Positions 1 to 30,857 of a stretch of 30,857 bases of DNA are shown here, piece after piece. A program made the position numbers and the translations under genes. The DNA comes from a virus: positions 1 to 30,857 of IMG/VR virus record IMGVR_UViG_3300034156_000040. The stretch is one strand, 5' to 3'. Positions within the stretch are counted from its first letter, which is position 1; each line of letters opens with the position of its first letter. Under the pieces are notes generated by a model. It did not search any database. It saw only the letters and a program-made list of their open reading frames with translations, and was not told where the DNA came from.

Positions 1-3000
1 TGGATTGCTGCGGTGTTTACCCCGTTTGCGGCCACAGTGCTGTCGATTCTGGTAGACAGGGCGCCGTCAGCGTTCGCCCGGGTTGTTACTTCCGAGCTGA
101 TCGCTGCCGCGATGTCGTTGCCTACCTTCACTTGCAGCGCCGTGACTGTTGCCGCGACCGCGCTGTCACCGTTGGCCCGCACTTGTTGTTCGGTTGCAAT
201 TGAAGCGTTCGTGGCGTCCGTCTTGACGACCATCTGGTCAATCCGGGTAGCCAAGGCACCGTCTGCACCAGCACGCACCGTTTGCTCGGTGGCGATTGCC
301 GCGTTGGTGGTGTCCGTCTTCACCTTCAGGCTGCTGATTTCACTGACGTTCGCGCTGTCAGCGTTCGCCCGGGCTGTTTGCTCGGTGACGATTGCAACGT
401 TAGTTGCGTCGGTTTTGGCCGTGATGCCCTGAATGCTGGTGGCCGTGGCGCTGTCCGCGGTAGCCCGGGCCGTCTGTTCAGCCACCAGAGCGGCGTCACT
501 GGTCTGGAAGCGAGCTTCGACCGACTGCATGGCCGTTGCGACTGCTTGGCGGTCGGTCACCAGAACCTGATTGATGTTGGTAATCTCGGCCGAAATATCG
601 CCGTCAATCGAGACCTTCAGCTTGTAGATGTCCTTGCGCATGTTCACGTTTTCATCGTCGCGCAGATAGGCTTCGATGTTGTTGCCGGCCCGGGCCGCGG
701 CAGCCAATGCTTCAGCTTCTTCGACACGCTCTGGCAAACCGTCGGTGATTTCATTCACCCGGCCAAGAACCTCTTCCACCAGACCGTCAAGGTTGTGGCT
801 GATGTCGTCGATGGTTTTGGACAGCTCTTCATCCAAGTCCGTGCGGGCGATGAAGCCGGCTTGAGCAGACGTGCCCGCTGTCGAGTTGAACGCCGAGCGC
901 ATGTTGCGCTTGTTCACCGTGCGAACCCAATACCAGTATTTCATCAGGGTTGGAATGCCCGAACGGGTGTAGGCGTTGCCCGGTGTGCGGTCGAGGTAAT
1001 AGGCCGTGTCGACGTTATCAACGGTGTTCTCGAAGATTTCCACGAAGTCGAAGTCAACTACCTGCGCGTTGATCCACGCCAAGTTCACCTGCCGGAAGTC
1101 ACCGACTGCGGTCAGGTTGGTAGGTGGGGCCGGTGGGTTCGCTGTGCCGAGGGCAACGTAGGTGCCCACAAGCTCGCTAGAGAGCTTTCCGGTGACAGCT
1201 TGACCCACGACCTTGAAGTCATAAATCTCGCCGCCCTGCACGTTCAGAACCTCGAAGGAAGCCTTGTTGGTCATCGTCTGCTGCCAACCGCCGACGCTCA
1301 CGCCATTGGTCATGCGCCACGACACGAAGTAGTTCGGCGATTTGCCTACCCACGACACGTCCAGACGCGAACCCAGTTGACCCGGGGCGATCAGGTAGGT
1401 TACCTCTTCCACCTTCAGCGACTCAGGCGTGGAGAACGTCGGGTCGATCAAGGTTGTTGGCAGCGATTCGAGTTGCAGACCCTGTTCGATGGAGCCGAAC
1501 TTGCTCGGGTTGTGGTCTACCACGCTGATCATGAACTGGTTTGGCTTGTCGGACTGCGAAATGCCAACCACACGGCCAAGCTGCGGCACAAGGGTTGGCT
1601 CGATCAAAATCCAGACCGTGTTCGACAGCGGCACGGTGCTGAGCTGGCTGGTGAAGGTGATCGTGGTGATGCCCGGGCCAACCTGAACGACCTGCTTCTC
1701 TTCGAACTTACCGTCTGGCATGCGAACGGCAATGATCGAACCGGCTGTGATGTCGGTGGCCTTGTCCAGCGTGCAGCCGGTGCGGGAAGCGGCGAGCAGA
1801 CGACCGCCGTTGCGCTTGCCGGCTTTCCACTGGTCGCTGATCTTGACGATGTCACCCGGCATCACGACCAGACCGTCCAGACCAACTTCAAAGTTGGTGA
1901 TGTTGGTCTCGACCTTCTCGGTGTAGAGAATCCACAGGCCCACGCGGTGCGCTTGTGCCCGGGAGGTGCAGCCGAACGCAATGGTGTCCAGACGCTTATA
2001 GCCGATGTCTTGGATCAGGTCGGCGTCTTCGACGTATTCGATCTTTTGCTTGTATTGGTCTTCCGGGTCATTCCACTGAACGTGAACAACGCTGTGCCGG
2101 TCTTTGCGGGCAGAGCCGGCGCGGTTGAACATCCCGTCGACAACGTTGGCATTGTTGAACAGGTAAACCGGGTCAGTCGGCGAATCCTGAGTGACCTGAA
2201 CCATGCCGCCCGACCAGTAGCTCATGCCACGGAATGTCGAGCAGATGTCCGAGATTACCTTGTAGGCGTCGTTGCGGCTGGCGATGCTGGTGTTGATCGA
2301 GAAGCGAGGTTCCAGACCGCCGAAGCCGTTGCTCAACATGCCGTCGCAGTAGCGGCCAATTTGGTAGAGCTTGGCGATGTTGATGTTCGATGGCTTGACG
2401 AATTCGCCCAGACCATAGCGACGGTTGGTCAGGAGGTCGTAAAGAACCCACGCCGGGTTGTTGCTGAAGCCAATCGCGAACGAGCCATTCCACACACCGT
2501 CATAGGCGCGTGTCTCTGGGTCGTAGTTGGACGGGATGCGGATCAGCAGGCCGTCGATCAGGTATGACCGGGACGGCAGCGACGTAAACTGTTCGGAGTT
2601 CACCCGCACGCCGCACATAACCGAGTTCGGGTATGTCAGTTGGCTGTTCACAATCTCGTAGTAGGAATCGAGGTAGGTGTCGTTCGCCACATACGAGTTG
2701 AGGGAGTCGGCGGTTAGACGACTCACGCGGATGCGGTAGCTGCTACCCGGCTTCGGGAGCGGGATCAGGTGTTCGCGCTGATACTTGGAGCGCGACTTGT
2801 CGTTGATGGTCACCACGTTCGAGTCGGTGCCAGAAACCACGACAGGCATGAACGGGCCACCGCTCACCGACATGGTGAAGCCGTATTGCACAGTCGTGCC
2901 GCTGACGTCGCCGCTTTTCGAATCCTGCGAGGACAGGGCCGGCATGTTCATGATGATTCGCACCGCGTCGGCGTCAGAGTCGGCGATGGTGATTGTCTGC

Positions 3001-3338
3001 GGGGTGGACTGCTTGACCTGAACGCCCACGTTGTATGGCGTGGACACATCAGGGAAGCCAGTCATCACGGCGTTGTCTTGGCGCCCGTCACGGAATTGCC
3101 AATCGAAACCCTCGTAGTTGTAGCTGTTATCCGGGTTCGTCAGCGGCGTGCCGTCGAGGAAGATGCCACTGGAGCCGCCGACAAGCCCCTTCACTTGCCC
3201 TTCGCAGAGCAGGTCGAGGATTGCCAGCAGAGCTTTCGACTGCACCGTGTCTGGAGCAATTACGGGCGCCTTGGCTCCCTTATCCTTGCTGCCGCCACCA
3301 GAGCCTAAAACTGTTCTTGAAAAAGGTGCTTCGATCAT
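1..3338 (-). CDS. J: Tail tip / host-specificity protein, lambda J-like (partial, C-terminus beyond window)
   Basis: The reading frame is open from an ATG at 3338 down to base 1, giving at least 1112 residues; the C-terminus lies outside the window. Lambda J-type proteins form the central tail tip and bind the host receptor. The N-terminus has a Gly/Ser/Lys-rich start followed by the family's typical opening, with motifs such as KALLAILDLLCEGQVKGLV and IFLDGTPL. Fibronectin-like stretches (for example NPPAPPTNLTAVGDFRQVNLAW) come near residue 730-760. The last ~150 visible residues are a repeated, probably coiled-coil stalk (see the repeat entry). The start sits 4 bases after the I stop codon and has a poor Shine-Dalgarno site, so it is probably translated by coupling to I. 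Its position as last gene after M, L, K and I is the lambda order. Identity as J is secure; the receptor is unknown. Confidence 0.93.
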   Translation of the reverse strand, partial: MIEAPFSRTVLGSGGGSKDKGAKAPVIAPDTVQSKALLAILDLLCEGQVKGLVGGSSGIFLDGTPLTNPDNSYNYEGFDWQFRDGRQDNAVMTGFPDVSTPYNVGVQVKQSTPQTITIADSDADAVRIIMNMPALSSQDSKSGDVSGTTVQYGFTMSVSGGPFMPVVVSGTDSNVVTINDKSRSKYQREHLIPLPKPGSSYRIRVSRLTADSLNSYVANDTYLDSYYEIVNSQLTYPNSVMCGVRVNSEQFTSLPSRSYLIDGLLIRIPSNYDPETRAYDGVWNGSFAIGFSNNPAWVLYDLLTNRRYGLGEFVKPSNINIAKLYQIGRYCDGMLSNGFGGLEPRFSINTSIASRNDAYKVISDICSTFRGMSYWSGGMVQVTQDSPTDPVYLFNNANVVDGMFNRAGSARKDRHSVVHVQWNDPEDQYKQKIEYVEDADLIQDIGYKRLDTIAFGCTSRAQAHRVGLWILYTEKVETNITNFEVGLDGLVVMPGDIVKISDQWKAGKRNGGRLLAASRTGCTLDKATDITAGSIIAVRMPDGKFEEKQVVQVGPGITTITFTSQLSTVPLSNTVWILIEPTLVPQLGRVVGISQSDKPNQFMISVVDHNPSKFGSIEQGLQLESLPTTLIDPTFSTPESLKVEEVTYLIAPGQLGSRLDVSWVGKSPNYFVSWRMTNGVSVGGWQQTMTNKASFEVLNVQGGEIYDFKVVGQAVTGKLSSELVGTYVALGTANPPAPPTNLTAVGDFRQVNLAWINAQVVDFDFVEIFENTVDNVDTAYYLDRTPGNAYTRSGIPTLMKYWYWVRTVNKRNMRSAFNSTAGTSAQAGFIARTDLDEELSKTIDDISHNLDGLVEEVLGRVNEITDGLPERVEEAEALAAAARAGNNIEAYLRDDENVNMRKDIYKLKVSIDGDISAEITNINQVLVTDRQAVATAMQSVEARFQTSDAALVAEQTARATADSATATSIQGITAKTDATNVAIVTEQTARANADSANVSEISSLKVKTDTTNAAIATEQTVRAGADGALATRIDQMVVKTDATNASIATEQQVRANGDSAVAATVTALQVKVGNDIAAAISSEVTTRANADGALSTRIDSTVAANGVNTAAI
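61..497 (-). repeat. 96-bp periodic repeat array inside the tail tip gene
   Basis: Five copies of a block encoding the pattern (I/L/V)-x-x-E-(Q/V)-x-x-R-A-x-x-D are visible. On the plus strand they begin with GCGCTGTC or GC(A/G)CCGTC at about 448, 352, 256, 160 and 61. The first four are spaced exactly 96 bases (32 codons), the last 99. Between the blocks the peptide reads roughly K-T-D-x-T-N-x-x-I, again once per unit. The units are diverged, so this is an old duplication or a selected structural period, most likely a trimeric coiled-coil stalk of the tip fibre. More copies may lie beyond base 1. Confidence 0.8.
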
Positions 3339-3342
3339 TGGA

Positions 3343-3924
3343 TTAGCCCATTAGTTGGTCGATGGTGACCGAAGCGCTCACAGCTTGGCTGCCTACCAGA
3401 CAGCGGCCGTAAACGAGCGGAACAGGAACGCCTTGGGCGGTCGTGTTCACCGGCCCGTTGAAATAGTAGGAAGTGCCGTCGTCTGACGTGTTGTTCTGCT
3501 TCTTGGGGCGCGGGGAAAGCAGCTCGATCAGACCGCCGAGCATCAGGCTCACACCCATCGACCAGAAGAACGGAGCGGCTGGGCCGGCGAAGAAGCCAAT
3601 CACGATCAGAACGGCACCCACGACCATGCGGGCGGCAGCCGAGGAACCGCTCACTACTGGAGTGAAGCGGATGCTCACCGGCTGTTCGTCGCGCTGGAGT
3701 TGGTAGGTGGAATCATCGACGCGATGCTTCTTGCCGTGCCGGTCGGTGATGGTCACGCGGTAGCAGGAGAACTTGTCTGCGTTGTTGCGAATCCAGCCCT
3801 GAATGCCGGGTTGGTTCGCTTCAATCAGAGCAAGGGCTTGAATGGGAGTGGTAACCGCGAGGTTCCACTCCTTGCCAAAGGCTTTGCCCAGCGGGCCGTC
3901 AAGAATTACCTTCGTTAGTGCCAT
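3343..3924 (-). CDS. I: Tail assembly protein, lambda I-like
   Basis: 193 residues. In lambda-type phages I is needed for tail tip assembly around J, but is not clearly retained in the mature tail. The N-terminal ~85 residues form a ubiquitin-like domain region starting TKVILDGPLGKAFGKEW. A long hydrophobic, Gly-rich segment follows at about residues 97-135, as in the family, then a C-terminal part containing the typical PVPLVYGRCLVGSQ. A good ribosome site (GAGG six bases before the ATG) supports the start at 3924, which overlaps the end of the K gene by 26 bases. Gene order K-I-J confirms the call. Confidence 0.88.
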   Translation of the reverse strand: MALTKVILDGPLGKAFGKEWNLAVTTPIQALALIEANQPGIQGWIRNNADKFSCYRVTITDRHGKKHRVDDSTYQLQRDEQPVSIRFTPVVSGSSAAARMVVGAVLIVIGFFAGPAAPFFWSMGVSLMLGGLIELLSPRPKKQNNTSDDGTSYYFNGPVNTTAQGVPVPLVYGRCLVGSQAVSASVTIDQLMG

Positions 3925-4675
3925 GTTTGACCTCGGGGTGTCTGAGCGTTGCGACAGTGTGCTTCAGCCAATATCCCCCGTAGATCGAGCGACTTGACAA
4001 TCTGTCTTCACAATGGTGAAGGATCATATCGTCGCCAATGTAAATTGCAACATGGTTGGCGACTTTGCCGCCCGTTTGAATCAGAAACACGTCACCGGGC
4101 TTTGGATTGACATCATACACTTTATCGAAGCCAAGTTTCTCGTAGGTCTGTTCGATCACTGGCACGTTGACTTCCCAGAACCGGGTGTCACGGCATTCGC
4201 GGCATACGGCCAAGTCGATCCCGTATTCGCCCTTGTAGTAATCGCGCAGCAGCGAGTAGCAGTCCACCAGACCGTAATGGTATGGGCGCCCGAGGTATTC
4301 GAGCTTGAAGCCTTCCGGCTCCAGCAACAGCGTTTCGCCAAAGAGGAAGCCTTCCTCGTCCGACTTGGTGATTGCGTTGATGAACCACGGCAGGCCCAAG
4401 TTCTCGCACTCCACGCGGTCGAACAGCGACGGTTCGTTCGTCTTGTCCGGGTGCGTGTGCCAGACGGCGATGATTTCGCCGATGTCCGAGCAACGCTGGT
4501 ATTCCGCATCACTGATACGGAAGTCTGACAGCGGGTCTTTGGCGCTGTTCTCGCACGGCACGAAGCTCTGTTTCTTGCCAGCCTTCACAACGTAGCCGCA
4601 CGCTTCCTGCGGGTAGCGCAGCTCGGCTTCTTCTTGGAACGCTTTCAGCAGCGCCGCCGTTGGTTTAGTTGTCAT
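3899..4675 (-). CDS. K: Tail tip assembly protein with JAMM and NlpC/P60 domains, lambda K-like
   Basis: 258 residues using the ATG at 4675. That start has GGGAG nine bases upstream and overlaps the L stop by 11 bases; the open frame continues upstream to 4723, but that would run 59 bases into L. Residues ~5-125 form a JAB1/MPN (JAMM) metalloprotease domain, with Glu24 and the zinc motif H73-x-H75-P followed by S83-x-x-D86. Residues ~130-245 form an NlpC/P60 cysteine peptidase domain, with nucleophile candidate C139 (context LVDCYSLLRDYY) and histidines H208 and H220 in the NHVAIYIGD region. In lambda K the NlpC half is linked to tail assembly and may cut peptidoglycan on entry. Both domains keep their catalytic residues here. 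Confidence 0.93.
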   Translation of the reverse strand: MTTKPTAALLKAFQEEAELRYPQEACGYVVKAGKKQSFVPCENSAKDPLSDFRISDAEYQRCSDIGEIIAVWHTHPDKTNEPSLFDRVECENLGLPWFINAITKSDEEGFLFGETLLLEPEGFKLEYLGRPYHYGLVDCYSLLRDYYKGEYGIDLAVCRECRDTRFWEVNVPVIEQTYEKLGFDKVYDVNPKPGDVFLIQTGGKVANHVAIYIGDDMILHHCEDRLSSRSIYGGYWLKHTVATLRHPEVKHGTNEGNS

Positions 4676-5360
4676 ATTTTGTCGCTCCCGGGAATCCACC
4701 AAACGGTAGAGGGTTCTTGCCAAAGCGAACCTTACAGCTCGAAAGACGCTTGGCGCATGAGTCGTTGATCGGCGTTGTCGGCAGGTCGTTACGGTCGAAC
4801 GACGGGCCGGTGTAGCCGCATTCAGCGCTACGGTAACGCCAAGAGCATGCCGACTTCAACACCTGACGGTAGGGAAGCTGGATGCCCATCAGGTCGAACA
4901 CGGATGCGAGTTCGAATTCCAAGGAGTAGCGGTTCTCGCTGATCTTCTGGTCAATGAACCACGAATCATCGTCCGCGTGCTGGGTTGGGTCAGCGTCAGG
5001 GTTCACCCCGCCCGGGAAGTTCACCGCGTCGAGGAAACGAGCGAAGGTGCGCTTGCGAATGACCATGCAGCCAAGAAGGTCGTCGTTTGCGGCAACCTCC
5101 CCGCTGAACATGCCGTTCGTGTTGGCTACCCTGAGCTTAGGGCGCGGCAAAGCGCCCTGAGTCGTCATGTCGAAGCCTTCGCACTCAATCGGCCAGGGTT
5201 GGTAGGTTTGACCCTGCCAGACGACCGGCTGCTTCAGTTCGTTGGTTCCGGCGTGAAAGTAGAGAATCCCGCCGCTGTTAGTGGTGCTCATGTCCAGCAC
5301 GAACAGCTCAATGAGAGCTGTAGGTGACAGGGACTGGATTTCCTCGCTGAACTTACTCAT
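4665..5360 (-). CDS. L: Minor tail protein with Fe-S cluster, lambda L-like
   Basis: 231 residues. L-type proteins form part of the hub between tail tube and tip. The C-terminal domain carries four cysteines, C172, C181, C202 and C209, spaced 9, 21 and 7. As I recall lambda L, whose C-terminal domain binds an iron-sulfur cluster, its spacing is 9, 23 and 7, so cluster binding here is a well-grounded inference. The start ATG at 5360 overlaps the M stop codon in ATGA, so the two are translationally coupled. N-terminal motifs such as ALIELFVLDM and the stretch WQGQTYQPWPIECEGF are typical of the family. Confidence 0.92.
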   Translation of the reverse strand: MSKFSEEIQSLSPTALIELFVLDMSTTNSGGILYFHAGTNELKQPVVWQGQTYQPWPIECEGFDMTTQGALPRPKLRVANTNGMFSGEVAANDDLLGCMVIRKRTFARFLDAVNFPGGVNPDADPTQHADDDSWFIDQKISENRYSLEFELASVFDLMGIQLPYRQVLKSACSWRYRSAECGYTGPSFDRNDLPTTPINDSCAKRLSSCKVRFGKNPLPFGGFPGATKYDN

Positions 5361-5698
5361 TGCTCGAATACCTCGTCGAACTGGGTGCTTACGGTGACTT
5401 CACCCCGGTCAGACTTGGTAGTCCATTTCCGGGCGACGTAGAAGCTCGTTTCGCCCAGCGGGTTTGTCCAAATGAACGATTCAACGCCCCGTCGCGCTCT
5501 CAGGAAGTTTCGAATCGCCAAGCCTTCACCAGCGTTGCGGCCTTTGGTGAAGACCACACGCCAGCTCTGGTGAATCACGTTCAACGTGTCGGAGGTGCGG
5601 GCTTCATACCCGTCACCGAATTTCGTCACATTGACACTTGGTTCCTCGGAGTTTTCACTCGCGACATCCGGGAACCAAGTGAATGTTTGTCTCGCCAT
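5357..5698 (-). CDS. M: Minor tail protein, lambda M-like
   Basis: 113 residues, the normal length for phage minor tail protein M. Family features include the opening FTWFPD, the central FGDGYEAR and the C-terminal region FIWTNPLGE. M joins the tape-measure end to the tip proteins L and J in lambda-like tails. GAGG lies six bases before the ATG at 5698; the tape measure gene stops ten bases upstream, and the end overlaps L by four bases. Confidence 0.92.
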   Translation of the reverse strand: MARQTFTWFPDVASENSEEPSVNVTKFGDGYEARTSDTLNVIHQSWRVVFTKGRNAGEGLAIRNFLRARRGVESFIWTNPLGETSFYVARKWTTKSDRGEVTVSTQFDEVFEQ

Positions 5699-5708
5699 TG
5701 CTCACCTC

Positions 5709-8700
5709 TTACTTGCGTTTGTCCAGCAGGCCGTTAGGGCGGGTTTCAGTCAGCAGAACTTCACGAACCACAGACTTGATGCGGCTTGCCAGTTCGCGAC
5801 CTTGTTGGGCATCGCCTTCGCCGGACTCGGCCTGAGCTTCGCCGCCTTCCTTGGTGATGTTGATCGTGATGATAACCGCACCACCGCCACCGGCACCAGC
5901 CGCTTGACCTGCACCCGGACCTTGACCGCTGAAGCTGACCGGGATGCTCTTGCCGTCTGGCAGAGGCACATAGGCTTCGTTCATGCGGCCTTCACCGAAC
6001 AGGGCCAGTTGCGGGCTGTTTGCCACACCACCGTTGGCGTAAGCGTTCAATGGCAGCTTACCCATCGACGACATAATGCCGCCCATTGCAAATACAGAGC
6101 TTGGGCCGACTGCCGTTTGACCGAGACCCATGCCGACGCCCGCGCCGCTGGTTGCCCCAGAAGCCGCTGTAGCGGCGCCACCGTAGCTACCACCGTATGC
6201 AGCAATACCCGCTTGCGCGAGACCGCCCAGCAGGCTCATGGTTGTGCTGCCGCCAGAAGTAGCAGACATCGCCATCAGTGCAGCGGTCGCGGCTTCGACG
6301 GCCAGAGTGAACATCCCGGTCGAGGTCGTCGCGTTCATTTCGGCGGTGCCGCTGATTGCCGATTGCGTGGCGGTTTTCACCAGACCGTCAGTTGCCGCTT
6401 TGGCACCGTCAGTTGCCAGACCCTTCACGGCGTCAGTGGTGACGTCGGTCATTGCTGCCAGCTTGTCGAGACCGAAGTATTTGGCCGCTTCGTTGATGCC
6501 GCCCTTCACAGCGTTGCCAGCGGCGGTGAAGCCGTTGCCGATGGAACCCATGATGCCGCCAGCCGCGTTACCCGCTGCACCAGTCGCTGCGCCGCCCACT
6601 GCACCGCCAGCGGCTGGGGCCGCTTTGGTGCTGAGCGCGTTTTGCAACCAGCCGGTCAAGCTATCGAGCGCGCCAGACATTGGTTTAGCCAACGCTTCCT
6701 TGAGCTTCATATCCAGAATGTCTTTCAGCATCCCGGCGACGAACTCTTTCACGTTCACCGAACCGCCAGTCAACCAAGTAGACAACTGGCTGACGAAGCC
6801 TTCGCCCCATTTGGCACCCACCTCGTCGATCTTGTCGAACGAGTTTTCCCAGTCGATTTGCATCTTCTCGATGGCGCCGCGCATTGCGTAGGAGCGGGCA
6901 TTCGCCTGAACCTTGACGTGCTCGGTGTAGTCGGTTTCGGCACGGGTGCGAGCGTCGTTAAACTCTTGCTCCAGTGTGCCGATTTTCGCTACGCGATCCC
7001 CTTCGCTCAGACCCAGCGCTTCCACACCGGCAACAGCCTTCTGGTAGCTCTCGGACATCGTTTGCAGACGGGCGTTGTAAGTTTCCAAGTCCTTCTGTGC
7101 TTTGGTGTCGAACTGGTCACCTACACGCTTCCGGGTGTTCGGCTCCATGCTGTTCTGGGTTTCGCGGTCACCCTCTTTGAAGTCCGCGCTGAAGTTCACC
7201 AAGTCGGCCCGGGCACGCTCAAACAGCGCCTCGTTCTTCTTGACGTTCCATGCGTCGAACTCTTTGGTGCCGTTCTTCAGGCGTTCTTCGGCACGCGCCA
7301 GCTCACGAACCAGACCTGTCATTTCACGGGTCTGCTTGGAGGTGTCGTTGGTGCCGCGCTCCATTGCGGTGTTGCTGTCCTCACGGGCAGCGGCAACACG
7401 TTGGTTTGCGAACTCCAGCGCCTTCAGTTGCTCTTCTTGTTGCAGCATTGCGGCGCGAGTGCTTACCCATTCGTCAACGCTACCGGCAGCACCAGACGCT
7501 TTCCAATCCAGACCGCCGTTTGCACCCTTGAATGGGCGTTTGTTGGCGTCGTGGTCCGGGTCGAAGTCGCCGGCCTTCCACTTCTCGAAGAACTCAGTGC
7601 GAGCCTGTTCCAGCAGATCGTCAGCGCGCCCGGTAATCTGCGCGGTGATTTTCATGGCTGTGACTTCTTGCTTGCTGGTCACGTCGGCGAGCGAGCGAGC
7701 GAACTGGTCACGCGGGGCGCGAGGTTCTTTCTTGCCCGGTGCGTCCGGCAGAGCAAATGGAGTGCCGGACATGTCGATAGCGGCTTTCGGGTTTTCGTGC
7801 GAGTAGCCGTTGCCCGCAATCAGGTCAGCGTCAGGGCCACCGAACAGGCTGGCGACGTTCTTGTCCTTCTTGACGCCCAAGCGGCCTTCGCGCTCTTCTT
7901 GGCGTTTGCGACGTTTGCGCAGACGGTTGAACCGGGAATCCTCGGCCGCATCTTCGCCCTGCGCGATCCGCAGATTCATGTCGCCTTCAGCGTTGGAATC
8001 ATCGGTGATACGCACAGCGTTGCGGACGTGAACGAAAGCCGTCTTGAACTTCAGAACCAGCTTGTTCAGCCAGTGATCCATCCACTCGCCGATTTTCGCG
8101 AAGCCGACCTGCCAGTCCAAGAACAGAGTGGTCAAGTCCCACGCGAGCAGCAGCCAGCCGACATACGGGATCATGCGCAGGAAGGCTTTACCGACGACTG
8201 CGGCCATCAGGGTTGCCGACACGCCAACGCCAAACATACGAGCGCCCAGACCCACCAGAGTGCCAGCGAACGTCGATACGGTGCCCATTGTTGCAGCCAG
8301 AACGGCGCGCATGCCGGTAGCACCTGCGGCCATAGCCCCAAAGCGAGCTGCAAGCGTGGTAGAAGCGCTTAGAATCGGCCCGCTCATAAGCGTAGCTAAA
8401 CCGCTCAAAGTGCCCCGTAGCAGCACTAGGGGAGACATAGCGAGGGACGACAACATGCCGAACGCACGACTGAGCAAACCGACCTTACCGGCAGTCTCGC
8501 CAGCGGCGAGTGCAGAGCCACGGATCAGGGAGGTTAGACCGCCCACCAGACCGAACATTTTCGCCGCGCCGGCCAGTGTCAGCACCAGACCACCGACAGC
8601 GCCACCGATCATCGTGAACTGAGCGACCATCGGGTTTTTCTGACCGAAGTCCTGCATCTTGTTTACGATCTTGGTGATCCAATTGAAGAAGCTGGTCAGC

Positions 8701-10892
8701 AAGGGCAGAACGGTCGTGCCGAGGGTAACTTTCAGGTTGGTCAGGGCAGCGTCGAAGTTCTTCGTGGACTGTTCATATGTGTCCATCCGCATGTTCTTCA
8801 ACTGATCAATGCCGGACGAGTTCTTGATCATTTCGCTCTGGTGATCCACCCGTTCCTGCATACGCGGGTCGGCGATTGTGGTCAGCAGTTGCGAAGCGGT
8901 TGTGGTCATGCCGTTTCGGGTAGCCCACTTGGACAACGCGGCGCGCTGTGCTTCCGGGTCGTTAACGTCAGCGTCACCGAAATATTTCTTCTTCTGGGTC
9001 TCGCTGCTGATCGTGCCCAGAACCATCGCCATCATCTGGCGAATCGCGGTCACCGGGTCGGTGTTGAACAGTTGGGAGTTCTTGAAGCCAGCCTTCTTGG
9101 CCTGACTCATGATCGCCTTCAGCGACTGGTCGCCGTCCTTGCCGATAGAGTCGGTGTTCAGGATGCCAGCTTGTGCGCCCTGAGCGACCATTTCATTCGA
9201 CAGGGTTTTGCCGTTGGCATACGACTGAAGCATCTTGAACATGGTGCCCACGGTAGACACACCGCCCGCACCGCCGCCGCCCGCACCGCCAGACACTTTC
9301 ATCTGGTCGAGCAGTGCCACGCTGTTGATGATGCCGTCGTCGGACAGTTGTGCAGCGCCGCCCGGGCCGATACGGCGCAGGAGCGTTTCAACGTCCGGGA
9401 TGTCGATCTTGTTACCGGTCGCAGACATGATCTTCTGCAACATTTCCATGGTGTCTTTGGTTTTCTTCGGGTCGTATTGGACCTGACGTGCTTCGGCTAC
9501 ACCGTAGAGGTTTCGGATGTAGTTCTCGAACGATTCGTGCCCATCGTCTCCCGTGATGTATTGGATGTTTTGCGCAGCGTCGATAGCCGTTGGCAGCGTC
9601 TGGTTAATCTGGCGCTGGTTCGTGCTGGCGAGACCGCCCATTGCGCCGATTCGAGCCGTTGCCGCGTCGTTAAAGCTCAACCCCGGGTGCGACTTGGAGT
9701 CGTAGTTGACCATCATGTCGAATTGCTTTTGCTCTTCGGCAGACATGCCCATCGACTTGGCGCGAACACCGGTGCGCTCGAACTCACCAGCCTTTTGAAC
9801 AGACGCCTTCTCACCCTGCGAAATCTTCGAGCCAGCATAAAGCTGCGACATCCCTTTGATCAGTTCCATCTGCTGCTTGGACATTTCAATGGATTCGCGC
9901 TGCTTCACCGCTTGAGCCCGTTGGGTCGCGAGGTATGCGTCGGCTCGTTCCTTCTGGCGGGCCAGTGCAGCTTCGATGCGACCTTCCAGACCGATGCGGT
10001 TGCCCAGCGCGGAGTTTTGCGCGTTGATGATGTTCATGTTGCCAGTCAGCCGCGTGGCTTCTTGACCGAGCAGGTTCAGGCCCAGTTGCAGGGACGCAAC
10101 CTTGGCTCGCTGTGCGGCAAGTTCGGCTTGATACCGGGCGAGCGTTGGGCTGTTCGCGCCGAGGATTCGACCGGTGCTTTCATCGCGCTTGTTGTCTACC
10201 CGCCACTGCATGGACTGTTCGCGCTTGCGCTCTTCAGCCAACTTGGTGCGGAACTCGCGCTCTGCTTTCAGGGCAGCGTCCAGAGACCGCTGTTTGTTCT
10301 GGAGCAGCTTGTTGTTCGAGTCGATTTCATCGGCTGCGGCCCGGGCGTTAGCGTTCCGGCGCAGACTTGCGGACAACACGACCTGTTCGGCGGTTTTGCG
10401 GTGGGACTCGCCAAGGTTACGCATTGCGCGCTCTTGAGCCGTCAGACCATTGACCATCGCAGCGCTATCGGCTGCTACGGCCTTCTGCGAGGTCGCCAGA
10501 CGGCGATTCGCCGTTGCGGCCTTGTCGGTGTTCGCTGCGGCGCCGTCGAGCAACCGGGCGAGCTTCAGCACGGCGCCGTTCAACAGTTCAGCGTTTTGGC
10601 TTGCCAGTGCAGAGCTTGTGTTGAAGCTCGCCATCGACTTGCCGGCTGCGGCAAATTGAGACTCAAGCGACTTGGCGCTCGCAGACAAGGTCTTCAGGTT
10701 GTTGGACGAGAGAGTGAGGTTTTTGCCGAGCGTGCCCAGCTTCGTTTCCAGACCGGCTGCGGCCTTGGTCACGCCAGTCAGTTCGGAGTTCAGCCCCTTA
10801 ACGCCAGTGACCGCTTGACGGGTTTTCACCGTAAAGCCGAGGTCGTCCAGCGTCAGTGTGACCTTGATGTTCCCGCCAATTGCGTTGGTCAT
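5709..10892 (-). CDS. H: Tail tape measure protein
   Basis: 1727 residues, by far the largest complete gene; a tape measure this long implies a long flexible tail. The first ~330 residues are charged and heptad-rich (coiled coil, with runs such as KAEREFRTKLAEERKRE). A region at about residues 340-720 resembles phage tape-measure core domains. Strongly hydrophobic segments occur around residues 750-775, 800-850 and 890-935 (for example VGWLLLAWDLTTLFLDW), fitting the membrane-entry role. A second charged helical region spans ~1050-1400. The C-terminus (~1430-1680) is Ala/Gly-rich, with an AYVPLPDGKSIPVSF motif typical of tape-measure ends. AGGAA before ATG 10892 supports the start. I see no Zn-peptidase or lysozyme motif in it. 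Confidence 0.94.
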   Translation of the reverse strand: MTNAIGGNIKVTLTLDDLGFTVKTRQAVTGVKGLNSELTGVTKAAAGLETKLGTLGKNLTLSSNNLKTLSASAKSLESQFAAAGKSMASFNTSSALASQNAELLNGAVLKLARLLDGAAANTDKAATANRRLATSQKAVAADSAAMVNGLTAQERAMRNLGESHRKTAEQVVLSASLRRNANARAAADEIDSNNKLLQNKQRSLDAALKAEREFRTKLAEERKREQSMQWRVDNKRDESTGRILGANSPTLARYQAELAAQRAKVASLQLGLNLLGQEATRLTGNMNIINAQNSALGNRIGLEGRIEAALARQKERADAYLATQRAQAVKQRESIEMSKQQMELIKGMSQLYAGSKISQGEKASVQKAGEFERTGVRAKSMGMSAEEQKQFDMMVNYDSKSHPGLSFNDAATARIGAMGGLASTNQRQINQTLPTAIDAAQNIQYITGDDGHESFENYIRNLYGVAEARQVQYDPKKTKDTMEMLQKIMSATGNKIDIPDVETLLRRIGPGGAAQLSDDGIINSVALLDQMKVSGGAGGGGAGGVSTVGTMFKMLQSYANGKTLSNEMVAQGAQAGILNTDSIGKDGDQSLKAIMSQAKKAGFKNSQLFNTDPVTAIRQMMAMVLGTISSETQKKKYFGDADVNDPEAQRAALSKWATRNGMTTTASQLLTTIADPRMQERVDHQSEMIKNSSGIDQLKNMRMDTYEQSTKNFDAALTNLKVTLGTTVLPLLTSFFNWITKIVNKMQDFGQKNPMVAQFTMIGGAVGGLVLTLAGAAKMFGLVGGLTSLIRGSALAAGETAGKVGLLSRAFGMLSSLAMSPLVLLRGTLSGLATLMSGPILSASTTLAARFGAMAAGATGMRAVLAATMGTVSTFAGTLVGLGARMFGVGVSATLMAAVVGKAFLRMIPYVGWLLLAWDLTTLFLDWQVGFAKIGEWMDHWLNKLVLKFKTAFVHVRNAVRITDDSNAEGDMNLRIAQGEDAAEDSRFNRLRKRRKRQEEREGRLGVKKDKNVASLFGGPDADLIAGNGYSHENPKAAIDMSGTPFALPDAPGKKEPRAPRDQFARSLADVTSKQEVTAMKITAQITGRADDLLEQARTEFFEKWKAGDFDPDHDANKRPFKGANGGLDWKASGAAGSVDEWVSTRAAMLQQEEQLKALEFANQRVAAAREDSNTAMERGTNDTSKQTREMTGLVRELARAEERLKNGTKEFDAWNVKKNEALFERARADLVNFSADFKEGDRETQNSMEPNTRKRVGDQFDTKAQKDLETYNARLQTMSESYQKAVAGVEALGLSEGDRVAKIGTLEQEFNDARTRAETDYTEHVKVQANARSYAMRGAIEKMQIDWENSFDKIDEVGAKWGEGFVSQLSTWLTGGSVNVKEFVAGMLKDILDMKLKEALAKPMSGALDSLTGWLQNALSTKAAPAAGGAVGGAATGAAGNAAGGIMGSIGNGFTAAGNAVKGGINEAAKYFGLDKLAAMTDVTTDAVKGLATDGAKAATDGLVKTATQSAISGTAEMNATTSTGMFTLAVEAATAALMAMSATSGGSTTMSLLGGLAQAGIAAYGGSYGGAATAASGATSGAGVGMGLGQTAVGPSSVFAMGGIMSSMGKLPLNAYANGGVANSPQLALFGEGRMNEAYVPLPDGKSIPVSFSGQGPGAGQAAGAGGGGAVIITINITKEGGEAQAESGEGDAQQGRELASRIKSVVREVLLTETRPNGLLDKRK

Positions 10893-10906
10893 GTTGGTTC
10901 CTGTGC

Positions 10907-11574
10907 CTATTGGGCCATCATCATTAATTCCCTAAAGCCGGCTTCGTCGCGCTCTTCATACAGTTGGGCCAATGCGTCGTCGACCTTCTGGATGGTTCCC
11001 AGCTCAACAACAAGCCGGTTCTGGTGCGCCTTACCGCTTTCGCTAGTTTGAACAGATGCCCCGATGAGTAATGCCCGCAAGTCCTTCTGTGCCATGATTC
11101 TATCTACGTTCCCCGCAAAAAGCCAAAACCGCCGAATGGGCATGTCCATAACGGCGGTCTGGGTCAATCCGTAGAAGTGAATCATTCGGCAATAGTGGAA
11201 GCCGAAATCCACTTCAGTTACTTGCGGGCTTTTTCCTTTGCTGGTTTGCCTTCGGCTGCTTGCGCTTCCGGCTGGGCCAGCGCTTCTTCCTGCACGTCGT
11301 CACCGCGAACGAACGCGACGATGGTTTGCAGGTGGCGAAGCTTCAGTTTCAACAGGGTTTCGCGTGGCGCCGAAGGCACCGAACGCTGAATCAGGTCGAT
11401 GGCGCTTTCCACTTGAGCGGTCAGGGCGGCATCAGTGCTTTGCAACAGCTCGGCTTGCTTGGTCGTCGCGATGAAGTTCTCGACGGACATTTCCAGCACT
11501 TCATGCTCAACACCGCCAAGCACGATAGTGCGCTGGTCCGAGGACAGGGTGTCGATGTTCAGGATTTTGGTCAT
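10907..11574 (-). CDS. GT: Tail assembly chaperone fusion GT, made by -1 frameshift
   Basis: Lambda-type phages make a short chaperone G and, by -1 ribosomal slippage, a longer GT that binds the tape measure. Here the G frame ends at 11218, and an open frame displaced by exactly -1 runs from the end of G to a TAG at 10907. The tape measure starts 14 bases later, the expected order. A slip on the AAA codon at 11232-11230 would give 115 G codons plus 107 T residues, 222 residues in all. The T part includes the MPIRRFWLFAGNVDRI region typical of the extension domain. A free T start (GTG at 11212) has no convincing ribosome site, so I treat T as frameshift-only. The slip codon itself is inferred. 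Confidence 0.8.
11194..11236 (-). other. Putative -1 frameshift site and downstream hairpin
   Basis: On the minus strand the end of G reads AAG GAA AAA GCC CGC AAG TAA. The run GGAAAAAG (11236-11229) lets the tRNA on AAA re-pair with AAA after a one-base backward slip, which enters the T frame. A 6-bp hairpin (AGTGGA at 11213-11208 pairing with TCCACT at 11199-11194) starts 16 bases downstream and may stimulate the slip. The heptamer is not the classical X-XXY-YYZ form (GGAAAAA allows only one clean re-pairing), so the exact slip point is uncertain. Confidence 0.55.
11218..11574 (-). CDS. G: Tail assembly chaperone G
   Basis: 118 residues, translated from ATG 11574 with GGAG nine bases upstream. 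Family role: binds the tape measure and tail tube subunits during tail assembly, and is absent from the virion. The sequence starts MTKILNIDTLSSDQRTIVL, contains a mostly helical middle (residues 30-90), and ends with a Glu/Lys/Ala-rich tail (EAQAAEGKPAKEKARK) like other G proteins. It sits directly after the tail tube gene and its terminator and before the tape measure, the normal lambda position. Confidence 0.87.
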   Translation of the reverse strand: MTKILNIDTLSSDQRTIVLGGVEHEVLEMSVENFIATTKQAELLQSTDAALTAQVESAIDLIQRSVPSAPRETLLKLKLRHLQTIVAFVRGDDVQEEALAQPEAQAAEGKPAKEKARK

Positions 11575-11591
11575 GGGTTTGCTCCACTTGA

Positions 11592-11620
11592 TTAAGAAGA
11601 AGCCCGCTTTCGCGGGCTTC
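11592..11620 (-). terminator. Rho-independent terminator after the tail tube gene
   Basis: On the minus strand GAAGCCCGC, a GAAA tetraloop and GCGGGCTTC form a perfect 9-bp stem (11612-11620 with 11599-11607), followed by the T-rich stretch TTCTTAAT. It lies between the tail tube stop and the G start. The T-tract is interrupted, so it probably attenuates rather than fully stops, lowering G and downstream tail genes relative to the abundant tube protein. Confidence 0.75.
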
Positions 11621-11630
11621 GGTTTGCGCT

Positions 11631-12464
11631 TTAGGCGCCGACTTTGAACAGCTTACCACCGTTCGCAGAGTCAGGATAGCCAGTGAACTCGCAGTTGAAG
11701 ATACGTTCCTTCTCCACCTCGTAAGCGAAGTCCATACCGCCCGGGGTAGCTGCCAGCGGGATCACGAAGTCTTCCGACTTGTCGGCGTCCGGCAGGGCAA
11801 CCGGGTGCAGACGCAGTTCCTTGGCGATTTGCAGCAGGGACACACCCACGCCGGTAGTCACTTCGACGTTGCGAGTGGTTGGGTTCACACCGCCAGCAGC
11901 AGCGACAACAGTGACCGAAGCCTGAGCCGAAGCCAAGGTGAATGCGTTACCGACAACGCCTTGGGTCTTGTAGGTCGCGGTCACGACAGCGCCAGCAACC
12001 GAGTAGGTCGCAACGGCCACGTTCGCGATAATCGAGGCAGACAGGGCAGCCTTCAGGTTGGTCGCGGTTGCAGCAACGGTGCCGCCGATCAGGACTTGGT
12101 TGCCAACAGGCGATGCAGTCTTGAAGGTGAACACGGTGCCGTTGATGGTCACAGTGTCGCCGTCAACCGGCAGGGTCGCCACGGTCACGCTGCCAGTAGC
12201 AGCGGTGCCGCCAGTCTGGTTCAGGGTCGCACCGGGCATGATCGCAACCAAGTTTTCCAGAGTGGTTTCAGCCAGAGGCACCTTGGCGGTCACGTCACGG
12301 GACATGATCACTTCGTCGACAGTGGTTTTACCGAACTGGTCCACGTTCACTTTGTGGGTCTCGGTCTTCACCGCTACCTGCACGCCGCCTTGGGTGTAAC
12401 CGAGGTCCACGCCGCCGTAAAAGATTTTGCAAACGCCCAACTTGACGTTTTTGGTATCGCTCAT
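11631..12464 (-). CDS. V: Major tail (tube) protein with an inserted beta-rich domain
   Basis: 277 residues from ATG 12464, chosen because AAGGAG lies eight bases upstream; the open frame extends to 12521 without a ribosome site. The core resembles phage tail tube proteins: N-terminal strands (residues ~5-78, including GVDLGYTQGGVQV) and C-terminal part (~205-277, ending FNCEFTGYPD). Between them, at about residues 82-195, sits a Thr/Ala/Val-rich segment (DGDTVTINGTVFTFK, QVLIGGTVAATATNLKAAL). This segment resembles a module often inserted into or attached to phage structural proteins, probably exposed on the tail surface. A promoter in front and terminators on both sides fit a high-copy structural gene. 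Symbol V is by analogy to lambda. Confidence 0.88.
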   Translation of the reverse strand: MSDTKNVKLGVCKIFYGGVDLGYTQGGVQVAVKTETHKVNVDQFGKTTVDEVIMSRDVTAKVPLAETTLENLVAIMPGATLNQTGGTAATGSVTVATLPVDGDTVTINGTVFTFKTASPVGNQVLIGGTVAATATNLKAALSASIIANVAVATYSVAGAVVTATYKTQGVVGNAFTLASAQASVTVVAAAGGVNPTTRNVEVTTGVGVSLLQIAKELRLHPVALPDADKSEDFVIPLAATPGGMDFAYEVEKERIFNCEFTGYPDSANGGKLFKVGA

Positions 12465-12509
12465 GGTGTAGCTCCTTTGCAAAGGTTGTGTGATGCGATT
12501 AGAGCCGCG

Positions 12510-12538
12510 AACATACCACAATCCATTGGCCTTTTCCA
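12510..12538 (-). promoter_or_regulatory. Candidate sigma70-type promoter for the tail tube gene
   Basis: Minus strand: -35 TGGAAA (12538-12533), 17-bp spacer, -10 TATGTT (12515-12510) preceded by TGG, an extended -10. It lies just downstream of the terminator that closes the preceding gene and about 45 bases before the start codon. The same -10 hexamer and spacer occur before the capsid gene. Confidence 0.6.
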
Positions 12539-12545
12539 GCAGACG

Positions 12546-12581
12546 AAAAAAAGCCAGTCAGGCTGGGGAACCGTGACTGGC
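12546..12581 (-). terminator. Rho-independent terminator before the tail tube promoter
   Basis: Minus strand: stem GCCAGTCA (12581-12574) with TGACTGGC (12560-12553), 8 bp, 13-base loop, followed by seven T residues (12552-12546). It closes transcription of the neck genes just upstream of the tail tube promoter. Confidence 0.82.
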
Positions 12582-12609
12582 AATAGGAGCTACTGAATGA
12601 GTGTTGATC

Positions 12610-13080
12610 CTACAACTCGAACATGTCCATTGCAAGCTCTGTGATGAAGCCTTGTGCAAGCTCGTCCATCGCTCGGGTTAGAAACGCACCGCCGACATGG
12701 GCGCCGCTCTGCTTCTCCCGGGAGAGTGGGCCGAGTTTCAGCGGGCCGGCTGGTGTCAGGTGTTCGTGCATTTCGTAGGCGTAATCACCGATGGTCTTCC
12801 CCGGGCGCTCAGGGATCGGCATATCCATGTCGATGTAGACCTCAATCTCTTGGCGCGTGAACTGACCGGTTGCTTCGTCACGGGCGCGGCCCGGGGTCTC
12901 TGGGCGCACCTTGATCGCCTTTTCCAAGTTCCCTCGGTCGATTGGCGCCATCTTGATCGCAAGCTGCTGAATGGCGACCGCCTTGGCATACATCTTCAAG
13001 GTGACGCGCTTCTTGGTGTTCATGTCCACCCGGGCGAGCATGCGTTCGGTGTCGATCAGTCCAGCAACGGTGATTGGCAT
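12610..13080 (-). CDS. Neck / tail completion protein, HK97 gp10-like
   Basis: 156 residues. The sequence fits the HK97 gp10-like head-tail connector family: a helical N-terminus rich in Lys/Arg, the motif AIKMAPIDRGNLEKAIKVR (family consensus A-P-x-x-T/R-G-x-L-x-x-x-I), a central beta region after PGRARD, and the YAYEMHEHLTP region corresponding to Y-x-x-xxE-x-G-T. Such proteins sit at the head-tail joint and help complete the tail. It starts one base after the previous stop and ends just before a strong terminator. Confidence 0.8.
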   Translation of the reverse strand: MPITVAGLIDTERMLARVDMNTKKRVTLKMYAKAVAIQQLAIKMAPIDRGNLEKAIKVRPETPGRARDEATGQFTRQEIEVYIDMDMPIPERPGKTIGDYAYEMHEHLTPAGPLKLGPLSREKQSGAHVGGAFLTRAMDELAQGFITELAMDMFEL

Positions 13081-13081
13081 G

Positions 13082-13468
13082 TTATTCGTCCGCGTTGTAG
13101 CAGACTTCCATCTGCACGTTGAATTCGATGAAGTTGCCTTCGGACAGCGGGAATGCCACCGGCTGGTGCTTCGGGCGCAGGTAGCGAACGGTCATCGGGC
13201 CGACAACAGTGTCAGACGTGATTAACAGGGCCGCTACAGCGCGCTTGCACAAGTCCAGACCAGTAGCGTAGTCGTGCGACCGGGCAACCACTTGCACGCC
13301 GGTTTTGAAGTATCCCGGCAGTTCATAGTCGATCTTGGTGCCATTGAGCGGCGGCTTGAGCAAAACGCCCAGTTCGCATTCGGTTGGCATCATGTTGAGG
13401 AACAGGCTTGTGCCCTTCACCCCAATTGCGGCGGCTTCGAGCAGGTCGATCAATGGCATCGCGTTCAT
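13082..13468 (-). CDS. Probable tail terminator / minor capsid-type protein
   Basis: 128 residues. Its N-terminal helix (PLIDLLEAAAIGVKG) followed by LFLNMMPTE, a Pro/Gly-rich central loop and the line FKTGVQVVARSHDYATGLDLC fit the phage family that caps the tail tube at the neck. These proteins have the same fold as lambda gpU. Position between head-closure and gp10-like genes and the tail tube gene supports this role. The start is one base after the upstream stop (TAA-C-ATG), implying coupled translation. Assignment is by pattern and position, without a search. Confidence 0.7.
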   Translation of the reverse strand: MNAMPLIDLLEAAAIGVKGTSLFLNMMPTECELGVLLKPPLNGTKIDYELPGYFKTGVQVVARSHDYATGLDLCKRAVAALLITSDTVVGPMTVRYLRPKHQPVAFPLSEGNFIEFNVQMEVCYNADE

Positions 13469-13469
13469 G

Positions 13470-13814
13470 TTATTTCGTCCAGATGCTTACGGTGACCTCG
13501 ATATGGTCGAGTTTGCCAGCAGCGTTCCAGCGCGGGTGAACACTGACGATCTTCAGCTTCTGTCCGCGGATAACCAGAACGTCGTGCATTTCCGCCCGGG
13601 TCACGGCGGTCAGCAGGATTTTGCCGTTGACTTGTTCTTCGTGCGCGTTGCCCCGGGAAGCCGAGCTGTCAGAGCGCACGGATGATTTCACGTCCGCGGT
13701 CGGCATAGCCACAACCGAGCAGCGCTCCCGCGATTGAATGCCCGGGACAGGCTGGCCGTAGACGTCGTTTCCGGCCGACTTGATCAGCACGCAGGTTTGG
13801 TTAGGCATGAGCAT
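13470..13814 (-). CDS. Head closure (stopper) protein, probable
   Basis: 114 residues, small and beta-rich, with a lengthy Ser/Arg/Ala segment (residues ~42-58) that could be a disordered loop. The C-terminal part (KLKIVSVHPRWNAAGKLDHIEVTVSIW) matches the general pattern of SPP1 gp16-type head-closure proteins: a small beta barrel in which a coordinate-transform line is followed by HIEVTV. The ATG at 13814 overlaps the upstream gene by 14 bases and has GAGG nine bases before it; an in-frame ATG at 13808 is an alternative. Its place between connector and tail terminator fits. Confidence 0.6.
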   Translation of the reverse strand: MLMPNQTCVLIKSAGNDVYGQPVPGIQSRERCSVVAMPTADVKSSVRSDSSASRGNAHEEQVNGKILLTAVTRAEMHDVLVIRGQKLKIVSVHPRWNAAGKLDHIEVTVSIWTK

Positions 13815-14484
13815 GGGCGACTACCTCTGCTTTGGAGTTCGGGTGAAACACCGTCTTCTCGATGTCCTTGTAGGTCGGCATGCCCGGATGGTCTCCACTG
13901 ATAGCGAAGACCATGCCGTCAGCTTCGTGGTCTGGATAGAACACCTCGCCCACTTCACCAGCGTCAGAAAGTTGGCGCAGAAGCTTGACGCGGTAGACGA
14001 ACTCTCGCGCCAAGAAACTGACGTAGCGTGTGGCGTCCCAGTTGCGGCCGGCACCGTCCGGCACCTTGAATTCGATCTTGGACATGCGCTTCTGCATCAG
14101 CTCGCCCATTGCGCCACGAAGCGACTGGGTGAACATTTTGCCGAGGTCATCACGGCCAACGCGGGCGGTGCGGCTCAGGGTGTTGACGTTCTGCGCGACA
14201 ATGACGGCAAAGTCAGACTTGAACAGGTCACGCAGACGGCCCATAGCTTCGAATGCGCCCGGTGTGACCTGTTTTTCGTGCGCTGATACCAGTGCGTCGG
14301 CTTCGAAGCTTACGCGCTCGCTCAGGGCGTCACGCAAACGGGCCGAACCTTTGATCAGCCCGTGAATCGCCATTGGGCTTGGAGCCTCGCCCGGGGTCAG
14401 CACTTGCAGATAGCGACCGTTCAGCGCCTGAAGGAACAGTTCGTATTCTTCGGCTACCGCAGAAGCAAAGTTGTCCATATTCAT
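13801..14484 (-). CDS. Unknown virion-module protein (possible minor head protein)
   Basis: 227 residues from ATG 14484, which overlaps the upstream stop in ATGA; the frame is open to 14547 but that would lie inside the neighbour. I do not recognise a firm family. The first ~150 residues are predicted mostly helical and charged. The C-terminal region (FYPDHEADGMVFAISGDHPG, then TVFHPNSKAEVVAHAHA) has His/Asp-rich segments that loosely recall the end of MuF-type minor head proteins (HPN-x-x), although cysteines are missing. It lies between the connector and head-closure genes, so it is probably a minor head or neck component. Confidence 0.5.
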   Translation of the reverse strand: MNMDNFASAVAEEYELFLQALNGRYLQVLTPGEAPSPMAIHGLIKGSARLRDALSERVSFEADALVSAHEKQVTPGAFEAMGRLRDLFKSDFAVIVAQNVNTLSRTARVGRDDLGKMFTQSLRGAMGELMQKRMSKIEFKVPDGAGRNWDATRYVSFLAREFVYRVKLLRQLSDAGEVGEVFYPDHEADGMVFAISGDHPGMPTYKDIEKTVFHPNSKAEVVAHAHA

Positions 14485-15317
14485 GTGCGGTCTGTCCGTA
14501 GGTTGTAGGTGATGTAAGCGGACAGGTAGCGGGCGGCTTCCCGGCACACGTTTCGCTTGAGCGGAATGCCACGGCTGAAGACTTGCTTCGATTCCCCGAC
14601 CATGTCTTCCACCAGACCTTGAGCCTGCTTGTCGACGATTTGGCCGTTCGCGATGCCAGTGATGTAGTTGGCTTCAGCAACCTGAGCCAAGCGCAGGGCT
14701 TTGAGGAAGCGCACCGGCAACTGCACAAACGAGGCTGGCGGGATATACGAAAGGTCGCCGCCGTAACCCATCCCACCGGCCCACGGTGTAATCCGGGTGC
14801 CTTCTGGAATGAAGTTCATGCTGTCCTGACTCCACATGTTCGAGTTGAAGATGCTGTAGTTCATCTTGCACAGTCGGACGCGGGCTTCCATGAGAGCTGC
14901 AATCTTCTCCCGGTAGGTCGATGCGTTCCAGCCGTTCAGGTTCGGGATTTCCAGCGACAGCAGTTCAGCTTCGTCGTAGGTCTGGAAAGAGTTCTCGCCG
15001 GTCACAAGGACGGCGTTTGCTTCCACGGCATAGAGCCGGGTAATCAGCAGAGTGTTTCCCGCCACAACGCAATAAAGGTTGATGCGGCGGGATTCACGCA
15101 CGTTCGGGGGCGTCAGGGTGTTTGCACTCGACGGAACCACGATCAACACGTTAGCGGTGCCGGCCACAAAGTCGGCAATCGGTGCGCGTGCGACCACGGC
15201 GGCGCCGGTCTGATCGACAACCTCGTAATCCAAGGTGTCAACGGTCAATGGGTTGCCAAAGTCGTCAGCCAGCACAATGTGACTGGTGACGTCAGTCCCG
15301 CCGAGATACATGTCCAT
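14481..15317 (-). CDS. Head-tail connector / adaptor protein, probable
   Basis: 278 residues. Residues ~1-110 are beta-rich and may be a decoration-like or Ig-like part (MYLGGTDVTSHIVLADDFG, TANVLIVVPSS). Residues ~120-278 are helical, with regions such as WNASTYREKIAALMEARVRL and the C-terminal REAARYLSAYITYNL typical of helical-bundle head-tail adaptors (gp6/gp15-like). The middle stretch holds several Gly/Trp residues (ITPWAGGMGYGGDLSY). The start codon touches the upstream stop (TAA-ATG). The adaptor assignment rests on size, fold impression and gene order after capsid genes. Confidence 0.55.
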   Translation of the reverse strand: MDMYLGGTDVTSHIVLADDFGNPLTVDTLDYEVVDQTGAAVVARAPIADFVAGTANVLIVVPSSANTLTPPNVRESRRINLYCVVAGNTLLITRLYAVEANAVLVTGENSFQTYDEAELLSLEIPNLNGWNASTYREKIAALMEARVRLCKMNYSIFNSNMWSQDSMNFIPEGTRITPWAGGMGYGGDLSYIPPASFVQLPVRFLKALRLAQVAEANYITGIANGQIVDKQAQGLVEDMVGESKQVFSRGIPLKRNVCREAARYLSAYITYNLRTDRT

Positions 15318-15854
15318 TTATTCGCCCTCTACTTCCACGACTTCGGCTTCTTCGACGACTTCAGCGACCGGGGCCACTTCTTCGACGACTTCAACCACTT
15401 GAGCAACAACCGGGGCGGCAGCTACGCCAGCTTTGGTCAGTTCGGCGATCAGGCCAGTGATGCTGTTGGATTTGATGCCCAGCGGGGTAGCGATGTCGCG
15501 CAGACCAGCGATGCCCTTGGCGTCAGCAATCTCTTCCAGTTGGGCAACGGTGTATTCGGCGCCCTTCACGTTCACCGGTTGTTCGGACAGCGACGGCACG
15601 ATGGTCGACACTGGCGGGGCAACGGTTTCAATCTCGGTCTCGCGACCAACCAGAGCTTCCTGACCCATCGTGTCCAGCAGGCGTTGAGCCGGGTTGCAGC
15701 TCGAACCGTCCTCGAACTCGCAGTTCATCACGGCAGACATACGGGCCGCATCACGGAATGGAACCTCGGTTGTCGAGACCCCGTCCACGAATTGCAGCAC
15801 GCCCATCTGACCGGTGTAGCCGGCCCAGCCCTCTTGCGTAAGTTTAATCTTCAT
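15318..15854 (-). CDS. Virion-module protein with repeat N-domain, LEM/HeH-like domain and acidic tail
   Basis: 178 residues. Residues 1-50 (MKIKLTQEGWAGYTGQMG and on) are clearly paralogous to the complete 63-residue neighbour encoded just upstream. The middle (~107-142; EYTVAQLEEIADAKGIAGLRDIA, then LGIKSNSITGLIAELTKAG) has the two-helix layout of HeH/LEM or Rho-N-like motifs, used in phage proteins for nucleic acid or protein contacts. The last ~30 residues are almost entirely Glu/Val/Ala. It could be a capsid-associated or decoration protein; function is not known. It is transcribed with the head genes, below a terminator after the capsid gene, so probably at lower level. Confidence 0.65.
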   Translation of the reverse strand: MKIKLTQEGWAGYTGQMGVLQFVDGVSTTEVPFRDAARMSAVMNCEFEDGSSCNPAQRLLDTMGQEALVGRETEIETVAPPVSTIVPSLSEQPVNVKGAEYTVAQLEEIADAKGIAGLRDIATPLGIKSNSITGLIAELTKAGVAAAPVVAQVVEVVEEVAPVAEVVEEAEVVEVEGE

Positions 15855-15865
15855 GGCTCTTCACC

Positions 15866-16057
15866 TTATTGCTCGTCAATGGGAGCTGGCAGAGGCACGT
15901 CGCCGTTCTTGTCGGTCATTTCGCCAGCTACTACAAGCAGGATACCATCTGCTTGCTGCGGCGACACGCCGTAAACGGAAAGACCGTTTTCGAATTCAAC
16001 GGCGCCCAAGGTGCCAGTCATGGATTCGTAGCCGGGTTGGGTCAGTTTCAAGTGCAT
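15866..16057 (-). CDS. Small virion-module protein, paralogue of the next gene's N-domain
   Basis: 63 residues starting at ATG 16057 with GAGG eight bases upstream. The sequence (LTQPGYESMTGTLGAVEFENGLS) aligns with the following protein's start (LTQEGWAGYTGQMGVLQFVDGVS), with Gly, Thr, Phe and Ser anchor positions shared. This short domain occurs next to capsid genes in many siphoviruses, but I know of no assigned role. It is read only by transcription through the capsid terminator, because no promoter is visible between the two. Confidence 0.7.
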   Translation of the reverse strand: MHLKLTQPGYESMTGTLGAVEFENGLSVYGVSPQQADGILLVVAGEMTDKNGDVPLPAPIDEQ

Positions 16058-16080
16058 GGTGTCATCCTCGTTTTGGGTTC

Positions 16081-16115
16081 AAAAAAAAGGCGAAGCCTTG
16101 TGAGCCTCGCCTTTT
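16081..16115 (-). terminator. Rho-independent terminator after the major capsid gene
   Basis: Minus strand: AAAAGGCGAGGC (16115-16104) pairs with GCTTCGCCTTTT (16096-16085), 12 bp with one G-U pair and a 7-base loop. The left arm is followed by a run of eight T residues (16088-16081) that overlaps the base of the stem. It lies 22 bases beyond the capsid stop codon and probably reduces read-through into the minor genes. Confidence 0.88.
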
Positions 16116-16137
16116 CGTTACATCCGGGCCGTGAGGC

Positions 16138-17070
16138 TTAGATGTTGGTCACACCTTTCAGTTGACCGATGGAGCGGGTGGACTTCAGAGCCAGACCACA
16201 ATACCACTTCAGGCGGATACGGGTCGCATCCTTGTTCTGAACGGTGCCGATGTTCTCGACCACGATACCAGCGTTGGCGCCGCCGTAGATGCCGTGCAGG
16301 CCATCCACTTCGTTCATACGCAGAGCGTAGACCGATGCGGTGTTGGCGTTGGAGCCCATGGTTTCGTTGCCGGCCAAGAACTCGTTCATGATGATCGGAA
16401 CGCCGTTGTGAGTCAGCATTGGGCGACCGAAGTTTTCCAGTTGCTGCATCACAGCGTCAGTGCCGTAGGTAGCGCGCAACAGGGCACGATACGCACGGAT
16501 GGTGCCACGACGCATTACGAGCACGTCGGCGCCGTTCGGGACGGAGTCCAACAGTTCGTCGAGCATGGTCAGGGTCAGGGCGTTGCCGTTGGTGCCGGCG
16601 TTGATGATTTGTTGACCACCAACCACAGCGCTGTAGTCCTGAGCTTGACGAGCCAGTTCGCCGATACCGTCGAAGGTCTTGGCGTTGGTAGTCGCGTTGC
16701 CTTGGGCCAGCATGCGGTGGAATTCGCGACCAACACCTTTGGCTTTCTTCTGAATCTGGATCGCCATTTGGTTGTTGGTATCAGACTGGGTAGCCTGAAG
16801 GAATTTGTCGACGTCAACGTCGCCAGCCAGAATGCGCAGACGAGCCACGACTTCTTGGAAGGTCGATGCGTTTTCAGCAACGGTATCGTTCGGGTCGAGC
16901 CAGCTTGCGGTCGCCAGAGTGTTTTCACGGTTGTAGACGTAAGCCTTACCGTCAACGTGTTTGAACGGGAGAATGGAGAACAAGTCATCCTTCTCGATGA
17001 TTTCGTCGATCACGCCAGCTTCGAGCGTGTTATTGCTCAGGCGGGCCGCTTCGGTTGCTAACAGAGGCAT
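16138..17070 (-). CDS. Major capsid protein
   Basis: 310 residues, typical length for an HK97-fold major capsid protein without a large pro-domain. The N-terminal helix region (LLATEAARLSNNTLEAGVID) leads into an E-loop-like stretch (residues ~40-70). The spine helix includes DVDKFLQATQSDTNNQMAIQ, and the A-domain region carries LDELLDSVPNGADVLVMRRG and GVPIIMNEFL. AAGGA lies seven bases before ATG 17070. A dedicated promoter upstream and a strong terminator downstream fit the high copy number. No protease gene is seen, so maturation cleavage is uncertain. Confidence 0.92.
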   Translation of the reverse strand: MPLLATEAARLSNNTLEAGVIDEIIEKDDLFSILPFKHVDGKAYVYNRENTLATASWLDPNDTVAENASTFQEVVARLRILAGDVDVDKFLQATQSDTNNQMAIQIQKKAKGVGREFHRMLAQGNATTNAKTFDGIGELARQAQDYSAVVGGQQIINAGTNGNALTLTMLDELLDSVPNGADVLVMRRGTIRAYRALLRATYGTDAVMQQLENFGRPMLTHNGVPIIMNEFLAGNETMGSNANTASVYALRMNEVDGLHGIYGGANAGIVVENIGTVQNKDATRIRLKWYCGLALKSTRSIGQLKGVTNI

Positions 17071-17150
17071 ATGTGCTTCCTTTTTCCAATTGATTGAATT
17101 ACTTCAGGTCAGATCGGGCAAGGTCGCTTTTGCCTACGATGTAGGTCGGC

Positions 17151-17179
17151 AACATATATCAAATGCGCCAACTTGTAAA
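17151..17179 (-). promoter_or_regulatory. Candidate sigma70-type promoter for the major capsid gene
   Basis: Minus strand: -35 TTTACA (17179-17174), 17-bp spacer, -10 TATGTT (17156-17151). It lies in the 140-base gap between the scaffold stop and the capsid start, so the leader is ~75 bases; that leader contains a small palindromic hairpin (CCTAC-ATC-GTAGG). The gap has no gene. Confidence 0.65.
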
Positions 17180-17210
17180 TCCATCCTAGGCAAAAACTTC
17201 CCAGACCGGG

Positions 17211-18104
17211 TTAAGCCGGCTTCAGGTTCTTCAGACCCGCAGCAATCTTGTCGAACGAGCTTACCGAGGCAGGCTCATTCTTGCCGTCGCGGGTGACAGG
17301 CTTGTTCTGCGACTGCGCGCCCGGTTTAACGCCGGACTTGGTCAGGTGGGCGGCGTCTGGGTCAGCGGCAACGATTTTGCGCAGGGCGTCGTCGAAGCCA
17401 ACCGGGTTGCCCAGAGAGTCAACCAGAGCAGTGCGGTTCGAGGAGCCTTTCGGCTTGTCGTAACCGACAACCTTGCCGTCTTCCAGATCGAAGTGACCGC
17501 CGTAAATCACGCGGGCTTTCGACGGGGTCAGGGTCAGTTCGGTGTTGATGAAGTCAGAACCGGTGAACGAGCTACCAACGGTCATTTCGTTGATGGCACC
17601 ATCACGCTCGCCTACTTGGGCTTGCAGTGCGGCAATCTGGTCCTTCAGCGTTTTGGTCTCGCTGGAATGCTCTTCACCCATGCGGGTCTTCAAACGTTCC
17701 CACTCGCCCTTGTCTTCCATCGCTTTCGTTTCGGCTTCTTTCTGGGCGTCCAGCAGCTTCTTCACGGCTACCGGGTCGATGCCCTCGAAGTCCTTCAGCT
17801 TTGCGGCCAGTTCGTCAGCCTTGGCTTGCAGGGCTTTCTCGCTGTCCTTGCGCTTCATGACTTCCTTCAGAAGCTTGGCTTCTTCGTCGGAAGGCTTGCG
17901 GCCATCATTGTTGCCCTGTTCGCGGAGCTTCGCGGCTGCTGCTTCGTCAGCTTCGGCGGTCGCTTTGTCAGCGGCTACCTTGTCGGCTGCAGCCTTGGCT
18001 TCTGCGGTCTCGCCACCGGGCAAGTCGTTGCCGTTGCCGTCATTGGATTCGAGGTAGACGCCAGCACGGCCCATCAGGTTCGCAAGTTTTGGATGAATGA
18101 TCAT
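17211..18104 (-). CDS. Capsid scaffolding protein, probable
   Basis: 297 residues directly upstream of the capsid gene, the usual scaffold position. Residues ~30-70 are Ala/Asp/Lys-rich, and residues ~75-170 are a continuous charged helix with heptad pattern (KRKDSEKALQAKADELAAKL and on), a coiled coil. A more globular region (~175-260) includes INTELTLTPSKARVIYGGHF. The last 15 residues (SFDKIAAGLKNLKPA) form a short amphipathic basic helix, like scaffold ends that bind coat protein. Proteins with this layout (DUF6651-type) are common in siphoviruses. Confidence 0.8.
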   Translation of the reverse strand: MIIHPKLANLMGRAGVYLESNDGNGNDLPGGETAEAKAAADKVAADKATAEADEAAAAKLREQGNNDGRKPSDEEAKLLKEVMKRKDSEKALQAKADELAAKLKDFEGIDPVAVKKLLDAQKEAETKAMEDKGEWERLKTRMGEEHSSETKTLKDQIAALQAQVGERDGAINEMTVGSSFTGSDFINTELTLTPSKARVIYGGHFDLEDGKVVGYDKPKGSSNRTALVDSLGNPVGFDDALRKIVAADPDAAHLTKSGVKPGAQSQNKPVTRDGKNEPASVSSFDKIAAGLKNLKPA

Positions 18105-18168
18105 GGTTTAAAGCCTCTCTCTTGGCTTGGGTAATTTGCCCACCGGTCTCGTGATGGGCGTTTAGGTT

Positions 18169-19767
18169 TTATACGGCTTTCATTGTCGCGACTGCGGTGC
18201 TCTTTTCCGATGTCTTCTTCAGGGCTTGGAGGTCACTCGCCAATTCCAGAGGGTCTACCGGCCAATCTTTCAACTGTGCTTCCATCTTGTTGCGAAGCTC
18301 TTCTTTCAACTGCGGGAACAACTTGTCCAGCAGGATACGCATTTGCTCCTGACGAACCGCGTCCGGCGCTTCGATCAGCATCAGGCGTGCGGCGAGGTCG
18401 AATTCGTCATACAGCCCGCGTGTGTCGAAGTTGTCAGGGTAAGAAATCAGGCTGACGCCCTCTTTCAGTTTTGCACCCTCACCGTTCCAAAGCGCAACGA
18501 TCTTGGCGATCTTGTTCTCGATGATTTCAAGGCTGTCTGCCTTGGCTGCCAACAGAGCATTCACTCGCTCGAAGTCGTAAGCCTTGGCGACACCGCTGGA
18601 ATTGTCGATCCCTTGCGAGTTGTCTTGCTTGGTCCGCTCACCGGCCAAGCCCACGGTGTGGTAAATCTCGTTGATAATCTTGTTGATCACTTCCAACAGG
18701 ATACCTGCTTGTTTCACGTCTGGCGAGAGGTAGAAAGGAGCAGCTCCGTTTTCACCATCGTAAACGAAGATGCGCTTCGTGCCAACGTCGATCAGTTTGT
18801 TGTAATCGTCGTCACCCGGCATCATGTTTTGCGCAGGCATCGCCAACTGGCTGAAGGTCTGATCCTGAATGATTGCGTCGAGGTTGGAGAGGTAGTTGCC
18901 CACCGCTTTGTCCAGATACGCAATGTCGTCGATCAGCGACGGCGTGACATACAGGTCGTCCGAAACGATGTTGTCAGCCAGCACGACCGGCACGATGCCA
19001 AGATCATGATCGGCTTGAGCTTCGATAACTACCTTCTTGACCCGGCCAACCATCTTCACCGTCATCAGGAACCATTCGTCACGGGTCCACAGGCGGTAGT
19101 AGATTTCCTCTTTGCCGCTGGAGGTTAGAGGGTCGGAGTCGTCCCGGCGAATCTCTTTCAACAGAATCCAGATCAGCTCGCCGCCGTCGTCAAACGAGTG
19201 GTCGAGGATTTGGTCTGGCGGCACGATGTAGGAGTAGGTCTTCACGTCGAGCTTTGCGGCTTCCGCTTTGCTCAGCTCGGCGATGTTCGCCGGGGCATTG
19301 TTGTCGATCACGATGGCGACGCGCCCGAAGATGGAAGTCTTCTTGCTGATTTGGCGAGCGTAGTCCTTGATCGACAGACCGTTGCGGGTCGACTGGCGCC
19401 AGAACTTCTGCACCGACTCTGGTGCATCCTCGGCGCGCTTGATGTTCTGCTTGAACAGGTATTTGTTCAGCAGATCGACCACTTCCCGGGTGTGGTTGAA
19501 GCGGTAGGCCCGCTCTACCCGGTTGTTGTGTTCGACATCGCCTTCCTTCAGGTAGCGGTGAATGTTGTCCTTGAACCACTCGCGCCCGCCGTTGTAGGTC
19601 GATTCCAGAAACTCCCAATGGGGTTTGGTCGCGTCATACAACGGGTGACGGCGCTTGATCAGCGCCTGTAGGACTTTCTGTTCGGTGGAGTTGTCCATGA
19701 TGGTCGAGCCCTCTTCTTGGGGGTCGATCACCGCAGTCTCACCGGCTTTCACTGGAACTCGTTTCAT
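18169..19767 (-). CDS. Portal protein
   Basis: 532 residues from ATG 19767 (GAGG only four bases upstream). An in-frame ATG at 19698, with GAGGG ten bases upstream, is an equally possible start, and the open frame reaches a GTG at 19800 inside terL. The protein has portal hallmarks: N-terminal WEFLESTYNGGREWF and YRFNHTREVVDLLNKYLF, a middle clip/stem region (GRVAIVIDNNAPA; YIVPPDQILD), and a helical C-terminal part (KIVALWNGEGAKLKEGVSL) ending in a Lys-rich crown-like tail. It sits between terminase and scaffold, the normal order. The portal is the dodecameric ring through which DNA enters and leaves. Confidence 0.88.
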   Translation of the reverse strand: MKRVPVKAGETAVIDPQEEGSTIMDNSTEQKVLQALIKRRHPLYDATKPHWEFLESTYNGGREWFKDNIHRYLKEGDVEHNNRVERAYRFNHTREVVDLLNKYLFKQNIKRAEDAPESVQKFWRQSTRNGLSIKDYARQISKKTSIFGRVAIVIDNNAPANIAELSKAEAAKLDVKTYSYIVPPDQILDHSFDDGGELIWILLKEIRRDDSDPLTSSGKEEIYYRLWTRDEWFLMTVKMVGRVKKVVIEAQADHDLGIVPVVLADNIVSDDLYVTPSLIDDIAYLDKAVGNYLSNLDAIIQDQTFSQLAMPAQNMMPGDDDYNKLIDVGTKRIFVYDGENGAAPFYLSPDVKQAGILLEVINKIINEIYHTVGLAGERTKQDNSQGIDNSSGVAKAYDFERVNALLAAKADSLEIIENKIAKIVALWNGEGAKLKEGVSLISYPDNFDTRGLYDEFDLAARLMLIEAPDAVRQEQMRILLDKLFPQLKEELRNKMEAQLKDWPVDPLELASDLQALKKTSEKSTAVATMKAV

Positions 19768-19786
19768 AGCGCCTCGATAAACATGA

Positions 19787-21058
19787 TCAGATGGATACAC
19801 CCAGAATTTCCAGCTTCTTCACCGGGAATTCCAGCTCAATGCAATAGCCGGCGGCGTCCGCACTGTGCTCAACGCCTTGGGACTTGTCCACGTCCCGGGT
19901 GCCCGGTTTGTAGATTGTCTGTTCGAGCGCGTTGATGAAGTGCCTGCATTTGGAGTTGACACGCATCTTAACCGTTCCGTTGGCTGCGCGCAGCAATCGG
20001 TTCACGGCGTTGACCCGGTCGGCCACAAACGGGTGCTTCCGACGATACTTCTGCTTCTTGAAGCCCTTCTCTTTCAAGATGTCCATGTCGGTCTCGCCCC
20101 GGGCGTGTTGCCGCTGTCCGCCTGCGGGGTCTGGATAGATCGTGACGGCCTTCTGGTGGCGCCAGTATCGCTTGTCCAGCTCAGCGCAAATCTCTTCGGT
20201 GTTCGAGCCGAATAGCACAATCTCGTCCACCGCCCACAGCTCGCCGTTGTCTTGCTTCTGAAAGATCACGGTAGACATCGGGTCGATGTTGAAGTCCATG
20301 CCCACCCAGATCGGCAGCTTTGGATTGAAGGTGTATTGCTCGCCGACGTGTTCCCGACGCTCGAACGGGTAGTAAACCCGGCCAGACATCGACTCGAAGG
20401 AAGCCATGAACTCTTGAGCGAACGACTTGGGGTCCATGTCGTTCATTGCTGCCTGAATTTCACTCTCAGGAATGAACGGCGAGGTGATGGTAGGGAACTG
20501 CCAAGACGCCCAGTCGTTGCGGCGAAGGATGCCCTTGTCGTCCTTGTAGTATTCGCCCCGGGTGCCAGACTTATACAGCTCGTAGAGGTAGTTGTAAGCC
20601 TTTGGCGTCCCGATGAAGATCGCGTGACCCTGTTTGTCGGCCAGTGTCGGCCGCAGAACCTGAGTCCACGTCTCTTCGCTCATGTCTTGGAATTCGTCGA
20701 GCACAAGGAAGTCGATACCGACACCACGCAAGGAGTCAGCCTTGTCAGCGCCTTTCAGGCTGATTTCGGTCTTGTTCACCAGCGTGATTTTCATTTCGGT
20801 TTCGTTGATCTTCTTGATCCACTTCTTCGGGATCGCTTCCTGCAAGTCCGTCCACATAATCTGCTTCGCCATCCGATACGTCGGGGCGACATACCAGATT
20901 TTGCGGCGCGGCTTCTGGGCGTGCTTGATGATCAATACTTTGGACAGCGCGGTCTTACCCCAGCGTCGGCCGGCCACGACAACGCGAAAGCGATGGTGGT
21001 CCTGATAGACCTCCATCTGCTTCGGGTGCAGCGTGAGGGAAACTTTAGGAGCACTCAT
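19787..21058 (-). CDS. terL: Terminase large subunit (packaging ATPase and nuclease)
   Basis: 423 residues. Residues 1-190 form the packaging ATPase: Walker A AGRRWGKT (29-36), Walker B FLVLDE (117-122) with the catalytic Glu, and coupling motif FIGTPKA (148-154). Residues ~245-410 form the RNase H-like nuclease with the three acidic sites at D255 (WVGMDFNID), D310 (YPDPAGG) and D401 (HSADAAGY). All key residues are present, so it should be active. The start ATG at 21058 overlaps the terS stop by four bases. It moves DNA into the capsid and cuts the concatemer. Confidence 0.97.
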   Translation of the reverse strand: MSAPKVSLTLHPKQMEVYQDHHRFRVVVAGRRWGKTALSKVLIIKHAQKPRRKIWYVAPTYRMAKQIMWTDLQEAIPKKWIKKINETEMKITLVNKTEISLKGADKADSLRGVGIDFLVLDEFQDMSEETWTQVLRPTLADKQGHAIFIGTPKAYNYLYELYKSGTRGEYYKDDKGILRRNDWASWQFPTITSPFIPESEIQAAMNDMDPKSFAQEFMASFESMSGRVYYPFERREHVGEQYTFNPKLPIWVGMDFNIDPMSTVIFQKQDNGELWAVDEIVLFGSNTEEICAELDKRYWRHQKAVTIYPDPAGGQRQHARGETDMDILKEKGFKKQKYRRKHPFVADRVNAVNRLLRAANGTVKMRVNSKCRHFINALEQTIYKPGTRDVDKSQGVEHSADAAGYCIELEFPVKKLEILGVSI

Positions 21059-21723
21059 GCTGTTTCCACCACTTCGTTTTCATCGTCGCGTTCGTCGTCA
21101 TCGTCGGCAGGGTCCAGTTCATCTGGGGTTTGCACGGCTGCGCCCACGGACAGACCAAGGTCGGCTTCGTCCCGGTTGCGCAGTGCTTCGAGTTGCTCGG
21201 CCGTCAGCTCCATGATGGTCAGTTCTGGCAGACCGTCTTCGTCGATGAAGTCCGCTTTGTCCAGACCCAGAATCGCCCAGCGCTCTTCTCGAACCTTCTT
21301 CAGCGCCGAGGCGGCGAGGTCGAGTGCTTTGAGGTTGGCAGTTGCCACGGATACTGGATTGCCGCCCTGTTTGGCAGTAAGGATTTCAGACCACACAAGC
21401 TTGCCCAGACCGGCAGCCATTTTGTAGTGGTCTTCCTTGGTCTCGCGAATCCGCGCAGCGGTCACGGACACTTCGTCAATGGAAGCCGCAGTCACCGCTT
21501 CGGCAACCTTGCGCTTGTGCGCTTCAGCTTTGGAGCCCCGCTTGATCGACAACTTGTCGAAGTGGCGGCTGAAATTCGATTTGTGCTTGCCGAACTTGGC
21601 GGCAAGATCGTCCAACGTGACTTCGCCGGATTCCCAGAGCGCTTCCGCCTCGGCCCACTGTTTCGGGGTCAAGCGGGAACCGGGCTTTGCGGCGGCTTTG
21701 GTAATTGGCTTCTTCGCTGTCAT
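21055..21723 (-). CDS. terS: Terminase small subunit
   Basis: 222 residues. Residues ~17-60 form a helix-turn-helix region (TPKQWAEAEALWESGEVTL, then AAKFGKHKSNFSRHF), the DNA-recognition part expected of terS. Residues ~75-165 are helical, as in the ring-forming core, and the C-terminus (~195-222) is strongly acidic (DPADDDDERDDENEVVE), probably the contact to TerL or portal. GAAGG six bases before ATG 21723 supports the start. It recognises the packaging site, which is often near or within this gene. Confidence 0.88.
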   Translation of the reverse strand: MTAKKPITKAAAKPGSRLTPKQWAEAEALWESGEVTLDDLAAKFGKHKSNFSRHFDKLSIKRGSKAEAHKRKVAEAVTAASIDEVSVTAARIRETKEDHYKMAAGLGKLVWSEILTAKQGGNPVSVATANLKALDLAASALKKVREERWAILGLDKADFIDEDGLPELTIMELTAEQLEALRNRDEADLGLSVGAAVQTPDELDPADDDDERDDENEVVETA

Positions 21724-21738
21724 ACAAAACCTTCAGGC

Positions 21739-21765
21739 AAAAAAAATGGGCGTTGGAGTGCGCCC
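21739..21765 (-). terminator. Short-stem terminator upstream of terS
   Basis: Minus strand: GGGCG (21765-21761 region reads CGCCC on plus) pairs with CGCCC (21752-21748), 5 bp with 8-base loop, followed by A and then eight T residues (21746-21739). It lies between the small gene ending at 21799 and terS. The short stem makes it a moderate candidate. Its 5' arm can also pair upstream (see the next entry). Confidence 0.6.
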
Positions 21766-21813
21766 GTGTGATGTCCACTGAGGAAGTGGTGGCGCGATTC
21801 AATCACACTGGCG
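21761..21813 (-). promoter_or_regulatory. Structured leader overlapping the terS terminator (possible antiterminator or packaging site)
   Basis: An imperfect inverted repeat of 12 bases, 11 of them matching, joins 21802-21813 (ATCACACTGGCG on plus) to 21761-21772 (CGCCCGTGTGAT). It encloses a 5-bp hairpin (CCACT 21775-21779 with AGTGG 21785-21789). The arm at 21761-21765 is also the 5' arm of the terminator stem, so the two folds exclude each other. This could be an attenuation device or a DNA site bound by terminase. Sequence shows the pairings; function is inferred. Confidence 0.5.
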
Positions 21814-22152
21814 TCCATATATCAAACTTTTGGGCACTTTAGCACGCTCTTCGAGGCTACAGAGCAATGCAGATGCCAAAGCGTGTGACAGCGAAGCCCC
21901 TGTAGCGACGCACAAGCCGTCCAGATGGGTGAAGACGACCGACGACGACCCTGAATCGTTTGGCAGCGTTAAAACGGTGTCACAGCGCGCCCTGAGCAGG
22001 TCGAGGGTTACCCCGGGCGTGTCGCAATACCTCGGAACCTCGTTTTCGACCGGGACGCCCAGAAGGTCAGCGATTCGCCGGTCACAATCCCACCCCGGGT
22101 TGAAACCTTCGCTCGTAACCCTGACTTTTGCTTCCAGCAGTGTTGTTCCCAT
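21799..22152 (-). CDS. Small unknown protein, possibly phage ABA-sandwich type
   Basis: 117 residues from ATG 22152, with GAGG eight bases upstream. The N-terminus (EGFNPGWDCDRRIADLLGVP, then VPRYCDT) and the later sequence (LDGLCVATGASLSHALASALL) recall the phage ABA-sandwich domain. In that family a P-x-Y-S/C-x-D motif is followed by a helix, strands and a C-terminal A-L helix. Those proteins are common phage accessories without known function. It is the only gene between the repeat-bracketed intergenic region and terS, and is followed by the structured terminator. Confidence 0.65.
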   Translation of the reverse strand: MGTTLLEAKVRVTSEGFNPGWDCDRRIADLLGVPVENEVPRYCDTPGVTLDLLRARCDTVLTLPNDSGSSSVVFTHLDGLCVATGASLSHALASALLCSLEERAKVPKSLIYGRQCD

Positions 22153-22167
22153 TCCGGTGTCCTCAAT

Positions 22168-22305
22168 CTCTTGGGGTTTTGAAAGCTCTTGGGGTTTTGA
22201 TGGTCCGCCTGAAAGTATTTAATAAGTAATTACTTAGGTATTTAGTTATTTAAAGACTTATAGACGAGGGGTCAAAACCCCAAGAGGTTTCCAAAGCCCC
22301 AAGTC
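22168..22305. repeat. Inverted 15-bp repeat cluster bracketing an AT-rich core
   Basis: CTCTTGGGGTTTTGA occurs at 22168-22182 and 22186-22200, and its exact reverse complement at 22272-22286. A degenerate fourth copy (CCAAAGCCCCAAGTC, 22291-22305) follows, in the same orientation as the third. Thus two copies on the left face two on the right. Between them, 22215-22263 is strikingly AT-rich for this genome and contains a perfect 14-bp palindrome TAAGTAATTACTTA (22223-22236). A transcript from the minus strand could form a 15-bp hairpin. Possible roles are operator, replication origin or termination signal; none is proven. Confidence 0.8.
22247..22275 (-). promoter_or_regulatory. Weak candidate promoter inside the repeat cluster
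   Basis: Minus strand TTGACC (22275-22270), 17-bp spacer, TAAATA (22252-22247; three of six matches). The -35 element overlaps the end of the inverted repeat copy at 22272-22286, so a protein bound to the repeat would block it. It would transcribe the 117-residue gene ending at 21799 and perhaps terS. Confidence 0.3.
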
Positions 22306-22600
22306 ATTCGATTTCATCACCGGGAGCGGTAAGAATCGAAGCCAATGAATGTCGGGGGAAATACCCAAGCCCCAACGGTGTCGGTGTAATGGTCTGACGT
22401 TCCCGGCCCCGGCGCACTTCTCGAACACCTTTCACCACCAAACCCTTGTTAATCAACGCCCGGAGCGAGAATTGGAAGCTCTGTTTGCTTGGGGTGTAGT
22501 TCATCGACTCCAGAATCTGGTCGATGTCCAAGTCAGTGCCGTCAGGGTTCCCGGGGCAGATCACCCGTAGTTGCTCAATCTGCTTTTCCGTCAGCCTCAT
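22304..22600 (-). CDS. Small winged-helix-like protein
   Basis: 98 residues from ATG 22600, which overlaps the upstream stop codon (ATGA). The layout is helix (MRLTEKQIEQLRVI), helix (IDQILESMN), recognition-type helix (KQSFQFSLRALINKGLV), then a basic beta wing (VREVRRGRERQTITPTPLGLGYF). This is the usual winged helix-turn-helix pattern, like MarR/PadR-type DNA readers. It is the last gene of the ParB-ABC-GNAT operon and ends immediately before the inverted repeat cluster, so it may regulate there. The DNA-binding function is inferred from fold pattern only. Confidence 0.6.
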   Translation of the reverse strand: MRLTEKQIEQLRVICPGNPDGTDLDIDQILESMNYTPSKQSFQFSLRALINKGLVVKGVREVRRGRERQTITPTPLGLGYFPRHSLASILTAPGDEIE

Positions 22601-23496
22601 ACCCAATCCTCGTCCAAAATCAGTGGTTGATCGACCGGTTGACGGTCAAATGCCGCCAACGGGATGCGCTTTGGCAGCACATTTTCGTAGTCCGGGTTCT
22701 CGTAGACCCCGTAAAGCGGGCTCGCCAGCACCAGTTGCTGCAACGACTTCAGCAGATAGCCAACTTCCATGCCATCCACGCGGCTGGTGCCGTTGAAGCG
22801 GTTGTCACCGGACTTCTCCATGGAGCTGAAGGTGAAGTAGTGGTGGCGCATTTCCGCGACAACTTTGGCTCGAACCTTCTCTGGCATCGCGTTCAGCTCA
22901 GCCATCACGCCAACGTAGTCGCTCGGGTTGCAATCGAACCAGCGCCGGAACCACTGAAGGCCAACCTTGTAGTTCGACGACCGCTTTGGCTCGGTGAAGC
23001 GGATGCCGGCCTTGGCCGCGAACGGGTTGAACTTTGACATGGATGATTGAAACTCGACCAGACGCTTGCCGGTCATTCGCATCATGATGTTCTGCATCCG
23101 ATAGGCGATGCTCGCCCCGCGATACATGGTGTCGAGAACAAGCCGGCTGTTGGTGCAACTGTTGGCATTGATCCACTGTGCGCGATAGCGGTTCATCAGC
23201 GGGGTGTCGCGTCCGCCTTGGTTGGGTCGCAGATGCTCGAACAGCCCGTTGCGACCGGACGACAACATCTTCGGCACGGTCATCACGCCAACGCCAATGG
23301 TCTGCCCATCCAGCACGCAGCGGTAGATGCTCGGGCCAATGCCGAGGTTTTCCGCCTTGTAGTGCAGCTCATGCAGCAGGTTCCAATCGTCGATGGTGCC
23401 GCGTTCGACGTAAATGTTCGGTAGCAGGGAAAGGGAATGCCCTTCCGGGCACTCCCTGCGCTCTACCAGCATGTCCGGGCTGTCAAGAACGATCAC
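22597..23496 (-). CDS. GNAT-fold acyltransferase, COG2401/Mom-like context
   Basis: 299 residues from GTG 23496 (GGGGG five bases upstream, 14-base overlap with the previous gene); ATG 23472 is an alternative. Residues ~36-165 are a GNAT domain: LLHELHYKAE helix, strand YRCVLDGQTIGVGVMTVP, then the acyl-CoA loop motif A SRLVLDTMYRGASIAY (117-132), where R-G-A-S-I-A fits R/Q-x-x-G-x-G/A. The motif SKFNPFAAKAGI (154-165) resembles the NPFFEKAG of the ABC-linked acetyltransferases in COG2401. Residues ~170-299 are a family-specific extension rich in aromatic and basic residues. Mu Mom, which modifies adenine in DNA, is also GNAT-like, but direct homology is not shown. Substrate unknown. Confidence 0.72.
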   Translation of the reverse strand: MIVLDSPDMLVERRECPEGHSLSLLPNIYVERGTIDDWNLLHELHYKAENLGIGPSIYRCVLDGQTIGVGVMTVPKMLSSGRNGLFEHLRPNQGGRDTPLMNRYRAQWINANSCTNSRLVLDTMYRGASIAYRMQNIMMRMTGKRLVEFQSSMSKFNPFAAKAGIRFTEPKRSSNYKVGLQWFRRWFDCNPSDYVGVMAELNAMPEKVRAKVVAEMRHHYFTFSSMEKSGDNRFNGTSRVDGMEVGYLLKSLQQLVLASPLYGVYENPDYENVLPKRIPLAAFDRQPVDQPLILDEDWV

Positions 23497-24028
23497 GTTT
23501 GCCCCCTTTCGGTTTGGACGGCTTAGACGGCTTCTCACGGGCTTTCATCGCTTCAACGAAAGTCGTGGTCGTTTCGGGAACGGTCTCGCCGGCTGCTTCG
23601 GCTGCTGCGATTTCAGCTTCCATCGCCTTGACGTTCGCAGCGTCCAGCAGCGGCTGACACACTTCGAACAGGTGGCCTTGCAGGTAGCAGAACGCTTCGC
23701 TGTTCTCGGCGTCTACCGGAACCCCGGCTCGGTCCAAAATGAACAGGGCTAGGTGACCGATTTCATGAGCCAGCACGCCGTAAGAGCCATCGAACACGCC
23801 AACCAGATACAGCGCGCCGCCCTCTTCGTTTCTCAGCGGGGTGACGCAGCCAAGACAATCGTCGATGTCCTCGGCGCCGTAGTTGGTGGTCGTGAGGAAG
23901 TCGAAAATCTGCTTGTATTCTTCCCGGTCGGTGCAGAAGTAGAACGCTCCACCATAGATCGGGACGTTCAAGTGTGCCTTTTTGTTGGGCCACTTGAATT
24001 TCAGCACTTTCACGTTGATGGATTTCAT
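23483..24028 (-). CDS. HEXXH zinc-peptidase-like protein
   Basis: 181 residues. Residues 80-120 hold GVLAHEIGHLALF with the zinc motif H88-E-I-G-H92 and, about 16-19 residues on, E108 and E111 (AENSEAFCYLQGHLF), candidates for the third ligand. This layout is a recurrent phage metallopeptidase-like family. The C-terminal 40 residues are Ala/Glu, then Lys/Pro-rich and probably disordered. It starts in the ATGA overlap with the ABC gene stop (AAGGA eight bases upstream) and overlaps the GNAT start by 14 bases, so it belongs to the same operon. Substrate unknown. Confidence 0.75.
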   Translation of the reverse strand: MKSINVKVLKFKWPNKKAHLNVPIYGGAFYFCTDREEYKQIFDFLTTTNYGAEDIDDCLGCVTPLRNEEGGALYLVGVFDGSYGVLAHEIGHLALFILDRAGVPVDAENSEAFCYLQGHLFEVCQPLLDAANVKAMEAEIAAAEAAGETVPETTTTFVEAMKAREKPSKPSKPKGGKRDRS

Positions 24029-24678
24029 TGCTTGTATCCTTCTGGTGACTGGATGATTTCGATCTTCTCGCGATAGCGCTTGTCGATGAACAGGTTCGGT
24101 GCCAAGTCATTGACCATGTCGGTGTGAGTCGTGGCAACGATCAGCGTGGCGCCCATCTTGCGAGCCATTTTCTGAAGGTTGAACGCGATCACCTTGGCGG
24201 TGGTCCGGTCCAGCACGGCGAGGAATTCATCCGCGGACCAAACCGCGGCGCCAGACTCGATGATCTTGGCGAGGCGGAACCGGTAGCGTTGGCCGTCGGA
24301 GAGTTCCTTGGGTCGGCGAATAAACAGGTAGGCGTCGTTCAGGCCGGCAATGGACAGGTAGCCCAGCGCTTCAGACGTGGTTTTGCCAATTTGGTCGATC
24401 AGCGGCTTGTCGAGCAGCTCCACTTGGTCGATGTCGGCCACCTTCAGACCTGCCGCGGACATTTGATCCACCAGCTCACGCAGAACGGTGGACTTGCCGG
24501 AACCCGACTGCCCGGTGACGTAGACAATATCGCCCTGCTTGATTTCCAGCTTCTGCTGGTCAAACACGACGAACTCTTTGTCGTCCAGACCCAGACCGAA
24601 TGCCTCGGCAATCTCCAGCACGCGGTCGGAGCGGTCGATGTTGGATTTGAAACGCTTGTCGATCAGATATTCGGTCAC
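24025..24678 (-). CDS. Soluble ABC-type ATPase (stand-alone, no permease)
   Basis: 217 residues from GTG 24678 (GGGGG seven bases upstream, GTGA overlap with the previous gene). Motifs: Walker A GQSGSGKST (56-64), ABC signature LSDGQ (126-130, in place of LSGGQ), Walker B VWSADEF with D150-E151, and switch His185 (TTHTD). This small ABC ATPase, with few residues between Walker A and signature and no transmembrane partner, fits the ATPase half of COG2401, where it is fused to a GNAT domain. Here the GNAT partner is a separate gene two places downstream. Family members probably act as dimeric ATP switches on nucleic acid or protein; the target here is unknown. Confidence 0.82.
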   Translation of the reverse strand: MTEYLIDKRFKSNIDRSDRVLEIAEAFGLGLDDKEFVVFDQQKLEIKQGDIVYVTGQSGSGKSTVLRELVDQMSAAGLKVADIDQVELLDKPLIDQIGKTTSEALGYLSIAGLNDAYLFIRRPKELSDGQRYRFRLAKIIESGAAVWSADEFLAVLDRTTAKVIAFNLQKMARKMGATLIVATTHTDMVNDLAPNLFIDKRYREKIEIIQSPEGYKQ

Positions 24679-24854
24679 TTGGAGCCCCCAGCGAAGGCGT
24701 TGAACACGAACGTGATGAACACGGCGGCGAACACGCAGACCAGACAGATGAAGAAGCCCATCAGCATGCAGGCAGCTTTGATGCACGCCCAGACAGGCTC
24801 ATAGAACACGGCGAAGAACATGGCGACAAGGACGACGATCAGAAAGTCGATCAT
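24675..24854 (-). CDS. Small membrane protein in the ParB-ABC-GNAT operon
   Basis: 59 residues, and coupled at both ends by 4-base overlaps (ATGA with the upstream ParB gene, GTGA with the ABC gene). The sequence is almost wholly hydrophobic: helix one at about residues 2-17 (DFLIVVLVAMFFAVFY), a short EPVWACIKAA link, helix two at about 28-55 (ending FITFVFNAFAGGSK). Four cysteines occur at or near the segments. No family recognised. The tight packing suggests a real gene that may anchor the neighbouring soluble proteins to the membrane. Confidence 0.65.
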   Translation of the reverse strand: MIDFLIVVLVAMFFAVFYEPVWACIKAACMLMGFFICLVCVFAAVFITFVFNAFAGGSK

Positions 24855-25513
24855 TCTGCACCGCCCTTGGCGTAGTAGTCCTTCGAGAACTGCACCAGCG
24901 CGTCGGCGCCGGTCAAGCCGGTTTCCGATTCGAACATGGCGATGAACCGGGCGACATGACGCTCGTCCGAGCCGGTGATGGTCTTGAAGCCGAACACCTT
25001 GTCCAGTTTCACCTGACGATCATCGACTTCCTTCACCTGACGGGTGGATTCAGCCTGCTGGTTGTCCACGGCGAGGTTGATGTCCGGCACGAACGCATCG
25101 ACGTCCAACTTGCCCAGATCGACGTCGAGGAAGTCCAGCTCCTTCTTGTCGAAGATGCCTTCGAGGTCGAAGTCGAGGGTTGCCAGTTCCTGTTTGAGCA
25201 GGTCGCTGTCGATACCGCTGATTGCAACCCGGTTGTCAGCGAGCCGCGCCGCCCGCACCTGTTCAGGGCTCAAGTCACGACGCACCAGCACCGGCACCTG
25301 TTTCTGACCCAGACGGATAGCCGCGAGCCGGCGCCCGTGGCCCTTGATGATCACACCCTTGTCGTCAACGACGATTGGCTGATCCCAGCCGGTGGCTTGA
25401 ATGGCGTTCGCGATCTTCTCGACCTGCGCCGGGTCATGGGTCTTCGAGTTCAGATCGTATGGAACGAGCTTGTCGATGTCCCAGACTTCGATTTGCATGG
25501 ATGGTTTGCTCAT
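24851..25513 (-). CDS. ParB/Srx-fold protein (second copy)
   Basis: 220 residues. Residues ~5-100 form the N-terminal ParB domain: IEVWDIDKLVPYDLNSKTH opening, DPAQVEKIANAIQATGW helix, QPIVVDDKGVIIKGHGRRL with the conserved GHGRR (58-62), then ADNRVAI. ParB/Srx-fold domains bind and hydrolyse CTP in chromosome partition proteins; phage copies are often tied to DNA modification or to nucleases. No ParB helix-turn-helix is evident after the domain. Instead there is an acidic middle (~105-140) and a C-terminal helical part. It overlaps both neighbours by four bases. Confidence 0.82.
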   Translation of the reverse strand: MSKPSMQIEVWDIDKLVPYDLNSKTHDPAQVEKIANAIQATGWDQPIVVDDKGVIIKGHGRRLAAIRLGQKQVPVLVRRDLSPEQVRAARLADNRVAISGIDSDLLKQELATLDFDLEGIFDKKELDFLDVDLGKLDVDAFVPDINLAVDNQQAESTRQVKEVDDRQVKLDKVFGFKTITGSDERHVARFIAMFESETGLTGADALVQFSKDYYAKGGAE

Positions 25514-25659
25514 TGCACTTTACCGTCGAGGAAGGTGAGAAATTCGTGAAGGGTCATGGATTGAGCCTCTTCATCGGGGATGGTTTCGAGGTTGCGATAA
25601 TCCACGTCGTCATCGACATACGGGAAGTCGTCCAGATCGGTGCTGTCGTCGTCAACCAT
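25510..25659 (-). CDS. 49-residue acidic protein between two ParB genes
   Basis: ATG 25659 lies two bases after the upstream ParB stop; the stop codon overlaps the next ATG (ATGA). The N-terminal half is extremely acidic (VDDDSTDLDDFPYVDDDVD), and the C-terminal part is a likely short helix (SMTLHEFLTFLDGKV). No family recognised. Acidic charge and position suggest a DNA mimic or a small partner of the ParB proteins, but this is only inference. It is too small for many gene finders, and perfect fit between stop and start codons is the main evidence. Confidence 0.6.
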   Translation of the reverse strand: MVDDDSTDLDDFPYVDDDVDYRNLETIPDEEAQSMTLHEFLTFLDGKVQ

Positions 25660-25661
25660 AC

Positions 25662-26315
25662 TCACACTTCCACGCGATTGAGCAGCCAGACCAGAGCGTC
25701 ACCGGCATTGACCAACGAGTCCTTTTCATCGAAGCCTTGAAGGCGCATGACCTTCTCCAGCTTGTCGCTCAAGCCCTGAACGTCTTCGGCTGGCACGCGA
25801 AAGCGCATGGTTTGGTGGGTTTGCGCTTTGGCCGGTGAAGGCGCTGAAGTGCCCGCCAACATATCTTCCTCAGACATGTCCAGCTCGTCGAGGTTAATAC
25901 TGACCGAAGCGAAAATGTTCGAGACTTCGCTATCGCTGAAGGGCATGAACGACGTGATGTCTTCCACGCTACCCAGCTCTTCGAGCAGTCGGGCCAGCGC
26001 CAGAGTGTCGTCGCTACCGTAGCGGGCATTGTCCACAAGGCCGATTTCTTTGGCCTTCTTGTCGGTGATTTTGCCCAGATTGAAGATCGGGACCGAGGCG
26101 AGACCAACACGGACAGCAGACTGCGCCCGGTGTTCGCCGCCCAGAATTTGAAGGGTGCCGTCAGCGAGTTCGCGGACAACGATCGGTTTGAACATATCCA
26201 GCTTCGAGACGGACGCGTCGAGTTTCTTTTCGAGTTCCGGCGAGCAAGAGTTGGTGTTCCACGGGTTCGGCGCAAGACTCTTGGGGTCGGCCGAAGGATA
26301 TGCAGATTGGGTCAC
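25662..26315 (-). CDS. ParB/Srx-fold protein (first copy), operon leader gene
   Basis: 217 residues from GTG 26315, with AAAGGA eight bases upstream. The ParB-like N-terminus includes LEKKLDASVSKLDMFKPIVV and LQILGGEHRAQSAVRVGLASV, with G-G-E-H-R (59-63) as the nucleotide-site motif, then VDNARYG. This copy differs from the second: GGEHR in place of GHGRR, and a longer C-terminal part (~110-217) ending in a helical segment (DALVWLLNRVEV). The domain is known for CTP binding in ParB, but activity here is untested. It is the first gene after the divergent promoter region and likely sets the operon's translation. Confidence 0.8.
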   Translation of the reverse strand: MTQSAYPSADPKSLAPNPWNTNSCSPELEKKLDASVSKLDMFKPIVVRELADGTLQILGGEHRAQSAVRVGLASVPIFNLGKITDKKAKEIGLVDNARYGSDDTLALARLLEELGSVEDITSFMPFSDSEVSNIFASVSINLDELDMSEEDMLAGTSAPSPAKAQTHQTMRFRVPAEDVQGLSDKLEKVMRLQGFDEKDSLVNAGDALVWLLNRVEV

Positions 26316-26335
26316 GGGATGGTTCCTTTGAGTGG

Positions 26336-26365
26336 TGGAACTGTAGGAGAAACGTGCCTTATACT
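26336..26365 (+). promoter_or_regulatory. Candidate plus-strand promoter for the UvsW-like gene
   Basis: TGGAAC (26336-26341), 18-bp spacer, TATACT (26360-26365). The -10 is a good match, the -35 weak. The transcript would start near 26372, about 23 bases before the helicase ATG. TATACT recurs before the next plus-strand gene group (28216). Confidence 0.4.
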
Positions 26366-26389
26366 AGCGCCACTTACATTTCAAGGCAA
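26361..26389 (-). promoter_or_regulatory. Candidate minus-strand promoter for the ParB-ABC-GNAT operon
   Basis: Minus strand TTGCCT (26389-26384), 17-bp spacer, TAGTAT (26366-26361), each four of six matches. The alternative pair TTGAAA (26384-26379) and TATAAG (26363-26358) has a short 15-base spacer. The -10 overlaps the plus-strand -10, so the two directions probably compete. Confidence 0.45.
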
Positions 26390-26394
26390 TTGAC

Positions 26395-28122
26395 ATGATC
26401 ACAGTCACCATCGCCCATGCCGCTGTCAACGCCAGACTTCACCAAGCCTCTCGCGAAGTGAAGCTGGAAGTGCAGCAAATTCTGTCGTATGACGTGCCCG
26501 GGGCCGAACAGAGCGCCGCTTTCAAGTCCCGTGGTTGGGATGGTCGAAGCTCGTTCCTGAACTTCCGCGACGGCACCTTCCCGGCCGGCTTCGTCCATCT
26601 GGTGCAAGCGCACCTGCAAAGACGCGGCTACAAGGTCAACATCGTCAAGAAGCCCCTTCCCGAGCTGCTGGGGCCAGAGAAGCCCGTGGTCGATGCCTTC
26701 GGCGACGATCCCGACTATGACTATCAGGACGAGACCGTAGAGCGTCTGTGCCGTCATGGGAAAATCATCGCCCAGATCGCAACCGGTGGCGGCAAGTCCC
26801 GTATCGCGAAGAAGGCGTTTGCCCGGGTTGGCCGGCCGACGCTGTTCCTCACGACCCGCTCCCTGCTGATGTATCAGATGAAAGCCGCCTTCGAAAACGA
26901 CATGGGCATTGAAGTGTCGGTTCTTGGCGACGGCCAGTTTGGTTCGGTCAGCGTGGACGCCGACGGCAAAGAGACCCGCTCCATCAAGCGCATGACGGTC
27001 GGCATGGTGCAGACCTTGAACGCCCGGTTGGAGGTCATCACGCTGCAAGGCGAGTTCGAGAAGGTCTATGACGCGATCATCAAGAAGGAGCAGGCAGAGT
27101 TCACGGCCAAAAAGACCGCGCTGAAGCTGATGAAGGTCAGTTCTGCCGATCAGGCGCGCATCTTGAAAGAGTTCGCCGAAGAGCAGGAAAGCAACCGGGT
27201 TGACGCCGAAGGCATCAAGCGCACCGCGGCAGCCAAGGTCAAGAAACAGGACGCGGTTCGCGCCCAGACCATCGCCCTGTTGGGCAAGTTCGAGCTGGTC
27301 ATTCTGGAAGAGGCACACGAGGCGTCCGGCGCCGGGTTCTACGGGATCATGTCCCACTGTATCAACGCCCACTACCGTTTGGCCCTGACCGCTACGCCGT
27401 TCATGAAAGACGACCAAGAAGCGAACATGAAGCTGATGGCCGTGGCCGGCCCGGTCGGGATCAAGGTTTCTGAGGAAATGCTGATCGACCGCGGCATCCT
27501 TGCGAAGCCGTTCTTCAAATACGTCAAAATGAAGACCCCGGCTGCGAAGTTGTTCCGGGGCACCGCGTGGGCCAGTGCTTACCGGCTCGGCGTGGTCGAG
27601 TATGAGGCGCGCAACGATGCGATTGTCCACGAGGCGGTGATGGGCAAGCTTTACGGCCTGACCACGATGTGTTTGATCCAGCACAAGGCTCACGGCGAAC
27701 TGCTGGCGCGCAAAATGATCGCGGCGGGCCTGCGGGTTGAATTCATTTACGGCGAGAGCGACCACGACACCCGGAAGCGTCAACTGAGAAAGCTGGCTGA
27801 TGGGCTGCTGGACGTTCTGATCGGCTCGACCATTCTCGACGTCGGCGTGGACGTGCCGGCTGTGGGCTTGATCATTCTGGCCGGTGGCGGCAAAGCAGAG
27901 GTCGCTTTGCGTCAGCGCATTGGCCGTGGGTTGCGCAAGAAGAAGTTCGGGCCGAACGTGGCGTTTGTAGTCGACTTCATGGACCTTGCGAACGATCACC
28001 TGCGCGGGCACTACCAGCAACGTCGGGCGATTGTGGAGGGCACAAAGGGGTTCGGCGAGAACGTTATCCCTGACGGGGCCGAGTTTGACTATGAGGCGCT
28101 GGGATTCAAGAAAGCAGCGTAA
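26395..28122 (+). CDS. uvsW: DEAH-box SF2 helicase, T4 UvsW-like
   Basis: 575 residues. In T4, UvsW unwinds branched DNA and R-loops and helps switch replication modes. Visible helicase motifs: an N-terminal pre-domain (~1-100), Walker A IATGGGKS at 128-135, LFLTTRSLL (150-158), VGMVQTLN (202-209), motif II ILEEAHEA (303-310; DEAH variant EEAH), LALTATP (329-335), VLIGSTILDVGVDVPAV (motif V region) and QRIGRGLRKKK (motif VI). Between VGMVQTLN and motif II lies an extra ~85-residue charged helical insert (about 211-298). Start ATG 26395 has AAGG eight bases upstream. It has its own terminator at 28137. Confidence 0.87.
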   Translation: MITVTIAHAAVNARLHQASREVKLEVQQILSYDVPGAEQSAAFKSRGWDGRSSFLNFRDGTFPAGFVHLVQAHLQRRGYKVNIVKKPLPELLGPEKPVVDAFGDDPDYDYQDETVERLCRHGKIIAQIATGGGKSRIAKKAFARVGRPTLFLTTRSLLMYQMKAAFENDMGIEVSVLGDGQFGSVSVDADGKETRSIKRMTVGMVQTLNARLEVITLQGEFEKVYDAIIKKEQAEFTAKKTALKLMKVSSADQARILKEFAEEQESNRVDAEGIKRTAAAKVKKQDAVRAQTIALLGKFELVILEEAHEASGAGFYGIMSHCINAHYRLALTATPFMKDDQEANMKLMAVAGPVGIKVSEEMLIDRGILAKPFFKYVKMKTPAAKLFRGTAWASAYRLGVVEYEARNDAIVHEAVMGKLYGLTTMCLIQHKAHGELLARKMIAAGLRVEFIYGESDHDTRKRQLRKLADGLLDVLIGSTILDVGVDVPAVGLIILAGGGKAEVALRQRIGRGLRKKKFGPNVAFVVDFMDLANDHLRGHYQQRRAIVEGTKGFGENVIPDGAEFDYEALGFKKAA

Positions 28123-28136
28123 ATACAGGGGTTTAC

Positions 28137-28159
28137 AAGGGCGCTTCGGCGCCCTTTTT
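28137..28159 (+). terminator. Strong rho-independent terminator after the UvsW-like gene
   Basis: AAGGGCGC, a TTCG tetraloop and GCGCCCTT form a perfect 8-bp stem (28137-28144 with 28149-28156) followed by T-tract to 28159. The C(UUCG)G loop is unusually stable. It lacks a T-run on the opposite strand, so it acts rightward only. Confidence 0.9.
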
Positions 28160-28215
28160 CATTGGCAGATTGCTTGGAACGTTCAAAATAAGCAAAAATG
28201 TCATACATTTTCGTC

Positions 28216-28221
28216 TATACT
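28216..28221 (+). promoter_or_regulatory. Possible -10 element before the small-gene group
   Basis: TATACT at 28216-28221, the same hexamer as at 26360, lies 26 bases before the ATG at 28248 in an AT-rich stretch just after the terminator. No convincing -35 is seen at 16-18 bases, so the site may need an activator or may be fortuitous. Confidence 0.35.
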
Positions 28222-28247
28222 GAAAGCATATGAAAAAGGGGTTCAAC

Positions 28248-28523
28248 ATGAGCAAAGACAACGAAAAGCGCGTCACCATCACGTTCACCGATGAAAGCTA
28301 CACCGGGAAGCTCGCAGCGTGGGCAAAGGCTCACAAGCTGACTCAGGGCGAAGTTATTGAAGTGCTTCTGGACGACTGCATCGACTGCGACAAGATGGCA
28401 GAGTTCATGGACCGCAAGCGCGAACAGAAGGTCGCCGGCCGCACCAGCGTTCGAGCGATGATCCAAAGAACCAAGGGCATGACGCCCGAACAACGCAAGC
28501 AAGTTATTGGGGGTCTGAAATGA
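28248..28523 (+). CDS. Small ribbon-helix-helix-like protein
   Basis: 91 residues from ATG 28248 (AGGGG six bases upstream; an ATG at 28230 lacks a ribosome site). The start KRVTITFTDESYTGKLAAWA, then KAHKLTQGEVIEVLLDDC has the strand-helix-helix layout of Arc/CopG-type DNA-binding proteins, with the basic/Thr-rich strand that would enter the major groove. The C-terminal part is charged and helical (MDRKREQKVAGRTSVRAMI). It is the first gene after a strong terminator, so it could regulate this small-gene group. It ends in an ATGA overlap with the next gene. Confidence 0.6.
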   Translation: MSKDNEKRVTITFTDESYTGKLAAWAKAHKLTQGEVIEVLLDDCIDCDKMAEFMDRKREQKVAGRTSVRAMIQRTKGMTPEQRKQVIGGLK

Positions 28524-28702
28524 GCAGAACAGTTCGTGGCAAGAAAGCTGACGGTTTCGACTTCTGGTCGCGCCGCCCGCATTCCGGCAATGGTTTTGGC
28601 CCGATCACCAAGCGTCTGTGCCACCGCACCGAGCGCCTGCAAGGTCGCGTCGAGGTTCAACGGCAAATGAAAGAGCTGGAGGTGAGTGATGGCCAAGACT
28701 GA
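28520..28702 (+). CDS. Small basic hypothetical protein
   Basis: 60 residues; the start overlaps the previous stop in ATGA. The sequence is Arg/Lys/His-rich (GKKADGFDFWSRRPHSGNGF), with a later helix (CHRTERLQGRVEVQRQMKELEV). Not recognised. Its end overlaps the next gene by 14 bases. Confidence 0.5.
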   Translation: MSRTVRGKKADGFDFWSRRPHSGNGFGPITKRLCHRTERLQGRVEVQRQMKELEVSDGQD

Positions 28703-28880
28703 GCTTCAAAAACGCTATTACCTGACCATCACCACGCGCAGCGAATTGCCGCATCACCAGTTTTTCTGGTTTGGCCGCGCTGACATGAAAGATGGTCTGC
28801 GCCCGATCAAGGTTGAGGCGAAAAACGGCAAGGAGGCTTGGGATCGACTCGAAGAGTGGGAAAAGGAGAAATCCAAGTGA
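28689..28880 (+). CDS. Small hypothetical protein
   Basis: 63 residues from ATG 28689 with GGAGG six bases upstream; the preceding GTG (28686) is the less likely start. It resembles a compact beta-then-helix protein (YYLTITTRSELPHHQFFWF, then EAWDRLEEWEKEKSK). Not recognised. Stop overlaps the next start. Confidence 0.55.
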   Translation: MAKTELQKRYYLTITTRSELPHHQFFWFGRADMKDGLRPIKVEAKNGKEAWDRLEEWEKEKSK

Positions 28881-29080
28881 GCGAAGAAAACCTCAAGCGG
28901 CTGAAGTTCCTGTTCGAGCATTGCTACTCGAACACGGTGCGGGCCAAAAAAGACTTCAAAAAGGACATCGCCGGCGTTTACGTCGATTCCGAAACTGAAG
29001 ACCTGTTCTCCCTTTGGCTCGCGGGTCATGCACAGGGCGTTGCTGATCAGGCGAACGCTGACGGGAGCATTCAGCGATGA
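28877..29080 (+). CDS. Small hypothetical protein (GTG start)
   Basis: 67 residues from GTG 28877, with AGGAG eight bases upstream and a GTGA overlap with the prior gene. Mostly helical (LKRLKFLFEHCYSNTVRAKK, then LFSLWLAGHAQGVADQ). Not recognised. It stops in an ATGA overlap with the membrane protein gene. Confidence 0.55.
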   Translation: MSEENLKRLKFLFEHCYSNTVRAKKDFKKDIAGVYVDSETEDLFSLWLAGHAQGVADQANADGSIQR

Positions 29081-29247
29081 TCTTCACCCTGCTTGTCCTG
29101 ATCGTTTTGCTCTGGTCGGTCACCAGCCGGTCGCGCTTCTGGGTCTGGCTGGCTACCAGAAACGGGGGTCAGCTTTTGCTGATCATCGTCATCCTGACGC
29201 TGCTGGTGTGGGCGGCGGTGAATATTGCGGGGTTCGGGCCGAAATGA
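29077..29247 (+). CDS. Small two-helix membrane protein
   Basis: 56 residues, coupled at both ends by ATGA overlaps. Two hydrophobic helices, about residues 2-15 (IFTLLVLIVLLWSV) and 32-52 (LLLIIVILTLLVWAAVNIA), are joined by a basic, Trp/Arg-rich loop (SRSRFWVWLATRNGG). No holin family assigned; it may be a phage membrane accessory. Confidence 0.6.
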   Translation: MIFTLLVLIVLLWSVTSRSRFWVWLATRNGGQLLLIIVILTLLVWAAVNIAGFGPK

Positions 29248-29660
29248 GAGTTCTGATCACTGGCGGGCGCGACTTCACCAATGCCGAACTGATCTACCGC
29301 TGCTTGGATGAAGCCCGGGAGGCTTTGGGCATCACCGAGATAGTCCACGGTGATGCGCGGGGCGTTGACTCTATCGCCGGGGCATGGGCGTTGGACCGGG
29401 GCGTCACGCAGCACAAAGAGCCAGTGCCACCAGAAAGCTGGCAAAGACTTGGCGGAAGAGCGGGCAACGCTCGCAATTCGCTTATGTTGCGCAAATGGGA
29501 ACCTGACGCGGTAATCGGGTTCCCCGGTGGCACCGGCACGACCGACATGGTGCTGAAGGCCCGAAGGGCGAAAATTCCGACTTATATGACTTGGTCGGCC
29601 CGCTGGGCTGAGCTGGTCGAGGGCTCCCACAAGCTCGCTAGTGACGTTTTAGCCGTTTAG
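29244..29660 (+). CDS. SLOG-domain protein, DUF2493/YspA type
   Basis: 138 residues. The start RVLITGGRDFTNAELIYRCL carries the GGRDF motif; GDARGVDSIAGAWALDRG matches the G-x-A-R-G-x-D of the SLOG fold; and GFPGGTGTTDMVLKARRAKI holds the P-G-G-x-G-T loop. SLOG domains bind nucleotides or nucleotide-derived ligands, and YspA-type proteins are widespread in phages, often near nucleotide-sensing genes. It lies just before the HD hydrolase, which may be meaningful. Ligand and role are not known for this protein. Confidence 0.85.
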   Translation: MRVLITGGRDFTNAELIYRCLDEAREALGITEIVHGDARGVDSIAGAWALDRGVTQHKEPVPPESWQRLGGRAGNARNSLMLRKWEPDAVIGFPGGTGTTDMVLKARRAKIPTYMTWSARWAELVEGSHKLASDVLAV

Positions 29661-29673
29661 GGCTCCCGTCATT

Positions 29674-29717
29674 GGTCTAGACCGTCAAAACGTTACAGCG
29701 GGCGCACCGTCGCGCCC
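29674..29717 (+). other. Intergenic palindrome and hairpin before the HD gene
   Basis: In the 72-base gap, GGTCTAGACC (29674-29683) is a perfect 10-bp palindrome. Just downstream GGGCGC (29700-29705) pairs with GCGCCC (29712-29717), a 6-bp stem with 6-base loop, without a T-run. They could bind a regulator or shape the mRNA before the GGGGG ribosome site. Confidence 0.4.
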
Positions 29718-29732
29718 CTGACTGGGGGAAAC

Positions 29733-30296
29733 ATGAACGCAACAGCAAAAGCAATGATTCTGAAAGCCCGGGGCTTCGCTCTGGGCGCCCATGCCGGCAT
29801 GGGCCAAGTTCGCAAGTTCACCGGGGAGCCGTATTACAACCATCCTTTCCGCGCCGCCGAAATGGCCGAAGCCTACGGCTGCGACTGGGAAGTGATTTGT
29901 GGCTGCTACCTGCACGACACCGTCGAGGACACCGGGGTCACCATCGAGCTGATTCATCAGGAGTTCGGCTCCCGGGTCGCTCAGATCGTCAACGGCGTGA
30001 CCAACGTGGCAACCCGCGAGAACAGTCCGGGCCTGAACCGGGCCGACCGCTTCGCCCTGAACCTTGCCCACCTGAAAGAGCAAGGTCACGGCTCCAAAGA
30101 GGTTCGGTTGTTTGACGTGTTCGACAACCTGCGGGACGCCGAAAAGGTAGATGCCAAGTTCGCGAACTTGCTGGTCGCCGAAAAGCCGATTGTTGTGGCC
30201 GAATGCCGCGAGGCGAACTATGCGATGCACACCCTCTGCATGGCCCGCATCAAGGAGGTCTCCGCATACCTGAAAGCCCGGGGCGAACTCAAATGA
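29733..30296 (+). CDS. HD-domain hydrolase, Mesh1/SpoT hydrolase-like
   Basis: 187 residues from ATG 29733 (GGGGG four bases upstream). The SpoT/Mesh1 hydrolase layout is visible: H20, then RKFTGEPYYNHP with H37, the HD-ED pair LHDTVEDT (H61, D62, E65, D66), and VRLFDVFDNLRD (D128 and N132 align with the VKLADKLYNLRD motif). The length is like stand-alone Mesh1 enzymes, and no synthetase domain follows. Such enzymes remove the 3' pyrophosphate from (p)ppGpp, so the phage could counter a stringent-response signal; related nucleotides such as ppApp are alternatives. Confidence 0.85.
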   Translation: MNATAKAMILKARGFALGAHAGMGQVRKFTGEPYYNHPFRAAEMAEAYGCDWEVICGCYLHDTVEDTGVTIELIHQEFGSRVAQIVNGVTNVATRENSPGLNRADRFALNLAHLKEQGHGSKEVRLFDVFDNLRDAEKVDAKFANLLVAEKPIVVAECREANYAMHTLCMARIKEVSAYLKARGELK

Positions 30297-30709
30297 GCAT
30301 CGACCAGATTCCTGAAGCCTGCCGGCTCCCACCGATCACCGTTTGCACCTTCTGCAACGGTGAAGTGGACTTCGTCGACAACTCTGTGATTTACGGGAAG
30401 AGCTACGGCAAACAGCCGATGGTCTACCGCTGCAACTGCTGCGGGGCTTACGTCGGCGCCCACCCGGGAACAATCATCCCGCTGGGCACGCTCGCTGACG
30501 GCAAACTGCGGGAAGCCCGCAAGCGGGCGCACAGCGCGTTCGATCACATCTGGAGGGACAAGGGCAAGAGCCGGGGTGCCGCATACCGGTGGCTGTCCGA
30601 GAAACTGGGCGTTCAGCGGCACGCCTGTCATATCGCATGGTTCGATGCGGCCACCTGCGCCCGCGTCGTCGAATTCTCAACCCAATACCTGAAGGCGCAT
30701 GGACTATGA
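30293..30709 (+). CDS. Zinc-ribbon protein, DUF3268-like
   Basis: 138 residues from ATG 30293, in ATGA overlap with the HD gene. The N-terminus carries cysteine pairs CTFC (residues ~18-21) and CNCC (~48-51), with GEVDFVDN between them, a typical zinc ribbon. The later part (KLREARKRAHSAFDHIWRD, then AYRWLSEKLGVQRHACHIAW) has the pattern of phage zinc-finger-containing proteins of the DUF3268 kind. Function not known. Confidence 0.75.
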   Translation: MSIDQIPEACRLPPITVCTFCNGEVDFVDNSVIYGKSYGKQPMVYRCNCCGAYVGAHPGTIIPLGTLADGKLREARKRAHSAFDHIWRDKGKSRGAAYRWLSEKLGVQRHACHIAWFDAATCARVVEFSTQYLKAHGL

Positions 30710-30857
30710 AGACCTCTTTGTGTATCGCCCTGCTACTTGGCATCGCGATAGTTGGTAGCGCCTGCAATAGCGCATTCGTTAACGACAAGTTCAAACCGGT
30801 GACCCGGTCTGAAAACCTCGACCGCCTTCTCAAACAGTGCGGCCCGGATTGTCTTTC
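30706..30857 (+). CDS. Exported, possibly lipidated protein (partial, runs off window)
   Basis: The ATG at 30706 overlaps the zinc-ribbon stop; 50 codons are visible. The start (MKTSLCIALLLGIAIVGSAC) is a signal peptide with Lys, hydrophobic core and cleavage-type Gly-Ser-Ala. The Cys at residue 20 could be a lipoprotein site, although position -3 is Gly rather than Leu, so lipidation is uncertain. The mature part starts NSAFVNDKFKP and contains two more cysteines. It might be a spanin-like or surface protein; the rest is needed. Confidence 0.5.
   Translation, partial: MKTSLCIALLLGIAIVGSACNSAFVNDKFKPVTRSENLDRLLKQCGPDCL

Follow-up and report, generated by a model that had tools for sequence, protein, structure and literature searches.

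One way to understand a co-directional gene cluster beside the terminase genes of this virus is to read its five-gene core as a machine for the acyl modification of DNA: an ABC-GNAT acyltransferase, loaded by ParB-fold proteins, made late in infection and serving against restriction. Taken as a whole, this reading is probably right. It draws on gene content and conservation, homology to fusion proteins, the GNAT fold, linkage to terminase and ParB genes, exchange with mom, and neighbors of the fusions that may supply acyl-CoA; the DNA target, the acyl group, the roles of the ABC and ParB proteins, the timing and the benefit are what we infer.

The window, that is, the whole 30,857-nt stretch of IMGVR_UViG_3300034156_000040 analyzed here, is a fragment of a virus of the phage-plasmid type, of ∼110 kb. 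Its large terminase DNA matches 12 of 12 relatives at 67–76% identity, 11 of the 12 being records of 107–114 kb, and terminase and gene order are common to the window and the ∼110-kb members. When phage records were searched with the window DNA, no close match came up. The relevant features are as follows (the overlap or gap given is with the preceding gene of the operon).

26395..28122, plus strand: UvsW-like DEAD/DEAH helicase, divergent; an opposite-strand helicase lies 5′ of ParB1 in relatives, as a conserved neighbor
25662..26315, minus strand: ParB1, ParB/Srx-fold (phrog_723, 1.4e-55; ParB_N 2.3e-8), first gene of the operon; GTG start at 26315
25510..25659, minus strand: 49-aa acidic protein (16 D+E versus 2 K+R), variable cargo; ATG start at 25659, 2-base gap after ParB1
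24851..25513, minus strand: ParB2, ParB/Srx-fold (phrog_930, 2.8e-83); start at 25513, overlap 4
24675..24854, minus strand: 59-aa small membrane protein of hydrophobic sequence, variable cargo; start at 24854, overlap 4
24025..24678, minus strand: soluble ABC ATPase (ABC_tran 3.7e-10), ABC half of the ABC-GNAT pair; GTG start at 24678, overlap 4
23483..24028, minus strand: HEXXH protein (phrog_1365, 1.1e-23), putative peptidase, variable cargo; start at 24028, overlap 4
22597..23496, minus strand: predicted GNAT acyltransferase (phrog_886, 1.6e-126); GTG start at 23496, overlap 14
22304..22600, minus strand: small winged-helix-like (wHTH) DNA-binding protein, putative (phrog_900, 1.5e-23), last core gene; start at 22600, overlap 4
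21055..21723, minus strand: position of the small terminase subunit (TerS), downstream of the wHTH gene in relatives; conserved neighbor
19787..21058, minus strand: large terminase subunit (TerL), conserved neighbor in relatives

The eight operon genes all have intact frames, and the one-strand overlapping chain that had been described is borne out, with six overlaps of 4, 4, 4, 4, 14 and 4 bases, and a single gap of 2 bases. The order ParB1-ParB2-ABC-GNAT-wHTH is kept in at least 119 of the 172 loci examined, as a block placed between the opposite-strand helicase and TerS-TerL, in phages of the SSU5/nickie/RHEph10 type (∼110 kb); their hosts belong to many genera, and the order holds even where identity is low. 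This recurrence is beyond chance. The original prediction made recurrence of the gene set a check, and the core does recur; it also held that this was not a standard phage set, which for the core is wrong, as the block is standard in the SSU5-type group. Nor do all eight genes form one fixed complex, as had been supposed: the acidic, membrane and HEXXH genes occupy slots that hold different genes in different phages. One might go further and take the whole as a mixed operon, with unrelated functions under one promoter and no single pathway, and three cargo genes of eight would fit such an account; but the order of the core five holds at low identity over many host genera, and elsewhere ABC and GNAT form a single fused protein, so that this account is quite unlikely.

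The ABC protein is, as first described, an ATPase without a permease: it has the ABC_tran match and all the catalytic motifs, and the operon contains no permease gene. Among its relatives Walker A is present in 141 of 143, the signature in 140 of 143, and Walker B (DEF) and the H-loop in 143 of 143. A role in transport was rejected, because the operon lacks a permease and the ABC domain is joined to GNAT in other viruses. The window GNAT and ABC genes belong to PHROG families annotated as ‘ABC transporter’ (phrog_886 and phrog_293); the name ‘ABC transporter ATP-binding subunit’ is misleading for phrog_886, which is a GNAT family, and the operon here has no permease.

The GNAT is harder to recognize. 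The Pfam GNAT models do not match it; no name for it came from PADLOC, NCBIfam or Pfam; a sequence search of the PDB with its profile returned only chance-like matches to designed repeat proteins. The assignment, which agrees with the original one, is made because its profile aligns with those of ABC::GNAT fusions (hhalign 98.7%, E 1.5e-16), and because its predicted fold (pLDDT 88) finds GNATs in Foldseek (probability 1.0, E 6e-5). An HYK motif is present in 147 of 147 GNAT relatives. An alternative start at 23538 would give a longer open form of 313 aa, in whose numbering the invariant His and Tyr are His59 and Tyr60.

Such fusions are present in Bathyarchaeota, in Planctomycetes and in numerous phages, often with a ParB gene 5′ and a terminase nearby: ParB is immediately 5′ in 5 of 11 annotated loci and 20 of 32 IMG/VR loci, and TerL is less than 3 kb away in 25 of 44 archaeal-type loci. 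The window ABC shares 49% identity with the ABC part of a fusion from Bathyarchaeota. What shares an operon in the window clade is thus a single chain in archaeal, planctomycete and phage loci; because of these fusions, ABC and GNAT are regarded as one functional unit. The ‘permease-less ABC’ and the GNAT correspond to the two parts of a single kind of protein.

With a GNAT homologous to the fusions and a soluble ABC protein bearing its motifs, adjacent here and fused elsewhere, the pair falls among the ABC ATPase-coupled GNAT systems of the Iyer/Aravind group, for which acyl modification of DNA bases has already been predicted (PMC7824862). These have the same two enzyme domains; the locus of Tenacibaculum phage pT24, one of their examples, was also retrieved with the fusion query, and the record name ‘ABC-type ATPase fused to a predicted acetyltransferase domain’ is comparable. 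In the window, from an SSU5-type phage, ABC and GNAT are instead separate genes, and the operon also has a pair of ParB genes, a wHTH gene and slots for cargo. A literature search on COG2401 or ‘ABC-type ATPase fused’ found no papers. The acyl modification prediction is earlier than this work; the exchange at the mom slot and the acyl-CoA-supply neighbors, described below, are the support added here.

That two ParB-fold proteins head the operon is confirmed, the ParB2 match to ParB_N (4.6e-5) lying below the model's curated cut-off; ParB_N is the sole domain detected in either by Pfam search. A further ParB2 match (phrog_498, 3.1e-36) is to the ParB portion at the N terminus of phage DNA methyltransferases. 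A precedent for such proteins in base modification is DpdB, a ParB-fold ATPase that works with the base-modifying enzyme of the Dpd deazaguanine system (PMC12839542), although that system uses transglycosylase chemistry and has neither GNAT nor ABC. A second perspective on the ParB pair would make it, with the ABC protein, a plasmid-maintenance or chromosome-organization system, the GNAT being a regulator. Phage-plasmids are indeed among the relatives, and in eight relatives no ParB_N protein other than the operon pair was found. Against this, a ParA-type ATPase is present in only three of the eight and is nowhere adjacent (the nearest is ∼3 kb from the ParBs), and the ParB-ABC-GNAT arrangement is also found in lytic Leptospira phage LE4 and in a Streptococcus prophage. 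On the evidence of these eight relatives a partition system was rejected for want of an adjacent ParA, and the broader maintenance or chromosome-organization reading is very unlikely.

The proposal of an acyltransferase acting on DNA invites comparison with Mom of phage Mu, which modifies adenine at N6. Part of the analogy originally drawn holds. The fold is common to both: Foldseek matches include the solved Mom structure (8bv8), though only as 37th among the PDB matches of the GNAT model, and in the best alignments an HY pair lies at an equivalent place. Kinship by sequence does not hold: tested with Mom profiles of 5 and 14 members, homology was rejected, with non-significant profile matches of 1.6% for the window clade and 15.6% for the fusions. 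The Mom signatures ELNRMW and QSFAD are absent from the window GNAT, and of HYS only HY is common (as HYK); Mom, for its part, has no ABC partner.

There is also a likeness of position. Sibling Porphyromonas phages are 91.8% identical over the 4.2 kb that precede a slot at the right end, and the content of the slot alternates: ABC::GNAT with a formyltransferase in 007a, 008a and 011a; Mom in 012a, 013a and 015a; in 010a, no annotated gene. The ABC::GNAT homologue thus takes the mom position in other phages; exchange is seen with these distant fusions, and the window clade itself shows none.

Two other targets deserve consideration. The ABC-GNAT pair might acylate a protein (terminase, a capsid protein or host RNA polymerase, for example) and so steer packaging or host takeover, the terminase link then reflecting a packaging role. 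That link is found in phages of bacteria and viruses of archaea alike, some phage GNATs are known to modify RNA polymerase (PMC7824862), and most solved GNATs matched by Foldseek act on small molecules or proteins; yet the Porphyromonas module takes the place of mom at the end of the genome, and ParB2 resembles the ParB part of DNA methyltransferases. Protein acylation is thus unlikely. Points against the DNA reading in general are that proteins or small molecules are the substrates of many GNATs, that the window GNAT does not group with Mom by sequence, that mom exchange is not seen in the window clade itself, and that acyl-supply genes were not found in eight relatives of that clade.

Alternatively, tRNA or rRNA might be modified, in the manner of cytidine acetylation by TmcA and NAT10. 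Foldseek lists both as matches (2zpa, E 1.5e-3; 9j3c, E 1.3e-3), and in them too an ATPase is paired with a nucleobase-acylating GNAT. Their ATPase is a helicase-type module, not an ABC protein, and their target is RNA; we know of no ParB or terminase linkage for them, whereas here that linkage and the mom exchange point to DNA. RNA modification is highly improbable.

Nucleic-acid modification or an anti-restriction role, the leading idea at the outset, is the best-supported reading and agrees with PMC7824862, its DNA target being the part that we infer. In outline, ABC and GNAT would jointly form one ATP-driven acyltransferase, split in the window and a single chain in other viruses; the ABC dimer would bind or deform DNA, making a base reachable; the GNAT would move an acyl group from acyl-CoA to the exocyclic amine of that base; the ParB/Srx proteins would recognize phage DNA and load or regulate the enzyme there; the wHTH protein may control the operon or bind near the terminase region; modification would come late, before packaging by terminase, and protect the phage from restriction.

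Concrete guesses at the chemical group can be drawn from the neighbors of the fusions. Aspartate decarboxylase and CoA-transferase III-like genes, possibly an acyl-CoA supply, come next after the fusion in three loci (L181, L270 and L292), and a Formyl_trans_N gene does so in several others; such neighbors are as expected for an enzyme that uses acyl-CoA. No aspartate decarboxylase or formyltransferase gene was found in eight window-clade relatives; because such supply genes were not found, the donor in this clade would be host acyl-CoA. More tentatively, ParB-ABC-GNAT could be a widespread class of packaging-linked DNA hypermodification, common to phages of bacteria and viruses of archaea, with an acyl group that varies: derived from β-alanine with aspartate decarboxylase and CoA-transferase, formylated with formyltransferase, host-derived in the SSU5 type. 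Other carriers of the system include Escherichia phage PhiR41_1, whose record gives E. coli K-12, Leptospira biflexa phage LE4, and Gordonia phages Jace and NHagos; a group of β-alanyl type would be expected in Jace and a formylated one in NHagos.

If the DNA reading is right, a common phage-plasmid group carries an uncharacterized DNA modification, with a bearing on the restriction resistance of SSU5-type phages, and what phage databases call an ‘ABC transporter’ is in reality an acyltransferase that modifies bases. Together with the neighbors of the fusions, the Porphyromonas phages, as a natural exchange with mom, make the long-standing prediction directly testable by mass spectrometry of nucleosides. 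In those parts of the papers on LE3/LE4 and on phage-plasmids that were searched, restriction or nucleoside tests are not reported, and the portions of the literature covered yielded no experiments on any member of the system.

Among the remaining genes, the wHTH assignment is that of the original prediction, made from sequence, and is putative; the gene directly follows GNAT, the slot between them being filled in only 8 of 137 loci. The HEXXH protein had been called a peptidase. HEXXH and a downstream Glu, the metallopeptidase motif, are kept in 11 of 11 sequences aligned, and HEXXH ORFs are found in 54 of 137 relatives versus 1.5% of background ORFs; its model (pLDDT 80) gave no structural match with E <0.001, and the motif is the basis of the name. 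The acidic protein has no Pfam match, and a similar protein is present in few of the loci compared. The 59-aa membrane protein has no significant family match in Pfam or PHROG; other small hydrophobic proteins fill operon slots in some relatives. Cargo slots in other members hold thioredoxin and Tad2-like anti-Thoeris genes.

The eight-gene chain on the minus strand is real: our own gene reading agrees with the original prediction in both coordinates and frames. From ParB1 downstream, with gene starts chosen to fit the relatives best, a 2-base gap is followed by overlaps of 4, 4, 4, 4, 14 and 4 bases. Relatives of the GNAT gene are carried by 280 candidate stretches of viral contigs and by 30 annotated phages; the latter include Pseudomonas nickie, Rhizobium RHEph10, Stenotrophomonas ANB28, Salmonella SSU5 and phages of Klebsiella and Escherichia. 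Among 172 loci, at least 119 have the order opposite-strand helicase, ParB1, ParB2, ABC, GNAT, wHTH, TerS, TerL, a count that takes in near-identical loci and thus measures recurrence, not independent events; contig ends cut some further loci.

Cargo occupies slots between the five core genes. Where all five are present (137 loci), the ABC-GNAT slot is filled in 117, ParB1-ParB2 in 78, ParB2-ABC in 60 and GNAT-wHTH in 8. Occupants include thioredoxins, Tad2-like anti-Thoeris domains and HEXXH proteins; the last, of several unrelated-looking types, appear in differing slots in 54/137 relatives. The acidic, membrane and HEXXH genes of the window are part of this variable layer. Examples from individual relative loci (L-numbers) are:

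L006, 7077-7367: Tad2-like anti-Thoeris domain gene (PF11195) inserted in an operon slot
L062, 4637-5041: Tad2-like anti-Thoeris domain gene (PF11195) inserted in an operon slot
L043, 1518-1886: HEXXH protein
L119, 1592-2143: HEXXH protein

The Tad2-like inserts suggest that operon slots gather anti-defence genes.

The window GNAT falls in a PHROG family (phrog_886) named ‘ABC transporter ATP-binding subunit’, an identity we reject for a protein that has no ABC domain. RefSeq entries for the GNAT bear the same name (e.g. YP_009620677.1), and some records read ‘ABC-type ATPase fused to a predicted acetyltransferase domain’; the label was probably carried over from the name of the fusion protein. 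In profile comparison the GNAT matches the GNAT half of such single-chain ABC::GNAT fusions at 98.7% probability; membership of the Mom family by sequence fails. Its predicted model (pLDDT 88) matches solved GNATs, and in a predicted-virus structure library the Leptospira LE4 fusion and a Mom are within the first six matches. The window ABC retains the full set of catalytic motifs and shares 49% identity with the ABC half of one of the fusions from Bathyarchaeota.

The fusions, of ~360-500 residues, occur in Bathyarchaeota (L155, L156), in Alienimonas (L163) and in many phages. The gene orders around them are: ParB-like domain, fusion, small ORF, TerL and portal in Alienimonas; ParB, fusion, then TerL and portal in Leptospira LE4; ParB, fusion, formyltransferase-like gene and terminase, linked by overlaps, in Gordonia NHagos; ParB, fusion, aspartate decarboxylase (2e-33) and a CoA-transferase III-like gene (2e-8) in Gordonia Jace. 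The last pair is seen again in two other loci, L270 and L292; in the latter, the CoA-transferase match is slightly below the family cut-off. Aspartate decarboxylase was found in only 15 of 50,697 phage records, a set with many assemblies that carry no annotation. ParB lies directly upstream of the fusion in 5/11 annotated and 20/32 IMG/VR loci, and TerL was recognised at most 3 kb away in 25/44 archaeal-type loci. The gene labelled ‘tRNA-methyltransferase’ in Gordonia phages (L174, 2312-2962) matches Formyl_trans_N instead. Alike small ORFs of 42 and 49 aa directly precede ABC::GNAT in a Porphyromonas and a Pseudomonas phage (L182, 4307-4435; L183, 4355-4504), with the pattern FKYK...DE..Q..F..LK..G.

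In sibling phages, the fused form and mom replace one another. Porphyromonas phages 011a and 015a share a 4,183-base stretch through the tail genes at 91.8% identity, and they have a common right end (81% across 91 bases). The segment in between holds ABC::GNAT and a formyltransferase in 011a, a Mom homologue (8e-20) in 015a. Judged by annotation, length and position (008a was also matched by the fusion query), 007a and 008a have an ABC::GNAT-sized gene and a formyltransferase at the same place, 012a and 013a an acetyltransferase equal in length to the Mom homologue, and 010a no annotated gene. In Pseudomonas, the ABC::GNAT module follows the tail-fibre assembly gene of Komp_PAO1_1, and mom follows the tail genes of Baskent_P5.

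The best reading of this homology, fold, motif integrity, gene linkage and exchange is that an ATP-driven acyltransferase would act on phage DNA ahead of packaging. The target, the acyl group, the roles of ABC, ParB and wHTH, and protection from restriction are what we infer. The exchange and supply-gene evidence comes from fused relatives, not the window clade: no aspartate decarboxylase or formyltransferase gene was found in eight window-clade relatives. In the Dpd system, a ParB-like ATPase assists base modification (PMC12839542). The kind of system is not new, because ABC-coupled GNATs had already been predicted to modify bases with acyl groups (PMC7824862); some neighbours described here may already be known from the 2013 source of that prediction.

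The window, a virus record of 30,857 bases, is a fragment of a 107-114 kb genome type, since its TerL DNA matches 12/12 relatives tested (67-76% identity), 11 of them records of that size. Downstream of wHTH, the non-coding, AT-rich stretch at 22165-22302 holds two CTTGGGGTTTTGA direct repeats and, 89 bases off, an inverted copy (18 nt, 94%); these repeats are a possible binding, packaging or origin site.
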